From assembly GCF_000248075.1 (NCBI RefSeq), contig NZ_BAFB01000005.1:62001-126000 (forward strand): a stretch of DNA of 64,000 nt, given 5' to 3'. The position numbers and the translations under genes are program-made. Below the pieces are notes generated by a model. It searched no databases. It was not told the DNA's origin and saw only the letters and a program-made list of their open reading frames with translations. The DNA comes from Gordonia otitidis NBRC 100426. Lineage in GTDB: Bacteria > Actinomycetota > Actinomycetes > Mycobacteriales > Mycobacteriaceae. Positions 1-64,000 of this stretch are shown one piece after another (position 1 is the stretch's first letter; the number at the start of each line of letters is the position of its first letter).

Positions 1-780
1 GACTCGGCCCAGAACGCGGTCGTGATCGGAGCAGGATTCATCGGATGCGAGGTCGCCGCGAGTCTCTCGTCGCAGGGTGTCTCCGTCACGATCGTCGAAC
101 CGGCTCCGACGCCGCTTGCGCTTGCTCTCGGCCCGCGGATCGGTGAGCTCGTCACCCGGATGCACGAAGCCAACGGTGTCAGGGTGCTGACCGGTGTCGG
201 GGTGTCGGAGATCGTCGCGGGAGACGGTGACGTGGTCCGCGAGGTCAGACTCGACGACGGGACCGTCCTACCCGCGGACCTCGTCGTCGCGGGGATCGGC
301 TCGGTACCTGTCACCGACTATCTCGACGGTTCGGGTATCGAGCTCGCACCGCGTGAGGTGGGTGGTGGAATAGCCTGTGACGCAACGGGACATACATCGG
401 TACCGGACGTGTACGCCGTCGGGGACGTCGCCAACTGGCTCGACGGCGCCGGCTCGCCGAGGCGTGTGGAGCACTGGAACCACACGGTCGAGCAGGCAGC
501 GGTCGTGGCGGCAGACATCACCGGGGGCGAGGGGGTCGCGGCTGCGGTGCCGTACTTCTGGAGCGACCAGTTCGATCTCAAGATCCAGGTCCTCGGCGAC
601 CCGAGAGCCGACGACGACGTACACATCGTCTCCGACGACGGCAAGAAGTTCCTCGCCTACTACAGCAGGGACGGTGTGCTCACCGCGGTCGTGGGCGCTG
701 GCAAGGTCGGCGCGGTGATGAAGACCCGGCCGAAACTGCAGACGCCGACCCCGATCTCGGAGCTCGTGCCCGACGCATGA
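1..780 (+). CDS. FAD-dependent ferredoxin/rubredoxin reductase, C-terminal part (5' end outside window)
   Basis: The frame is open from base 1, so the start lies upstream; 259 residues are visible. It opens inside the NAD(P)H-binding Rossmann fold (GAGFIGCEVAA, residues about 10-20) and later carries the second FAD motif VPDVYAVGDVANW, followed by the C-terminal reductase domain. This order fits the rhodocoxin/putidaredoxin reductase family, which passes electrons from NAD(P)H to a small ferredoxin serving a P450 or oxygenase. No ferredoxin or P450 is visible here, so the partner is unknown. Its stop overlaps the start of the following gene by 4 bp (ATGA), so the two are probably cotranscribed. 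Family is clear; substrate system is not. Confidence 0.88.
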   Translation, partial: DSAQNAVVIGAGFIGCEVAASLSSQGVSVTIVEPAPTPLALALGPRIGELVTRMHEANGVRVLTGVGVSEIVAGDGDVVREVRLDDGTVLPADLVVAGIGSVPVTDYLDGSGIELAPREVGGGIACDATGHTSVPDVYAVGDVANWLDGAGSPRRVEHWNHTVEQAAVVAADITGGEGVAAAVPYFWSDQFDLKIQVLGDPRADDDVHIVSDDGKKFLAYYSRDGVLTAVVGAGKVGAVMKTRPKLQTPTPISELVPDA

Positions 781-1535
781 ACTCGACGTCGCGTGGGGCG
801 GGCCCGGGTCGAACCGAGGGCATCTCGGCCGAGAGCGTGCGCGCGGCTATCGAGCGGATCGCCGATCCAGACAGAGCAGAGTCCGCGGCGCGCTATTTCC
901 AGGCAGGTCCCGGCGGCTACGGCGGCGACGATCGGTTCCTGGGCGTCCGCGTACCGCAGTTGCGTGCGATCGCGCGGACAGCGCGCGGTCTCGACCGCAC
1001 ACAGGTGGCCGAGTTGGTCGACTCGGCCGCCCACGAGGTACGGCTCGCGGGCCTGTTCTGCCTACGCGACGGGTTCGAGCGGGCCGCGCCCGACGACGTC
1101 GACGCGTGGGCAAAGGTGTACCTCGCCGCCGTTGCCGCGGGCAGGGTGAACAACTGGGATCTCGTCGATTCGTCTGCCGATCCGGTCCTCGGGGAATGGT
1201 CATGGCAGCGAGCCGATCCCGGTGTGCTGACCGACTTCGCTCGGCGAGATGACCTGTGGGAACGACGAATCGGCATCATCGGCACCTTCGCATGGCTCAA
1301 ACACGGTGACGCACAGGCGTTGCAGCTGGTGGCCCCGCTGGTGGTCGACGACCGGCGGCCATTGATCCAGAAGGCTTTCGGCTGGATGCTGCGGGAGATG
1401 GGCAAACGCGTCGACGGCTCATTACTGTTGTCCTACCTCGACGCCCACGCAGCGCAGATGGGGCGAACCGCACTCGGTTACGCCGTCGAACACCTCGAAC
1501 CGGATACACGAGCGCACTATCGGTCGCTGCGCTGA
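777..1535 (+). CDS. AlkD-type DNA alkylation repair protein
   Basis: A 252-residue protein of the DNA alkylation repair (AlkD/AlkC, HEAT-repeat) family, which excises N3- and N7-alkylated purines without base flipping. Supporting motifs are the early FLGVRVPQLR segment, NNWDLVD near the middle, RRIGIIGTFAWLKHGD and KAFGWMLREMGKR in the C-terminal half, typical of the positively charged helical repeats that cradle DNA. Length agrees with the family (about 220-250). The ATG overlaps the stop of the upstream reductase (ATGA), an unexpected pairing of electron transfer and DNA repair that may only reflect compact packing. The first 20 residues look disordered. Confidence 0.85.
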   Translation: MNSTSRGAGPGRTEGISAESVRAAIERIADPDRAESAARYFQAGPGGYGGDDRFLGVRVPQLRAIARTARGLDRTQVAELVDSAAHEVRLAGLFCLRDGFERAAPDDVDAWAKVYLAAVAAGRVNNWDLVDSSADPVLGEWSWQRADPGVLTDFARRDDLWERRIGIIGTFAWLKHGDAQALQLVAPLVVDDRRPLIQKAFGWMLREMGKRVDGSLLLSYLDAHAAQMGRTALGYAVEHLEPDTRAHYRSLR

Positions 1536-1539
1536 GCCG

Positions 1540-1557
1540 GGTCACGGCACCGTGACC
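1540..1557. terminator. Stem-loop between convergent genes
   Basis: GGTCACGG (1540-1547) and CCGTGACC (1550-1557) are perfect inverted arms, lying between the stop of the AlkD-like gene and the stop of the leftward CLC gene at 1558. It could end transcription from both sides. There is no T-tract on either side, as is common in high-GC actinobacteria. Confidence 0.5.
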
Positions 1558-2898
1558 TCAGGCCGGGTGACCCGCGCGGAGCATCCGTTCACGGAGTGCG
1601 TCGTAGATAGGTGGACTGCGTAGTAGTGACGCGACGATCACCGCCGCGGCGCCGGCCGCGAGGAGGGGGACGGTCACGCTCGTGATGGTCGTCATCTCGA
1701 TGACCAACACGATGCCGGTGAACGGTGCCCTGACCACCGAGGCGAACAGGCTCGACATGCCGACGAGCACCAGCGACAACACCAGCCGCCGCCCCAGATC
1801 GTCGGAGAACAGCTCGACGAACCGCGCGAACAGCAGACCGAGCAGTGCGCCGAGTGCCAACATCGGCGCGAAGATGCCGCCCGGGGTACCGACGGAATAG
1901 GACAACGGTCCGCCGATGAACCGCACGGCGAGAAAAACGATGAGGCTGAGAAGCGCGAACCGCTGACCGTCGAAGATCTTCTGCGACAGCGCGTCCCCGC
2001 CACCAACGAGATCGGGATCGACTTGCATGACCGCGCCGATGACCGCCCCCACAGCGGCGGCTTTCACGACGGCGGGGATACGTGCGAGTGCATCGAACCA
2101 GCGCAGCATCGCACGGATGAGCCAGTTGTACGCTACTCCCACCAGGCCGACGAATGCTCCGAACAATACGAACACCGGAAGCAGCGCGAAGCTCGGACGT
2201 GCAATCGCCGACACCGCGAAGTCGGGGTGATCGCCGAGGACGAGACGTGAGCACCCCACCGCTGTGGCGACCGAGGCCAGAGTCCAGACCAGAAGTCGGA
2301 TACGGACGTTCTTCGCGATCTCCTCGAAGACGAACATCGCCGCGCTGATGGGGGCGTTGAAGGCGACGGCGAGACCTGCTCCTGCCAGGACGGTCTGCAG
2401 TCCCCGCACCTCGTCGGCGCTCGCACGGAACAGGCGCCCCGCAGCCGCACCGATCGTCGCGCCGATGTGCACCGTCGGTCCTTCGCGGCCGAGCACCATC
2501 CCGGCCAGCCCGATCGAGAGCAGACCGCCGACAAAGCGCGCGGGTACCACCCGCAACGGCGGGGGATCGGCTTCGCGGCGCTCGACCGCCTCGACATGTT
2601 GGATGCCGCTACCGGCAGCGAGCGGGACCCGGACGGCAATCCACGTCGCACCCGCTGCGGCGGCGGCCGAGACCGCCACCGGCACAAGCCATCCCCACGG
2701 TCCGTGTGACGATGTCCAGCCCAGAACGGTTCCCGTGCGCCAGATGTCGATGTGCTCGAGAAGCCAGCGGAACCCACCGCCGACGAATCCGGTGACAGCG
2801 CCCGCGGCGGCAGCGATGAGCGTCAGGACGACCAGCGCGCGCACGTCGAGCCTTTCCTGCTCGACGCGGTGGAAGCCTGCGTGGTCGGAGTGACTCAC
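1558..2898 (-). CDS. CLC-family chloride channel / H+-Cl- antiporter
   Basis: About 446 residues with many hydrophobic helices. The CLC selectivity signatures are present: GSGIQHVEAV (the GSGIP region), GREGPTVHIG and GGIFAPMLALGA (GxFxP region). These proteins move chloride across the inner membrane, either as channels or in exchange for protons; the glutamate in GREGP is the usual gating residue. The GTG at 2898 is chosen because it overlaps the stop of the upstream doxX-like gene as GTGA; the frame is open further upstream, but that stretch is DoxX coding sequence in another frame. It is the last gene of a leftward group kshB-like/doxX/clc. No C-terminal CBS domains are seen. Confidence 0.87.
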   Translation of the reverse strand: MSHSDHAGFHRVEQERLDVRALVVLTLIAAAAGAVTGFVGGGFRWLLEHIDIWRTGTVLGWTSSHGPWGWLVPVAVSAAAAAGATWIAVRVPLAAGSGIQHVEAVERREADPPPLRVVPARFVGGLLSIGLAGMVLGREGPTVHIGATIGAAAGRLFRASADEVRGLQTVLAGAGLAVAFNAPISAAMFVFEEIAKNVRIRLLVWTLASVATAVGCSRLVLGDHPDFAVSAIARPSFALLPVFVLFGAFVGLVGVAYNWLIRAMLRWFDALARIPAVVKAAAVGAVIGAVMQVDPDLVGGGDALSQKIFDGQRFALLSLIVFLAVRFIGGPLSYSVGTPGGIFAPMLALGALLGLLFARFVELFSDDLGRRLVLSLVLVGMSSLFASVVRAPFTGIVLVIEMTTITSVTVPLLAAGAAAVIVASLLRSPPIYDALRERMLRAGHPA

Positions 2899-3287
2899 GA
2901 AGCGTTGCGGAAGACTTTCACCGCGGCCGCGATGAGGGGAATCTGCAGCGGCAGACGGCCGATCGCGATGGCCTTGTACACCGCGGGCTTGTGCCACCAC
3001 ATCCGGACCATGTTCACGTTCGCCGGATAGACCGCCACGAACAGTGCCGCCGCCGACGCCGCGGCGGGTCGTCGGGTCTGCGGAACGAGCAGTCCCGCGC
3101 CGATGCCGAGTTCTGCGACCCCCGACGCGTAGGTCAGTGCGCGGGCGTCGGTCCCCAGCGCATCGCTGATCTCGGGTGGGACTATCTCGTCGAACGGCTT
3201 GGGGACGGCGAAGTGCAGCGCACCCATTCCGAGCAGCATGCCGCCCAGCACGCGGGCCAGACGGTTCGTCGAAGCGTCTGGCGTCAT
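2895..3287 (-). CDS. DoxX-family small membrane protein
   Basis: 130 residues with about four hydrophobic segments (LGGMLLGMGALHFAVP, ALTYASGVAELGIGAGLLV, AAALFVAVYPANVNMV and the C-terminal stretch), the plan of DoxX/SURF4-like proteins. Family members are linked to redox stress or thiol metabolism, but the role here is undefined. The ATG at 3287 lies one base after the stop of the upstream reductase gene, and its stop overlaps the clc GTG, so the three genes are translationally linked. The frame is open upstream of the ATG but overlaps the reductase, so the short form is preferred. Confidence 0.75.
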   Translation of the reverse strand: MTPDASTNRLARVLGGMLLGMGALHFAVPKPFDEIVPPEISDALGTDARALTYASGVAELGIGAGLLVPQTRRPAAASAAALFVAVYPANVNMVRMWWHKPAVYKAIAIGRLPLQIPLIAAAVKVFRNAS

Positions 3288-3288
3288 G

Positions 3289-4344
3289 TCAGAACTCGAT
3301 TCGTAGTCGGTCGGAGGTCGGGTGCGCCTGACAACCCAGGATGTACCCGTCTTCGATGTCTTCGGGGTCGAGTGCACCGTCGTTGTCCATCTCGACCGTT
3401 CCCTCGGTCAATGTACATGCGCACGAACCGCACTCGCCCTCCTGGCACGAATACGGCGCATCGAGTCCCGCTTCGAGCATGATGTCGATCAGCGAACGAC
3501 TACGCGGCCATGCGAGTTCGTGGGTCTCGCCGTCGAGTTCGACCTCGACCACCGCTGCGGCCGCTTTCTCGTCGTCGGAGACCTCGGTCAGTTCGTGATC
3601 GGCGAACGGGTCGCCTGACAGCGAGTTGTACACCTCGGTGTGCACGTCGTGGTGGGCGAATCCGGCGGTGTCGAGCGCCCTGTGGACAGCGTCCATGAAC
3701 GGTCCCGGTCCGCACATGTAGGCGATGCGCCCGACGTAGGGAGAGAAGATCTCGGCCAGGGCGGCGGCGTCCGGTAGGCCCCTGTCGGTTTCGAGCCAGT
3801 GGATGACGGTCAGGTTGTCGGCGTTGGCGCGGGAGAGTTCGTCGAGTTCGGCGGCGAAGATGACGTCGTCGGCGCTGCGATTGGCATAGAAGAAGACCAC
3901 CGGGGCGGTCGAGGACGCGAGGGCCGTCTTGAGGATCGACATCACGGGGGTGACGCCGCTACCGGCGGCGATGAGCAGCATCGGGTTGTCGAGCGTGTGC
4001 GGGGTGAACACCCCCGAAGGCGGCAACACTTCGATCTCGGTGCCGGCGGCGAGGTTGTCGCACACCCAATTCGAGCCATATCCGTCGACGGTCCGCTTGA
4101 CCGTGACCTTGGGGAGTTCGTCGGTCGCTGGAGACGAGGCCAGCGAGTAGCACCGCGCCACCGAGCCCGTCTGGTCGCTGGGGATGCGGAGCGTGAGGAA
4201 CTGACCCGGCTTGTAGTCGGTGAAGGCATCCTTGTGCTCATCGGGGATCTCGAACACGATCGAGCGTGCGTCGGCGGTCTCGTCTATCACGTCGGCCACG
4301 GTCAGGATCACACTGCGTGATCCGTGCGGGGTCAGTTCTGCCAT
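3289..4344 (-). CDS. kshB: KshB-like oxygenase reductase (FAD/NAD domain plus C-terminal 2Fe-2S ferredoxin)
   Basis: 351 residues laid out as FAD-binding domain (PGQFLTLRIPS and the RCYSLASSP flavin motif, about 45-75), NAD-binding domain (LIAAGSGVTP about 125; MCGPGPFM about 215) and a C-terminal plant-type ferredoxin with CQEGECGSCAC plus a later GCQ cysteine. This is the organisation of KshB, the reductase of 3-ketosteroid 9-alpha-hydroxylase, and of PaaE-like reductases. From memory the sequence follows mycobacterial KshB closely across all three domains. A KstR-like operator lies just upstream (4382-4395), which favours the steroid assignment. The oxygenase partner KshA is not in the window, so a different Rieske oxygenase partner is possible. 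Confidence 0.75.
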   Translation of the reverse strand: MAELTPHGSRSVILTVADVIDETADARSIVFEIPDEHKDAFTDYKPGQFLTLRIPSDQTGSVARCYSLASSPATDELPKVTVKRTVDGYGSNWVCDNLAAGTEIEVLPPSGVFTPHTLDNPMLLIAAGSGVTPVMSILKTALASSTAPVVFFYANRSADDVIFAAELDELSRANADNLTVIHWLETDRGLPDAAALAEIFSPYVGRIAYMCGPGPFMDAVHRALDTAGFAHHDVHTEVYNSLSGDPFADHELTEVSDDEKAAAAVVEVELDGETHELAWPRSRSLIDIMLEAGLDAPYSCQEGECGSCACTLTEGTVEMDNDGALDPEDIEDGYILGCQAHPTSDRLRIEF

Positions 4345-4381
4345 CTCGCGGACTCTCCTGCGTACCTGTCGTCCTCAAAAC

Positions 4382-4395
4382 GAGAACACGTTCTA
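4382..4395. promoter_or_regulatory. KstR-like operator upstream of the kshB-like gene
   Basis: The bases GAGAACACGTTCTA match the KstR consensus as I recall it (TNNAACNNGTTNNA) at every fixed position except the first. The core AGAAC-AC-GTTCT is an inverted repeat. It lies about 38 bp before the ATG at 4344 on the leftward strand, where a TetR-family repressor could block transcription. Confidence 0.6.
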
Positions 4396-4497
4396 ATTCA
4401 GCCTAGCGTAGCTGATCGGCCCAGGGTATCGACTAGGTCGTCCGACGGCCGGGCGAGGTCACGTCAGATGCCGGAGTGGTTCTTTTGAGCCGCTGTT

Positions 4498-4535
4498 CGG
4501 AACTGCTCGTTCAGCCCGCTCGGAACTGCTCGTTC
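4498..4535. repeat. Two direct copies of a 15-bp word beyond the lipase 3' end
   Basis: CGGAACTGCTCGTTC occurs at 4498-4512 and again at 4521-4535, a 23-bp period, just past the stop of the leftward lipase gene. It resembles the short tandem duplications at other gene ends in this window. No function is evident. Confidence 0.6.
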
Positions 4536-4541
4536 GTCCAC

Positions 4542-5699
4542 TCAGCGCGCGAAGGCGCTACGCAGGAAATCGTCCCACGCCGCCCACTGCGCGGAATTCA
4601 TCTGGGTGTGGCTGCCCGTGCCGAGAACGGTCCGATGGTCCACGCCGTTCGCGGTGAAGTCCGCCTCGAGCTTCGCGTGCAGCGGGGAGGGCACGGTGAG
4701 GTCGCCCGCGTTGACGAGCAACAGGGTCGGTCTGGTGTACCCGGACGTGGGCACCGCCATGTACCGCTCGAGGGAGGCCCGCAGCGCAGGTGATCCGAGC
4801 GGCTTGGCGAGCAGGCTTCCGAACGCCGTCCCGGCAGGGACCGTGGGGGCCGGGCAGCCCTTCCCCACGGTGTCCACGAGACGCCGACCGTAGGGCGAGA
4901 GGTAGCTGTCGACATCGACTGTCGGGTCCGCAACCCGGTTGCCCGCGAGCACCGCGAGCAGATAGCCGTAGGCCTTCTCCAGGACTGCTGGAGCAGGCGG
5001 GACGTACGGCCCGAGCAAGCCCATCACCTCCTCGACGTCGGATTCGGGGTCGACTGCGATCGCTCCCCGGAAGTCCGTTGGCCCGCCGTACCTGCTCTGC
5101 AGGTGTGCGGTCGCGAGTGCGGCGTGCCCGCCCTGCGACGGACCGGCAACCACCCACTTGTCGGCCAGACGCGGTTCGACGGTGCGCGCCGCGTGCAGCA
5201 GATCGATGGTGGCAGCGCCCTCGCTGTCGACGTTCAGATACGGATGGACGCCGGTGTCGAACCGTCCGAGCCCCACGTAGTCGGGTGCGACGACCGCGTA
5301 CCCGGACGCCAGGAGGCGTGCGACGAACCTGTCCGACTTGGCATCCGGGGCGCTCTGGCCGCCGCAGCCCGGTCCGTACCCGGACGTGCCGTGTGTGTAG
5401 GCGACCACGGGCCAGCCTCCTGCGGGCGGCCGTCCGGCGGGAAGGAGTAGGCCACCGCTAGCAGGCACCCGCTGTCCGTCGGCGCCACGTGTCCAGTAGT
5501 CGATCGCGATCCCGTGAGCGGCACCACGCCAGCCGTCGGGGCGGGCCTGGGTGTCGATGACCGACCCGGCGGAGCTGGACCGGCTTGCGGTCGGCGCAGC
5601 ATGAGTCGGTGTCGCCTGCGCGAGCGGCGCTGTAAGCGCGAGGCTTACCGCAGCGGCTACCGCGGCGATCGCCGCTCTGGTGGATACGGCGACGCTCAC
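4542..5699 (-). CDS. Secreted lipase-like alpha/beta hydrolase (secretory lipase family)
   Basis: 385 residues from a GTG preceded by GGAGG at 8-9 bp spacing. The N-terminus is a Sec-type signal peptide: a short start, a hydrophobic Ala-rich core (AAIAAVAAAVSLALTAP) and a likely cleavage site near AQA (about 27-29). The mature part is an alpha/beta hydrolase with an oxyanion THGTSG motif (about 102-107), the nucleophile elbow GPSQGG (Ser188), an Asp in NAGDLTVP and a His in GTGSHTQMN. This fits the LIP/secretory lipase family (PF03583), whose members hydrolyse triacylglycerols or esters outside the cell. The frame is open further upstream, but the signal peptide and ribosome site place the start at 5699. 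Confidence 0.83.
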   Translation of the reverse strand: MSVAVSTRAAIAAVAAAVSLALTAPLAQATPTHAAPTASRSSSAGSVIDTQARPDGWRGAAHGIAIDYWTRGADGQRVPASGGLLLPAGRPPAGGWPVVAYTHGTSGYGPGCGGQSAPDAKSDRFVARLLASGYAVVAPDYVGLGRFDTGVHPYLNVDSEGAATIDLLHAARTVEPRLADKWVVAGPSQGGHAALATAHLQSRYGGPTDFRGAIAVDPESDVEEVMGLLGPYVPPAPAVLEKAYGYLLAVLAGNRVADPTVDVDSYLSPYGRRLVDTVGKGCPAPTVPAGTAFGSLLAKPLGSPALRASLERYMAVPTSGYTRPTLLLVNAGDLTVPSPLHAKLEADFTANGVDHRTVLGTGSHTQMNSAQWAAWDDFLRSAFAR

Positions 5700-5797
5700 G
5701 GTGTGGACCTCCGAGGAAATCTGATGTTGATGGTCGGGCAACCGCAGCATACGAGTCGGCCGCCATCGGGCATGTGCGATTGGGGTGAAGACCCAGC

Positions 5798-6496
5798 TCA
5801 CCCGAGAGCGCGCAGGCCGTCGGTGAGTGTCGCGCACCCGGACACGATCAGCGCGGTCAGATCGGCTTCGGGATCAGCCAACCACTGCTCGTAGGCGGCG
5901 AGGGTGGCGCCCAGACACATCCAGCCGATGGTCTGGGGAATGTGGTCGCCGACGTCGAGTGTGAGTCTGCGCGCACAGAATTCTGCGACCACCTGACGCC
6001 ACTCGGCATACATCAGCATCGAATATGCTTGCAACGCAGGCACTCCCAGAAGCAGTGTCATGCGACGACGATGGTGATCGAGGTAGGCGTCGTCGACCGC
6101 GTTGAACGACACGAGCGCGTCGGTCAACGCCTGCGCGATCGGCAGTTCCGGGGGGATTCCGGCCAGCAGCATGCGCATGTCGTCGAGGTGTGAGTCGAAG
6201 TCTCCCCAGCAGATGGCGTTCTTCGACGGGTAGTAGCGGAACAAGGTGCGCCTGGCGATGCCCGCGGCGTCGGCGATGTCGTCGACACTGGTGTTCTCGA
6301 AGCCCGACTCGGTGAACATGTCGATCGCGATCTCGCTGATCTCGTCGCGCGTCGTGATCGGCCTGCGGCCCGGTGTCGCCGCGGGCCTGCGGCGTGGTGT
6401 CGGCGAGGGCCTTCGGCGTGGTGTCGTCGGGGGCCTTCGGCCCGGTGCGTTCGGGGGCTCCGGGGCCGTCGAGGTGGTGGGGTCCGAAGGGTTCAT
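5798..6496 (-). CDS. mftR: MftR, TetR-family regulator of the mycofactocin cluster
   Basis: 232 residues from the ATG at 6496 (AGGTGAGG just upstream). A basic Pro-rich arm (residues 18-49) precedes a TetR helix-turn-helix (TSVDDIADAAGIARRTLFRYYPSKNAICWG) and a ligand-binding C-terminal domain. It is divergent from mftABCD, the usual place of MftR, a repressor that in mycobacteria responds to long-chain acyl-CoA. The arm is odd: an 8-residue unit P-[GR]-R-R-P-x-x-T occurs four times, the last copy running into the start of the TetR domain, as if the native N-terminus had been tandemly duplicated. A later start would remove the arm, but the ATG at 6496 has the visible ribosome site. Confidence 0.87.
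   Translation of the reverse strand: MNPSDPTTSTAPEPPNAPGRRPPTTPRRRPSPTPRRRPAATPGRRPITTRDEISEIAIDMFTESGFENTSVDDIADAAGIARRTLFRYYPSKNAICWGDFDSHLDDMRMLLAGIPPELPIAQALTDALVSFNAVDDAYLDHHRRRMTLLLGVPALQAYSMLMYAEWRQVVAEFCARRLTLDVGDHIPQTIGWMCLGATLAAYEQWLADPEADLTALIVSGCATLTDGLRALG
6350..6445 (-). repeat. Four tandem 24-bp units inside mftR encoding a Pro/Arg arm
   Basis: Four 24-bp units encode PGRRPPTT, PRRRPSPT, PRRRPAAT and PGRRPITT (MftR residues 18-49). The unit length keeps the frame. The DNA copies differ by several substitutions, so the expansion is not brand new. Confidence 0.8.
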
Positions 6497-6555
6497 CCTC
6501 ACCTGTCCGTCTGGATAGTTTCCGCTGTGGGCTGTTTTCATGCACCCGGTGCCAT

Positions 6556-6591
6556 TATAGTGTTGCGTGATCCACTTCACTTCACCAACAC
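6556..6591 (+). promoter_or_regulatory. Candidate mftA promoter -10 and overlapping inverted repeat (possible MftR site)
   Basis: TATAGT at 6556-6561 is a reasonable -10 hexamer; no convincing -35 is seen. GTGTTG (6560-6565) and CAACAC (6586-6591) form an inverted repeat that starts at the -10 and ends just before the ribosome site AGGAGG (6593-6598). Position suggests a repressor operator in the mftR-mftA divergent region. Confidence 0.4.
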
Positions 6592-6606
6592 AAGGAGGTT
6601 TGGATC

Positions 6607-6741
6607 ATGGCAGATCAGTCAGCCAAGTCTGTGCAGGACGCGACGGCGACCACCGGGATTCCGGCGGACACCGATGCCGAGCTCGTGGGCGAATCGCTTG
6701 TCGAAGAGGTCTCGATCGACGGGATGTGCGGGGTCTACTGA
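6607..6741 (+). CDS. mftA: MftA, mycofactocin precursor peptide
   Basis: A 44-residue peptide ending in IDGMCGVY, the hallmark C-terminus of mycofactocin precursors. The last two residues, Val-Tyr, become the cofactor core: MftC decarboxylates the Tyr and cross-links it to Val. The first 30 or so residues are an acidic leader bound by MftB. The ATG is preceded by AGGAGG at 8 bp. The TGA stop shares its last base with the ATG of mftB (TGATG), so the two are coupled. It is easily missed by gene callers because of its length. Confidence 0.96.
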
Positions 6742-7103
6742 TGTCCGCACCGACATCGCATGAGGTCACCGGGGGTCGCGACGCGGCCACCGGTGACCCG
6801 GCCGCATCCGCCACCACCGGCCGACCTGCAGCGACCTTCGACGCCGCGGAGGCCTGGCAGCTCAACCCGAAGGTCGCGTTACGCCCAGAACCCTTCGGCG
6901 CGTTGCTTTATCACTTCGGGACGCGCAAGCTCTCGTTCCTCAAGAACCTCACGGTGGTCGGCATCGTCGAATCCCTGCGCGATCACGACAGCGCCGACGA
7001 CGCCCTCGCGGCAGCGGGTATCGACGCGGCCCAGCGTCCGCTCTATGTGCAGGCGCTCGACGCTCTCGCCGCGTCGGAGATGATCTGTCGTCGCGCGGCC
7101 TGA
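6741..7103 (+). CDS. mftB: MftB, RiPP recognition element chaperone
   Basis: 120 residues. After a variable Ala/Thr-rich N-terminus of about 30 residues comes the PqqD-like RRE fold (AWQLNPKVALRPEPFGALLYHFGTRKLSFLKN... in part), with a C-terminal helical region. MftB binds the MftA leader and presents the core to MftC. The ATG overlaps the mftA stop by one base. The 103-bp gap to mftC holds the direct repeat TCCACAGCAAGC twice (about 7165-7190), with no clear function. Confidence 0.93.
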   Translation: MSAPTSHEVTGGRDAATGDPAASATTGRPAATFDAAEAWQLNPKVALRPEPFGALLYHFGTRKLSFLKNLTVVGIVESLRDHDSADDALAAAGIDAAQRPLYVQALDALAASEMICRRAA

Positions 7104-7206
7104 GGCGACCTGAGCCTCGGAAGAAGTCAGCCCCTCGCGGCCGTACGTCCGCGTAAGCTCCCACGTCCACAGCAAGCTTCTCCACAGCAAGCGCCAAGGA
7201 GTATCC

Positions 7207-8487
7207 ATGACCACTCTCGAGTTGCCGCCAACCGCAACCGAACTCGCCACGACGTCCGCACTGGCGACGTCTGCCGCGCCGCCCAAGGTCGGGCGCCTCG
7301 TCGACCAGTTCGAGAAGGGCCTCGACGCCCCTATCTGCCTCACCTGGGAGCTGACGTACGCGTGCAATCTGGCGTGTGTGCACTGCCTGTCGTCGTCCGG
7401 CAAGCGCGATCCGCGTGAGCTCTCGACCGAGCAGTGCAAGGCGATCATCGACGAGCTGCAGCGCATGCAGGTGTTCTACGTCAACATCGGCGGCGGCGAA
7501 CCGACTGTGCGACCCGACTTCTGGGAACTCGTCGACTACGCGACGAGCCATCAGGTGGGAGTGAAGTTCTCCACCAACGGCCTGCGCATCGACAAGTCGG
7601 TCGCGCAGCGCCTCGCGGCGTCGGACTATGTCGACGTCCAGATCTCTCTCGACGGAGCCACCGCGGAGGTCAACGACGCCGTGCGCGGACCCGGTTCGTT
7701 CGACATGGCCGTGCGGGCGCTGGAGAACCTCGCCGAGGCGGGATTCCGCGACGCCAAGATCAGCGTGGTGATGACCCGTCAGAATGTCGCGCAGCTCGAC
7801 GAATTCAAAGCGCTGGCCGACCGGTACGGTGCCACGTTGAGGATCACCCGGTTGCGTCCGTCCGGCCGCGGCGCCGACGTCTGGGACGACCTGCATCCGC
7901 TTCCCTCGCAGCAGCGCGAGCTCTACGAATGGCTTGTGGCACACGGTGAGAACGTGCTCACCGGCGACTCCTTCTTCCACCTCTCGGCGTTCGGATCGGG
8001 CAACGGGGGAGGGCTCCCGGGTCTCAACCTGTGCGGTGCGGGCCGTGTCGTGTGCCTCATCGATCCCGTCGGCGACGTCTACGCATGCCCGTTCGCGATC
8101 CACGAGAACTTCCTCGCGGGCAACATCGTGTCCGACGGTGGTTTCTCCGAGATCTGGCAGAACTCCGAGCTGTTCACCGAACTGCGTGAGCCGCAGAACG
8201 CCGGAGCGTGTACCAAGTGCGCCCACTTCGATGCCTGCCGCGGAGGCTGCATGGCGGCCAAGTTCTTCACCGGACTACCGCTTGCGGGACCCGACCCCGA
8301 ATGCGTGCAGGGCTTCGGCGAGGAGCTGCTTGCCGGTGAACGGTCCAAACCCACAGCGAACAAGGATCATTCGCGCGGCACACCCCTCACACTCATGACG
8401 CGCAGGCCAGACGGCGATCTCGCGCCGGTCGGCGGCCCGCCGTCGAAGAACTGCGACGAGAATCCGCTCGCAGGCTTCGCGCTGTAA
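7207..8487 (+). CDS. mftC: MftC, radical SAM/SPASM peptide maturase
   Basis: 426 residues. The radical SAM cluster motif CX3CX2C is CNLACVHC (Cys53, 57, 60), followed by the GGGEPT SAM-binding motif. The C-terminal SPASM domain supplies further cysteines for auxiliary clusters (LCGAG, YACPFA, CTKCAHFDACRGGC, PECVQG). MftC oxidatively decarboxylates the MftA C-terminal Tyr and then forms a C-C bond to the penultimate Val. The ATG follows AAGGAG at about 7 bp. The order mftA-B-C-D is the standard one and the length is slightly above the mycobacterial orthologues because of a longer N-terminus. Confidence 0.96.
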   Translation: MTTLELPPTATELATTSALATSAAPPKVGRLVDQFEKGLDAPICLTWELTYACNLACVHCLSSSGKRDPRELSTEQCKAIIDELQRMQVFYVNIGGGEPTVRPDFWELVDYATSHQVGVKFSTNGLRIDKSVAQRLAASDYVDVQISLDGATAEVNDAVRGPGSFDMAVRALENLAEAGFRDAKISVVMTRQNVAQLDEFKALADRYGATLRITRLRPSGRGADVWDDLHPLPSQQRELYEWLVAHGENVLTGDSFFHLSAFGSGNGGGLPGLNLCGAGRVVCLIDPVGDVYACPFAIHENFLAGNIVSDGGFSEIWQNSELFTELREPQNAGACTKCAHFDACRGGCMAAKFFTGLPLAGPDPECVQGFGEELLAGERSKPTANKDHSRGTPLTLMTRRPDGDLAPVGGPPSKNCDENPLAGFAL

Positions 8488-8575
8488 CAACCCACACGAG
8501 CACGCACACCGCCCGGTCCGACACCGGGCTCGTCCGAACGTGCCCGCGGCAGAATGAAATAGGTAGGAACACACC

Positions 8576-9778
8576 ATGGTCACCAATCCCTGGGCGCGCA
8601 ACCCCTGGTTCGAGACCGTCCACGAGGCGCAGCGTCGAGCGAAAAAGCGTCTACCCAAGTCGGTCTATTCGTCGTTGATCGCCGGCACTCAGGGCGGGCA
8701 CACCACCCGCGACAACGTCGAGGCGTTCGACGAGATCGAGTACACGCCGCACGTCGTGGGAGCGCAGCCCGACCGTGAACTGTCGACCACCGTGATGGGG
8801 CAGGATCTGTCATTTCCGGTGATGATCTCGCCGACCGGCGTGCAAGCCGTCGACCCGGACGGCGAGGTCGCGGTGGCGCGGGCCGCTGCCGCTCGCGGAA
8901 CCGCAATGGGATTGAGCAGCTTCGCATCTCACCCGATCGAAGAGGTCACCGCGGTCAACGACAAGATCTTCTTCCAGATCTACTGGCTCGGTTCCCGCGA
9001 CGACATCCTCGCCCGCGCGATGCGCGCGAGAGAGGCCGGCGCCAAGGGACTCATCGTGACCACCGACTGGGTGTTCAACATCGGTCGTGACTGGGGGAGC
9101 CCGGAGATCCCGGAGAAGGTGGACTTCAAGGCGTTGCTGCGTCTTGCGCCCGAGATCGCCGTCAAGCCGCGATACGCACTCGACTGGATTCAGGACGGGA
9201 AGATCATCGTCCCCGACCTCACCGCGCCCAACGTCTCCAAGGGCAAGGGGCAGCCAGGCCCGACATTCTTCGGCGCCTACGGCGAGTGGATGAACACCCC
9301 GCCGCCCACCTGGGACGATCTGCAGTGGCTGCGCGAGCAGTGGGGCGGACCGTTCATGGTCAAGGGCGTCACGCGACTCGACGACGCCAAACGGGCCGTC
9401 GACATCGGCGCAACCGCGCTCTCGGTGTCCAACCACGGCGGCAACAACCTCGACGGCACCCCGGCCACCATCCGACTGCTTCCGGGTATCGCCGTCGCCG
9501 TCGGCGACCAGATCGAGGTGCTCCTCGACGGCGGCATCCGACGCGGCAGCGACGTCGCCAAGGCCGTCGCCCTCGGCGCCCGTGCGGTGATGATCGGCCG
9601 CGCGTACCTGTGGGGACTCGCGGCCAACGGTCAGGCGGGCGTCGAGAACGTCCTCGACCTGCTCCGCATGGGCCTCGACGGCGTCGTGATGGGCCTGGGC
9701 CACAAGAGCGTTCACGAACTGTCCCGCGACGACCTGATCATCCCCGAAGGCTTCGAGCGGTCGTTCGGCCACGTCTGA
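8576..9778 (+). CDS. mftD: MftD, FMN-dependent pre-mycofactocin synthase (LldD family)
   Basis: 400 residues of the FMN-dependent alpha-hydroxy-acid dehydrogenase fold. Visible motifs are MISPTGVQAVDPDGE (FMN region), the catalytic-base segment SNHGGNN, and the phosphate-binding LLDGGIRRGSDVAKAVALGA followed by MIGRAYLWGL. In the pathway MftD oxidatively deaminates the MftE-released core to give the alpha-keto-amide redox centre of pre-mycofactocin. It starts at an ATG about 90 bp after mftC. Unlike the usual layout, mftE does not follow directly: a repeat region and two leftward genes intervene. Confidence 0.95.
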   Translation: MVTNPWARNPWFETVHEAQRRAKKRLPKSVYSSLIAGTQGGHTTRDNVEAFDEIEYTPHVVGAQPDRELSTTVMGQDLSFPVMISPTGVQAVDPDGEVAVARAAAARGTAMGLSSFASHPIEEVTAVNDKIFFQIYWLGSRDDILARAMRAREAGAKGLIVTTDWVFNIGRDWGSPEIPEKVDFKALLRLAPEIAVKPRYALDWIQDGKIIVPDLTAPNVSKGKGQPGPTFFGAYGEWMNTPPPTWDDLQWLREQWGGPFMVKGVTRLDDAKRAVDIGATALSVSNHGGNNLDGTPATIRLLPGIAVAVGDQIEVLLDGGIRRGSDVAKAVALGARAVMIGRAYLWGLAANGQAGVENVLDLLRMGLDGVVMGLGHKSVHELSRDDLIIPEGFERSFGHV

Positions 9779-9931
9779 CCGCCCGCGTGCGGGTGGTCGA
9801 GTCGACGCCTCGCGGCGCCGCTGCCGCGGGACCGTCGACTCCTCGGGTCCCGTCCCGTCCGCGCTTTGCGGGCGCGCGGCGCGGGGCGGCGCGCGGGGCC
9901 GCGGCTGGGCGCGGGCGGCGCGCGAAAAGTA

Positions 9932-10398
9932 GGGGAAAGGGTCTTTCCGCGGGTTTTGTGCTCTTCCCCGAGAAACTTCGTGGGGAAGAGCACGAAAGTA
10001 GGGGAAGGGCGTGTCGCTCGGGTGCTGCGCCCCGCAGAAACTAGGGGAAGAGCTGCCGCACGGGTGCGGCGCTACGCAGAAATTGGGGGGAGAGTTGCCG
10101 CGAGGGTGCTGCGCTCCGCAGAAGCCAGAGGAAGCGCTGCCGCTCGGGTGCTGCGCTCCGCAGAAACCAGGGGAAAGGGTCTTTCCGCGGGTTTCGTGCC
10201 CTTCCCCAAGAAGCTTCGCAGGGAAGAGCACAAATGTAGGGGAAGAGTTGCCGAGCGGGCGCTGCGCCCCGCAGGAACTAGGGGAAGCGCTGCCGCTCGG
10301 GTGCTGCGCTCCGCAGAAACCAGGGGAAAGGATTCTTCCGCGGGTTTCGTGCCCTTCCCCAAGAAACTTCGCAGGGAAGAGCATGAAAGTAGGGGAAG
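9932..10398. repeat. Composite array of 42-bp and 78-bp repeats after mftD
   Basis: Three near-identical 78-bp units lie at 9932-10009, 10168-10245 and 10321-10398, each with a central hairpin. Between them are 42-bp units beginning CGGGTGCTGCG at 10019, 10061, 10103, 10145 (partial), 10256 and 10298 (partial). Each 42-bp unit carries the small dyad CTGCG..CGCAG. Both unit lengths are multiples of three, so long open frames occur on both strands here; I do not regard them as genes. The array fills most of the convergent gap between mftD and the SDR gene. Confidence 0.9.
9958..9993. terminator. Perfect 12-bp stem-loop in the first 78-bp repeat
   Basis: GTGCTCTTCCCC (9958-9969) and GGGGAAGAGCAC (9982-9993) pair perfectly around a 12-nt loop. 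The copies near 10196 and 10349 keep the fold with one or two mismatches. It lies about 180 bp after the mftD stop and could end or stabilise transcripts from either side. Confidence 0.5.
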
Positions 10399-10467
10399 AG
10401 TATCCATCCCCCAATTCCAGCGGGTGCCGTTCCGTTCTTCCCGCGAAACTCCCGCGGCGTGACACCG

Positions 10468-10697
10468 GTGCTGTCGGCGTAAGACCGGGTGCTGTCGGCG
10501 GGAGGTCCGGTGCTGTCGGCGTAATTCCTGGTGCCGTCGGCGTAAGACCGGGTGCCGTGGGCGTAATTCCTGGTGCCGTGGGCGGGAGGCCGGGTGCTGT
10601 CGGCGTGAGACCGGTGCTGTCGGCGGGAGGCCGGGTGCTGTCGGCGGGAGGCGCGGTGCTGTCGGCGCGCGGCGCGGTGCTGTCGGCGCGAAAACCG
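10468..10697. repeat. Eleven tandem 21-bp units before the SDR 3' end
   Basis: Eleven units of the form GTGCTGTCGGCG plus 9 variable bases run head to tail from 10468 to 10697; the unit at 10594-10613 is 20 bp. A degenerate twelfth copy reaches 10718. Variable parts fall into classes (TAAGACCGG, TAATTCCTG, GGAGGCCGG) that alternate, suggesting duplication of multi-unit blocks. The array abuts the stop of the SDR gene at 10725. Confidence 0.92.
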
Positions 10698-10724
10698 CTG
10701 CCTCGGCGCGAGACGCGGCGCGCC

Positions 10725-11540
10725 TCAGACCTTCGAGTTGCCCATGTCGATCTGGAACTGGGCGCCGGTGATGGCGCGGGCGGCGGGGGAGGACAGGTAC
10801 AGCACGGCATCGCTGATGTCGTCGGTGGAGGCGACGGGGAAATGATCCATCATCGAGATGAAGTACCGCGTGTACTCGCCCATCTCGAAGATCCTCATCG
10901 CCGAGGTGTCGGCGACGCCCATCGGGGTGTCCACCGCGTACGGATGCACCGAGTTGACGCGAATGTTCTTGGGCGCGAGCTCTTTCGACGTGGTCTGCGC
11001 AAGCCCGGTCAACGCGTACTTCGACGCGGAGTACGCGGCCTGCATCGGCATCGCCTTGAGGCCCGCGACCGACGAGACGACCACGATCGACCGGTTGTCT
11101 GCCTCGGTCTCCAGCAGCGCGGGAATGGTGGCGCGCAGTGTCTTCCACGTCCCGGTCACGTTGACGTCGAGCACATCGGTGAACTGTTGCTCGGGCAGTT
11201 CCCACGTGAATCCCCACGACAGAATGCCGGCGTTGGCGACGACGTGGTCGAGCCGACCGAACTGTTCGACGCCGTCGGCGACGAGCTGCTCCTGGAAGGC
11301 CAGATCGCGGGTATCGCCCTGTCGCGCAAGGATCTTGCCGCCGACCTCTTCGACGAGTCGTACTGTCTCGGCCAGGTCCGCCTCGGTCGAGGACGGATAG
11401 GTGATGTAGTCGGCGACGGTGTCGGCGATGTCGAGGCCGATGATGGACGCGCCCTCACGCGCGAAACGGATGGCATGATTGCGGCCCTGGCCGCGTGCGA
11501 TACCCGTGATGTACACGACCGTGCCGTCGAACTGTCCCAT
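10725..11540 (-). CDS. Mycofactocin-coupled SDR-family oxidoreductase
   Basis: 271 residues. The N-terminal NAD-binding motif is TGIARGQGRNHA (TGxxxGxG type), with the NAG motif in the middle, the catalytic Ser in SSVAG and the YSASK catalytic Tyr/Lys pair. This variant of the classical SDR family, with a long loop after the first beta-alpha-beta unit, is the mycofactocin-dependent type (TIGR03971 as I recall), in which NAD(H) is held tightly and mycofactocin is the external electron acceptor for alcohol or ketone substrates. It sits inside the mft locus. A KstR-like operator just upstream (11550-11563) suggests a sterol-related substrate. The ATG at 11540 is consistent with the operator position. 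Confidence 0.9.
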   Translation of the reverse strand: MGQFDGTVVYITGIARGQGRNHAIRFAREGASIIGLDIADTVADYITYPSSTEADLAETVRLVEEVGGKILARQGDTRDLAFQEQLVADGVEQFGRLDHVVANAGILSWGFTWELPEQQFTDVLDVNVTGTWKTLRATIPALLETEADNRSIVVVSSVAGLKAMPMQAAYSASKYALTGLAQTTSKELAPKNIRVNSVHPYAVDTPMGVADTSAMRIFEMGEYTRYFISMMDHFPVASTDDISDAVLYLSSPAARAITGAQFQIDMGNSKV

Positions 11541-11549
11541 GAGCAGAAC

Positions 11550-11563
11550 TGTAACACGTTCTA
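11550..11563. promoter_or_regulatory. KstR-like operator upstream of the SDR gene
   Basis: TGTAACACGTTCTA matches the recalled KstR consensus TNNAACNNGTTNNA at all fixed positions. It lies 10-23 bp before the SDR start, close enough that it may overlap the promoter or transcription start. Confidence 0.6.
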
Positions 11564-11661
11564 GTTGTCGTGCGGGTCAGATGATCCGGGCCCCTGCCGG
11601 TTCACGCCCGGACCCGCCGACGAGGCCAGCAGGACCGGGGGCTGTCGAGCCCGACGCGACC

Positions 11662-12813
11662 TCAGTCGGTCCAGACCGTCGCGGCCTCGACAGCCTCGCG
11701 GTCCGGGCCCCGCGGCGTCGACGGTGTTGTCCGGGAGAACCGCGGAGCCACCTGTGCCTGGCGCACGTCATCGATCTCGACGAGGTTTGCGCGAGCAGCC
11801 ATGTGCGGATCGTCGGGGGCTTCGGCGAAGGTGAGGACCGGCGAGACACAGGCGTCGGTTCCCTCGAAGACTTTCGCCCACTCGTCGCGGGTGCGGGATG
11901 CGAACGTCTCGGTGAAGATCTCCTTCAGCCGGGGCCAGCTCGAGACGTCGTTCTGATCGGGAAGATCGGCGTCCGTCAGGCCAAGGCCGCGCAGCATCTC
12001 CGCGTAGAACTGCGGTTCGATCGCCCCGACGGCCATGTATCGACCGTCCGACGTCTCGTAGACCTCGTAGTAGGGCGCACCGGTGTCGAGCATGTTCGTA
12101 CCGTGTTCGTCACGCCACAACCCGGTCCCGCGGAAAGCCCAGATCATCTGTCCCAGAACCGAAGCACCGTCGACCATCGCAGCGTCGACGACCTGCCCGC
12201 GGCCCGACGACGCGCGCTCGACGAGCGCCGCGAGGACACCCATCACCAAGAACATCGACCCACCACCGAAGTCGCCGACGAGGTTCATCGGCGGCACCGG
12301 GCGTTCGCCTGCTCGCCCGATCGCGTGCAGCATGCCCGTCAGCGAGATGTAGTTGATGTCGTGGCCTGCCTGCCGCGCACGCGGACCGTCCTGACCCCAA
12401 CCCGTCATGCGCCCATAGACGAGGCGCTCGTTGACCGACTCCACGTCGGATGGGCCGAACCCCAGACGCTCCATGACACCTGGACGGAAACCCTCGAGGA
12501 GAACATCGGCCTTTCCGATGAGCCGTAGGATCTCCTCCCGATCGGCGGGGTCCTTGAGATCGGCCTCGACGACACGCCGCCCACGCAGGAGTGCGTCGGC
12601 GTTGCGCGCCGGATCAGACAGCTGCCCCGGACGCTGGATGCGAATGACATCCGCGCCCAGGTCGGCCAGCATCATCGCCGCATGCGGGCCCGGCCCGATA
12701 CCCGCGAACTCGACGACACGTATGCCGTTGAGCGGACCACCCGTACCAATGTTTTTCGACGATGCGCCGCCGGTCGACCGGCTGTCCGCGTCGGAGGTCG
12801 ACGATGCGCTCAT
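11662..12813 (-). CDS. CaiB/BaiF family protein, alpha-methylacyl-CoA racemase-like
   Basis: 383 residues of the class III CoA-transferase fold. [20 protein letters not shown] followed by LGADVIRI is the family N-terminus, and [21 protein letters not shown] and [10 protein letters not shown] follow. Among family branches it looks most like alpha-methylacyl-CoA racemases, which epimerise 2-methyl acyl-CoAs such as the cholesterol side chain before beta-oxidation; a CoA-transferase role cannot be excluded by eye. The ATG at 12813 has GGGAGG about 7 bp upstream; the open frame extends 61 codons further but into low-complexity repeats. The first 30 residues are Ser/Thr/Gly-rich. It lies upstream of the SDR on the same strand, 121 bp away. 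Confidence 0.82.
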
Positions 12814-12886
12814 GAGGTTCCTCCCGCTCGGTGTGGGGCGCCGCTGTGTGTCGGGCGTCACGATCGCCTCAGCATGCCATACCGAG

Positions 12887-12994
12887 CGATCGTTCGGCAG
12901 GGTCGGGGGTGGTTGTCCGACAGAACCGGGGCGATCGTCCGGCGGACCGGGAATCGACCGTACGGCGGAACCGGGCTGATTGTCGGACAACAGC
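12887..12994. repeat. Degenerate ~22-bp repeats before the racemase-like gene
   Basis: About five imperfect copies of a 22-24-bp word (GAtcGTcCGgCgGaaCCGGG) occupy 12887-12994, between the start of the leftward racemase-like gene and mftE. Copies begin near 12887, 12911, 12933, 12956 and 12978. Any promoter of mftEFG must lie in or next to it. Confidence 0.65.
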
Positions 12995-13084
12995 ACGCAC
13001 GCCGAGCCGACTCTCCGCGCTGTAGGGGGACAAAGTTTCCGGCGGCGGTTACCTCCGAGGCTTCACATCGGTAAAGTCGACCCA

Positions 13085-13795
13085 ATGACGCGTCCGGCGA
13101 CTTTGAGTTCGTGCACTTGGCCGGAACTGGACGAGTCCGCCACCACGCTCCTGGTCGCAGTCGGTTCCCTCGAACAGCACGGGCCGCACCTGCCACTCGA
13201 CACCGACACGCGCATTGCGAGCGCCGTGGTCACCCGCATTCGTACAGACCTCGCCGATCGGTCGACCCTCGTCGCGCCGCCACTGGCTTACGGTGCCAGC
13301 GGCGAGCACGAAGGTTTCCCCGGCACCATCTCGCTCGGGCACGACGCGCTACGCGGCGTCCTGGTGGAGTACGGGCGCAGTGCCTGCCGGTGGGCGCAGC
13401 GCGTCGTCTTCGTCAACGGCCACGGCGGTAACGCGACGACGCTGGTCGACGCTGTCAGGTTGCTTCGCTACGAAGGTCGCGACGTCGCGTGGTGTCCCTG
13501 CGCGTTCGTCGGCGCCGACGCGCATGCCGGTTCGACGGAAACGTCGGTGCTGCTACATCTTTCGCCCGAGTCGGTGCGCCAGGACAGCGTCGAGGTCGGA
13601 AATCGTGCGCCCATCGCGACACTGCTGCCGACGATGCGCGACGGGGGAGTTGCCGCAGTGAGCGTCAACGGCGTACTCGGTGATCCGACGACGGCATCGG
13701 CGAGGGACGGGGCAGTGCTGGTCGAGCACCTGGTGAGCACTCTGAGCGCCGCGATCCGGCGATGGGATGTCGCCGAGGACGGACGGCTGCGATGA
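13085..13795 (+). CDS. mftE: MftE, creatininase-family peptidase of mycofactocin maturation
   Basis: 236 residues. Metal-binding motifs of the creatininase fold are present: GSLEQHGPHLPLDTD (about 22-36), GEHEGFPGT in the middle and NGHGGN after it. MftE cuts the modified MftA to release the Val-Tyr derived pyrrolidinone core. The ATG at 13085 gives the family length; the frame is open for 35 codons upstream, but that stretch is repeat-rich. No strong ribosome site precedes the ATG, so the exact start is a choice. Its stop overlaps mftF by ATGA. Confidence 0.93.
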   Translation: MTRPATLSSCTWPELDESATTLLVAVGSLEQHGPHLPLDTDTRIASAVVTRIRTDLADRSTLVAPPLAYGASGEHEGFPGTISLGHDALRGVLVEYGRSACRWAQRVVFVNGHGGNATTLVDAVRLLRYEGRDVAWCPCAFVGADAHAGSTETSVLLHLSPESVRQDSVEVGNRAPIATLLPTMRDGGVAAVSVNGVLGDPTTASARDGAVLVEHLVSTLSAAIRRWDVAEDGRLR

Positions 13796-15240
13796 ACGCC
13801 CCCACAGACGCGCCACCGGCGCCGACGCCGACCAGTGGATTGCCCAACGGCTTCCAGGTGCAGATCGACATGCGCTGTGCGCGGCACGGTGATCTGCGTT
13901 TCCTCGTCGGCGGGTCACCCACCCGCATGATGCGCCTGTCCGACGCGGCGTTGGGGATGACATCGGCCGACGGCCGGATCGAGGTGTGCGACGGTCCCAC
14001 CCGCGCGCTGGCCCGACGGCTCCTCGATGCGGGAATGGCCAATCCGCGCCCCATGCACGGACCGTCCACCGACGACGTCACCATCGTTGTTCCCGTGCGC
14101 GACAACCAATCCGGCGTCGACAGACTCCTGTCTGCAACGCAGGGCGTCAAGACGATCGTGGTTGACGACGGCTCGTCGACACCGATCGTCGCCAACGGAC
14201 CGCAGGTACGTGTGCTGCGTTTCGAGCAGAACCGTGGCCCCGCCGCCGCACGGAACGCGGGAGCGGCGGCGGCCGACACCGAGTTCGTCGCGTTTCTCGA
14301 CTCCGACGTGGTGCCCAACAGTGACTGGTTGATGATGCTGCTCGGTCACTTCTCGGATCCACTTGTCGCCATCGCGGCACCGCGCATCGTTGGATTGGCC
14401 CGCGACGCCGAGCAGCCCGATGACCACAAACGATCGCTCGCCGAGCGCTACGAGAACGGACACTCGTCGCTCGACATGGGCCCCAGCGAAGCCGGCGTTG
14501 TGCCGGGAACGCCGATCGCCTATGTCCCCAGTGCGGCAATGTTGGTACGCACCAGCGCATTCGAGGGATTCGACGAATCGCTGCGAGTTGCCGAGGACGT
14601 CGACCTGTGCTGGCGGACTCATGAGAAGGGCTGGCGCATTCGCTACGACCCGATCGCCACGGTCGCGCACGATCACCGCACCACGATGCGCACCGTGCTG
14701 AATCGTCGACGGTTCTACGGGACCGGTGCGGCGTTCCTCGCGGAGCGGCACGGGGACTCCGTGGCGCCGGTCGTGATGTCGATGTCGATGGCAGCTGCCG
14801 TAGCCGCCCTTCTGACGCATACCAGAATCGGCCTGGCCCTGGCCGCGGTCATCCTGCTCCGCGTCGGCCATCGACTCCGAACACGTCTGGGAGAGTTACC
14901 CGAAGCAACGCGCGTGTCGGCACAGATGACTTCTCGCGCGACCTTCTTCGGGCTGTTACAGGCCGCAGGCGCCGTGTGTCGCCATTACTGGCCGGTGGCT
15001 TTACTGCTCGCTCTCGTCTCGCCGCGGTTCCGACGCATCGTCGTGGAGATCGCGGTCGCAGAAGGTCTGGTCGAGTGGATCCGTTCCGTCGCGGCAGAGC
15101 CTGCGGTCGCACCGACCATGGGGCCCTTCGGTTACCTGCTGTGCCGACGACTCGACGATCTCGCCTACGGCGCAGGCCTGTGGCAAGGGGTGCTCGTGCA
15201 TCGCGATGTCGCGGCATTGCGTCCGGTCCTGACGCCGTAA
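13792..15240 (+). CDS. mftF: MftF, family 2 glycosyltransferase of mycofactocin
   Basis: 482 residues. An N-terminal segment of about 90 residues precedes a GT-A glycosyltransferase domain: TIVVPVRDNQ, NRGPAAARNAGA and the metal-binding FLDSDVVP (DxD-like), then AEDVDLCWR. The C-terminal part has hydrophobic stretches (VVMSMSMAAAVAALLTH, IGLALAAVILL, WPVALLLALVSP) suggesting membrane association. MftF attaches the oligoglucose chain to mycofactocin. The ATG overlaps the mftE stop (ATGA), so the two are coupled. Confidence 0.94.
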   Translation: MNAPTDAPPAPTPTSGLPNGFQVQIDMRCARHGDLRFLVGGSPTRMMRLSDAALGMTSADGRIEVCDGPTRALARRLLDAGMANPRPMHGPSTDDVTIVVPVRDNQSGVDRLLSATQGVKTIVVDDGSSTPIVANGPQVRVLRFEQNRGPAAARNAGAAAADTEFVAFLDSDVVPNSDWLMMLLGHFSDPLVAIAAPRIVGLARDAEQPDDHKRSLAERYENGHSSLDMGPSEAGVVPGTPIAYVPSAAMLVRTSAFEGFDESLRVAEDVDLCWRTHEKGWRIRYDPIATVAHDHRTTMRTVLNRRRFYGTGAAFLAERHGDSVAPVVMSMSMAAAVAALLTHTRIGLALAAVILLRVGHRLRTRLGELPEATRVSAQMTSRATFFGLLQAAGAVCRHYWPVALLLALVSPRFRRIVVEIAVAEGLVEWIRSVAAEPAVAPTMGPFGYLLCRRLDDLAYGAGLWQGVLVHRDVAALRPVLTP

Positions 15241-15261
15241 GCGTTCGAACTCGCGGTCATC

Positions 15262-16569
15262 GTGGTGTACCCGACCGAAGGTGGTGATGCTCCCGACGTC
15301 GTGATCGTCGGTGCGGGTAGTGCGGGATCGGTCCTCGCCGAGCGGCTGTCGCGTCACGATCAGCGGTCGGTGCTCGTGCTCGAGCAGGGGCCGGACGACT
15401 GGCCGGACGCCGAAGCCCTCGATCTGCGGAGGCTACCGATCTCCGAGGACGAGCCGTTCGTGACCCACCACGGTGGATCGCCGGATCTGTCGATCGTTCG
15501 CGGACGCGGACTCGGCGGGTCCGCGACCGTGAACGGCGCCTACTTCATGCGGTGGCACCGCGACGACTTCGATACCTGGCAGGGGACGTGGACCGCTGAC
15601 GCCATCGACGAGGCCTACACCGAGCTCGACGCGACGATGGCGGTCCATCCCTACACTGACGGCGAGCTCGCCCCGACCGCGCGCGCGTTCGAACGGTACT
15701 GGGGAGCGCGTTGTCCCACCCGGCCGCTCGATGAGAAGTGGCCGGTCGTCGGAGTCAATCGAGTGCGTTCCAACAGCCTCGACGGTGCTCGCCGTACCTC
15801 CGCCGAGGCGTACCTGCGTCCGCATCTGACCCGACCGAACCTCCGGGTCCGCACCGGTGCACGGGTCGATCGACTACTCATGGCCGGCGGTGATGCACTC
15901 GGGGTGGTGTGCGACGGTCGGGAGATACACGCAGGGGAGGTCATTCTGTGCGCCGGGACGCTCGGCACCGCGCGAGTGCTGATACGGTCCGGGATCGGCG
16001 GTGCGCAGTTGCAGGTGCACGAGCACCGAGAGGTGCTGGTCGGGTACCGCCTGCGTGAGCAGTACCGACGGGGTCCGCTCCTGCCGACGGTGGTCCACAC
16101 CGCCGACGGTCTCGAAATCCGTTGCTACCGCGATGATTTTGCGCGGTATGTCAGCGGTATGGCCCTGTCGGGGCCCGCTGTCGGAATCGCCGCGATGCGT
16201 CCCGGCGCGTCGGGAGACGTGTACCTCCACGGTGACGCGGTCGGCATCCGACTCGGTCCGCCCGCCGCCGACGTGCGTGAGCGACTGACGCGCAGCGCGC
16301 GAGACGTGGTCGCGATGTTGACCTCGTCGGTGTTCGGTGCACTCGTCGATGCCGAATCGATCCGGGTCGACCCTGTCCTGCGGACCTCCCAGCATGCCTG
16401 GGGCTCGATGCCGATGGGCGACCGGACGGACTGGCTCGGTGGTGTCCACGGCGTGCGACACCTGCGGATCGTCGATGGCTCCATTCTTCCGACCGCGGGC
16501 CGCAGCGGACCGCACGCCACGACGATGATGGTCGCTGCCGTGATCGGCGACGCGCTCGCGACCCGCTGA
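15262..16569 (+). CDS. mftG: MftG, mycofactocin-associated GMC oxidoreductase
   Basis: 435 residues from a GTG, 21 bp after mftF (a second GTG three bases later is equally possible). The FAD-binding GAGSAGSVLAERLS motif is near the N-terminus, the GMC signature GRGLGGSATVNGAYF follows at about 75, and the C-terminus has HAWGSMPMG and IVDGSILPTAGRSGPHATTMMVA, which carry the conserved active-site and FAD residues. Reports on the mycobacterial protein describe MftG as the enzyme that reoxidises mycofactocinol and feeds electrons to respiration. It closes the second half of the locus. Confidence 0.93.
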   Translation: MVYPTEGGDAPDVVIVGAGSAGSVLAERLSRHDQRSVLVLEQGPDDWPDAEALDLRRLPISEDEPFVTHHGGSPDLSIVRGRGLGGSATVNGAYFMRWHRDDFDTWQGTWTADAIDEAYTELDATMAVHPYTDGELAPTARAFERYWGARCPTRPLDEKWPVVGVNRVRSNSLDGARRTSAEAYLRPHLTRPNLRVRTGARVDRLLMAGGDALGVVCDGREIHAGEVILCAGTLGTARVLIRSGIGGAQLQVHEHREVLVGYRLREQYRRGPLLPTVVHTADGLEIRCYRDDFARYVSGMALSGPAVGIAAMRPGASGDVYLHGDAVGIRLGPPAADVRERLTRSARDVVAMLTSSVFGALVDAESIRVDPVLRTSQHAWGSMPMGDRTDWLGGVHGVRHLRIVDGSILPTAGRSGPHATTMMVAAVIGDALATR

Positions 16570-16671
16570 CCGCGGTTCTCGAGAGGTCCGCGGCCACTCT
16601 GCCACGCCACCGAGGTCCGTTTATCGTCTCGATCGCCAGGCACAAGCCCGGAACGCGCCCAGGACAGTCAA

Positions 16672-16698
16672 ACATGGGATGTTAGGATGTACCCATGT
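16672..16698. promoter_or_regulatory. Inverted repeat across the start of the GntR gene
   Basis: ACATGGG (16672-16678) and CCCATGT (16692-16698) are perfect arms 13 bp apart; the right arm contains the ATG of the GntR gene. It could be an autoregulatory site. No ribosome-binding sequence is visible in the spacer, so the mRNA may be leaderless or nearly so. Confidence 0.35.
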
Positions 16699-17372
16699 CC
16701 GATGTCATCGAGCGTCCCAGGCGGACCAGCGAACTCGTCGTGGAGCGGATGGAGAGGCTCATCCGCGACGGCGAGTGGCCGGTGGGCACCTGTATCCCGG
16801 CCGAACCGCAACTGGTGAAGCATTTCGGAGTGGGGCGCAACACGATTCGCGAGGCGGTGCGAGCTCTCGAACACTCGGGAATGCTCGTCCCGCGCCGCGG
16901 TGACGGTACCTACGTGCGTAGCGCCAACACATTCGCCGCCGCGATGACCCGCATGGCGACGTCGGAAATGCTGGAGTTGCTGCAAGTGCGGCGGGCGTTG
17001 GAATCAGAGGCGGCCGCAGGCGCGGCACGAGACGCCACCGCGGACGCGAAGCGCACCCTGCGGGACGCGCTCGACCGTGCGGAGGCCATCCTCGCGACCG
17101 GTGACATCGACGCGTACGCCGATGCCGACATCGACTTCCATACCGAACTCGTTGCGGCGTCGGGGAATCCGCTGTTGATCGAGATCTACTCCGGCGTCCT
17201 CGAAGTGATGCATCGCACCCACGCCGACATCGCGGAGTTGTCGATCTCGGCCAACATGCATCCGGCTGGGCACCGCGACGTGGTCGCCGCGATCGATGTG
17301 GGCGACGAGCAGGCGGCGCGTGCAGCCGTCGTCGACTACCTCGCCGAGGCGGAAGGGAGTGTGCGTCGGTGA
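16695..17372 (+). CDS. GntR-family regulator, FCD (FadR-like) subgroup
   Basis: 225 residues. The winged helix-turn-helix (PAEPQLVKHFGVGRNTIREAVRALEHSGMLVPRRGDGTYV in shortened form) occupies about 34-75, and an all-helical FCD ligand domain follows, with the metal-binding acid/His pattern including DFHTELVAASGN and HRDVVAAI. FCD regulators usually sense small organic acids. Its stop overlaps the start of the downstream transporter (GTGA), so it most likely controls that transporter in response to the transported compound. Confidence 0.88.
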   Translation: MSDVIERPRRTSELVVERMERLIRDGEWPVGTCIPAEPQLVKHFGVGRNTIREAVRALEHSGMLVPRRGDGTYVRSANTFAAAMTRMATSEMLELLQVRRALESEAAAGAARDATADAKRTLRDALDRAEAILATGDIDAYADADIDFHTELVAASGNPLLIEIYSGVLEVMHRTHADIAELSISANMHPAGHRDVVAAIDVGDEQAARAAVVDYLAEAEGSVRR

Positions 17373-18646
17373 GCGGAACATCGGGCGCCGCATCGTCGAC
17401 ACAGGCGCCGTCGACACACGCGCCGTCGACGACCCCCGAGACCCCGACCGAGCATTCTCTTCGTCGCAATCCCGGCGAATTACGGGGTGTGGCAGCGATT
17501 CTCGCTGCTGTCGGGATCATGCTGGTCGCCGCCAACCTGCGTCCACCCGTCGTCTCCGTTGCGCCGTTGATCGACGTCATCCGCGATGATCTCGGATTCT
17601 CCAGTGCCACAGCGGGGTTGCTGACCACGCTTCCGGTGCTGTTCTTCGGACTCACCGCCCCGATCGCGCCGCGGCTTGCGGCGAGGTGGGGGATCGAGCG
17701 GACGATCTTCGCCTCACTGATCGTCCTGGTGGCCGGAATCCTGTTGCGTCTCATCCCCTCTGTGGCCACTCTCTTCCTCGGGTCAGCGGTCCTCGGAGCC
17801 GCGATCGGTGTGTGCAACGTGGTGTTGCCCGCCTTGATCAAGCGCGATTTCGCGCATCGGTCGGGTCTGATGACAGGTCTGTACTCGATGACCCTGTCGG
17901 GCGGGGCCGCGGTCACCGCCGCGGTCATGGTGCCGTTGGACACGGCGCTCAACGAGAACTGGCGTATGTCACTGGCGATGTGGGCGCTGCTGGCGATCGT
18001 CGCCATCGTCGTCTGGCTTCCGCAACTGCGCCGGGTGCACACCGTCGCGGTGGGTCCGCGGGCTCCCGGGCTCTGGCGTGATCCGATCGCCTGGGCGATC
18101 ACCGTCTACATGGCTGCCCAGTCGTTCATCTTCTACACGTTCAGTGCGTGGCTCCCGCAGTACCTGATCGACCACGGTAGTTCTGCCGCGAGTGCCGGGA
18201 CCGTGTTGGCGATCGGCCAGGTCGTCGCACTGATTATGTCGTTGGTCGCCCCGATCATCGCGGGGCGCTTCGCTGATCAGCGTCTGGTGACACTCGGATT
18301 CCTGGCCATCTGCGCGGCAGGTTTCGTCGGGCTCGTCTTCACCGACCATGCGACGGTCTTGTGGGTGTGCATGGTGATGCTCGGACCGGGTGCGGCCATC
18401 AGCCTGGCCCTGTTGTTCATGGTGCTGCGCAGTTCGTCTGCCACCCAGACCGGCCAGGTGTCAGGCATGTCGCAGTCGGTTGGGTACATCCTCGCCGCGG
18501 CCGGTCCCATCGCGATCGGGTGGATTCACGACGCCACCGGATCGTGGTCGATTGCTTTCGGCATCCTGGCGCTGGCCGTGATCCCTCAGGGGCTTGCCAC
18601 GCTGCTCGCCGCCAAGAACGTGCGGATGCCCAGTCACCTCGACTGA
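17369..18646 (+). CDS. MFS transporter, CynX/NimT (cyanate permease-like) family
   Basis: 425 residues with about 12 hydrophobic segments. The N-terminal helix signature VAANLRPPVVSVAPLIDVI and the following GLLTTLPVLFFGLTAP are typical of the CynX/NimT group of the major facilitator superfamily, which includes cyanate and nitroimidazole transporters. The first 45 residues are a Ser/Thr/Pro-rich cytoplasmic tail. The start is a GTG overlapping the GntR stop. Substrate cannot be read from the sequence; the coupled FCD regulator suggests an organic anion. Confidence 0.85.
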   Translation: MSGTSGAASSTQAPSTHAPSTTPETPTEHSLRRNPGELRGVAAILAAVGIMLVAANLRPPVVSVAPLIDVIRDDLGFSSATAGLLTTLPVLFFGLTAPIAPRLAARWGIERTIFASLIVLVAGILLRLIPSVATLFLGSAVLGAAIGVCNVVLPALIKRDFAHRSGLMTGLYSMTLSGGAAVTAAVMVPLDTALNENWRMSLAMWALLAIVAIVVWLPQLRRVHTVAVGPRAPGLWRDPIAWAITVYMAAQSFIFYTFSAWLPQYLIDHGSSAASAGTVLAIGQVVALIMSLVAPIIAGRFADQRLVTLGFLAICAAGFVGLVFTDHATVLWVCMVMLGPGAAISLALLFMVLRSSSATQTGQVSGMSQSVGYILAAAGPIAIGWIHDATGSWSIAFGILALAVIPQGLATLLAAKNVRMPSHLD

Positions 18647-18675
18647 TCGAGCGTCGCGGCACTCGATCAGTCGAG
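18638..18675. terminator. Perfect 14-bp stem-loop containing the MFS stop codon
   Basis: CTCGACTGATCGAG (18638-18651) pairs perfectly with CTCGATCAGTCGAG (18662-18675) around a 10-nt loop. The MFS stop codon TGA (18644-18646) lies in the left arm. There is no T-tract. The most likely role is intrinsic termination after the MFS gene. Confidence 0.6.
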
Positions 18676-18814
18676 GAGATCATCGGTGTGTGACCCCGAC
18701 CGCGTCGGCAATTGCCCGGGGCAGAAGGGCAGCGACGCGGGGCCGTAGACTGGCGAGGACGTCAGACCGGCGAAAAGTCGTGCTCGCTGGTGCTCGGCGG
18801 GCTAGGAGGAAGTG

Positions 18815-20815
18815 ATGACCGCCGTGGACAGTGCACCGCGGGCCACCGCGGCACGCAGTCGCCCGACCATGATCTTCGGAGCGGCTTTCGCGGTCGCCCT
18901 GATCGGCATCGTGATCTATGCGCTCGTCAGCGGCGACGCTCGCCACCTCGAGAGCGGCGACCCGTTCCCCGGTACCCTCACCGCGGCCGCTGACGTCGTC
19001 GGATACTTCCTCGGTTTCCTTGCCGCCGCGCTGACAATGGGTGGACTGGTCTTCGTGATCACCGCGTCACACCCGGACGATCACGGCACGATCGACGTGA
19101 CCGGGTATCGCACACATCTGATGATCGGTCGACTCTCCGTGGCCTGGGCCGTGTTGTCGTGGTTGATGGTTGCCGTGGCGGCAGCAGACGCGTCGGGGAC
19201 GACTCCGTGGCGGCTGGTGACCGAGGGATATCTCGGGCAGGGGATCGGAGTCAGCGAGACCGCGGTCGCATGGATCGTGATGGCCGTCTGCGCCACCGTG
19301 ATCGCCGTACTGATCAGGTGCTCGCTCGGGTGGATGATGCACGTCGTCCTGCTGATTCCGTCGGTGATCGCGATGGTCGCACTACCCATGGCGAGCAACG
19401 CGGGCCAGGGACCCAATCACGACTACAACACGAGTCTCGGTATCGGATTCTCGCTGGCCGTCGGGCTCTCGCTCGGATTCCGGGTGGCGTGGGCGAGCGC
19501 GCCGCGTATCGAATCCGACGCCGCGGGCCCCGTGGTCCACCGCCGCAGTGCTCTCATTCTCGTCATCAGCGACGCGGTGGCTGTCGTCTATGCGCTGGGC
19601 CTCATCGCATTCCTGTTGCCCGCGCGGTACGCCTTCGACACCGCGTTCGGCATCGCCGCCATCATCCTGCTCGTGCTCCTGGCGGCGACGCTCGGATCGA
19701 GTGTGCAGTCCTACCGTGCGGCTCGACGCGGGGACGTCGACGACGAGGCCGGCCGTCGAATCGTGACCGCCGGCGCCGTGCTGATGGTCGGAGCCGTTGC
19801 CTGCTGGACGGTGATGGACACCCGTGTCGCGCCAGGACTGCTTGCCCACAAGTTCTCGGCGTGGGACGTGTTCTTGGGATACGAACTGCCCGGAGCACCG
19901 ACAGCGTGGAAGCTCGCCACCTACTGGCGGTTCGACCTGTTGATCGGCGTTGCAGCGGTCGTGGCGATCGTCGTGTATCTGATCGGTGTGCGTCGACTGC
20001 GCCGGCGCGGCGACGAATGGCCCGTCGGCCGCACCATCTCGTGGGTCCTCGGTTGTCTCGTCGTGGTGGTCGTCACGGGATCGGGCGTGCGCGCGTACGG
20101 TTCGGCGATGTTCAGCGTGCACATGGCAGAACACATGGCGCTCAACATGTTCGCGCCCGTGCTACTGGTGCTCGGCGCTCCCGCCACCCTGGCGTTACGC
20201 GCCCTTTCCGCGGCCCACGGCGATGCGCCTCCCGGCCCGCGCGAGTGGTTGCTGCGGGTGCTGCACTCCAAGGTGACCGCGGTGCTGTCCAACCCGATCG
20301 TCGCACTGGCGGTGTTCGTGTTGTCGCTCTACGTCGTCTACTTCACCGGGATCTTCGGGACGCTGACGCGCTACCACTGGGGTCACGTGCTGCTGACCGT
20401 GCACTTCATCATCGTCGGCTACCTCTTCTACTGGGTCATCATCGGCATCGACCCCGGACCGCGTCGAATCCCGTTCCTGGCGCGCATCGGACTGTTGTTC
20501 GCCGTGATGCCATTCCATGCGTTCTTCGGTATCGCGCTGATGACGATGTCGACAGTGGTCGGCGACAAGTTCTACAGCGAACTGATGCTGCCGTGGGTGA
20601 CCGACCGCCTCCACGACCAGTGGCTCGGCGGTGCCATCGCCTGGGGTGCCAGCGAGGTCCCCGTCGTACTGGTCGTGGTCGCCATCGTCGCGCAGTGGGC
20701 CAAGGTCGACCGCCGCGAGGCGAACCGCGGCGACCGCCACGCCGACACCTACGAGGACACCGAACTCGACGCGTACAACGCCATGCTCGACGAGTTGTCG
20801 AAGTCTCGTCGATGA
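18815..20815 (+). CDS. CopD-CtaG fusion membrane protein (copper handling / cytochrome oxidase assembly)
   Basis: 666 residues from ATG 18815, with AGGAGG 5 bp upstream; a GTG directly before it is also in frame. The N-terminal half has about eight hydrophobic helices of the CopD copper-resistance type. The C-terminal half is a caa3-type CtaG domain, marked by SVHMAEHMALNMFAPVLLVLGAP and later helices with AVMPFHAFFGIALM. Such proteins are thought to pass copper to cytochrome oxidase or move it across the membrane. The same architecture is found in M. tuberculosis Rv0102, next to copper ATPase ctpB, which matches the neighbourhood here. Confidence 0.85.
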   Translation: MTAVDSAPRATAARSRPTMIFGAAFAVALIGIVIYALVSGDARHLESGDPFPGTLTAAADVVGYFLGFLAAALTMGGLVFVITASHPDDHGTIDVTGYRTHLMIGRLSVAWAVLSWLMVAVAAADASGTTPWRLVTEGYLGQGIGVSETAVAWIVMAVCATVIAVLIRCSLGWMMHVVLLIPSVIAMVALPMASNAGQGPNHDYNTSLGIGFSLAVGLSLGFRVAWASAPRIESDAAGPVVHRRSALILVISDAVAVVYALGLIAFLLPARYAFDTAFGIAAIILLVLLAATLGSSVQSYRAARRGDVDDEAGRRIVTAGAVLMVGAVACWTVMDTRVAPGLLAHKFSAWDVFLGYELPGAPTAWKLATYWRFDLLIGVAAVVAIVVYLIGVRRLRRRGDEWPVGRTISWVLGCLVVVVVTGSGVRAYGSAMFSVHMAEHMALNMFAPVLLVLGAPATLALRALSAAHGDAPPGPREWLLRVLHSKVTAVLSNPIVALAVFVLSLYVVYFTGIFGTLTRYHWGHVLLTVHFIIVGYLFYWVIIGIDPGPRRIPFLARIGLLFAVMPFHAFFGIALMTMSTVVGDKFYSELMLPWVTDRLHDQWLGGAIAWGASEVPVVLVVVAIVAQWAKVDRREANRGDRHADTYEDTELDAYNAMLDELSKSRR

Positions 20816-20881
20816 GCAGAACAGAGTCCTCCGGTCGAGTCGGAACGTCGCGCGGCGTGACCGCAGGGGGAGGATGACGAC

Positions 20882-21502
20882 GTGCGGTGTGAGGTGGCGC
20901 GGGAGTCGCTGTCGGCGCGCATCGACGGCGAGCGCGAGTCGGTGCCCGCTGCCCGCGTGGACGAGCATCTCGCGCAGTGCCCCGGGTGCGAGCGCTGGTA
21001 CGCCTCCGCTCGGGGAATGAACTTCGCCGCCGCCGACCTGGCGCCGGACCTCAGCACGACGATCCTCGAGGCGTCACGGACATCGCAGCACCCCCACGGC
21101 GGACACCGTCGGTACGAGGTCGGCGTGAGTCGGGTCGCGACCGCGTTACGCGGCGGATCGGTGGCGTGTGCCGTTGCGGTGGTCGTGTTGTGCTTCGGCT
21201 ACCTGACCGGCTCGGCTCCGCTCTGGTATCCGGTGGTTCAGGGTGTGCTCGCTGTCTGTGCCGTCGGGCTGGCCGTAGCCGCCTCGGTCGACTCGCGGCG
21301 TGCCCGAACCGCGCGGGCCGCCGTCGAACCTGCCGCCGTCGAACCTACAACTGCCTCTTCCTCCGACGCTGTTTTGGACCATGACGTCGCCGGTGCCGAC
21401 GGCCGGGGCGTCGAGGACGATTCGACGTCGGACGTGCTCGACCTCACCGCGCTGCGCGCGCGTCGACACCAGGGCCCGCCGACAGGCGACACCCGGCGCT
21501 GA
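20882..21502 (+). CDS. zf-HC2 (anti-sigma-like) membrane protein
   Basis: 206 residues from a GTG with GGGGGAGG about 10 bp upstream. The N-terminal 45 residues hold the zf-HC2 pattern HLAQCPGC plus an upstream Cys (CEVARESLSARIDGE), as in ZAS-type anti-sigma factors. Two hydrophobic segments follow (about 90-108 and 117-135), then an acidic, probably disordered tail. Anti-sigma factors of this kind respond to thiol or metal state. The nearest sigma factor is the SigC homologue 4 kb away on the other strand; partnership is speculative. It follows the CtaG gene by 66 bp. Confidence 0.7.
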   Translation: MRCEVARESLSARIDGERESVPAARVDEHLAQCPGCERWYASARGMNFAAADLAPDLSTTILEASRTSQHPHGGHRRYEVGVSRVATALRGGSVACAVAVVVLCFGYLTGSAPLWYPVVQGVLAVCAVGLAVAASVDSRRARTARAAVEPAAVEPTTASSSDAVLDHDVAGADGRGVEDDSTSDVLDLTALRARRHQGPPTGDTRR

Positions 21503-21534
21503 CGACGGTCAGGCCCCCATCTGCGGGGTTCGGA

Positions 21535-23820
21535 TCAGCGACGGTTCCCGAAATGCTGCAGCCGCAGGCTGTTGGAGACGACGAACAACGACGACAGCGC
21601 CATGGCGGCGCCTGCGATCAGCGGGTTGAGCACACCGGCCGCAGCGATCGGAATGGCCGCGACGTTGTAGCCGAACGCCCAGATCAGGTTGGTCCGGATC
21701 GTGCGCTGCGTGGCGCGCGCCAGGCTCAGCGCGGCGGGGGCGGCGCGTAGGTCGTCGCGCACCAACACCACGTCCGCTGCGCCGATCGCGACGTCGGTGC
21801 CGCGTCCGATGGCCAGCCCGAGGTCGGCGGTCGCGAGTGCTGGCCCGTCGTTGATGCCGTCGCCGACCATCGCCACCGATCGTCCGGACTCCTGCAGTTC
21901 ACGGATCGCGTCGACCTTGGCGTCGGGTAGGACCTCGGCGATCACCTCTGTGATGCCCACCTCGTCGGCCACCGCGCGTGCGGCTCCCTCGTTGTCGCCG
22001 GTGAGCAGCACCGTGCGCATGCCCGCTGCCTGCAGCGCTGCGATGGCCGGGACAGCGCTCGGCTTGAGGGTGTCTGCGACGGCGATCATCCCGGCGAGTC
22101 GGCCGTCGACGGCCACGTAGATCACGGTTTCGCCCCTGGCTTCTGCATCACGTCGACGACGCGCCGTCGCGGCGGGTACGACGACCGAGTGCGACACCCA
22201 GCGCGGTGAACCGACCGTGACGCGGTGACCGTCGACCGTTCCGACGACTCCGCGGCCCGGTTCGGCACGGAAGTCGGACACCTCGGGGCGGTGTTCGTCG
22301 TCGACAGCGGACACGATCGCCGAGCCGACCGCGTGTTCGGACGCCGATTCGACAGCTGCCGCGAGGGCGAGCAGACGGTCGTCGGGCACCTGCGACTCGT
22401 CGTCCGCGGAAACCTGGGTGACTGACAGAGCGCCCTCGGTGACGGTGCCGGTCTTGTCGAAGACGACGGTGTCGATGTACCTCGACGTATCCAGGGCTTG
22501 ATAGCCCTTCAGGAAGATACCCAGTTGGGCGCCCCGACCCGTCGCCACCATCACGGCGATCGGCGTCGCGAGACCGAGCGCGCACGGACAAGCGATGACG
22601 AGCACTGCGAGTCCTGCCGCGACGGCACGGTCGACGGGCCCGCCTGCGAGGAGCCACGCGCCGACGGTGACCACGGCGATCGCGATGACGACGGGGACGA
22701 ACACACCCGCGACGCGGTCCGCGAGACGCTGGGCGTTGGCCTTGCCGGTCTGGGCTTCCTCGACCAGGCGCATCATGCCCGCGAATGCGGTGTCGGGTCC
22801 GACGGCCGCGGCCTCGACGACGAGCCGTCCGTTGAGTGCTGTGGTTCCGCCGATCACCGGCTCGCCCGGTTCGACGTCGACCGGCTTCGATTCGCCGGTC
22901 ATCGCACTCATGTCGACGGCTGCGGACCCCTCGATGACCAGACCGTCGGTACCGATCGTCTCGCCCGGACGGACGACGAAACGTTGCCCCTCGGAGAGTT
23001 CACCGGCGGGGATGCGCATTTCGGTGCCGTCGCGTAGCAGGACCGAGACGTCCTTCGCGCCGAGCGCTGCCAGCGCCCGAAGGGCACCACCCGCCCGTGA
23101 GCGGGCGCGCGCTTCGAAGTAGCGGCCGGCGAGGACGAGGACGGTGACGCCTGTCGCGACCTCCAGGTAGATCGAGTCGGCGCTCCAGATCGCCGACCAC
23201 ACGCCCTGCGAGCTGCTCGAACCGGTGTCGGCGGCGAAGAACATCGAATAGAGCGACCATACTGTGGCCGCCAGCACGCCCAGCGTGACCAGTGTTTCCA
23301 TCGTCGCGTTGCGGGTACGCAGATTCTTGGCGGCGACACGATAGAACGGCCACGCACACCACGTGAGGATCGGTGTCGCGAGTGCGAGGAGAAGCCACTG
23401 CCATCCCGTGAACCGTGTGGACGGAACCACTGCGAACACGATCGACAGATCGGCGAGGGGGATGAAGAGGATCAGAGCGACCGCGAGCCGTCGGAAGAGC
23501 CGCTTGGCCTCGTCGCCGTCGGTGTCCGGGATGGGTGTCGGGGTGTCGCTGCGGACACTCGCGCCGTATCCCGTCGCGTCGACGACCTCGCACAGCGCGT
23601 CGGCACTGACGTCGTCGGCTGCGTCGATGGTCGCCACCCGCGTGGCGTAGTTCACCGACGCCTTGACGCCGTCGACCTTGTTGAGCTTGCGTTCGACCCG
23701 GGCCGCGCATGCGCCGCATGACATTCCGGTCACATCGAGCTGGATGCGCTGCGGTCCCGTGTGCTGCGCGGCCTCGCGCTGCCCGGTCCCTGTGCTCGTG
23801 GGGGATTCCAGCGTGGTCAC
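21535..23820 (-). CDS. Copper-translocating P-type ATPase (P1B type)
   Basis: 761 residues from the GTG at 23820 (GAGG just upstream). Domains in order: heavy-metal-associated domain with GMSCGAC (Cys35, Cys38); transmembrane helices; actuator loop with TGES; the ion-binding CPC motif in [12 protein letters not shown], which marks Cu(I) transport; the phosphorylation site DKTGT; and the hinge [10 protein letters not shown]. It pumps copper across the inner membrane; of the mycobacterial paralogues it resembles CtpA/CtpB/CtpV, and I cannot separate export from metallation roles by eye. It is convergent with the CtaG/zf-HC2 pair, with only 32 bp between them. Confidence 0.93.
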
Positions 23821-24015
23821 ATGATCCTCGATCTCTTCGTCCGCGTGGCGCGTCGCAGCGTCGAAGACGATCCCGATGCTTCGGTGAGGGTGTCCTGGGA
23901 TCGTCTGATCACGATGGTCGCGCACGTACTCCTAAAAGTATGTCGTCCGCGGGTGCCGAATGGTTCCCCGAACTCTCTCGCGGATTCTGACGGGTGCCAG
24001 GCGAGGCGGCCGGTG

Positions 24016-24759
24016 TCAGATGAACGTCTGCCAGTAGTCCCAGAACTCGACCAGGATGGCAGCGATCACGATCGCGTACCAGACCGGCAGCAGTACCCAG
24101 AGCCAGCCACGGATCTCGCGCCCGCGGTCACTGTCACCGATGACGCGGTTGATGCTCAGGATGAGGATGATCGGCACGACGACCCATACCACCAGGCAGT
24201 ACGGGCACAACGCGTGGATCTTGTACAGCGCGGAGTACGCGAGGAAGTTGACGAAGACGAAGCCTGCGAAGCTGCCGAGTGCCAAGCCGAGCCAGTACCA
24301 GCGCGGCAATGAGATCCCGGCGACCGCGAGGACGCCTGTGACGATCACCACCGAGAACGCGGCGATTCCGATCAGCGGGTTGGGGAATCCGAACAGCCCT
24401 GCCTGCCAACTCTTCATCACCGAACCGCAGGAGATCACCGGGTTGATCGAGCAACTCGGCACGTAGTCCGGGTTCTGCAGCAGGTGGATCTTCTCGATCG
24501 TCAGCGTCGCCGCCGCGACGAATCCGATCACACCCAGGATCAGCAGCACCAAACCGGTGGGACGGCCCACACGCACCAGGCCGAGCAGTCCGCTCGACGA
24601 CGCGTCCACGTCGTCCGGGGACCGGCGTACGGCGGCGTCGGGCGTCTTCTCCGACTTCTGGGCCTCAGCGGTGCCGTCGACTCCGGCGGTGCCCTCTACC
24701 GTGTCGGTGTCGGAGTTGGTCGCCGGGTGTGGGGTGTTGTCGGCATGTGTCGTGCTCAT
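24016..24759 (-). CDS. Vitamin K epoxide reductase (VKOR) family protein
   Basis: 247 residues. A 60-residue acidic, disordered N-terminus leads to five hydrophobic helices. The loop cysteines are in CSINPVISCGSVM (between helices 1 and 2) and the active-site pair is CPYC. Bacterial VKOR oxidises the DsbA-like oxidant and passes electrons to quinone, so it does the job of DsbB in actinobacteria. The DsbA-like gene lies 55 bp upstream on the same strand, which makes a complete disulfide-forming pair. Confidence 0.93.
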   Translation of the reverse strand: MSTTHADNTPHPATNSDTDTVEGTAGVDGTAEAQKSEKTPDAAVRRSPDDVDASSSGLLGLVRVGRPTGLVLLILGVIGFVAAATLTIEKIHLLQNPDYVPSCSINPVISCGSVMKSWQAGLFGFPNPLIGIAAFSVVIVTGVLAVAGISLPRWYWLGLALGSFAGFVFVNFLAYSALYKIHALCPYCLVVWVVVPIILILSINRVIGDSDRGREIRGWLWVLLPVWYAIVIAAILVEFWDYWQTFI

Positions 24760-24814
24760 GGTGTGTGCCTCGTGTATCGGATGCCGCGGGGGGCGTGGTG
24801 CGGTGTTCTCGGGT

Positions 24815-25552
24815 CTACTGCTTGTTCGCTGCCTCGTTGACCGCGGCGATGAGAGCGTCCGGGGTGCTCAGCTGCACCGGGTTGCCATTGATCTTGATCG
24901 TCGGGGTGGCGTTGACACCCGAGTCGAGGGCCTTCTGGGTCGTGTCCTTCACGAAAGCGCTGAACTGCTCGTCGTCGATGCACTGTTTGAGGTTCGTCGC
25001 GCCGGCCTGCTTGGCGATGCTGTTGAGTTCGTCGTTCGTGAGGCCTGCGCCGCCCTCTTCGGGCTGCTGCGCATACAGCGCGTTGTGGAACTTCAGCCAG
25101 GTGTCGAAGTTGCCATCACCGGCCGTCGACTGTGCGACACATGCGGAGGCGTTGGCCGAGCGTGACGAGTAGTTGGTGGTCGACATGCGATCGAGGAAAG
25201 CGATCGGCATGTAGTCGACGGCCACCTTCGGGTTGTTGCGGATCTGCTCCATGGCGTCGCTGAACTGGGTTTCGAAGGCGCGGCATGCGGGACACTGAAA
25301 GTCTTCGACCACCGTGAGTGTGACTGGCGGGGTGGTGCCCTTGGGCGCCGTCGTGATGCGGTAGGCGTTGTTGGTGGCCACGGTGACGTCACTCGACGAC
25401 CCGGTGGCCGACTTGTTGGAGACCAACACCCAGACGCCGATACCGATGGCGAGGGCAACGAGCACCACGGCCGCACCGATCTTCATCAGCAGGGAGCGGC
25501 GCTTCTCCGCCGCTCGCGGGTCAACGATCGGCTTACGACGCTTGTCGGCCAC
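24815..25552 (-). CDS. Membrane-anchored DsbA-like thiol oxidoreductase
   Basis: 245 residues. A basic N-terminus and one transmembrane helix (about 24-45) anchor a thioredoxin-fold domain outside the membrane. The active site is FQCPACRAF (CPAC), and the cis-Pro loop is in NATPTIKING; the extra pair of cysteines (ASACVAQ and LKQCIDD) is typical of actinobacterial DsbA. It introduces disulfides into exported proteins and is reoxidised by the adjacent VKOR. The ATG at 25552 follows a purine-rich stretch. Confidence 0.92.
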   Translation of the reverse strand: MADKRRKPIVDPRAAEKRRSLLMKIGAAVVLVALAIGIGVWVLVSNKSATGSSSDVTVATNNAYRITTAPKGTTPPVTLTVVEDFQCPACRAFETQFSDAMEQIRNNPKVAVDYMPIAFLDRMSTTNYSSRSANASACVAQSTAGDGNFDTWLKFHNALYAQQPEEGGAGLTNDELNSIAKQAGATNLKQCIDDEQFSAFVKDTTQKALDSGVNATPTIKINGNPVQLSTPDALIAAVNEAANKQ

Positions 25553-25725
25553 GGGTCCCTCACATCTCTCTTCGCTCGTCCTCTGCGGTGACAGGGACCG
25601 TCCGGATCATCGCGGTACGAGTGCGATGACACAGCGGGATCACGGCCCGTCGCCGTTCTCAAGGGTACGCAAAGCACCCTGAGAAAAGTCATAAGGCTTT
25701 GGTCCCCAGCTGCGTCATGCGCAGG

Positions 25726-26322
25726 TCAGCTGCTGCGCTCGCCCCGTCTACCGGATCCTGTCGCTCCGATCAGCGCTTCGCGGGCGCGGGCGACGCGTGA
25801 CCGCACGGTGCCGACCGGGCAACCGGTGACTTCGGCGGCCTCCTGATACGACAAGCCGAGGACCTGCGTCAACACAAGCGCTTCCCGTCGTTCGGCAGGG
25901 AGGTCTTCGAGAAGGAGGTTGACTTCGACGACGTCCTCCCACCCGGCCGAGCGGGGCGCGGAACGTCGGGTGTCCGCGGCGTCGATCCAGTCGACGCCGC
26001 CGGCGATGCGGGGACGGGACATGGCTCTGCGTACGTCGTCGGCGCAGACGCGGCGCGCGATGGCCAATAGCCATGTGCGAGCGGTCGAATTGCCCGCGAA
26101 GCGCGGAAGCGAGCGGATCGCCCGCAGATAGGTCTCCTGTGTGAGGTCATCTGCGAGACGCGGGTCGGCGAGGTGGGCGACGAATCGCCAGACGTCTCGT
26201 TGGGTCTCCCGCACGAAGTGTTCCAGCGCGCGACGGTCTCCACGAGCGGCTGCGAAGGCCAGTTCGGTGACCTCGACGTCGTGGTCGGACGACGCGCGGT
26301 CGGCGGGGACGGTCATGGACAT
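25726..26322 (-). CDS. sigC: ECF RNA polymerase sigma factor, SigC type
   Basis: 198 residues from ATG 26322 (a second ATG at 26316 is possible). Sigma region 2 is DVWRFVAHLADPRLADDLTQETYLRAI (in part) and region 4 is LLEDLPAERREALVLTQVLGLSYQEAAEVTGCPVGTVRSRVARA (in part), separated by a short linker. The size and sequence fit SigC of mycobacteria (about 185 residues), which lacks a linked anti-sigma gene. The frame continues 60 codons upstream through tandem repeats; I exclude that part. The surrounding copper and disulfide genes fit reports, as I recall, of SigC in copper acquisition. Confidence 0.85.
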   Translation of the reverse strand: MSMTVPADRASSDHDVEVTELAFAAARGDRRALEHFVRETQRDVWRFVAHLADPRLADDLTQETYLRAIRSLPRFAGNSTARTWLLAIARRVCADDVRRAMSRPRIAGGVDWIDAADTRRSAPRSAGWEDVVEVNLLLEDLPAERREALVLTQVLGLSYQEAAEVTGCPVGTVRSRVARAREALIGATGSGRRGERSS

Positions 26323-26345
26323 CACCCTAGCCCCCCGACGACACC

Positions 26346-26432
26346 GCGTCGTAGACGCGTTAGATAGCTGCGTCGTAGACGCGTGGGATATCTGCGTCGT
26401 AGACGCGTGGTGCGGCTGCGTCATGGGCGCGG
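26346..26432. repeat. 24-bp tandem repeat with an internal palindrome, just upstream of sigC
   Basis: Three 24-bp units lie at 26346-26369, 26370-26393 and 26394-26417, plus a degraded partial copy to 26432. Each begins GCGTCGTAGACGC, an inverted repeat GCGTC-GTA-GACGC. The first unit starts 24 bp before the sigC ATG. The layout looks like an array of protein binding sites or a promoter-region minisatellite. Confidence 0.88.
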
Positions 26433-26437
26433 TGCTG

Positions 26438-27166
26438 TCACCGCGGGTCGAGTTCGGGCGGCAGGCCGCGGTAGTGCTTGGTGGGCGGTGTGGCGAATTC
26501 ACCGGAAGCGGTACCCGTCGTCAGGTGCATCGCGGCCATCGCCGACAGCATGCCGACGCCGGCGGCGACGCCGTCGATCACCGGTGCGCCGATCTGCGCG
26601 GAGAGTTCGACGGCGAGGTCGGCCATCCCGGCGCACCCGAGGACGATCGCGTCCGAACCGTCTGTGGCGAGTGCTTCGGCGCACGCTTTCGCAAGGATCT
26701 CGGCGGTGTCGGGGTTGGTCTCGAGGTCGAGCACCGGTATCTCGCAGGCGTGGATGCCGAGGCATTGTCGGCCGAAGCCGTAGTGCGACACCAGGTCTTG
26801 TGCTCTGCCGATGGTTCGTCCCAGCGTCGTCACCACCGAGAAGCCCCGGCCGAGCGGTGCCGCGAGGTGCATCGCCGCCTCGGCTATCCCGAGCACCGGG
26901 GCGACGGCGAGTTCGCGGGCGGCGTCGAGTCCCGGGTCACCGAAGCAGGCGAGCAGGTATCCGTCGGCGTCCGGGTTGGCGCTGATCGCTCGGAGGAGTC
27001 CGGGGACGGCCATCGCCTCGTCGACGTGGCTCTCGATCGACGAGGGTCCCACCTCGGAGGTGACCGCGATGATCTCGGCGTCGGGCCGTACCACCGAACG
27101 TGCGGCCGTCTCGATCACGGCGGTCATCTCCGCGGTCGTGTTGGGATTGATGACGCACAACTTCAT
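26438..27166 (-). CDS. Asp/Glu/hydantoin racemase family protein
   Basis: 242 residues beginning with INPNTTAEM, a signature of hydantoin racemases. The two catalytic cysteines sit in LACFGDPG (about 75) and VLGCAGM (about 180), as in cofactor-independent racemases acting by a two-base mechanism. It probably interconverts the enantiomers of a 5-substituted hydantoin or allantoin. It is the last gene of a leftward cluster with an NCS1 permease and an acetamidase/formamidase, which supports a role in use of nitrogen heterocycles. No hydantoinase is visible in the window. Confidence 0.88.
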   Translation of the reverse strand: MKLCVINPNTTAEMTAVIETAARSVVRPDAEIIAVTSEVGPSSIESHVDEAMAVPGLLRAISANPDADGYLLACFGDPGLDAARELAVAPVLGIAEAAMHLAAPLGRGFSVVTTLGRTIGRAQDLVSHYGFGRQCLGIHACEIPVLDLETNPDTAEILAKACAEALATDGSDAIVLGCAGMADLAVELSAQIGAPVIDGVAAGVGMLSAMAAMHLTTGTASGEFATPPTKHYRGLPPELDPR

Positions 27167-27273
27167 CGGTGTGTTGTCTCCCTGGTTTCTGGGTTCCTGA
27201 TATTTCGAACGCGTTGGCTGTGTCGAACACGGTGTCGTGACGGCACCGCCGCGGTGCCGTCACGACAACGATG

Positions 27274-28947
27274 TCAGGAGGCCGAGGACCCAGTTTCGGC
27301 GCTCGACTTGGTCGTGATCGCGTCGTCGTCGGACGCGGCGTCGGCGGTCGGGGCGTCGGCGGTCGGCGAACCGGACAGCATGGTGCCGTCGGCTGCCACC
27401 TCCATATCGGTGGTGATGGTCGCGACCGGGATGTGCGAGCCGTGTAGGAATCGGTCCGATGCCAGGCGCATCCCGACGTAGTAGAAGACAAGGCCCGCGG
27501 CAGCGCCCATGAACCAGGTGAAGCTGGCCTCGTACGAGGTGCCCCAGATGACGAAGCAGATCGGGATGATCGACGCGAGCACCACCGAGATCACCGCGAC
27601 CGGGTTCCATCCACCGCGATAGTGGTAGGCGCCCTCCGGGCTCAGGGTGAACAGGTCGTCGACGATGATCTGCTGCTTCTTCACGAGGTAGAAGTCGGCG
27701 ATGAGAATTCCGAACAGTGGACCGATGACGGCACCGAGGGTGTCCATTGTGTAGTGGATCGCGCTGGCGTTGTTGAACAGGTTCCACGGCGTGATGATGA
27801 CCGAGCCGATGGCCGCGATCATGCCGCCCATGCGCCACGAGATCTTGGTCGGCGCGACGTTCGAGAAGTCGAAAGCGGGCGAGACGAAGTTGGCGACGAT
27901 GTTGATGCCTATGGTCGCGATGGCGAACGTCAACACACCGAGAACGGCGGCCGTGGTGTTGTCGATCTTGTCGACGATGTGTACGGGGTCGGTGACGATC
28001 TTGCCGTCGGCGTCACGCCCGATGACGGTGACGCCTGCCGAGACGGTGCACACGACAAGGATCGAGAAGAACAGGAAGTTGACCGGCAGGCCCCAGAAGT
28101 TGCCCTTCTTGACCTCTCCGAAGGTCTTGCCGTAGCGCGAGAAGTCGCCGAAGTTGAGCATCGGACCCGAGAAGTAGGAGACGACGAGGGCGAACGCGCT
28201 GATCATCATGGTGATGGTCGGCCAGGTGCCGCTGATGCCCGAGCCTTCGGAGAGGTCGAAGTGCACGTTGCTCCACCCGGCCTTCGCGATGAGATAGGCG
28301 GCGAGGGCGATCATCACGACGTAGACGGCGGGTCCGCAGAAATCGATGAACTTGCGGATGGTGTCCATGCCGTTCCAGAAGACCAGTGCCTGCAGCACCC
28401 ACATCAGAACGAATCCGCCCCAGCCGAGGAGGGACAAGCCGAGAAATGCGTGGTTCCCATTCTCGCCGTAGGGTTCCAGCGCGGGCCAGAACTTCAGGGC
28501 GAGAAGACCGAACGCGGTTGATGCCAGATATGTCTGGATTCCGTACCAGACGACGGCGATGGTGCCGCGAATGATCGCGGGAATGTTGGCGCCCTTGACC
28601 CCGAAGCAGATTCGTGTGGTGACCGGATACGGCACGCCTGCTTGTTGTGACGGCTTGGCCACGAGATTGCACAGCAGGTTGACGGCGACGATGCCCACGA
28701 GCAGGGCGACGAGCACCTGCCACGATGAGATGCCCAGTGCGAACAGGCTTCCGGCGAACACGTAGCCGCCGACACTGTGCACGTCGGACATCCAGAACGC
28801 GAAGATGTTGTACCAGGTCCAGTTCTGATTCTTCAGTGGAGCGAGGTCTTCGTTGGTCAACTGTTGGTCGTAACCGACCTTGATGATGCTTTCGCCAGCG
28901 GCGCTGTGATGTTCGGTGGCGATCTGCGCGTCGGATGAAGCGCTCAT
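27274..28947 (-). CDS. NCS1-family permease (hydantoin/allantoin/purine-cytosine type)
   Basis: 557 residues with about 12 transmembrane helices. The N-terminal LTNEDLAPLKNQNWTWYNIFAFWMSDVHS (quoted in part) is the classic start of Mhp1/allantoin permease-type NCS1 carriers, which import nucleobases or hydantoins with Na+ or H+. ATG 28947 is preceded by GAGGAG at about 6 bp; the frame is open upstream but shows no homology. The C-terminal 60 residues are Ala/Asp/Thr-rich. It lies 107 bp before the racemase gene and about 137 bp after the DUF1275 gene. Confidence 0.92.
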   Translation of the reverse strand: MSASSDAQIATEHHSAAGESIIKVGYDQQLTNEDLAPLKNQNWTWYNIFAFWMSDVHSVGGYVFAGSLFALGISSWQVLVALLVGIVAVNLLCNLVAKPSQQAGVPYPVTTRICFGVKGANIPAIIRGTIAVVWYGIQTYLASTAFGLLALKFWPALEPYGENGNHAFLGLSLLGWGGFVLMWVLQALVFWNGMDTIRKFIDFCGPAVYVVMIALAAYLIAKAGWSNVHFDLSEGSGISGTWPTITMMISAFALVVSYFSGPMLNFGDFSRYGKTFGEVKKGNFWGLPVNFLFFSILVVCTVSAGVTVIGRDADGKIVTDPVHIVDKIDNTTAAVLGVLTFAIATIGINIVANFVSPAFDFSNVAPTKISWRMGGMIAAIGSVIITPWNLFNNASAIHYTMDTLGAVIGPLFGILIADFYLVKKQQIIVDDLFTLSPEGAYHYRGGWNPVAVISVVLASIIPICFVIWGTSYEASFTWFMGAAAGLVFYYVGMRLASDRFLHGSHIPVATITTDMEVAADGTMLSGSPTADAPTADAASDDDAITTKSSAETGSSAS

Positions 28948-29039
28948 GGTTCTCCTCAGGGCGGTGTGACATCGGAGTGATCCCGAAAGTGTCTGAGTCG
29001 AAGGTAAGAACGCTTTGTTACCCGTCAATTAACGCGCCG

Positions 29040-29066
29040 ATATATTCGACGCCATACCGAATATAT
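29040..29066. promoter_or_regulatory. AT-rich inverted repeat upstream of the NCS1 permease
   Basis: ATATATTCG (29040-29048) and CGAATATAT (29058-29066) are perfect arms 9 bp apart in otherwise high-GC DNA, 93-119 bp before the permease ATG. The stretch between 28990 and 29070 is the most AT-rich of this cluster. It is a good candidate operator; the regulator is not identified. Confidence 0.5.
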
Positions 29067-29083
29067 TCGCGTCGTCTCACGGG

Positions 29084-29812
29084 TCAGGTCGATGAGGTGG
29101 TCGACGGTGTCTGTGACCGGTACCGCCGGCCGGCGGGGGCGTCATGGATGGCGCCGACAACGGCAACCGCGGCGATCATGATGCCCGCCACGAGGAGAGC
29201 CGTGCCCATGTGCACGCGCATCAACACCACGCCGAGCGCCGCGCCGGCGATCAACGACACCACCGCCGCGGTGCGACGTCCGGTGCCCTTGCCGCGGCCC
29301 GATCCGAGGAAGGAGTCGGCTGCGAGGCCGGTGATCGTCGACGTCACGACGACGGTCGTGACGTCCTTGACCGCGACCGCGCGGGCGGCTGCGGCCTGAA
29401 TGCCCATGGCAGTCGCGGCGATCGTCGTCACCGTGATCATCACCGGGTGTTCAGGATGGTCGCCTGAGGCGAACAGTACGACGGCCAGCGCGACCATCGT
29501 CGCCGCGACCGTGGCGAACAGCAGCGTCGTCCCGAGCGTCCACGCGCGGTCGGCTCGTCGGAGAGTCCGACCGCCCGCAGCTGCGCCTGCCATGAATCCC
29601 ACGAGCGCCATCGCCGGTCCCAGTATCGGCAGTCCCGAACCGCCCGCAAGCGCCATCCCGAGGATCACGACGTTGCCGGTCATGTTGCCCGTGAAGACCT
29701 TGTCGAGGCCGAGATAACCGACAGCGTCGTTGATGCCGGTGGTGAACGTCAGCACCAACATCAGGGCCAGATGCATACGCTCGAGGGGAATAGCGCGGAT
29801 TCGATTCAGCAC
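29084..29812 (-). CDS. DUF1275 (YoaK-type) membrane protein
   Basis: 242 residues from a GTG at 29812, which has GGAGG 9 bp upstream; the frame is open further up but overlaps the amidase gene. About six hydrophobic helices are seen, with the family motif TTGINDAVGYLGLDKVFTGNMTGN (in part). The function of the DUF1275 family is unknown; members are inner-membrane proteins of about 220-250 residues. Its position between the amidase and the permease suggests a transport-related role in the same pathway. Confidence 0.82.
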   Translation of the reverse strand: MLNRIRAIPLERMHLALMLVLTFTTGINDAVGYLGLDKVFTGNMTGNVVILGMALAGGSGLPILGPAMALVGFMAGAAAGGRTLRRADRAWTLGTTLLFATVAATMVALAVVLFASGDHPEHPVMITVTTIAATAMGIQAAAARAVAVKDVTTVVVTSTITGLAADSFLGSGRGKGTGRRTAAVVSLIAGAALGVVLMRVHMGTALLVAGIMIAAVAVVGAIHDAPAGRRYRSQTPSTTSST

Positions 29813-29951
29813 CGCGGTGTGCCTCCTTGGGTGGCGAAGCTGTCGCGAGATGCGGTCGGCGAGGCTGATGCGAACTCGACTGCCCGGCCGATGAGTGCGG
29901 TATCGCAGCCACGTGGGCCGACGAGACTGTGGCCGACCTTGCGCGAAGACC

Positions 29952-31073
29952 TCACCGCGCGAAGTCCGACTTGCGGATACGCGCATGCACGCCTTTGACC
30001 AGATCAACGACCTGAGAGATGTTGAAATCGGTTGCGGCACTGAGATAGGCCAGCGCCTGGGCAGGGTGCATACCGTATCGCACACCGAGCAGTGACATCG
30101 CCGATCGAACGCAATTCTGCACGGCCACATCTAGATCGGGGTCGAGGCCCGTCGGGATCAGGAATTCCCGTGTCTCGGCAACCGGCGCGACGAGTTCGCC
30201 GAACCGCGCTGCGACGTCGGATGCCGGGATCACATCGAAGCGGATCGTCGCCCGCAGTGAGGCTTCGAGAGCTGTCAGGGCGACCTCGCCGTCGCCCTGC
30301 GCGAAGTGGGGATCGCCGACGTAGGCGAGTGCGCCCTCGACGTTCACCGGCAGATAGAGGGTCGCTCCGACGGTGAGCAGTGTGATGTCGAGGTTGCCGC
30401 CGTGGGGTCCCGGCTGGATCGAATTCGGTCGGACATCGCCCGGTGCTGCCACGCCCATGATCCCGAGAAAAGGGGCGAGCGGGAATCGTGCGGCAGGTTC
30501 AGGATTCGACGGCGACAGTGGGAGGACCCCGCGTGCGTCCTCGCCGTCGCCCTCCACCGTCACGAATGCGCTGTAGGTGGCACCTCCGATCGGGTATTCG
30601 CCGGGCAGTGCGCCGCGGCCATGGCGGTTGGACACGACGCCGTAGGGGACTCGGCGACGTGTCTCGACGACGGTCATCGCGAGGAGATCGCCGGGGTGGG
30701 CGCCTCTGATCTCGATCGGACCCGTGACGACGTGAGGGCCGTCGACACCCTGTCGATGTGGTCGGTCCGACGCGCAGAGGGTGACGGCTTCGTCGAGAAC
30801 CATCTCGGGGTCGACGCCGTGGGAACCGAAGAAGGCCAGCGGATCCCGGCCCTGGTCGGCGAGGATGCCCTCGTGGCTGAGGGTGTCGATGGTGACTGTG
30901 GCGCCGGATTCCACCGACATCACCGGGGTGTCCGCCGCACACGGCAGGTCGCCCCAGTACACGTCCTCTGGCCTGCACGGCAAGTAGTCGTCGCCGCTGA
31001 TCGGACCCGAGCCTGCGGGGAGGATCAGGTCACCGCCCGACAAGTGCGCGAGTGCTGATGGCTGGGTGGTCAC
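29952..31073 (-). CDS. Acetamidase/formamidase family protein
   Basis: 373 residues from the GTG at 31073, which overlaps the stop of the upstream GntR gene (GTGA). Family motifs include GPIEIRGAHPGDLLAM, HGGNLDITLL and GDPHFAQGDGEVALTALE, the last typical of FmdA/AmdA enzymes. These hydrolyse formamide or short aliphatic amides to ammonia and the acid. The setting with a hydantoin racemase and an NCS1 permease suggests release of ammonia from a heterocycle breakdown product. The open frame upstream of 31073 lies over the GntR gene and is not coding. Confidence 0.9.
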   Translation of the reverse strand: MTTQPSALAHLSGGDLILPAGSGPISGDDYLPCRPEDVYWGDLPCAADTPVMSVESGATVTIDTLSHEGILADQGRDPLAFFGSHGVDPEMVLDEAVTLCASDRPHRQGVDGPHVVTGPIEIRGAHPGDLLAMTVVETRRRVPYGVVSNRHGRGALPGEYPIGGATYSAFVTVEGDGEDARGVLPLSPSNPEPAARFPLAPFLGIMGVAAPGDVRPNSIQPGPHGGNLDITLLTVGATLYLPVNVEGALAYVGDPHFAQGDGEVALTALEASLRATIRFDVIPASDVAARFGELVAPVAETREFLIPTGLDPDLDVAVQNCVRSAMSLLGVRYGMHPAQALAYLSAATDFNISQVVDLVKGVHARIRKSDFAR

Positions 31074-31741
31074 GAGGTACTCCGTTCGACGAGCCGCCCG
31101 ACCTCGTCGAGGTGCGCTGTCATGGCGGCGACTGCTTCTTCGTGGTCGTGGAGGCGTACCGCCTCGAGGATCTCTTTGTGGCCCTCGAAGGAGTTGCGCC
31201 GCCCCTCCCGGGTGGCGTGCGAGCGTGCGCGGACGGTGTGTACCCATCCCGCACTGAGTTGGCACAGCGACACCAGAAGCGGATTGCGCGCGGCTCTGGC
31301 GAGTTGCATGTGAAAGGCGACGTCCTGCGCCAACGATTCGGCGGGATCGAGCCCCGCGTGTGTGGATGTCAGGATCGACTCGAGCGCAACGAGATCCGAC
31401 GACGTCGCACGATCCGCGGCGAGGCCGGCGACCTGCGGCTCGATCAGTTTGCGCAGTTCGGCCACGTGCTCTTCTTCTGCGTCGGTGCTCATCGTCTCGA
31501 GGATTGCCGTCGCGTTCGGCGAGCGTGGCGCGACGATGGTTCCCCTACCCGGAGTCCTGGTCACCAGACGGCGCTGCTCCAGGTCGCTGAGCGCTTCGCG
31601 GATCGTCGTTCGGGACACCTCGAGGTTCTCGGCGAGGACCCGTTCCGGTGGAAGTTTGTCTCCTGGCGAGAGGTCGTTGACGACCATCGCCTCCAGGTAC
31701 GCCGCAGTACTCGCGCTGAGGGTGTGTCCGCGACGCAGCAT
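31070..31741 (-). CDS. GntR-family regulator, FCD subgroup, of the amidase/permease cluster
   Basis: 223 residues from ATG 31741. The N-terminal winged helix (KLPPERVLAENLEVSRTTIREALSDLEQRRLVTRTPGRGTIV, in part, about 28-70) is followed by a helical FCD domain with DVAFHMQLARAARNP and HKEILEAVRLHD, which supply the metal-binding His and acids. The next gene overlaps it by 4 bp, and a palindromic FCD-type operator lies 43 bp upstream (31784-31796), so it probably represses its own operon until the amide or heterocycle is present. Confidence 0.88.
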   Translation of the reverse strand: MLRRGHTLSASTAAYLEAMVVNDLSPGDKLPPERVLAENLEVSRTTIREALSDLEQRRLVTRTPGRGTIVAPRSPNATAILETMSTDAEEEHVAELRKLIEPQVAGLAADRATSSDLVALESILTSTHAGLDPAESLAQDVAFHMQLARAARNPLLVSLCQLSAGWVHTVRARSHATREGRRNSFEGHKEILEAVRLHDHEEAVAAMTAHLDEVGRLVERSTS

Positions 31742-31783
31742 GTGGGTCTCCGTTCCGGGGCATGGCTTCCCGAACCTGGTATC

Positions 31784-31796
31784 TTGGTATGACCAA
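31784..31796. promoter_or_regulatory. FadR/FCD-type operator palindrome
   Basis: TTGGTATGACCAA is a perfect TTGGT-N3-ACCAA palindrome, matching the TGGTNNNACCA operator known for FCD-type GntR regulators. It lies 43-55 bp before the GntR start, in the position expected for autoregulation. Confidence 0.72.
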
Positions 31797-31982
31797 CTGT
31801 AACCCAGGCGATGCACCCGGGGACAGGTGGCGGACGGCACGCCGCTCGCGGACATCGAAATCGACTCGTGAGTGATTCGCGGGTGTGTCCACTCCCTCAT
31901 CGAGTCGCACCTGCACCTCGACAAGGGATTGCCCGACCTCGCGTCGGCTCCGGCTCGCGCGAATCCCGGTGGGAGCGCGGAC

Positions 31983-32693
31983 TCAGCCGAGTTCCGGACG
32001 CACGCCGAGTGAGGCGCTCGTCTGGATGATCGCTTCCTCGAGCCGCCCGTGGTGCACCCGGGCGGCGTCGAGGACGGCTGCGGTGTCGCGAGCTGCGAAC
32101 GCTGCGAGTAGGTCGGCGTGGTCGACGTTCAGCTTGTCCTGGGTCGGCGCGTCGACCGAGCGCATCACCTGGAACGGCTCGGTGAGATTCCACGTCGCGT
32201 CGAACATGTTGAGTAGGCGCGGCATGGCGCACGGTGCCGTCAGTGTGGTGTGGAAGCGGCGCGAGACGTCGTGGAACGCCTTGCCGTCGTTGAACCTCGT
32301 TGCCGTGACGAGTTCGTGGTGGAACTCGGTCGCCGCCGCTATCTGTGCGTCCGTGATGTTCTCGACCGATCGGGTCAGAGCGGCTTGCTCGAGTACGCCG
32401 CGAACGAAGTAGATCTCCTTGAGTTCGGCCAGGGACAGCTGGCTCACGTGGTAGCCGGAATTGCGCTGATGATCTACGAGCCCTTCGCCGACAAGGGTTT
32501 TGAGTGCCTCCCTCACCGGAATCGCGCTGACGCCGAAGGCGTCGGCGATGTCGGCGGGCATGATCTGCGTACCGGGAGGTGCGCCGCCCGACAGGATCAG
32601 TCGACGCAACTCCTCGAGCACATTGGCCCGGTCGTTGCCCGATCGTGTCTCCGCCAGTTGGACGAGCAAGCGGTTTGTCATGTTCCTGCTCAT
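31983..32693 (-). CDS. GntR-family regulator, FCD subgroup, coupled to the peptidase
   Basis: 236 residues. Winged helix at about 25-75 (PADIADAFGVSAIPVREALKTLVGEGLVDHQ, in part) and a C-terminal FCD domain with DVSRRFHTTLTAP and HADLLAAF. The ATG at 32693 overlaps the stop of the S9 peptidase gene (ATGA), so it is the third gene of the asnO-like/peptidase operon rather than a partner of the amidase cluster 240 bp further on. A second ATG four codons later is possible. It may respond to a dipeptide or amino-acid product of the operon; this is inference. Confidence 0.88.
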   Translation of the reverse strand: MSRNMTNRLLVQLAETRSGNDRANVLEELRRLILSGGAPPGTQIMPADIADAFGVSAIPVREALKTLVGEGLVDHQRNSGYHVSQLSLAELKEIYFVRGVLEQAALTRSVENITDAQIAAATEFHHELVTATRFNDGKAFHDVSRRFHTTLTAPCAMPRLLNMFDATWNLTEPFQVMRSVDAPTQDKLNVDHADLLAAFAARDTAAVLDAARVHHGRLEEAIIQTSASLGVRPELG

Positions 32694-34759
32694 GGCGCCG
32701 CGTTCGACTGTTTGCGTTCACGCACCTCGCGGTGTGCCTTGGCTGCCGAGGGATGCCGTCTGATCCATTGCGCCACAGCCTCGGTGAGTCGCTGTTGGTT
32801 GTAGCGCTTGACGATCTCGTGCCCCTCGTCGTGGAACATCAACAGTTCGGCGATCCCCCCACGGGCGCGTAGCTCGTCGACCATCTGCTGTGACTCGCTG
32901 ACCGGAACATTGGTGTCGTGGGCGCCGTGGACGACGAGCAGCGGTGCGGTGATGTCGTCGATGCGGTGGATGGGGGACAGGTCCCGTAGTAGTTCGCGAT
33001 CGGATTCGGGGTGTCCGTATTTGGTGTACGCGGCCACGGCGATCCACGGTTCGGTGTTACGGAAGAACGACTCGAGGTCGCTCATGCCGCAGATCGCGAT
33101 ACCGGCCGCGAACACCTCGGGGTGAAATGTCAACGCCGCCAGCGTGAGATAGCCGCCGTAGGAGCGGCCCGCCACGTAGAGCCTGTCCTTGTCGGCGATC
33201 TGCGAAGACACCACGTGGGCGGCGCAGTCGGCGGCGTCGTCGATACCCGCGTAGCGCCCGTAACGGTCGTCGGCGTGCGAGAACAGACGCCCGTATCCCG
33301 ACGATCCGCGGACGTTGGGTGCGAAGACCGAGATCCCGGCGTCGACGAGTGGTCCGAACAGGAACTGGTAGTCGGGGCGGGTCTGCGACTCCGGGCCGCC
33401 GTGGAAGTACAGCAGACACGGCGGCGGGCCGGAGTCGGGATCGGGGTTCGTGGCGCGATACAGCCAGCCCGTCAACGGCATTCCGTCACGGGCTGAGAAC
33501 TCACGATATTCGGGGCGAAGTGCCGCCGACGGTCCGCTGCCGGTGATGACGTCGTCGCGGATGGGCGTCACGGTGCTCGACGGGGTGTGCACGAGGTGCA
33601 CGAGCGGCGAGTGCTGAGGGCATGAGACCGTCAGCGCCACGATCGTGCCCGCCGCGCTGATCGACAGATCCGACGCTACGTCGCCGGGCAGCGGGATCGG
33701 TTCGTGCAGCGTCTGATCCGGAAGGGTGAGGATCTGCAGTTCGCTGCGGCCATCGACATTCCAGAGCATGGCCACCGTCGACTGGTCGTTACTGACCGCG
33801 AACTCGTCGAGCCCGGCCCCCGCGCGCTGCGCGAGGACGCGGAAACGCCTTCCGGTTCTGGAGACCTCGACGCCGAGCAGACGTGGGAACTTGGCGTCGA
33901 AGTCGCTAGTCACCAGGGCCTGCACGCTGTCGAGGTCGCGGTAGGAATCCTGTGGGGGCCCGACGAACACGAGTGACGGGTGATCGAAACCCTGGTCGAG
34001 AATGTAGCCCTGATCGGTCACCGAACCCGGATCGTTGGGCAGGATCGTCGACATCTCCATCTCGTCGGACTCCGTCGCTTCGAGATCGGCGTCCTCGCGT
34101 TGGTCCGGTCGCCGCAGCAGCAGCATGTCGCGGTAGCCGCGCGGACCGACGCGCAGCAACGCGGCGCCCTTCCAGGAGTCGATCAATGCCCCGCCGACGC
34201 GGACGTCGAGGATCTCGGTGGCGCCCGTACCGGGATGTGCGCGCACCGAATACGCCGTGCCGTCAGGGGTCGTCGCAGTGATCAGTACCCAGTCGGTGTC
34301 CCAGCCGACGAGCGAGACCGTACCGAACGAGCGTCGCGAACCGAGTGTCGCCCGATTGGACCAGTCGGACTCAGTCTCCTGACGGTTGCTGCCGATACGG
34401 TGCGACCTGTTGTCATCGGGATCGGTGGTGACCACCCAGACCTGATGGTGTTCACCGCCGCTCGGCGCCAGCTCGACGGCGAGCCACTCGCCGTCCATCG
34501 AATGGACGAGCTTGCGTACCGGGCCGGTGGCGGGCACGGTCACCCAACGCAGTTCGCCGACACCCTCAGGCGACAGCACCCGTTGCGCCGCACGAGGATA
34601 ACCGGCGCCATCGTCGACGATGTAGGCGAATGCCCTGCCGTCCGGGGAGACCGACGGACCGTACGTGTGCCAACCGCGGTCGTCGAAATTGACGAGTGGC
34701 TTCTCCTTGGCTACCTCATTGTTCGACGGGACGGTGTCGGTGATGTCGTCCGCGCTCAC
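32690..34759 (-). CDS. S9-family (prolyl oligopeptidase-like) peptidase
   Basis: 689 residues from the GTG at 34759 (GTGA overlap with the asnO-like gene). The first 400 or so residues form a beta-propeller-like region with TolB/WD-type repeats; the C-terminal alpha/beta hydrolase has the nucleophile motif GRSYGGY, the acid in VHGAHDTNVP and the His in DEGHEIV. This is the plan of acylaminoacyl-/prolyl oligopeptidases that act on short peptides. No signal peptide is seen, so it is cytosolic. Coupling to the amidotransferase suggests that it turns over, or edits, the dipeptide made by that pathway. The frame is open 172 codons upstream inside the amidotransferase gene but not coding. Confidence 0.88.
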   Translation of the reverse strand: MSADDITDTVPSNNEVAKEKPLVNFDDRGWHTYGPSVSPDGRAFAYIVDDGAGYPRAAQRVLSPEGVGELRWVTVPATGPVRKLVHSMDGEWLAVELAPSGGEHHQVWVVTTDPDDNRSHRIGSNRQETESDWSNRATLGSRRSFGTVSLVGWDTDWVLITATTPDGTAYSVRAHPGTGATEILDVRVGGALIDSWKGAALLRVGPRGYRDMLLLRRPDQREDADLEATESDEMEMSTILPNDPGSVTDQGYILDQGFDHPSLVFVGPPQDSYRDLDSVQALVTSDFDAKFPRLLGVEVSRTGRRFRVLAQRAGAGLDEFAVSNDQSTVAMLWNVDGRSELQILTLPDQTLHEPIPLPGDVASDLSISAAGTIVALTVSCPQHSPLVHLVHTPSSTVTPIRDDVITGSGPSAALRPEYREFSARDGMPLTGWLYRATNPDPDSGPPPCLLYFHGGPESQTRPDYQFLFGPLVDAGISVFAPNVRGSSGYGRLFSHADDRYGRYAGIDDAADCAAHVVSSQIADKDRLYVAGRSYGGYLTLAALTFHPEVFAAGIAICGMSDLESFFRNTEPWIAVAAYTKYGHPESDRELLRDLSPIHRIDDITAPLLVVHGAHDTNVPVSESQQMVDELRARGGIAELLMFHDEGHEIVKRYNQQRLTEAVAQWIRRHPSAAKAHREVRERKQSNAAP

Positions 34760-36558
34760 CGTGCCGTGATGTCTTCCATTGTCTGTAACCACATCTCGAG
34801 CACTGCGAGCTGCCACAACTCGTTGGAGTCCAGGGTGGTGCGGGTGCCGTTGGGATCGGCGAAGAGGCGGTCGAGGGTCTCGGGTCGATACAGGGCACGG
34901 TCTTTCGCCGACTGTGCGCGCAGGGTGTCGGTGACCAGATCGAGCACGCCACCCTCGAGGTGCCGGATACCCGGAACAGGGAAGTACCCCTTGGTCCGGT
35001 CGATCACCGCCGCGGGCAACAGCTTCCGCGAAGCTTCCTTGAGTACGCCCTTGCCGCTCGGATTCAGCTTCAGGTCGGGCGGACAGGTGGCCGCGAGTTC
35101 GACGAATTGGTGATCGAGGAACGGCACGCGGGCTTCGAGCCCCCACGCCATGGTCATGGTGTCGACACGTTTGACCGGATCGTCGACGAGCATGACCGTG
35201 GTGTCCAGACGCAGCGCCGCGTCGACGGCCGAGTCGGCGCCGGGTGCGGACTGGTGTGCGAGGGCGAATTCCCAACTGGGGTCGTAGTCGCTGTCGCCGA
35301 GGAGGTACGGATCGTTCAGCAGCGCGCCGATGGCCTGATGTGATCGGTCGAAGAAGACCTCGCGGTAGGCCTTGGTGGTCTCCTCGCGCGCGATGCCCTG
35401 CAACGGCGGATACCAGGAGTAGCCGCCGAGGATCTCGTCGGCGCCCTGCCCGGATTGCACGACCTTGATGGACTTGCTGACCTCCTGAGAAAGCAGGTAG
35501 AAGGCGACGCAGTCGTGGCTGATCATCGGCTCGCTCATCGCCGCGATCGTGTCCGGCACGGCTGGTAGGAGGCGATCGGTGCCGATGTGGATCTTGTGAT
35601 GGTCGGTGGCGAAGGTGTCGGCGATCAGGTCGGAGTAGGCGTACTCGTCACCCGATTCGCCGCCCGCGGAATCGAATCCGATGCTGAAGGTGGCGAGATC
35701 CTGCTGACCCTGCTCGGCGAGCAACGCAACGACCAACGAGGAGTCGATACCGCCCGAGAGCAGCACACCGACCGGGACGTCGGCGACCATGCGGCGTCGG
35801 ACAGAGGTGCGCAGCGAGTCCATCAGTTCGTCCTGCCAGCGCACCGCATCCCAGTCCGCGCGGCCGGGGTCGGGCGCGAACACCGGCTCCCAGTAACGAC
35901 GTTCGGTGCTGCGGCCGTCGGGATGGATCACGCGGACCGTGGCCGGCGGCAGCTTGCGGACACCGTTGTAGATGGTGTGCGGCGCCGGAACAACCGCGTG
36001 GAAGCTGAAGTAGTGGTGCAGCGCGACGCGATCGAGGGAGGTGTCGACATCACCGGCGCGCAGCAGTGCCTGCAACGACGACGCGAAGCGCAGACGTCCC
36101 GGAGTCTCCGACAGGTAGAGCGGTTTGATGCCGAGCCGGTCGCGCGCGAGTGTGACCACGCCCGAGTCGGTGTCGACGACGGCGAAGGCGAACATTCCGA
36201 TCAGATGGTCCACGCAGTCGGTACCCCACGCATGGAACGCCTTGATGATCACCTCGCTGTCGGCATGAGAGAAGAAACGGTAGCCCCGGCCCTCGAGTTC
36301 GCTGCGCAACTCCTTGTAGTTGTAGATGCAGCCGTTGAACACCATCGCCAGGCCCAGTTCGGAATCGACCATCGGCTGTGCGCCGCGTTCGGAGAGGTCG
36401 ATGATCTTGAGCCGTCGATGGCCGAGGGCCACGGAGCCCTTGACGAACAGTCCGGAACCGTCGGGACCACGACGGGTCATCGAGCAGGTCATGGTGTCGA
36501 CGGCCGAGGCGTCGGGCGCCGAACCATCGAACCGGATTTCACCGCAGATGCCACACAT
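34756..36558 (-). CDS. asnO: N-acetylglutaminylglutamine amidotransferase-like protein (asparagine synthase family)
   Basis: 600 residues. The N-terminus MCGICGE puts the class II glutaminase nucleophile at Cys2; GHRRLKIIDLS and NGCIYNY complete the glutaminase domain (about 1-210). The synthetase domain has the ATP pyrophosphatase loop LSGGIDSS (about 265) and VQSGQGADEILGGYSWY. From memory this matches the amidotransferase of the osmolyte N-acetylglutaminylglutamine amide (NAGGN) better than ordinary AsnB. The usual partner synthetase (ngg) is not in the window. Ordinary asparagine synthetase remains possible. It is first of three coupled genes. Confidence 0.8.
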   Translation of the reverse strand: MCGICGEIRFDGSAPDASAVDTMTCSMTRRGPDGSGLFVKGSVALGHRRLKIIDLSERGAQPMVDSELGLAMVFNGCIYNYKELRSELEGRGYRFFSHADSEVIIKAFHAWGTDCVDHLIGMFAFAVVDTDSGVVTLARDRLGIKPLYLSETPGRLRFASSLQALLRAGDVDTSLDRVALHHYFSFHAVVPAPHTIYNGVRKLPPATVRVIHPDGRSTERRYWEPVFAPDPGRADWDAVRWQDELMDSLRTSVRRRMVADVPVGVLLSGGIDSSLVVALLAEQGQQDLATFSIGFDSAGGESGDEYAYSDLIADTFATDHHKIHIGTDRLLPAVPDTIAAMSEPMISHDCVAFYLLSQEVSKSIKVVQSGQGADEILGGYSWYPPLQGIAREETTKAYREVFFDRSHQAIGALLNDPYLLGDSDYDPSWEFALAHQSAPGADSAVDAALRLDTTVMLVDDPVKRVDTMTMAWGLEARVPFLDHQFVELAATCPPDLKLNPSGKGVLKEASRKLLPAAVIDRTKGYFPVPGIRHLEGGVLDLVTDTLRAQSAKDRALYRPETLDRLFADPNGTRTTLDSNELWQLAVLEMWLQTMEDITAR

Positions 36559-36639
36559 GTAGGTCAGTCCTCTCGGTTGCTTGACGTGTCCAAGCCTATG
36601 AGTTTCGCAACGGCCCGGCAGGGCGAGCGGAGGTGCAGG

Positions 36640-37149
36640 TCACGAGGTCGGCGTCACCCATGTCGTGATCTCGCAGTGCACGACTTCAACACCGCGCGTG
36701 TCGGTGACGGCGATCGAGACCACGACGTCGCGGCCACTGTCGATGGCGGCGAAGTCCACAGGTTCGGCAAGCGTCGCGACGGCGGTCAGTCGCGTCGTCG
36801 CCTTCGTCAGATACGACGCCGTCATGCCCTTGGGGATCCAGCGGTGCGTTGACGGAGTCGTCGCCTCCATCAACATGCCCATGGCGACCTCGGCGAGGTT
36901 GCAGGCCGCAATCGCGTGAAAGGTGTGAATGTGGTTGTAGACGCCGAACCACTTGGGGGCGCTCACCCGGCACAGGCCGGGCTGCATCTGTTCGACGTAG
37001 GGGAGGATGGTGCCGAAGTACGGCACGCGCACCGACATCCCCAGGGAGAAGAGTGCCTTGCCGAGCACGTTGTCGGGCAGCCTGCGGCGCAGGGCGTAGG
37101 TCGGTGAGGACGAGTTGGTCGGCAAAGGTGACGATTTGGCGTCGGACAT
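36640..37149 (-). CDS. DUF4442 / hotdog-fold thioesterase-like protein
   Basis: 169 residues from ATG 37149. The central segment VYNHIHTFHAIAACNLAEVAMGMLMEA has the pattern of the DUF4442 hotdog family (PF14539), in which an N and an acid after the GxMxHxAI-like stretch line the active site; the end, VVVSIAVTDTRGVEVVHCEITTWV, is a long beta-strand pair typical of hotdog folds. It is probably an acyl-CoA thioesterase of unknown substrate. It is divergent from the DASS symporter, with 36 bp between the starts, and lies 81 bp before the asnO-like gene on the same strand. Confidence 0.75.
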   Translation of the reverse strand: MSDAKSSPLPTNSSSPTYALRRRLPDNVLGKALFSLGMSVRVPYFGTILPYVEQMQPGLCRVSAPKWFGVYNHIHTFHAIAACNLAEVAMGMLMEATTPSTHRWIPKGMTASYLTKATTRLTAVATLAEPVDFAAIDSGRDVVVSIAVTDTRGVEVVHCEITTWVTPTS

Positions 37150-37185
37150 TGCCCGGATGCTACCCGGACGAGGAACCTTGGTGAG

Positions 37186-38715
37186 GTGACACCTCCTTCG
37201 GAGAAGGACCCACAGCCCGCCGATCCACAGGCATCCACCGACAACGGCGACACGCCCGACGCCTCGCCTACCGGCACCGATCACCACGACCATCCGCACC
37301 ATGTCCACTTCAGTCCGTTGTGGTGGCGCGGCGGTATCCCGCTGATCGTCGGCGTGATCATCTATTTCATCCCGGCTCCCGACGGCGTCGATCCCAACGG
37401 CATGCACATGCTGGGGATCTTCGTCGCGACGATCCTCGGGTTGATCCTGCAGCCCCTGCCGACGGGATCGGTGGCGATCATCGGGCTCGCGCTGGCCATG
37501 GTCACGAAAACCATGTCACCCAAAGAGGCGCTCGCCGGCTTCTCGAACACGACCATCTGGCTGATCGTGGCGTCGTTCTTCATCGCCGAGGCGTTCATCG
37601 TGACGGGTCTCGGGCGCCGGGTCGCGCTGATCTTCGTGCGTGCCATCGGCAAATCGAGTCTCGGCCTGGCCTACGGGATGGGTCTCGCCGATCTCATCCT
37701 CGCGCCCGCGACGCGGTCGAACACCGCACGCGCAGGCGGTGTGATCTACCCGATCGTGCGATCGCTCGCCGAACTCGTCGACTCGACACCGAAAACCGAC
37801 GCCTCGCGGCGCAAACTGGGCGCCTACCTGATGCTGACGGCGCTACAGGTCAACGTCGTCACGTCGGCCATGTTCCTCACCGCGATGGCAGGCAATCCGC
37901 TCGCGCAGGAGGCCGCGGAGAAGATGCGCATCGAGATCACCTGGGGCAACTGGGCGCTCGCCGCGATCGTCCCCGGCCTGGTCAGTCTCGTCGCGACTCC
38001 GTGGGTGATGTCGAAGATCTACGCGCCAACACTCAAGAAGACTCCCGAGGCGCCTGCGCTCGCCCGCGACGAACTGAAGAAGAGCGGTTCGATGACGCGC
38101 AACGAGTGGATTCTCGCGGCGACGTTCGTGCTGCTCCTCGTCCTGTGGTGTCTGGGCAAGCAGCTCAACGTCGACGCGACGACCACCGCCTTCGCCGGCA
38201 TCGCGATACTGCTCGTCACCGGCGTGCTGACGTGGAAGGACCTCGTCACCGACACCGGTGCGTGGCAGACGCTGATCTTCTTCGGTGTGCTCGTCGCGAT
38301 GGCCGACGAACTGCGCAAACTCAAGGTCATCGACTGGGTGGGCGACAAGGTGGCCTCCAGCGTCGACGGCCTGCCGTGGATGGTGGCGTTCGCGATTCTC
38401 ACGCTCGTGTACTTCTACGTGCACTATCTGTTCGCGTCGAACACCGCGCAGATCGTCGCGATGTACGCGGTGTTCCTCGGTGCCGCCGTGGCGACCGGTG
38501 CTCCACCACTGTTCAGTGCGTTGGTGTTCGGTTTCATCGGCAGCCTCTTCGGCGGCCTCGCCCACTACTCGTCGGGACCCGCGGGCGTCATGTACGGGTC
38601 GGGATACATCAAGACCAGCGAGTGGTTCCGTGTCGGCTTCCTGATGTCGGTGGTCAACATCATCATCTGGACCGCCATCGGCGCGCCGTGGATGAAGCTG
38701 ATCGGGATCTGGTGA
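37186..38715 (+). CDS. DASS-family sodium/anion (dicarboxylate) symporter
   Basis: 509 residues from a GTG; the first 45 are acidic and His-rich, followed by about 11-12 helices. The two SNT motifs that bind Na+ and substrate carboxylate in DASS/SLC13 carriers are seen as RSNTARAG (about 180) and ASNTAQIV (about 420). Likely substrates are succinate, malate or related dicarboxylates. The adjacent succinate dehydrogenase genes, though on the opposite strand, fit C4-dicarboxylate use. Its stop lies 96 bp from the sdhB stop, a gap filled by tandem repeats. Confidence 0.9.
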   Translation: MTPPSEKDPQPADPQASTDNGDTPDASPTGTDHHDHPHHVHFSPLWWRGGIPLIVGVIIYFIPAPDGVDPNGMHMLGIFVATILGLILQPLPTGSVAIIGLALAMVTKTMSPKEALAGFSNTTIWLIVASFFIAEAFIVTGLGRRVALIFVRAIGKSSLGLAYGMGLADLILAPATRSNTARAGGVIYPIVRSLAELVDSTPKTDASRRKLGAYLMLTALQVNVVTSAMFLTAMAGNPLAQEAAEKMRIEITWGNWALAAIVPGLVSLVATPWVMSKIYAPTLKKTPEAPALARDELKKSGSMTRNEWILAATFVLLLVLWCLGKQLNVDATTTAFAGIAILLVTGVLTWKDLVTDTGAWQTLIFFGVLVAMADELRKLKVIDWVGDKVASSVDGLPWMVAFAILTLVYFYVHYLFASNTAQIVAMYAVFLGAAVATGAPPLFSALVFGFIGSLFGGLAHYSSGPAGVMYGSGYIKTSEWFRVGFLMSVVNIIIWTAIGAPWMKLIGIW

Positions 38716-38736
38716 ACCGGCGTCGACACGGGCTGT

Positions 38737-38833
38737 TCAATCCGCCTTGCGGCTCGGCTGCTCAATCCGCCTTGCGGCTCGGATATTCAGTCCGCCTTGC
38801 GACTCAAGTACTCAGTCCGCCTTGCGGCGGAAG
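38737..38833. repeat. Four 25-bp tandem copies of the sdhB 3' end
   Basis: Units begin TCA[AG]TCCGCCTTGCG at 38737, 38762, 38787 and 38812. The last copy is the genuine sdhB end: its TCA is the reverse complement of the sdhB stop codon. The other three lie beyond the stop in the convergent gap. Each has the mini-hairpin CCGC-CTT-GCGG (the third is altered). Confidence 0.9.
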
Positions 38834-39561
38834 CCGAATCGTAGGGCCTCACGGTTGACGCCTGCCACCGCGTCGAGTGGGATGCCCGCGGGGCACACCT
38901 CGGCACATTCGCCGTAGGTGGAGCACGGGCCGAAGTCCTGCTCCATCTGTCCGGTGATGGCATGGGCGCGGCGACCGCGTTCCTTCTTGCTCTGCGTGAG
39001 GGCCGCTAGGTGGAGCAGCTTGGCGCCCGCGAACAGGTGCGCTGCGCCGTTCGGGCAGGCGGCGACGCACGCCCCACACCCGATGCACGCCGCGTAGTCG
39101 AGGGCCTTCTCGCTCGTGTCCTTGTCGACCAACTCGGCATCGGCGTCGGGGGCCTGGCCTGCGGCGACGGCGACGTGGCCGCCTGCCTCGATGACCCTGT
39201 CGAGCGCGGAACGATCGACGACGAGATCGCGCACCACGGGAAAGCTGTTGGCGCGCAACGGTTCGAGCTTGAGGTGTGAGACTCCGTCGAAGTGTCGCAG
39301 GTGTTGTCTGCACGACGGCGTGTTCGGTGTCGGACCGTGCGGGCGGCCGTTCACCATCATCCCGCACGCGCCGCAGACACCCTCGCGGCAGTCGGAGTCG
39401 AACGCGATCGGCGATTCTCCCTGGTCGACGAGGTGGTCGTTGAGGCGATCGAGGACGTCGAGAAGCGACATCTCGGCGGTGGCGTCGTCGATCACGTAGG
39501 TCTCGAAACGGCCGTCGTCGTCGGCGTCGGCCTGTCGCCAGGCTTCGATGGTGAGCTTCAT
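38812..39561 (-). CDS. sdhB: Succinate dehydrogenase/fumarate reductase iron-sulfur subunit
   Basis: 249 residues. The N-terminal plant-type ferredoxin domain binds [2Fe-2S] through CREGVCGACG and the later Cys in PNTPSC. The C-terminal domain binds [4Fe-4S] and [3Fe-4S] through CIGCGACVAACPN and CSTYGECAEVCPAGI. It links the flavoprotein to the membrane anchor. Sequence and gene order (sdhC-sdhA-sdhB) match the Rv0249c-Rv0247c type (Sdh1) of mycobacteria. It follows sdhA by 18 bp. The 3' end has been copied three times downstream. Confidence 0.95.
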   Translation of the reverse strand: MKLTIEAWRQADADDDGRFETYVIDDATAEMSLLDVLDRLNDHLVDQGESPIAFDSDCREGVCGACGMMVNGRPHGPTPNTPSCRQHLRHFDGVSHLKLEPLRANSFPVVRDLVVDRSALDRVIEAGGHVAVAAGQAPDADAELVDKDTSEKALDYAACIGCGACVAACPNGAAHLFAGAKLLHLAALTQSKKERGRRAHAITGQMEQDFGPCSTYGECAEVCPAGIPLDAVAGVNREALRFGFRRKAD

Positions 39562-39579
39562 GGCGTCACTCCTCGACTG

Positions 39580-41595
39580 TCACTTGTAGTTTCGTGTCTG
39601 CAACGGCACCGCCGTGAACGTGAGTGGCTCACGGTGACGTATCTGCTCACCGCTCGGCGTCGTTTCCCACGCCGATGCGAACGTCCAGTGTTCGTCGTCG
39701 CGTAGGGCCTCGCCCTGCGCGGTCTGGTGTTCGACGCGGAAGTGGGCGCCACACGATTCGTCGCGGTCGAGGGCGTCGAGGCACATCACCTCGGCGAGTT
39801 CCATGAAGTCGGCAACGCGGCCGGCGCGTTCGAGTTCCTGGTTGAACTGCGCGCCGCTTCCGACGACCCGCACGTCCGACCAGAATTCGTCCCGCAGTTC
39901 GCGGACCTCGCCGAGCGCGGCGGTCAACGACTCCGCGCTGCGCATGACCCCGCATCCGCGATAGAGGATCTCGCCGAGTCTGCGGTGGAAGCGGTCGGGT
40001 CCGGTGGTGCCGTCGACGGCGATCAGACGGGAGATGCGGTCGCGCACCGATGTCACGGCCTCCCCGACAGCCTCGTGATCAAGCGGCAGTGGTGCCTCAC
40101 CGAGGAGCGGCGCAAGGTAATTCGGTACCGAATAGGGGAGCGTGAACCAGCCGTCGACACAGGCCGACAACAGGGAGTTCGCGCCGAGACGATTGGCGCC
40201 GTGATAGCCCCAGCCGACCTCCCCGCCGACGAACAGTCCGGGGATCGAGGACATCTGGTCGAAATCCGACCACAACCCGCCCATGGTGAAGTGCGCTGCA
40301 GGCGCGATGCGCATCGGAACCCGGTACGGGTCTTCGCCGGTCGCGTCGTGGTACATCGAGAAGAGGTTGCCGTAGCGCTCGGCGATCGTCGCTCTGCCGA
40401 GGCGGGCGAGGGCGTCGGCGAAATCGAGGTAGACGCTGTTGTGTAGCGGTCCGACGCCATGCCCGCTGTTGATCTCGGTGACAGCTGCCCGCGACGCGAC
40501 GTCGCGCGGGGTGAGGTTGCCGTAGGCGGGGTAGCGACGTTCGAGGTAGTAGTCGCGCTCGGCCTCGGGAATGTCACCGGGAGCGCGGTCGTCGTGTTCC
40601 TTCTTCGGCACCCAGATACGGCCGTCGTTGCGCAGGGATTCACTCATGAGCGTCGTCTTGGACTGCCACTCGGCACTGACCGGCAGCGCGGTCGGGTGGA
40701 ACTGGATGAACGACGGCGAGGCCAGGAGCGCTCCGCGACGATGCGCCCGCCACGACGCCGTCGCGTTGCAGTTGCGCGCGAGCGTCGACTGGAAGTACAC
40801 GGTCCCGTAGCCGCCCGTGGCGAGGACGACGGCGTGTGCGGTCTCCGCGGTGATCTCCCCGGTGATCAGATCGCGGACCACAACGCCCTGCGCCCGACCG
40901 TCGGCGACGATGAGGTCGAGCATCTCCTGCCGCGTGTGCAGCGTGACGGTCCCGGCGGAAACCTGGCGCAGCAAGGCCTGCGACGCCGCGACCTGCAACT
41001 GTTGGCCCGTCTGGCCGCGCGTGTAGTAGGTGCGCGAGACCTGTACGCCGCCGAAGCTGCGGGTGGCCAGCGACCCGCCGTACTCGCGGGCGAACGGGGC
41101 ACCGATCGCGTTGAGATGGTCGATGACGCGCACCGACTCCTCTGCGAGACGGAAGGCGTCAGCCTCGCGGCCACGGAAGTCGCCGCCTTTGACGGTGTCG
41201 ACGACGAAGCGGTGCAGCGAATCGTTGTCGACCTTGCGTGCCCGCGCGGCGTTGATGCCGCCCTGCGCGGCGACGCTGTGTGCCCGGCGCGGGGCGTCGT
41301 GGAAGGTGTAGGACGACACGTTGTAGCCGAGCTCACCGAGCGCCGCGGCGCACCCGGCGCCGGCCAGTCCGGTACCGACCACGATCACGGTGAACTTGCG
41401 CCGGTTGAGTGGTCCGACGAGTTTGTAGGCGTCGCGCCGACGCTGCCAGGCCGTCGCGGGATCGCCGTCGGGGACACCGGAGGCGAGGTCGGTGCCGATA
41501 CTGCGCAGGACGTCGATGTCGGGGGACGCGACGCGTCCAGCGGACTCGGCCGGCTTCACGTCGGGTGTTGTGGTGTCGGGTGCCGTGTGTGTCAC
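39580..41595 (-). CDS. sdhA: Succinate dehydrogenase/fumarate reductase flavoprotein subunit
   Basis: 671 residues from a GTG two bases after the sdhC stop codon region. The dinucleotide motif VVGTGLAGAGCAAALGELG (in part) is at about 50; RRAHSVAAQGGINAA contains the His that holds FAD covalently; QFHPTALP and HYTMGG-like HFTMGGLWSD give substrate and FAD contacts; RLGANSLLSACVDG is the conserved C-terminal FAD motif. It oxidises succinate to fumarate. Length is above the common 580-600 and agrees with the longer Rv0248c-like proteins. Confidence 0.95.
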   Translation of the reverse strand: MTHTAPDTTTPDVKPAESAGRVASPDIDVLRSIGTDLASGVPDGDPATAWQRRRDAYKLVGPLNRRKFTVIVVGTGLAGAGCAAALGELGYNVSSYTFHDAPRRAHSVAAQGGINAARARKVDNDSLHRFVVDTVKGGDFRGREADAFRLAEESVRVIDHLNAIGAPFAREYGGSLATRSFGGVQVSRTYYTRGQTGQQLQVAASQALLRQVSAGTVTLHTRQEMLDLIVADGRAQGVVVRDLITGEITAETAHAVVLATGGYGTVYFQSTLARNCNATASWRAHRRGALLASPSFIQFHPTALPVSAEWQSKTTLMSESLRNDGRIWVPKKEHDDRAPGDIPEAERDYYLERRYPAYGNLTPRDVASRAAVTEINSGHGVGPLHNSVYLDFADALARLGRATIAERYGNLFSMYHDATGEDPYRVPMRIAPAAHFTMGGLWSDFDQMSSIPGLFVGGEVGWGYHGANRLGANSLLSACVDGWFTLPYSVPNYLAPLLGEAPLPLDHEAVGEAVTSVRDRISRLIAVDGTTGPDRFHRRLGEILYRGCGVMRSAESLTAALGEVRELRDEFWSDVRVVGSGAQFNQELERAGRVADFMELAEVMCLDALDRDESCGAHFRVEHQTAQGEALRDDEHWTFASAWETTPSGEQIRHREPLTFTAVPLQTRNYK

Positions 41596-41596
41596 G

Positions 41597-42364
41597 TCAG
41601 CTCACCAGACCCGCGAGGACCGCGATCGGAATCGAGATGTTGCCGATCATGACCGCACCGGCGACCACGAGCGCGATGACCGCACCGACCTGTCGTGTGC
41701 GGTGGCCCGTGGCACCGAGATCGTTGACCACACTCCACAGGCCGTGGACGAGATGAATGCCGAGCAGCACCATCACAAGGATGTAGAAGGTCGCCACCGG
41801 CCAGCGCTGCAGACTCTCGACGAGATTGTGATAGGCGTGCGAGCTGTTCTCTGTCGTCCTCACGAAGTGGTCACTGGCCGCAGGCCTCGTTCCGGTCGTC
41901 AGGTCGAGGATGTGGAAGACGATGAAGACGAGCAGCACCAGCCCGGTGTAGGGCATCAGCGTCGCGGGCAGTCGTTTGATGCTCATGCCGGTGCGCCGAA
42001 AGCGGCCCTTCGCCTTGTGGGAACGCCCGATCAGGACAGTCGACGCACCTACGTGAAGCACGAGACACGCAACCAGGACCGCACGGAAGATCCAGAGCAT
42101 TCCCTCGTAGGGGAGTAGTGGTTCGAGGAGCGTGCGCAGCCAGTGCGCGTAGTCGTCGAAGTGGGTGGCGCCGGTGTACACCTTGAGGTTGCCGATCATG
42201 TGCACCAGCACGAACAGCGCGAACACCGTCCCCGTCAGAGCCATCGTGACCTTGAGGGCGACGTTGCTCGGACGCGGGCGACGTGCTGTCGGCATCGGTG
42301 TGACCGCTCGGGGTGTGCCGACCGTCGTCGGCTTGTCCGGACGTGGAGGATTGAGCGTGCTCAT
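41597..42364 (-). CDS. sdhC: Succinate dehydrogenase cytochrome b558-type membrane subunit
   Basis: 255 residues from ATG 42364. The first 35 residues are Pro/Arg/Thr-rich, followed by five transmembrane helices with conserved His residues (LVHMIGN, LVLHVGAS, FIVFHILDL, IHLVHGLWS) that can ligate heme b. This is the single-anchor cytochrome b558 type of SdhC, which needs no SdhD. It is the first gene of sdhCAB. The frame is open further upstream up to the S10 operon, but there is no matching sequence there. Confidence 0.92.
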   Translation of the reverse strand: MSTLNPPRPDKPTTVGTPRAVTPMPTARRPRPSNVALKVTMALTGTVFALFVLVHMIGNLKVYTGATHFDDYAHWLRTLLEPLLPYEGMLWIFRAVLVACLVLHVGASTVLIGRSHKAKGRFRRTGMSIKRLPATLMPYTGLVLLVFIVFHILDLTTGTRPAASDHFVRTTENSSHAYHNLVESLQRWPVATFYILVMVLLGIHLVHGLWSVVNDLGATGHRTRQVGAVIALVVAGAVMIGNISIPIAVLAGLVS

Positions 42365-42856
42365 GGGTAGACCTAGTCGTAGGCCCGGGGCTGGCAGGCC
42401 GAATGTCGGGGTCCCTGACGCCGAGCGTATGAGGTTGCGACGCACACTGCTCGGCGACGTGGCGATCGTTGCGTAACCGGGATTGGATGATCTCGTTCCG
42501 ACCGCGTGCAAGCGCAATTTGAATCTCGCCCCCGACCTGGTGCATACTTGTCGGGTTGCCTTGACCGGTGGACGTGGTTTTCTGCGGCCCCGATCGGGTG
42601 AATGACTCCCAAGGTTCCCGATCCAACGGACCGAGGGCGTGTAACGCGTGCGCCGAATCCGGTTCACGGCCTCGACACGCCCGACCGCGGGTGCCGGAGC
42701 AAAACGGTTCGTACCAGCGACGAGCCAACGTACAACGACAGATGAACAGCGTCGATCCCCGACTCTCACGCGGAGATCTATGTGCCCGCCGACCCGTGTC
42801 GGCCCCAGGTGCGCGGTGTTTGTCTGTCGAGAACAACTGACGGAAGAGGACACAGC
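42365..42856. other. Gene-free divergent region between sdhC and rpsJ
   Basis: This 492-bp stretch separates the leftward sdhCAB operon from the rightward S10 operon. Apart from the promoter candidate at 42519-42548, I see no RNA gene or convincing short gene; open frames here have no recognisable motif. The long leader before rpsJ (about 300 nt if the promoter is right) could carry S10-type control by L4, but I found no clear attenuator. Confidence 0.5.
42519..42548 (+). promoter_or_regulatory. Candidate promoter of the S10 operon
   Basis: TTGAAT at 42519-42524 and CATACT at 42543-42548 are separated by 18 bp, an acceptable sigma-A spacing. It lies about 300 bp before the rpsJ start in the divergent region. 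Confidence 0.45.
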
Positions 42857-43162
42857 GTGGCGGGACAGAAGATCCGCATCAGGCTCAAGGCCTACGACCA
42901 CGAGGCGATCGACGCTTCGGCGCGCAAGATCGTGGAGACCGTGACCCGTACGGGTGCACGCGTCGTCGGCCCGGTGCCGTTGCCCACCGAAAAGAACGTG
43001 TACTGCGTCATCCGCTCGCCGCACAAGTACAAGGACAGCCGCGAGCACTTCGAGATGCGCACTCACAAGCGACTCATCGACATCCTCGACCCGACGCCGA
43101 AGACCGTCGACGCGCTGATGCGCATCGACCTTCCGGCGAGCGTCGACGTCAACATCCAGTAG
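42857..43162 (+). CDS. rpsJ: 30S ribosomal protein S10
   Basis: 101 residues from GTG 42857, with a purine-rich GAAGAGGA about 8 bp upstream. [14 protein letters not shown] at the start, [20 protein letters not shown] in the middle and [13 protein letters not shown] near the end are the S10 signature. S10 (NusE) sits in the 30S head and also joins NusB in transcription antitermination. It opens the S10 operon in the order standard for actinobacteria. Confidence 0.98.
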
Positions 43163-43181
43163 GCGGGGGGCGAAGAGAATC

Positions 43182-43841
43182 ATGAGCAATCAGAAAGCGA
43201 CCAAGGGTATTCTGGGCACCAAGCTCGGCATGACCCAGGTCTTCGACGAGAACAACCGTGTCGTTCCGGTCACCGTCATCCAGGCGGGCCCGAACGTCAT
43301 CACCCAGCTCCGTAGCGAGGACCGCGATGGCTACACCGCGGTGCAGCTCGCCTACGGTGCGATCGACCCCCGCAAGGTGACCAAGCCGGTCGCGGGCCAG
43401 TTCGCGAAGGCAGGCGTCACGCCGCGTCGCCACCTTGCAGAGATCCGCGTCTCCGACACCAGCGAGTTCGAGGTCGGTCAGGAACTGACCGCCGAGATCT
43501 TCGCCGACGGTGCGCTGGTCGACGTCACCGGCACCTCCAAGGGCAAGGGATTCGCAGGCGTCATGAAGCGCCACGGATTCGCAGGCCTGGGTGCCAGCCA
43601 CGGCGCGCACCGCGTGCACCGTGCCCCCGGCTCGATCGGTGGCTGTGCCACCCCGGGTCGTGTCTTCAAGGGCATGCGTATGGCCGGTCGCATGGGTAAC
43701 GACACCGTGACCACGCAGAACCTCACCGTCCACAAGGTGGACGCCGAGGCCGGTCTGCTGTTGATCAAGGGCGCCATCCCCGGCCGCAAGGGCGGAATCG
43801 TGGTCGTCCGTGACGCTGTGAAGGGTGGTGCGACCAAGTGA
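43182..43841 (+). CDS. rplC: 50S ribosomal protein L3
   Basis: 219 residues. [13 protein letters not shown] at the N-terminus and the long loop [17 protein letters not shown], with the downstream [14 protein letters not shown], are the conserved L3 sequences; the loop reaches the peptidyl transferase centre. Starts 19 bp after rpsJ. The stop overlaps the rplD GTG (GTGA). Confidence 0.98.
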
Positions 43842-44524
43842 GCACCGAAACCACAACGAAGTTGACGCTGGACGTCAAGACCGCTGACGGCGAGACCAAC
43901 GGAACCGTTGACCTGCCCGCCGAGATCTTCGACGCGCCCGCGAACATCGCGCTGATGCACCAGGTCGTCGTGGCCCAGCAGGCCGCTGCACGCCAGGGCA
44001 CACACGCAACCAAGACCCGTGGACAGGTCAGCGGTGGCGGCGCCAAGCCGTACCGCCAGAAGGGCACCGGTCGCGCCCGCCAGGGTTCGACCCGCGCACC
44101 GCAGTTCACCGGTGGTGGCACCGTGCACGGCCCGCAGCCGCGCGACTACACCCAGCGCACCCCCAAGAAGATGAAGGCTGCCGCACTGCGCGGCGCGCTG
44201 AGCGATCGCGCTCGCAACGAGCGCATCCACGTCATCACCGAGCTCGTCGCAGGCCAGGCGCCGTCGACCAAGAGCGCTCGGCAGTTCCTCGAGGCACTCA
44301 GCGACCGACGGAAGTTCCTCGTCGTGCTCGGCCGTGAGGACCTGACCGCGTGGAAGAGCGTTGCGAACCTGCAGAACGTTCTGCCGATCGCTCCCGACCA
44401 GCTCAACACCTACGACGTCCTCGAGTCGGACGAAGTGGTGTTCAGCGTCGAGACGCTCAACGCGTTCATCGCACAGAACACGTCGACGGCCGCGTCCGTC
44501 GCGACTGAGACAGAGGAGGCCTGA
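43838..44524 (+). CDS. rplD: 50S ribosomal protein L4
   Basis: 228 residues from a GTG overlapping the rplC stop. The extended internal loop [20 protein letters not shown] is the part of L4 that lines the exit tunnel; the ending [11 protein letters not shown] precedes a short acidic tail. In other bacteria L4 also regulates its own operon through the leader. Confidence 0.98.
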
Positions 44525-44526
44525 GC

Positions 44527-44832
44527 ATGGCTACGCAGGCTGACCCGCGTGACATCATCCTGGCGCCGGTGATCTCGGAGAAGTCCTACGGACTCATCGA
44601 GGACAACGTCTACACCTTCCTGGTGCACCCGGACTCGAACAAGACACAGATCAAGATCGCCGTCGAGCAGATCTTCGATGTGACCGTCTCGAACGTCAAC
44701 ACCGCGAACCGCCAGGGCAAGCGTAAGCGCACCCGCTTCGGCTACGGCCAGCGCAAGTCCACCAAGCGCGCGATCGTCACGTTGACCGCTGACAGCAAGC
44801 CCATCGAGATCTTCGGAGGACCGGTCGGCTGA
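44527..44832 (+). CDS. rplW: 50S ribosomal protein L23
   Basis: 101 residues, starting 2 bp after rpl[21 protein letters not shown] and [17 protein letters not shown], with the basic [19 protein letters not shown] loop, identify L23, which lies at the tunnel exit and docks trigger factor and SRP. Confidence 0.98.
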
Positions 44833-44861
44833 CCGGGACTCCAGAGAAGGACTGAGAACTC

Positions 44862-45698
<837 letters not shown>

Positions 45699-45716
45699 GC
45701 AGGGAGGAGTTAGAGA

Positions 45717-45997
45717 ATGCCACGCAGCCTCAAGAAGGGCCCGTTCGTCGACGACCACCTGCTCGCCAAGGTGGACACGCAGAACGAAAAAGGCACCAAG
45801 CAGGTCATCAAGACCTGGTCGCGCCGTTCGACCATCATTCCCGACTTCATCGGTCATACCTTCGCCGTCCACGACGGTCGTAAGCATGTCCCGGTGTTCG
45901 TCTCGGACAACATGGTCGGGCACAAGCTGGGCGAGTTCGCCCCCACCCGTACCTTCAAGGGTCACATCAAGGATGACCGGAAAGCGAAGCGCCGGTA

Positions 45998-45998
<1 letters not shown>
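45717..45998 (+). CDS. rpsS: 30S ribosomal protein S19
   Basis: 93 residues beginning [14 protein letters not shown], with [23 protein letters not shown] (in part) and [14 protein letters not shown]19 binds in the 30S head with S13. AGGGAGGAG precedes the ATG. The stop TAA and the next ATG share an A (TAATG). Confidence 0.98.
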
Positions 45999-47223
<1,225 letters not shown>

Positions 47224-47226
47224 GGC

Positions 47227-47643
47227 ATGTTGATCCCTCGTCGGGTCAAGCACCGCAAGCAGCATCACCCGAGCCTCAAGGGCCAGGCCAAGGGCGGCAC
47301 AAAGGTGACGTTCGGTGACTACGGCATCCAGGCTCTGGAGAGCGCCTACATCACCAACCGTCAGATCGAGTCCGCTCGTATCGCCATCAACCGGCACATC
47401 AAGCGTGGCGGCAAGGTGTGGATCAACATCTTCCCCGACCGTCCGCTGACCAAGAAGCCCGCCGAGACCCGCATGGGTTCCGGTAAGGGTTCGCCCGAGT
47501 GGTGGGTCGCCCCGGTCAAGCCGGGTCGCGTGCTGTTCGAGATGACCTACCCGGATGAGCAGACCGCTCGCGAGGCACTGCGCCGCGCGCAGCACAAGCT
47601 GCCCATCAAGACCCGGATCGTGACCAGAGAGGAGCAGTTCTGA
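47227..47643 (+). CDS. rplP: 50S ribosomal protein L16
   Basis: 138 residues. [15 protein letters not shown] at the start, [24 protein letters not shown] in the middle and [15 protein letters not shown] later are invariant L16 regions near the A-site tRNA. It follows rpsC by 3 bp, and its TGA shares bases with the rpmC start (TGATGG). Confidence 0.98.
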
Positions 47644-47876
47644 TGGCACTCGGAGTTGCAGCGGCCGAGCTTCGTGAGCTCACCGACACCGACCTGGTCG
47701 ACCGGCTCAAAGAGTCGAAGGAAGAGCTGTTCAACCTTCGGTTCCAGATGGCCACCGGCCAGCTCGACAACAACCGTCGTCTGCGGACCGTGCGTCGCGA
47801 GATCGCGCGCATCTACACCGTGATGCGCGAGCGTGAGCTGGGTCTGGCGTCGGGACCGGATGGTGATGACGCATGA
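47643..47876 (+). CDS. rpmC: 50S ribosomal protein L29
   Basis: 77 residues in two long helices. [33 protein letters not shown] (in part) is the L29 signature. The acidic C-terminal tail ends in GPDGDDA. The stop overlaps the rpsQ start (ATGA). Confidence 0.97.
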
Positions 47877-48163
47877 GTGAGGACCAGAAGGTGACCGAAA
47901 CCCAGACGCAAGAGCGTAACCGTCGCAAGGAGCGCATCGGTTACGTCGTCAGCGACAAGATGCAGAAGACCATCGTGGTCGAGCTGGAAGATCGTACGCG
48001 CCACCCGCTGTACGGCAAGATCATCCGCACCACGAGCAAGGTCAAGGCCCACGACGAGAAGGGCGATGCCGGCGTCGGCGACCGCGTGCGGATCATGGAG
48101 ACCCGCCCGCTGTCCGCGACCAAGCACTGGCGTCTCGTCGAGGTGCTGGAGAAGGCCAAGTAA
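47873..48163 (+). CDS. rpsQ: 30S ribosomal protein S17
   Basis: 96 residues. After a 20-residue charged N-terminus, [19 protein letters not shown] and [27 protein letters not shown] are the S17 OB-fold. It is the last gene before a strong terminator, so the S10 operon ends here and the spc operon genes are not in the window. Confidence 0.97.
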
Positions 48164-48181
48164 GAGCCGTCTCCGCCAGAC

Positions 48182-48226
48182 AACGACTGTGGCCCGTCCC
48201 CTTTGAGGGGGCGGGCCACAGTCGTT
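48182..48226 (+). terminator. Rho-independent-type terminator of the S10 operon
   Basis: A long, near-perfect stem pairs AACGACTGTGGCCCG on the left with CGGGCCACAGTCGTT on the right, extended by CCCC/GGGG around a small TTTGA loop. TTTGTGTT follows the right arm as a weak T-tract. It begins 18 bp after the rpsQ stop. Confidence 0.9.
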
Positions 48227-48453
48227 TGTGTTGGGGTGCTTTCGCTGTTCGGTGCGGGTGTCCGATGGCATCAGCCGGCCATGCGACGGTTGACGATGTG
48301 TCGAATGGTGCCGGGACCGGCTGCATGCGTCGTGATCGTGTCGAGGCCGTCGGCGTTGGTGAGGTGCCGCAGTCGCGCGTACTGGCCACCGGACTCGCCG
48401 AGCGGGGATGAGCCCGTTAGCCACTCGACAGGAACGCTTCGTCAGAAACGACT

Positions 48454-48487
48454 CGACCCGCCCGACTACGGAAAGCCAGGCGGGTCG
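48454..48487. terminator. 9-bp stem-loop in the gap before the GNAT gene
   Basis: CGACCCGCC (48454-48462) and GGCGGGTCG (48479-48487) pair perfectly with a 16-nt loop. It may end leftward transcription from the GNAT gene, about 150 bp past its stop, or be a back-up for the S10 operon. Confidence 0.4.
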
Positions 48488-48639
48488 GTGACCGGTGCGC
48501 CGCTACTCACCCGGAGAGGTGGCCGGTGAGCTGCTCGACCGTCGTGGTGAGCGGTCGTCCACCCCCGCTCACACTTCAAATATAAGAACTGGCCTGGGTG
48601 TCGGACAGGGACTTTGGGCCCGACTTGGCCGACGGAACG

Positions 48640-48996
48640 CTACGTGGTGACGCTCTGGATCCAGTTGATGTCGTCGGGCGTGACCTTGCGCGACTTCGCC
48701 GCGTAGTCGGAGTGCTCCTGCAGGAAGTGTCGCACCATCGGGCAGACGGGAACGATCAGCTTGCCCGCGGCGATCGAGTCGTCGAGTGCCTCCTGGACGA
48801 GGATCGTCGCGAGCCCGCGTCCGCCGAAATCCGGCCCGACCTCCGTGTGGTAGAAAACCCGCTCTGCGTTCCCGTCATGATCACGATCGCGATAAGCGGT
48901 CAGGCCGGCGACACGGCCGTCGACGCTGATCTGGTAGCGATTGTCGTCCGGAAGGTGGGTGACGTTGGTTTCGGCTCCGGTCTTGTCGGTGGTCAT
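48640..48996 (-). CDS. GNAT-like N-acetyltransferase (YjdJ/NAT_SF_1 type)
   Basis: 118 residues from ATG 48996, with AAGGAG just upstream. The acetyl-CoA loop is GGRGLATILV, preceded by the strand VFYHTEVGPDF and followed by the short ending VPVCPMVRHFLQEHSDY. This small GNAT type (PF14542) resembles human NATD1 and E. coli YjdJ; substrates are unknown. The longer open frame upstream lacks a ribosome site. It stands alone and is divergent from the exporter genes. Confidence 0.87.
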   Translation of the reverse strand: MTTDKTGAETNVTHLPDDNRYQISVDGRVAGLTAYRDRDHDGNAERVFYHTEVGPDFGGRGLATILVQEALDDSIAAGKLIVPVCPMVRHFLQEHSDYAAKSRKVTPDDINWIQSVTT

Positions 48997-49390
48997 GGGT
49001 CTCCTTGAATCGGTGGTGATGAGTCCATCGGTCAGCCGACAGTGTGTGGCGAACGAGTTCCCGGGTTCCCTTTCGCACAATAGTCTTCAGTCGTGAGACG
49101 GATCGGAAGCTCGTTCCCGCGGTGGCGAGTCCGCGATGCGCCGCACCTGATGACGCGTCTCCTCGGTGTGTCGTCGGTAATCCGACGCGGAGAATGTTAC
49201 GAAATGGTCAGGCAAACCGATGTATGAGTGAATTGTGCACTTCGATATCGGTGATCGTCGTCTGGAGACAACGGCCATCGAAGATATGGTGGTGCGGTCG
49301 GGACGAGGTGGTTTCCGAACGTGGCCGCTCGGCACACGTGGGCAGATCTGCCGCTGTTCTCAGCGCTAGCTTTCCGAAGAAAGGCATCTG
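48997..49390. other. Divergent gap between the GNAT gene and the exporter operon
   Basis: 394 bp that must hold the promoters of both flanking genes. Small palindromes (GTGCAC near 49233, CGATATCG near 49243) occur in a moderately AT-rich stretch 49190-49260. No convincing -35/-10 pair, operator or gene was found. Confidence 0.4.
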
Positions 49391-50923
49391 ATGCATGACG
49401 TCTCGATCGACGCACAGAGACGTTGGCGTGTCGATGAGGTCGGGTATGCGTCCGCGGCGCAGACTTCTTTGCCACCGGAGCGGTCGACGCTGTCTTTCGA
49501 CGATGCGGATTCCGACCCTGCCGGCGAATTGTTGCGTCGGTGGCGCGAGGAACGCGTTGCCACGAGCTCCATAAACGGGAACGGTGCGGCTTCGGCCGTG
49601 AATGGGTTTGTCGGCGATTCCCTGCGACAGGGCAGCCGACCCGAGGTCGGGTCGGTGTCCGGAGGCGCCGGCTCGATCGCCCGGCAAGCGACCACGCCCG
49701 TCGGCCGCCACGCCGCCGTCGACGGCGAGAGTCCTGCCGTTGGTCCGTTGGGCGGGCGCGGACCGGGGAAGCCGATCGGTGACGTCGAGAATCTGGTGCC
49801 GGCATCGTGGCGGGAGCACAGCACATCCGACTCAGATTCGTGGACGCCCCGACAGCGGGGTCCTGCGGTCTCGCCGGACGAGGTCGCCGACACCGCTCGA
49901 CCAAGCGCTGCGCCGGAGTCGTCGTCGGCGGATCCCGCCACGGCGATCCCCGCGCGCGATCTGGCGATCGAAGCACGCAATCTGCGCAAGCAGTTCGGCG
50001 ACACGGCGGCTGTGTCGGATGTGAGTTTCGAGGTCGCCAGCGGCAGCATCGTCGCGCTGCTCGGCCCCAACGGAGCGGGCAAGACGACCACCGTCAACAT
50101 GCTCTGCACATTGCTCAAACCCGACGGCGGGCACGCTCAGGTCGCGGGGCATGACGTCTCGACGGACCCAGCCGCCGTGCGGAGATCGATCATGCTGACC
50201 GGGCAGTTCGCCGCGCTCGACGAGTCCCTCTCGGGGCGAGAGAATCTCATCCTGTTCGGCAGGCTGTTGGGATTGTCGAAGTCAGCGGCCAAACAGCGGG
50301 CAAACGAGCTGCTCGAGATGTTCTCGTTGTCCGACGCCGCGAAGAAGCGAGTGGGGCAGTATTCGGGCGGAATGCGTCGACGGATCGACATCGCGTGTGG
50401 TCTCGTCGGTTCGCCGAAGGTCGTCTTCCTCGACGAACCGACCACCGGTCTGGATCCCCGTAGTCGTTCGGACGTCTGGACTCTCGTGGAACAGTTACGC
50501 GACAACGGGGTGTCCGTCCTGCTCACGACCCAGTACCTCGAAGAGGCGGACATGCTCGCCGACCGCATCGTCGTGATCGACAAGGGAACCGTGATCGCCG
50601 ACGGCACGGCGGACCAGCTCAAGGCCGCGATCGGTAAATCGTACTGCGAGGTCACACCTGCCCGGGCCACGGACGTCGATCGCCTGCGAGTGGCGCTGCG
50701 CGACCTCATGGATGCGGACGCGAGCACCGAGTCGTCGATGGTCTCCATTCCTGCCCCGGACGGCCCGCAGACGCTCGTCGAGGTCCTACGCAGAGCCGAG
50801 GCCGCCGATATCGCATTGTCCGACGTCGCGATGCGCCGTCCGTCGCTGGACGAGGTGTTCCTCGTACTGACCGATCCCGATCGTGACCACCCCTCGGGAG
50901 ACAGTGCGGTACAACAACGATGA
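49391..50923 (+). CDS. DrrA-like ABC exporter ATPase with long N-terminal extension
   Basis: 510 residues. The ATPase begins near residue 195 (LAIEARNLRKQFG) and has Walker A GPNGAGKTTT, signature YSGGMRRRIDIA, Walker B VVFLDEPTTGLDPRSR and the C-terminal DrrA-type domain. DrrA-type ATPases power export of antibiotics, siderophores or lipids. The first 190 residues are Gly/Ser/Pro-rich and unlike known DrrA proteins; the opening RRWRVDEVGYASAAQ and the repeated WRE words (LLRRWREE, PASWREHS) are the only ordered-looking parts. Codon use stays typical and the frame has no alternative start with a better ribosome site. It overlaps the permease gene (ATGA). Confidence 0.88.
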   Translation: MHDVSIDAQRRWRVDEVGYASAAQTSLPPERSTLSFDDADSDPAGELLRRWREERVATSSINGNGAASAVNGFVGDSLRQGSRPEVGSVSGGAGSIARQATTPVGRHAAVDGESPAVGPLGGRGPGKPIGDVENLVPASWREHSTSDSDSWTPRQRGPAVSPDEVADTARPSAAPESSSADPATAIPARDLAIEARNLRKQFGDTAAVSDVSFEVASGSIVALLGPNGAGKTTTVNMLCTLLKPDGGHAQVAGHDVSTDPAAVRRSIMLTGQFAALDESLSGRENLILFGRLLGLSKSAAKQRANELLEMFSLSDAAKKRVGQYSGGMRRRIDIACGLVGSPKVVFLDEPTTGLDPRSRSDVWTLVEQLRDNGVSVLLTTQYLEEADMLADRIVVIDKGTVIADGTADQLKAAIGKSYCEVTPARATDVDRLRVALRDLMDADASTESSMVSIPAPDGPQTLVEVLRRAEAADIALSDVAMRRPSLDEVFLVLTDPDRDHPSGDSAVQQR

Positions 50924-51747
50924 CAACCGACGTGCGGGCACAACCCCGGCTGCGGGTCTCCTCGGCGCTGGCCGATGGTGCTCACCCGAAGGCGCTTCAG
51001 CAATGGTGGGCGTTGACGACACGCGGGCTGGCGAAGGTCGTGCGTAACGGCGAGATCATCCTCGCCTTCCTGTCTCCCATCTTCCTTGCCGTCTGCTTCT
51101 ACCTGCCGTTGCGCAAAGTGATGGACTCGCTGCCCGGCGTCAATTACGGGCAGTTCTTGATGCCGATCATCTTGTTGCAGGCGGTCAGCTTCGCGGTGTC
51201 GGCCGCCGCGATGCGGGCCTCGCTCGACGCGACTCAGGGCATCAACACCCGATTTCGCGTGCTGCCCATGAGGGCATGGATCCCCATGCTGGCTCGCACC
51301 GCCACCAACGTGGTGCTGTTGGGTATCGCCATTGGATTCGGTTGCCTTGCGGCGCTCGTCATCGGGTGGAGGCCAGGCGGGGGAGTCCTCGGGACAATCG
51401 GGGTGATCGGGTTCGTCGCGCTCGTCGGCGTACTTCTGTCGATGGTGGCAGACGGAATCGGTCTGGTCGCCGGTTCGCCTGAGGCGACGAGCCAGGCCCT
51501 CATGTTGCCGACGCTCATACTCGGAATGCTCTCGACGGGATTCGTCCCCGAATCGCGGTTTCCCGAGTGGATCCGACCGTTCGCGCGCAATCAACCGATC
51601 TCGCAGTTCGTCGACGTGATGCGTGTCCTCGACTCGCCCGACACGGTCAGATGGGCGACAGTCGGTCCGAGTATCTGGTGGTGCCTGGCCCTGGCAGTCG
51701 CCGCCGTCGTGCTCCTTTTCGTCGGAAGCAGGAGGGTGCGGACGTGA
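50920..51747 (+). CDS. ABC-2 type permease (DrrB-like)
   Basis: 275 residues with about six helices of the ABC-2 fold. The amphipathic start (WWALTTRGLAKVVRNGEIILAFLSPIFLAVCFYLPL, in part) and the motif FVPESRFPEWIRPFARNQPISQFVDVMR are the conserved DrrB features. It starts by ATGA overlap with the ATPase and ends by GTGA overlap with the next permease, so the three form one transporter. Confidence 0.9.
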   Translation: MTTDVRAQPRLRVSSALADGAHPKALQQWWALTTRGLAKVVRNGEIILAFLSPIFLAVCFYLPLRKVMDSLPGVNYGQFLMPIILLQAVSFAVSAAAMRASLDATQGINTRFRVLPMRAWIPMLARTATNVVLLGIAIGFGCLAALVIGWRPGGGVLGTIGVIGFVALVGVLLSMVADGIGLVAGSPEATSQALMLPTLILGMLSTGFVPESRFPEWIRPFARNQPISQFVDVMRVLDSPDTVRWATVGPSIWWCLALAVAAVVLLFVGSRRVRT

Positions 51748-52583
51748 GCCGGGAATCAGGCGCACTCGTCGCGACGTCGGCACAAGCCGTTGCGCCTCTG
51801 CCGGAACGGTCCTTTGCCGCATGGCTCAGGCAGAGTCGTACTCTCTCGGGTCGGCAGTTGTTGGTGACCGTGCGAGATGTCCCCACACTTCTGCAATCGC
51901 TGATCGTGCCCGGTTTGACGCTTGTCATGTTCAACGTGGTGCTCGGTGATTCGCTGGCCGCTGTGACCGGCGAGGACAGTATCTACGGAACCGTCCCGAT
52001 GGTCATACTGGTCGGCGCCATGTTCGGTTCGATCGCGTCAGCGGTGCGGCTCAACCAAGAGCGTTCCACCGGGCTGCTGGCACGGCTGTACGTGTTGCCG
52101 ATCAACCGGGCGGCCGACCTGACCTCGCGCGTCGTCTCGGAGCTCGTGCGTGTCGCCGCGGTCACCATCGTTCTGCTTGCGGTCGGCATGGTCATGGGCT
52201 TCCGGTTGCAGCAGGGTGTGGGCGCCGCGCTGGGGCTCTTCGCGGTCGCGCTGGCCTACGGCGCCGCTTTCGCGACGTTTGTGCTGGCCCTGGCCGTCAA
52301 CACTCCTTCAGGGGCACCGCTCGTGCCGATGATCGGACTCGTATCGAGTCTGATGATGTTCTTCAATTCGGGCTTCTCGCCGGTCGAGGCCTATCCGAAC
52401 TGGTTGCAACCGGTGGTGCGGTACCAGCCGATGACCCCTGCGGTCGATTTGATGCGGTCGCTCACCGTCGGTGGTCCGATCGCGCACAACCTCACGATCG
52501 TCTCGATCTGGACCGTTGCGGTCCTAGGGCTTGCGATCTACCCCGCGCTGCGTGGCTACTCGAAGGCCGCGACGGCACGATGA
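51744..52583 (+). CDS. ABC-2 type permease (DrrC-like)
   Basis: 279 residues from the GTG at 51744. Similar in plan to the preceding permease: RQLLVTVRDVPTLLQSLIVPGLTLVMFNVVL (in part) opens helix 1, and NSGFSPVEAYPNWLQPVVRYQPMTPAVDLMR is the conserved motif near the end. It is the partner membrane subunit of the DrrB-like protein. As the NRPS genes follow on the same strand, the exporter probably handles the peptide product. Confidence 0.9.
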   Translation: MSRESGALVATSAQAVAPLPERSFAAWLRQSRTLSGRQLLVTVRDVPTLLQSLIVPGLTLVMFNVVLGDSLAAVTGEDSIYGTVPMVILVGAMFGSIASAVRLNQERSTGLLARLYVLPINRAADLTSRVVSELVRVAAVTIVLLAVGMVMGFRLQQGVGAALGLFAVALAYGAAFATFVLALAVNTPSGAPLVPMIGLVSSLMMFFNSGFSPVEAYPNWLQPVVRYQPMTPAVDLMRSLTVGGPIAHNLTIVSIWTVAVLGLAIYPALRGYSKAATAR

Positions 52584-53316
52584 CATCTTCGCAATCCGTT
52601 GTGCGTCTCAGGGGACGCATGTAACGCAGAGCGTGGGGCCGACGATGAATCAGGTGTGCTGCGGATCACAGGTCTGCGGTGCGCGGATCGACGAGGCTGC
52701 GTGACCACGACGCGAGTCTTCGTCGACAGGGATCGGCCCTTCGGCGCTCGCCAGGTCGTGGATCGCCGGATCGGCGATGTCGGTCAACTGGACGACGCCG
52801 TATACCGATCGGCCCTGCCAGGTGTGTCGGACGGTGTGTGAACCCGGCACGCATTGTCCAATTGCTATCGATCAGGAAACCGCTCTCCAACCAGTGTGTT
52901 TACGTACTGGTAAACCGCTGTGGTCGGAATTGTCGGGCATGTGAGAGGTGCACGTCCGCCCTCGGAAAGCTCACTGTATGTTTGGATTTGGCTGATTTTT
53001 GAGGAATACGCCGATACACGTCTGTTGGAGCCGAATCTCAATGATCGGCTTCGTGTAACAGTCTTGCATCCGATTTCTATAGTCCCAGAGGTGACCGTTA
53101 CGAATGCGTTGGACTTGTTCGGTTCCACAATTACCTCTCGGTAGTGTGGGGTTCCTGTCGTATAAACAAGGTATTTTTTCGACGGCCATCTCAGGTGTGG
53201 CCTGCTGCTGCCAGTCTCGATGTCAGGGTGGTATCGAGAATCGACAATGCGGACACACGGTGGAGTGATGCCGCGCGATGACGAGAGGGCGGGTGCAGTG
53301 AGCGAGGAGGTGTGCG
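52584..53316. other. 733-bp gap upstream of the NRPS genes, partly AT-rich
   Basis: From about 52850 to 53190 the base composition is clearly more AT-rich than elsewhere in the window, for example around 52970-53010 and 53160-53185. Overlapping inverted repeats lie at 52890-52915. I looked for an MbtH-like gene, which often accompanies NRPS genes, and found none. A leftward open frame of 66 codons at 52650-52850 has a protein-like stretch, but it has no recognised family and no clear ribosome site. Confidence 0.55.
52890..52915. promoter_or_regulatory. Overlapping inverted repeats in the NRPS upstream region
   Basis: GTTTAC (52898-52903) and GTAAAC (52910-52915) are inverted with a 6-bp spacer, and ACCAGT (52890-52895) with ACTGGT (52906-52911) forms a second, interleaved pair. 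Such nested dyads are common in operators. The NRPS start is about 400 bp away. Confidence 0.35.
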
Positions 53317-56300
53317 ATGGCAGACGACGCCCAGAACGGTGACGGTCTGATCCCGTTGGAACTCACAGCCGCCCAACGCGGCATGTGGTTCGCGGAGAAC
53401 CTGTCCCAGGGCTACAGCGTCAACATCGCCCAATTCCTCGACATCCGAGACGTCGACAAACCACTCGACACGTCATTGTTCGTCCGAGTGGCAGCGGAAA
53501 CAGGCCACGATCTGGAGCTCGCGTTCACCCGCATCGTCGATGTCGACGGCATCCCCCGTCAGATTGTCGACCAGTCGATCGAGAACAGTGTTCGTCTGCT
53601 CGACCTGCGGCACGAATCCGACCCCGAGTTCGCCGCACGACAATGGATGAATGCCGACTACCAGAGTGAGACGAACCTGCTGGAGGATCGACTGGTCGAG
53701 TCGGCGCTGATACGGGTCGCCGACGACCGTCATCTCTGGTACCTGCGTGCGCATCACATCGCACTCGACGGGTACGCCGCGCTCACGGCGGTCAGAGAGG
53801 TCCTCGAGCGCTACAACGCGGCGCTGCGCGGGTTGGAGCATCGCTCGCCTGTCGGAGCATCGTTGGCGGAGATCGTTGCCGACGACCAGAAGTACCAGAT
53901 GAGCTCACGTCGTGAGTCGGACCGCGCGCACTGGGCGGAGACCGTGCAAGACCTGCCCGAGCGCGTGACCCTGGCGCGTCGCGCCGCCACCGCGGCACTC
54001 GTCCCGCAGAACCTCGTCGCCGGTCGGCAGCTCACTGCGGAAGAGCAGGACGTACTCGATCAGACCGCGCGGGCGACGAGTTCGTCGGCCGCGGTACTGC
54101 TGACCGCCGCGTTCTCGGCATACCTCGCGCGAGCGGCGACAACTGACGATGTGGTGCTCAGTCTGCCCGTCACCGGTAGGGCGACAGCAAAGATCAAGCG
54201 CGGCAGCGGCATGCTCGCCAACATGCTGCCGGTGCGGGCACGTGACGTGTCGCGCTCGTCGATGCGCGGGCTGATCGAGCAGATGCAACGCGAACTCACC
54301 GGAGCTCTACGTCATCAGCGGTACCGATTCGAGGACATCCGGACCGATGCCGGCCTCGCGGACACCAATACCGCGTCGTTCGGCCCGATCGTCAACCTGA
54401 TGTTCTTCGACCAGCCGATCGAGATCGAGGGCGCCGAGGTCGATTACCGCATTCTGTCGTCGGGAATTCTCGAGGACCTGCGGCTCAACATCTACCAGGC
54501 GAGCCCGGGGGCTCCCGTGGTCATCGATCTCCACGGCAACCCGAATGTGTACGGGAGTGCAGAGTTGCAACAGCACGTCGATCGGTTCTCGGCGTTCTTG
54601 TTCCGCGCCCTCGACGATCTCGACGCACTGATACTCGATGTTGACTTCCTGATGCCCGGTGAGCGCGAGGAAATCTTGCAGTGGGGCATTGGGCCTTGTC
54701 TCGATGTCGATCGCGGCGGACATCTACTCGACGCTTACCTTGCGCAACTGGACGCCAGACCGGACACCACGGCAGTCGTCTTCGGCGATCGCAGACTCAC
54801 CCTGCATGAATTCGACGCTGTACGCCGACGATTCGCCGGTTTGCTGCACACGCGAGGTGTCGGCGTCGGCGACAACGTGGTCGTCGTTCTCGACCGGAGC
54901 GTCGAGCAGGTGGCGGCGCTATACGCGATAGTCACCCTCGGTGCCGCCTACGTGCCGGTGGATCCGCAGCAACCCGACCATCGTCGTCGCACGATCATCG
55001 AATCGGTCGAGGCGGCCGCGGTGGTCGACGAGGCGTTCTTGTCCGACATCGCGTCGACCTCGGTGGCGTCGTGGTCGGGGGGAGTGCACGGTGGCGGTGA
55101 CCACGGCGCGTATGTGATCTTCACGTCGGGATCGACAGGTGTGCCCAAGGGAGTCAAGGTGTCACACCGGGCGATAATCAATCGACTGGACTGGATGCAG
55201 GACGAGTACGGCATCGACGCCGACGACACCATTCTGTACAAGACGCCCTACACGTTCGACGTGTCCGTGTGGGAGTTGTTCTGGCCTCTGCGGCAGGGGG
55301 CGACGATGGTGATCGCACCTCCGGGCGCGCACCGCGATCCCGACCAGATCTCCAGACTCATCGCCGATACCGGGGTCACGACGCTGCATTTCGTGCCCTC
55401 CATGCTCGACGTCTATACCGAAGTCGTTGCTGCAGAAAAGCATCGGAAACTGTTCGCCTCATCGGTACGACGCGTATTCGCCTCGGGTGAGGCACTGCCT
55501 GCAACCCTTGCCTCACGGGTTCTCGCCGAGTCATCGGCGGAACTGATCAATCTGTACGGGCCGACCGAGGCTGCGGTCGATGTGACCGCACATCGGGTGA
55601 CCGCCTCCGAGGATGTCGTTCCGATCGGTCGGGCGGTTGCGAACACCGACGTGTACGTGCTCGACAAATGGCTTCAGCCGGTCCCGGTGGGTGTGCCCGG
55701 CGAACTCTATCTCGCCGGTTGCCAGCTCGCCGACGGCTATGTCGGTCGAACTGCACTGACTTCCGAGCGATTTGTGGCGAATCCATTGCAGGGCACAGGA
55801 ACCCGGATGTACCGTACCGGCGATCTGGTGCGGTGGTCGGCCGACCATGAGATCGAGTACCTGGGGCGCAGCGACTTCCAGATCAAGATCCGCGGACAAC
55901 GTGTCGAGTTGGGCGAGATAGAGGCTGTGCTGTGCGAAGCGCCAGGCATCGACACCGCCGCTGTCGTCGCGCGTACCGACCTCGGTTCGGCACCGGTACT
56001 CGTGGCGTACGTGCGTACCGCGGACACTGTGACAGACGAGGCAGAGGCATTGGCGTGGTGTCGACGGCATCTTCCGTCGCATATGGTTCCGCACGCGGTC
56101 GTCACGATGACGGAATTCCCCACCAACGCGTCGGGGAAGCTGGATCGGGCGAGCCTGCCCGTGCCGGGCGTGCGGGCCGAGACCGCGTACGTGGCACCGC
56201 GTACCCGGATCGAACGCCTCCTCGCCGAACTCACTGCCGATGTGCTCGGCGTGGACCGGGTCGGTATGCGCGACAACCTGTTTGTTCTCGGTGCAGATTC

Positions 56301-59300
56301 GTTGACGGCGGCCAGGCTCGTGTCCCGGGCACGAACCGAGCTCGACATCCACTTCAACCTCGCGACGTTGTTCAGCGTCGACAACATCGGTGATCTGGCT
56401 GCGGCCGCACGGGTTTCCGACGGCGGACGGCCTCGTCTCCAGCCGGTAACCGAGCGGCCCGCAATCATCCCGGTCTCCCCACTGCAAGTCCGTCTGTGGT
56501 TCCTCAACCGGATGAACCCGTCGTCGGGGGTCTACAACATCTCGGGAGCCGTCCGACTACCCGGCGGTGTCGATCGCGCGGCATTGAACGCTGCGGTCGC
56601 CGAGGTCGTCGCACGTCACGAGCCGTTGCGGACGCGGTTTCCGATGGTCGGTGGCGAGCCCGTCCAGGACGTCGTCGCCGTCGAGGATGCCAAGCCGACG
56701 GTGCACGACATCGACGTCGACGGCACTGACGGACGGACTGCGCTTCTTGCCGAGGCCGCCAGGGGTTTCGACCTCCTCACCGAAATGCCGCTACGGGTGT
56801 CACTGCTCGACGAGCCAGGCGGCGCTGTCGTCTTGGTGGTGCTCCACCACATCGTGGGAGACGGGTTCAGCCTTCCGCCGTTGATCAATGACGTGTTCTC
56901 GGCCTACACACGACATCTTGCGGGTGACACCACCGCCCGGCCGGCTCCCGCGGTGTCCTACGTCGATTACACGTTGTGGAGCCACGAAGCGCTCGGCAGC
57001 CTCGACCATCCCTCCGCCGATGCCAAATCCTCACTGGATTTCTGGCGCGCCGAACTGGCCGGGATGCCCGACATGCTCGCCCTCCCGACAGACCGTCCGC
57101 GACCCCCGGTCGCGAGCGGAGCCGGCGCCTACTACGACTTTCCTATTGACGCCGAACTCTCCTCGGCCGTCCGGGAATTCGCCCGCTCGCGGTCGGTGAC
57201 GCCGTTCACGGTGCTCCACGGCGCGCTGGCGATCGTGCTCTCGCGGTGGTCGGGGCAGAACGATGTCGCGATCGGTACCGCGACGGCAGGCCGAGACGAG
57301 CCTGAGCTCGCCGAACTGATCGGTATGTTCGTGAACACCGTCGTACTGCGTACGTCGGTCGCATCCGAGGATTCGATCGCAGACCTACTCGCGAAGGCGC
57401 ACGCGGTGCGTACGCGTGCACTGGCACACGCCGACATTCCGTTCGATCGCGTGGTCGATGCCCTCACACCGGCGCGTGCGGCTTCGCGGTCGCCGTTGTT
57501 CCAGGTCGCCTTCACCATGTACCCCGGGCAGAACGCCGCCCTGCACGAGCTGGTGCCCGGTGCCGAACTCGTCGATGCTCGCGTGCCTGCAGCCAAATTC
57601 GACCTCGCGATCACCGTGACCGACGATGATCAGCCGGATTCCGGTGGCCACTCGGTAGGCTACGACGTCGAGTTCTCCTATGCCACAGATCTGTTCGATC
57701 AGAGCACAATCGCAGACCTGAGTGAGCAATTTCGTTCCGTCGTCGGAACGCTGGTCGCCGCCGACCCCGGCATGCGGGTCGGTGCAGTCGATTTGGTGCA
57801 ACGCCGACCGGTCGTCTCCGACGAGGTCACGCCGAAACCCGCGGCCTTCGCGCATGTGCTCGCCGGAGGTCTCGCACAGGCCCAGCTCGATGCGATCGCA
57901 GTTCATGGTGATCGCGACGTCACCTGGGCGAGCATGGAGGCGGAGTCCAATCAACTCGCCCGGGAACTGTGCTCCCGTGGGATCGGTCGGGGCGACGTGG
58001 TGGCGATCGCGATTCCTCGGTCGGTGCACTCCGTACTCGCTACGGTCGCGGTTGCGAAAGCCGGTGCGGCCTTTGTGAGTATCGATCCGGCACATCCGGT
58101 GGCCAGACGCGCGGAGATCGTCGACGACAGCGGCGCCACATTGGGAATCAGTGTGCGTGACGTGTCGTCGACGCTGCCGCCCACTCTCGACTGGCTGACG
58201 CTCGACGACGAGAATACGGAGCTTCAGCTGGCAGGCCACAGCGGCGCCCCGCTGCGGTCGGAAGAACTGTCCGACGTTCCGCGTCTCGACGACCTGGCGT
58301 ACCTCATCTACACCTCGGGCTCGACCGGGAAGCCCAAGGCGGCGGCGGTGAGTCACCGTGGTCTGGCCAACCTGGTCGGTAACCAGCGTCGAATCCTGGG
58401 ACTCGACAAAGCGTCGCGTGTGCTGCACGTGGCCTCGCCCAGCTTCGACGCGTCCATCTTCGAGATCCTCATGGCGTTGGGAGCAGGCGGTGCGCTCGTC
58501 GTGAGCCCGCCCGGTGTGTTCGGCGGGGCTGAGCTGGAGAACCTCATTGCAACGCAACGGATCACGCATGCGGTGATGACGCCATCGGCGCTGGCCACAC
58601 TCGATCCGACGCGGGTTCCTGACCTGTCGCACGTCATCAGCGTCGGCGAAGCATGCCCGCCGGAGTTGTCACGGCGCTGGGTACGAGCAGGACATGCCTT
58701 CTACAACCTGTACGGACCGACCGAGGTCACGATCTGGGCGACCGCGGCGGGACCGCTGTCGGAGTCCGACGAGGTCCCGATCGGCAGTGAGGTGCCCGGG
58801 GTCGTCGCGCACGTCCTCGACCACGCCCTACGGCCTGCGGCGCCCGGTGTCCCCGGCGAGCTCTACCTCAGCGGCGTACAACTCGCGCGCGGCTATCACC
58901 GCCGTCCCGACCTGACCTGTGGCCGCTTTGTAGCCGATCCGTTCGGTAGCGGTGGACGCATGTATCGCACCGGTGATCGCGTAGTGCGCGATCGTGACGG
59001 CATACTCCGCTACCTCGGGCGCGTGGACTTCCAGCTGAAGCTTCGAGGTCTGCGTATCGAGCCGGGCGAGATCGACGGTGCGCTGCACGAACATCGCGCG
59101 GTCGACCATGCCGTCAGCGTGGGTGTTCGGGGACCCGCAGGCGACGATGTGCTGGTGTCTTACGTGGTACTCCTGCCGGGTGCTCGGGCGACACCCGGGG
59201 ATCTGCTTTTGCACGTATCGGGGCGGCTGCCGGAGTACCTGGTGCCGCGAAAGATCGTGATCGTCGACAACTTTGTCCTGACCGCCGCGGGCAAGGTCGA

Positions 59301-61350
59301 CCGACAGGCGTTGCCGCCAGTCGACTTCGACGACGAAACACCACACGTCGCGCCGCGCACCCAGATCGAGACGCTCATCTCCGATGTCTTCTGCGACGTG
59401 CTGGGCACATCGCGCGTCAGTGTGGTGTCGGACTTCTTCGACCTGGGCGGCAATTCGCTGTCGGCCACGAAGGTCGCCGCGCGTGTCGGCACAGTGTTGG
59501 ATCGTACGATCCCGGTCCGGATGATCTTCGAACATCCGTCCGTCGCCGAGTTGGCCCGACAACTGTCCACGGGAAACTCGTCCGGCTCCGTGACACCGCT
59601 GCGTCCGCGCAGCCGTGCGGAGATGGTTCCGGTATCGGAGATGCAACGCGGTCTGTGGTTGATCAACCAAGCTGATCCCGCATCGGCCGCCTACAACGTG
59701 GCTCTGGCACTTCGTCTCGACGGCGAACTCGACGTCGTGGCACTCGATCTCGCTCTCAAGGACCTCGTCGCACGCCACGAGGCGTTGCGCACCGTCTACC
59801 CGATGGTCAACGGCGAGCCGATTCAGGTGATCATGCCCGCGGACGGGGATTGGACGGAAACCTTGTCTCTGCGTAGCGAACCGGCAGGTTCTGGCGGTGC
59901 GATAGCGGAGATCACCGGCAAGGGATTCGATGTGACCGCAGAGCTTCCCGTTCGCGCAGCTCTGCTGGACGTGGCGGAGAACTCGAGCGTCTTGGTTGTC
60001 GTGGTCCACCACATCAGCGCCGATGGGGGATCGATGTCGGCGCTCGCGAGGGACCTCATGGCCGCCTATGGTTCCCGTCGTCTCGGCGCTGAACCGTCGT
60101 GGCAACCTTTGCCCATCCAGTACGCCGACTACAGCCTGTGGCAGGCGGATCGGTTGTCGACGGTGACCAACGGACAGTCCGAGTGTGAACGACAGCTCGA
60201 CTATTGGCAGCGACGACTGGACGGGATCGGCGACCGCCTGGACCTGCCGACCGACCGAGTTCGGCCCAGGAATCCGACATTTGCCGGCGACGCAGTGAAT
60301 TTCACCATTCCCGCGGAACTCGCGACGGAGTTGGAGCGCATCGCTCACGAGCATCGATCGACGTTGTTCATGGTCACGCAGGCAGCCTTCGCCGTGCTGC
60401 TGAGTCGACTGTCCGGTCAGGCAGACATCGTCATCGGAACTCCGTTCGCCGGCCGCGGAGAACAAGGCCTCGACGAGGTCGTCGGGATGTTCGTGAACAC
60501 CCTGGCCCTGCGTACCACGGTGGACTCGAGCGAATCCTTCACGGATCTGCTGGGGCGTGTCCGGCGTGACGACCTGGTGGACATGTCGAACACGGATGTC
60601 GCATTCGACACCATCGTCTCCAGAGTGCTGAAGGGGGCGCCTACATCGCACAATCCGATCTACCAGGTGATGTTCGCGTTCCAGAATCTGGATTTCCCGC
60701 GACTCGATCTCGGAGATCTGACAGTGACGCCGGTCAGCGAGGAACTCTCGGCGGCCAAGGTGGACTTGCAACTGAGTCTGTTCCCACAGGACCCGGGAGG
60801 GTCTGCCACCGAGGACCTGCGTGCCCAATTGCTTTTCGCAACAGATCTTTTTGATCGGTCAACGATCGAACGGTTCGCTCAGAGGTACGTGACCCTGCTC
60901 CGCTCCGTCGTCGATGGCAGCGACCACGCGGTCGGCGACCTGTCCATTCTGTCGTCGGACGAAGTCCGTGCAGATGTCGACACCGCATCTGAGGAGCCGT
61001 CTCCGCCTCTGCCGGACGCCATCGCGCGGGCAGCGATTGCGGCACCTGCCGGCACCGCTGTCGATTTCGGCTCGGGGTCGGTCAGCTTCGCTGATCTGGA
61101 TCTGATGGCGCAGGCAATGCAGGCGACGACGCCAGACCGGGATTCCGCGTTGACGGTGGCATTGATGACGTTGGTGCCGGACCTGGCCGCGGCCGGTCCC
61201 GAGCAATTCGACGCGGTGCTGACCGAGCTTGCCCAACATGCTGCCGCCGCGATCGCTGGCGTGGGTTCCGCTGGCGACCCGGCTACAGATGACACGACTG
61301 CCGACGGCGATATTGGTGTCGAATCGATGGATCCCAGGGGTTGCCCGTGA
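53317..61350 (+). CDS. Non-ribosomal peptide synthetase, C-A-T-C-A-T-C plus truncated A-like tail
   Basis: 2677 residues; GAGGAGG lies 7-8 bp before the ATG. Domains read from motifs: C1 (HHIALDG, His146), A1 (TSGSTG, 603), T1 (GADSL, Ser995), C2 (HHIVGDG, 1177), A2 (TSGSTG, 1666), T2 (GGNSL, Ser2047), C3 (HHISADG, 2231). No epimerisation, cyclisation or thioesterase domain is seen. A1 specificity residues read DVWHFSLVDK, a Ser code, and C1-A1 follows EntF in layout, suggesting an acyl starter on Ser. A2 reads DAFVIVLIWK, which I cannot assign. After C3 there is no full A domain, only a segment (about 2565-2650) resembling an A-domain N-terminus. The stop overlaps the next NRPS gene (GTGA). 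Confidence 0.95.
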   Translation: MADDAQNGDGLIPLELTAAQRGMWFAENLSQGYSVNIAQFLDIRDVDKPLDTSLFVRVAAETGHDLELAFTRIVDVDGIPRQIVDQSIENSVRLLDLRHESDPEFAARQWMNADYQSETNLLEDRLVESALIRVADDRHLWYLRAHHIALDGYAALTAVREVLERYNAALRGLEHRSPVGASLAEIVADDQKYQMSSRRESDRAHWAETVQDLPERVTLARRAATAALVPQNLVAGRQLTAEEQDVLDQTARATSSSAAVLLTAAFSAYLARAATTDDVVLSLPVTGRATAKIKRGSGMLANMLPVRARDVSRSSMRGLIEQMQRELTGALRHQRYRFEDIRTDAGLADTNTASFGPIVNLMFFDQPIEIEGAEVDYRILSSGILEDLRLNIYQASPGAPVVIDLHGNPNVYGSAELQQHVDRFSAFLFRALDDLDALILDVDFLMPGEREEILQWGIGPCLDVDRGGHLLDAYLAQLDARPDTTAVVFGDRRLTLHEFDAVRRRFAGLLHTRGVGVGDNVVVVLDRSVEQVAALYAIVTLGAAYVPVDPQQPDHRRRTIIESVEAAAVVDEAFLSDIASTSVASWSGGVHGGGDHGAYVIFTSGSTGVPKGVKVSHRAIINRLDWMQDEYGIDADDTILYKTPYTFDVSVWELFWPLRQGATMVIAPPGAHRDPDQISRLIADTGVTTLHFVPSMLDVYTEVVAAEKHRKLFASSVRRVFASGEALPATLASRVLAESSAELINLYGPTEAAVDVTAHRVTASEDVVPIGRAVANTDVYVLDKWLQPVPVGVPGELYLAGCQLADGYVGRTALTSERFVANPLQGTGTRMYRTGDLVRWSADHEIEYLGRSDFQIKIRGQRVELGEIEAVLCEAPGIDTAAVVARTDLGSAPVLVAYVRTADTVTDEAEALAWCRRHLPSHMVPHAVVTMTEFPTNASGKLDRASLPVPGVRAETAYVAPRTRIERLLAELTADVLGVDRVGMRDNLFVLGADSLTAARLVSRARTELDIHFNLATLFSVDNIGDLAAAARVSDGGRPRLQPVTERPAIIPVSPLQVRLWFLNRMNPSSGVYNISGAVRLPGGVDRAALNAAVAEVVARHEPLRTRFPMVGGEPVQDVVAVEDAKPTVHDIDVDGTDGRTALLAEAARGFDLLTEMPLRVSLLDEPGGAVVLVVLHHIVGDGFSLPPLINDVFSAYTRHLAGDTTARPAPAVSYVDYTLWSHEALGSLDHPSADAKSSLDFWRAELAGMPDMLALPTDRPRPPVASGAGAYYDFPIDAELSSAVREFARSRSVTPFTVLHGALAIVLSRWSGQNDVAIGTATAGRDEPELAELIGMFVNTVVLRTSVASEDSIADLLAKAHAVRTRALAHADIPFDRVVDALTPARAASRSPLFQVAFTMYPGQNAALHELVPGAELVDARVPAAKFDLAITVTDDDQPDSGGHSVGYDVEFSYATDLFDQSTIADLSEQFRSVVGTLVAADPGMRVGAVDLVQRRPVVSDEVTPKPAAFAHVLAGGLAQAQLDAIAVHGDRDVTWASMEAESNQLARELCSRGIGRGDVVAIAIPRSVHSVLATVAVAKAGAAFVSIDPAHPVARRAEIVDDSGATLGISVRDVSSTLPPTLDWLTLDDENTELQLAGHSGAPLRSEELSDVPRLDDLAYLIYTSGSTGKPKAAAVSHRGLANLVGNQRRILGLDKASRVLHVASPSFDASIFEILMALGAGGALVVSPPGVFGGAELENLIATQRITHAVMTPSALATLDPTRVPDLSHVISVGEACPPELSRRWVRAGHAFYNLYGPTEVTIWATAAGPLSESDEVPIGSEVPGVVAHVLDHALRPAAPGVPGELYLSGVQLARGYHRRPDLTCGRFVADPFGSGGRMYRTGDRVVRDRDGILRYLGRVDFQLKLRGLRIEPGEIDGALHEHRAVDHAVSVGVRGPAGDDVLVSYVVLLPGARATPGDLLLHVSGRLPEYLVPRKIVIVDNFVLTAAGKVDRQALPPVDFDDETPHVAPRTQIETLISDVFCDVLGTSRVSVVSDFFDLGGNSLSATKVAARVGTVLDRTIPVRMIFEHPSVAELARQLSTGNSSGSVTPLRPRSRAEMVPVSEMQRGLWLINQADPASAAYNVALALRLDGELDVVALDLALKDLVARHEALRTVYPMVNGEPIQVIMPADGDWTETLSLRSEPAGSGGAIAEITGKGFDVTAELPVRAALLDVAENSSVLVVVVHHISADGGSMSALARDLMAAYGSRRLGAEPSWQPLPIQYADYSLWQADRLSTVTNGQSECERQLDYWQRRLDGIGDRLDLPTDRVRPRNPTFAGDAVNFTIPAELATELERIAHEHRSTLFMVTQAAFAVLLSRLSGQADIVIGTPFAGRGEQGLDEVVGMFVNTLALRTTVDSSESFTDLLGRVRRDDLVDMSNTDVAFDTIVSRVLKGAPTSHNPIYQVMFAFQNLDFPRLDLGDLTVTPVSEELSAAKVDLQLSLFPQDPGGSATEDLRAQLLFATDLFDRSTIERFAQRYVTLLRSVVDGSDHAVGDLSILSSDEVRADVDTASEEPSPPLPDAIARAAIAAPAGTAVDFGSGSVSFADLDLMAQAMQATTPDRDSALTVALMTLVPDLAAAGPEQFDAVLTELAQHAAAAIAGVGSAGDPATDDTTADGDIGVESMDPRGCP

Positions 61351-64000
61351 CACGGTTCCGTGCTGACGCAATAACGGTTTCGTCACTGTGGGGCCACCGA
61401 CCGCCGACGCGCGATCTGGTGAGGGCAGCTGCCTCCGTTGCGCCTGATGCCGTCGCGCTGACCGGGCGAGACGGCTCGGTGTCTTTTTCGGATCTCGAGG
61501 CTCGAATCGCGCCTACCGCAGATGTTTTCGCAGCGCGTGGAATGGATACCGAGGCCGCCGTCAGCGCCATCCTCACGACGCTGATCGACAAGGAGGGGCG
61601 CGATGCTCCAGCGATCGCCTCCGCGGTGCAGGGCGGGGTGGTTTCCGTGCGCGACGCTGCCGGGCAGGTCCTCGGCGCGACGAGATGGCGTTCGATCCCC
61701 GACATCTTCGCATCGGTCGTGCGTCGATTCGGTGATCGGCAGGCTGCTCGCGACACGTCGGGCGCTGCCCTGTCGTACCGAGAGCTCGACGAGCAATCAG
61801 ATGCCGTTGCATCCGGGCTTGTACGACGAGGCGCCGGGATCGGTGACGTCGTCGGCCTCGCGGTATCTCGCACCGTCGAGTTGCCGGTCGCCGTTCTCGG
61901 CATCCTGAAAGCGGGCGCGAGTTACCTACCACTCGACGCCTCGCATCCCGCAGAGCGACTGTCCTACGTCGTGGACACGGCTACGCCGAGGCTCATCATC
62001 ACCGATCAGGATGGCAGCGACGCACTGCAGTTCCTCGACGTCGAGTGCGTGACGACGGCTGATGTGAGCATCGATCACGACCAGACGGTGCTTCCCTCGG
62101 CGATCGACGACCGCAGTGCCGCATACATGATCTTCACCTCGGGATCGACCGGTCGGCCCAAAGGGGTCGTCGTCGAGCACCGAAATGTCGTCGCGTTGAT
62201 GGCGGCGTGTCAGGAGCATTTCGGATTCGACGAACACGACGTGTGGACGATGTTCCACTCGTACGCTTTCGACTTCTCCGTGTTCGAGATGTGGGGACCC
62301 CTGTTGTTCGGTGGCGAACTGGTCATCGTCGATCAGCCGACCACGCGTGACCCGGTGCGCTTTGCGCAGCTGCTCCGACAGTTTTCGGTCACCGTGGTGT
62401 CCCAGACACCGTCCGCGTTCTACCAGCTGGCCTCTGCCGTGCGAGGAGACGCTGCCACACCGCTGGCATCGAGCGTCAAATTCGTCGTATTCGGTGGTGA
62501 GGCTCTCGATTTCGCGCAGATCGGCCGCTGGTATGCGAATCGATCGAATGATGCCGAACGCGACGAGGCCACGGTGCCCGGCCCGCAACTGGTCAACATG
62601 TACGGAATCACCGAGACCACGGTGCACACCACCGTGCGGTTCCTCGATGCCGATTTCGTCGAGCACGCGCACGGATCCGACGTGGGTGGGGGACTCCCCG
62701 GCCTGCGCGTGCACCTTCTCGACGACCGATTGCGCGGCGTACCGGACGGCGTGCCCGGGGAGATCTACGTGTCCGGCGGGCAGGTGACCCGGGGCTACCT
62801 GGAGCAGCCCGGACTGACCGCGACACGTTTCGTGGCCGATCCGTTCAGCGGCGACGGCTCGCGGATGTATCGGAGTGGTGACCTCGGTATCTACCGCGAC
62901 GGTGCACTGGAGTATCTCGGCAGATCCGATACACAGATTCAGTTGCGCGGCTTCCGAATCGAGCTCGGCGAGGTGGAGACCGCGCTTCTCGGTGCGACCG
63001 GTGTGGAGGCCGCTGCCGCCGATGTTCGCCCGAACGCGGCCGGTACCGAACTCCTGGTCGGCTATGTCGTTCCGTCGGGGGAGGCGCACGCCGCGGGTGA
63101 CGTCGATGTTGCGGAGGTCCGGCGTACGGTCGGCGATCGTGTTCCGGGCTATATGGTGCCCGACATCGTGATGATCGTCGACAGGCTGCCGCTGACGGTC
63201 AACGGCAAGCTCGACCGCAAGGCGTTGCCCGATCCGGTCGTCGACGCGACGGTCGAGTATGTCGCCCCGGAGACCGATGTCGAACAGGCGCTGGCCGAGA
63301 TCGTCTGTGAGGCATTGGGGCTGAATCGGATCAGCGTCGTCGAGTCGGTGTTCGACGTCGGTGCCAATTCGTTGTCGGCTGCGCGGATTGTCGGGCGCAC
63401 GTGCGAAGAACTCGGCATCGACCTGAATCTGCGTGATCTGTTCGACGCCCCCTCGATTCGTGAACTCGCGGCAAGAGTAGGCGATCTCGATGCTGCTCTG
63501 CCGCCGGTGAGTGCCGGTGGGGTCAGGCCTGAACACATCCCGCTGTCGTTCGCGCAGAGTCGGATCTGGTTCATCAACCGGTTCAGTGATGGTACGGATG
63601 GTTACATCATCCCGGTTCTCATGCAGGTACGGGGTCGGCTCGACATCGACGCGCTGCGGACCGCGGTGTCGGACGTCGTCGCCCGCCATGAGGTGCTGCG
63701 CACGGTCTATCCGGCAATCGACGGAGAGCCGTATCAACGCATCGAGTCGGGCAGCGGGCCATCTGGCGAGATCATCCCGGGAGATGTCGATTTCTCTGTC
63801 GTCGCATCGAAAAGCGATGTGGCCGAGGCGATTCGAGCCGGCTTCGACGTGACGAACCAGTGGCCGATCAGGATTCGTGTTCAGCAGGTATCGGACGACG
63901 AGTACGTATTGGCCCTGATCCTGCATCACATTGCGGCAGACGGGGAATCGTTGACGCCGTTCTTCGGTGATCTGACGGCCGCGTATGCCGCGCGAGTGCA
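61347..64000 (+). CDS. Non-ribosomal peptide synthetase, truncated A-like head plus A-T-C (3' end outside window)
   Basis: 884 complete codons are visible from a GTG overlapping the stop of the first NRPS gene. Residues about 22-96 resemble an A-domain N-terminus (GSVSFSDLEA) but break off; a complete A domain starts near 118 (IPDIFASVVRRFGD, then TSGSTG at 264, YGITETTVH, and NGKLDRKALP). T3 follows with GANSL (Ser675), then a C domain with HHIAADG (His860). Specificity residues read DFFSVGMVHK, close to the Thr code DFWNIGMVHK. The A-T pair completes the module begun by C3 of the upstream protein, so module 3 is split across two polypeptides. Later modules and any thioesterase lie beyond the window. 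Confidence 0.94.
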   Translation, partial: MTRFRADAITVSSLWGHRPPTRDLVRAAASVAPDAVALTGRDGSVSFSDLEARIAPTADVFAARGMDTEAAVSAILTTLIDKEGRDAPAIASAVQGGVVSVRDAAGQVLGATRWRSIPDIFASVVRRFGDRQAARDTSGAALSYRELDEQSDAVASGLVRRGAGIGDVVGLAVSRTVELPVAVLGILKAGASYLPLDASHPAERLSYVVDTATPRLIITDQDGSDALQFLDVECVTTADVSIDHDQTVLPSAIDDRSAAYMIFTSGSTGRPKGVVVEHRNVVALMAACQEHFGFDEHDVWTMFHSYAFDFSVFEMWGPLLFGGELVIVDQPTTRDPVRFAQLLRQFSVTVVSQTPSAFYQLASAVRGDAATPLASSVKFVVFGGEALDFAQIGRWYANRSNDAERDEATVPGPQLVNMYGITETTVHTTVRFLDADFVEHAHGSDVGGGLPGLRVHLLDDRLRGVPDGVPGEIYVSGGQVTRGYLEQPGLTATRFVADPFSGDGSRMYRSGDLGIYRDGALEYLGRSDTQIQLRGFRIELGEVETALLGATGVEAAAADVRPNAAGTELLVGYVVPSGEAHAAGDVDVAEVRRTVGDRVPGYMVPDIVMIVDRLPLTVNGKLDRKALPDPVVDATVEYVAPETDVEQALAEIVCEALGLNRISVVESVFDVGANSLSAARIVGRTCEELGIDLNLRDLFDAPSIRELAARVGDLDAALPPVSAGGVRPEHIPLSFAQSRIWFINRFSDGTDGYIIPVLMQVRGRLDIDALRTAVSDVVARHEVLRTVYPAIDGEPYQRIESGSGPSGEIIPGDVDFSVVASKSDVAEAIRAGFDVTNQWPIRIRVQQVSDDEYVLALILHHIAADGESLTPFFGDLTAAYAARV

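Follow-up and report, generated by a model that had tools for sequence, protein, structure and literature searches.

Paired domains resembling the start of adenylation domains at a condensation/adenylation split in Gordonia synthetases: a candidate docking pair

How could a nonribosomal peptide synthetase (NRPS) module be held together when its condensation (C) and adenylation (A) domains are carried by different polypeptides? The question is raised by the window, a 64,000-nucleotide stretch of Gordonia otitidis NBRC 100426 that forms part of a 129,658-base contig in a 5.29-Mb genome. Here the cut between two adjacent NRPS genes falls inside module 3, leaving C3 on NRPS1 and A3-T3 on NRPS2 (Table 1). 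The motifs HHISADG in C3 and FTSGSTGRPKG in A3 are intact by reading. NRPS2 has the order head-A-T-C and extends beyond the window; its GTG start candidate gives a 4-base overlap with the NRPS1 stop, the TTG being an alternative. A sequence-only reading had noticed that the facing ends of the two subunits, the tail of NRPS1 and the head of NRPS2, carry short segments resembling the beginning of an A domain, and we recovered both at the positions claimed, on either side of the C3/A3 split. We term the units X; the tail has ∼85 residues and the head ∼100. Just 5' of NRPS1, at 49391–52583, an ABC-transporter ATPase and two permease-like ORFs were noted by reading, likely an exporter of the NRPS product.

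Table 1. Features around the C3/A3 split of the window
Feature	Position	Strand	Description
NRPS1	53317..61350	+	2677 aa; C-A-T-C-A-T-C, then X-type tail
C3 condensation domain	59620..60963	+	PF00668, aa 2102-2549; directly 5' of tail
Tail X domain	61006..61260	+	aa ~2564-2648 of NRPS1
Variable C-terminal extension of tail	61261..61347	+	
NRPS1/NRPS2 junction	61341..61350	+	NRPS1 stop TGA 61348-61350; candidate NRPS2 starts TTG 61341, GTG 61347
Head X domain, NRPS2 N-terminus	61389..61688	+	
A3 adenylation domain (core and C-terminal part), NRPS2	61713..63209	+	PF00501, PF13193
NRPS2 T domain	63285..63479	+	PF00550
Next C domain of NRPS2	63531..64000	+	Continues past window end

Relatedness of tail and head was assessed with profiles. 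As single sequences the two from the window are barely alike (E 0.127 with the tail as query against its own genome), though profiles of 51 tails and 51 heads match significantly, with an hhalign probability of 97.7 and E 1.6e-12 over 83 columns, contrary to the first of the refuting results named beforehand. Pooling Gordonia and Rhodococcus-type rows brought the tail–head comparison to E 9e-24, versus 0.45 when one profile was column-shuffled. Among six X types, all 15 profile pairs match, at E 8e-24 to 2e-4 over 61–100 columns; column-shuffled controls gave E 0.04 or worse.

Likeness to the A-domain start was also borne out, over partial length (45–56 columns for tail and head). The head profile matched the LgrA A domain in the PDB at E 9.3e-10, over profile positions 14–56; the tail is weaker, with a best PDB match of E 0.043 and E 3.9e-6 to a small profile of local A-domain starts. 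Matches of the X types to A-domain starts span 27–69 columns only, at E 1e-10 to 4e-4 (45–69 columns) for five of the six types and 0.005 for the sixth, SA2 (see below). PF00501 was matched by 25 of the 51 heads and 3 of the 51 tails (E up to 1) and by none of the remainder, the window head covering positions 2–53 of the 384 in that profile. Past position ∼60, X units resemble each other and not A domains. The later A-domain core motifs and the C-terminal subdomain are absent from these units of ∼85–100 residues. The Pfam and NCBIfam scans made held no family for X; the internal X of locus L191 drew A-domain models, best at 1.7e-6. By sequence comparison, the front of X and the N-terminal segment of PF00501 are of common descent. 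The earlier description of truncated A segments fits that front and the missing core motifs, but not the rear: X reads as a domain with an A-like front and a rear of its own rather than a bare truncated A domain, because the A likeness is limited to the front and the rear resembles only other X.

Profile searches for co-occurrence at C/A splits, which the sequence-only reading had proposed, found it throughout Gordonia. Tails were matched in 56 of 59 genomes and heads in 57 of 59, a head count that includes G036, whose sole listed match is weak (5e-4), lies inside a 14,517-residue ORF and is probably an ordinary A start. In 56 of the 59 genomes there were 76 tail matches with a head directly downstream, 0–218 bases from match to match. 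A start codon overlapping the stop by 4 bases was available in 59 of these 76 pairs, and was chosen by script wherever available. The Gordonia list also held three further heads and nine weak tail matches without a partner (E 8.7e-4 to 9.6e-3). Three of the nine are heads caught by the tail query (G016, G037 C13 and G045); the other six are G033 C205, G005 C64, G037 C15, G014 C74, G037 C50 and G029 at 1048930. Partnerless tails had been named beforehand as evidence against a pair; there was no head-less tail among the clear tails examined, a set outside which the six weak matches fall.

Other genera showed the same arrangement. In Rhodococcus, Prescottella, Rhodococcoides and Antrihabitans, 35 of 35 named loci, all picked by tail profile match, have one subunit ending in C-tail and the next starting with a head; an A domain follows the head in 34, the head of L250 being a separate short ORF. 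Tail and head were likewise present in 20 of 20 further loci of the family, also picked by tail match, among them L231 with broken ORFs. The locus sets overlap, some named loci belonging to genomes also counted under G handles. Immediately past the head, L250 (P. defluvii) and L231 (G237) both show a break in the reading frame of the downstream NRPS. When the phylum was scanned at E 1e-6 using Rhodococcus-type tails, with 14 candidates scored per genome, matches came from 4 of 346 genomes (3 of 218 genera), all in the window's family; the 346 include an uncounted number of genomes of this family. At E 1e-3, with 18 candidates scored per genome, a family scan reached 195 of 301 genomes and 22 of 31 genera, which is not a true count of X carriers, as that threshold may admit ordinary A-domain starts. 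The mycobacterial glycopeptidolipid synthetases Mps1/Mps2 were considered as X carriers on a guess from ORF length and dropped; the named loci are those of the four genera given above. The recurrence of paired X in many genera of one family looks like an undescribed way of holding giant enzymes together.

X is not confined to split sites, the one setting that the sequence-only reading had in view. In unsplit mega-NRPSs it occurs between C and A twice, with no third copy, in 10 of 10 ORFs read (most nearly whole, G070 about half). In those read from the start, the copies are in modules 3 and 5 (X3 and X5), two modules apart. Among the matches listed in the family scan, two X copies were present in 33 of 33 mega-NRPS ORFs, 30 of which have them at a spacing of 6735–6921 bases; for G075, G147 and G074 the second X was found by other models. 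The G115 mega-ORF was shortened at a joint (one-base overlap), and both of its X are also in one unjoined stretch (L191). In addition, 11 of 11 loci picked by small-ORF match (L166–L176) contain two small X genes, one tail-type (SA1) and one head-type (SA2), without a C or A domain. In three of the four such loci read closely (L171, L172 and L176, not L166) an mbtH-like gene, so assigned by reading, lies between the two; at these three the X–mbtH-like–X arrangement is directly upstream of an NRPS gene. An SA pair was found upstream in five of ten mega-NRPS clusters, a count that leaves out the upstream DNA of G063 and covers only ∼2 kb for G070 and G105. Because unsplit synthetases contain X whole between C and A, and X also exists as small free proteins, it constitutes a separate domain family and is not what one cut left behind.

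Some heads have no tail close by. G004 and G045 each have one tail and two heads, and G007 has two tails and three heads. At a second C/A cut in G004 and G045 (L142 and L143), the last domains of the upstream NRPS are C and a dead A core that has neither the P-loop motif nor the C-terminal part, and the next NRPS starts with a head; X tails may have passed through such a degenerate core as they arose. In G007 the subunit upstream of one head has a thioesterase-like end (by reading), and in G119 an additional subunit opens with a head that is preceded by A-T as the last domains modelled. No tail was found in the ∼3.8 kb before the heads of L194–L196, whose genomes have adjacent tail/head matches on other contigs (L296; G222, G264). 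Only ∼0.3 kb of contig precedes the head of L293, and for the head of L204, at first sight an orphan, there is a tail ∼10.5 kb upstream on an NRPS. One tail may serve alternative heads where heads are in surplus.

An X tree (163 rows, 106 columns) had long branches and rough support. Rhodococcus-type heads form one clade (100/96), as do Rhodococcus-type tails (95/98), the latter with four A rows that were probably misplaced by poor trimming. SA1 groups with Gordonia tails (98/97) and SA2 with Gordonia heads (100/99), so the two types remain partnered even as free proteins. Internal X3 sequences are not a single clade; nine of the ten group (99/99) with both the tail and the head of L197 and L198. 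This placement suggests a second, independent cut that would have duplicated an internal X. The proposal that the pair arose when one module was cut and part of its A domain duplicated thus gains a separate case of duplication, but X domains intact in unsplit synthetases and free proteins do not fit the cut as their source. A synthetase with tail and head both in the internal-X3 clade was noted at L197, L198 and L289 (G119, G135).

Co-evolution was measured as partial correlation of pairwise distances. In Gordonia (75 of the 76 pairs usable, L130 being too short), tail and head distances given C and A had a partial r of 0.40, a value that 0 of 2000 permutations reached. Other values in this set were 0.46 for tail–C, 0.37 for head–C3, 0.18 for head–A given tail and C, and −0.03 for tail–A given C and head. 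Class I alone (62 pairs) gave 0.43 for tail–head, again with 0 of 2000 permutations as high, versus −0.39 in class II (13 pairs), with 1980 of 2000 as high. For the named Rhodococcus-type pairs (34 of 35 used) the tail–head value was 0.15, with 71 of 2000 permutations as high, and head–A was higher at 0.48. Support from co-evolution is clade-dependent, being clear in Gordonia as a whole, absent in its class II and weak in Rhodococcus-type pairs.

For structure prediction, AlphaFold2 was given natural in-frame tail–head stretches of Rhodococcus-type relatives, with the stop treated as a residue; folding was restricted to in-frame fused rows because MAFFT with single rows put tails and heads on the wrong half. 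Run 1 (9 rows) had pLDDT 78.6 and pTM 0.60, and run 2 (15 rows) mean pLDDT 84.4 and pTM 0.48. Both models of these relatives show two folded domains, each alpha-beta-beta-alpha-alpha-alpha. Neither model of the tethered pairs fixed an X:X orientation, so direct X:X contact is unsupported by prediction. A lack of predicted contact had been named beforehand as counter-evidence, and it may hold for these pairs. Foldseek returned no match at E 0.001; A domains and related ligases made up most of its best 50 rows, next to some unrelated proteins that are mainly helical. For the second model, 7 of the best 50 rows superpose 41–43 columns on A domains or related ligases at 1.0–1.4 Å. With VIA the first model scored best against FadD5 (Z 5.2). 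No beta-hairpin docking domain was found among the best 50 Foldseek rows or the VIA matches listed.

As in docking pairs generally, cognate elements stand at the facing ends of adjacent subunits, with some extra heads lacking a nearby tail. In the parts of PMC9113145 available to us, COM, PAX and beta-hairpin docking classes are described, none derived from an A domain or placed at C/A, and docking occurs for the most part from one module to the next, at carrier/C or E/C junctions. Beta-hairpin docking domains of the TubC, EpoB and Kj12 type are, like the head, small N-terminal domains of an NRPS subunit. Their domain is alpha-beta-beta-alpha-alpha, and X is predicted to be alpha-beta-beta-alpha-alpha-alpha. 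Their partner, however, is a short linear motif (SLiM), a C-terminal peptide of <15 residues, whereas that of X is a whole homologous domain of ∼85 residues after C. They sit at PCP/C or PCP/Cy (the other neighbours surveyed, in the text available, include no A), unlike X, at C/A inside one module and with a sequence that derives from an A domain. COM and PAX, which set the order of NRPS subunits, resemble X in being pairs on facing subunit ends, but COM is a helix-hand at E/C and PAX a three-helix bundle at PCP/C, neither A-derived (PMC9113145, as available). Both are helical, whereas X domains are predicted to carry a beta-hairpin and lie at a C/A junction. The accessible text does not place COM or PAX inside unsplit chains or as free-standing pairs; X occurs in both. 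Closest in position are the synthetic zippers that type S NRPSs carry in the C-A linker (PMC8362031, seen in part), which also rejoin C/A-cut NRPSs in trans; those are engineered coiled coils, and X would be a natural counterpart. The portions seen of a Rhodococcus paper (PMC5550956) make no mention of docking, split or linker, those of a Gordonia paper (PMC9680422) none of docking, and those of PMC10212144, on NRPS architecture, name no such domain. The earlier statement that no docking class of this form is described agrees with our literature searches, in which no title or abstract start named an X-like domain, with weak coverage of subscription journals, most of which lay outside it.

We consider it probable, with some reserve, that the X pair is a docking or assembly domain that evolved from the A-domain N-terminus and brings back together a module whose cut separates C from A. 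X would have arisen from the N-terminal edge of A by gaining C-terminal helices of its own. Tail and head would most likely bind each other, or act as a pair on the C3/A3 platform, with some specificity, letting C3 meet A3-T3 in trans; the X pair, rather than other contacts, would make NRPS2 follow NRPS1. Homology, A descent and conservation at C/A splits support in part the docking proposed from sequence; simple one-to-one docking is made less likely by the AlphaFold2 results on Rhodococcus-type relatives (no fixed orientation, pTM 0.60 and 0.48) and by the extra heads, and internal X domains, sitting where no subunit needs docking, also count against docking. The two X at fixed mega-NRPS sites and the tail- and head-type identity of the free proteins favour pairing. 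A wider and distinctly more tentative version would make X a general pairwise staple for giant NRPSs, all copies stemming from the A-domain N-terminal edge: one tail-type and one head-type copy would rejoin split modules, X3 and X5 of the unsplit ∼11,300-residue synthetases would pair and fold the assembly line back across two modules, the free SA1/SA2 pair would be a loose clamp, and dead A cores such as those of L142 and L143 would be an intermediate stage.

X could be a C-A spacer or scaffold that packs against the C or A domain next to it and gives the C-A platform its shape with no X:X binding, the two split-site copies being leftovers of a cut through a C-X-A junction. Single intact X domains between C and A in mega-NRPS modules 3 and 5, the missing X:X orientation, and a tail that tracks C in Gordonia and a head that tracks A in the named set speak for a scaffold; yet SA1 and SA2 are kept as tail- and head-type partners without C or A, and in Gordonia the head follows the tail and C3 more than its own A. 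We regard the scaffold as a real but less likely rival. Recruitment of a third protein, such as an MbtH-like protein or a tailoring enzyme, to the split module would suit the mbtH-like gene between stand-alone X genes, but the two MbtH genes of the window genome are both on another contig (C198) and the two paralogous X copies per split would go unexplained, making this improbable. Least credible is that X is evolutionary debris left without function by gene fission and by recombination between modules. The dead A cores that end the upstream subunits of L142 and L143 show that pieces of A can survive at cuts of this kind; against debris, paired X persists in 56 of 59 Gordonia genomes and, in other genera, at 35 of 35 named loci, with conserved positions and a confidently predicted fold.

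If the X pair does serve docking, a natural pair joining a C/A-cut module would reveal how the geometry between C and A is maintained in trans, and how part of a catalytic domain turned into one for assembly. It would also be a ready engineering part for the C-A linker, where synthetic zippers are now used (PMC8362031, seen in part). In the unsplit mega-NRPSs, two X at fixed sites make the spatial arrangement of such enzymes directly testable.
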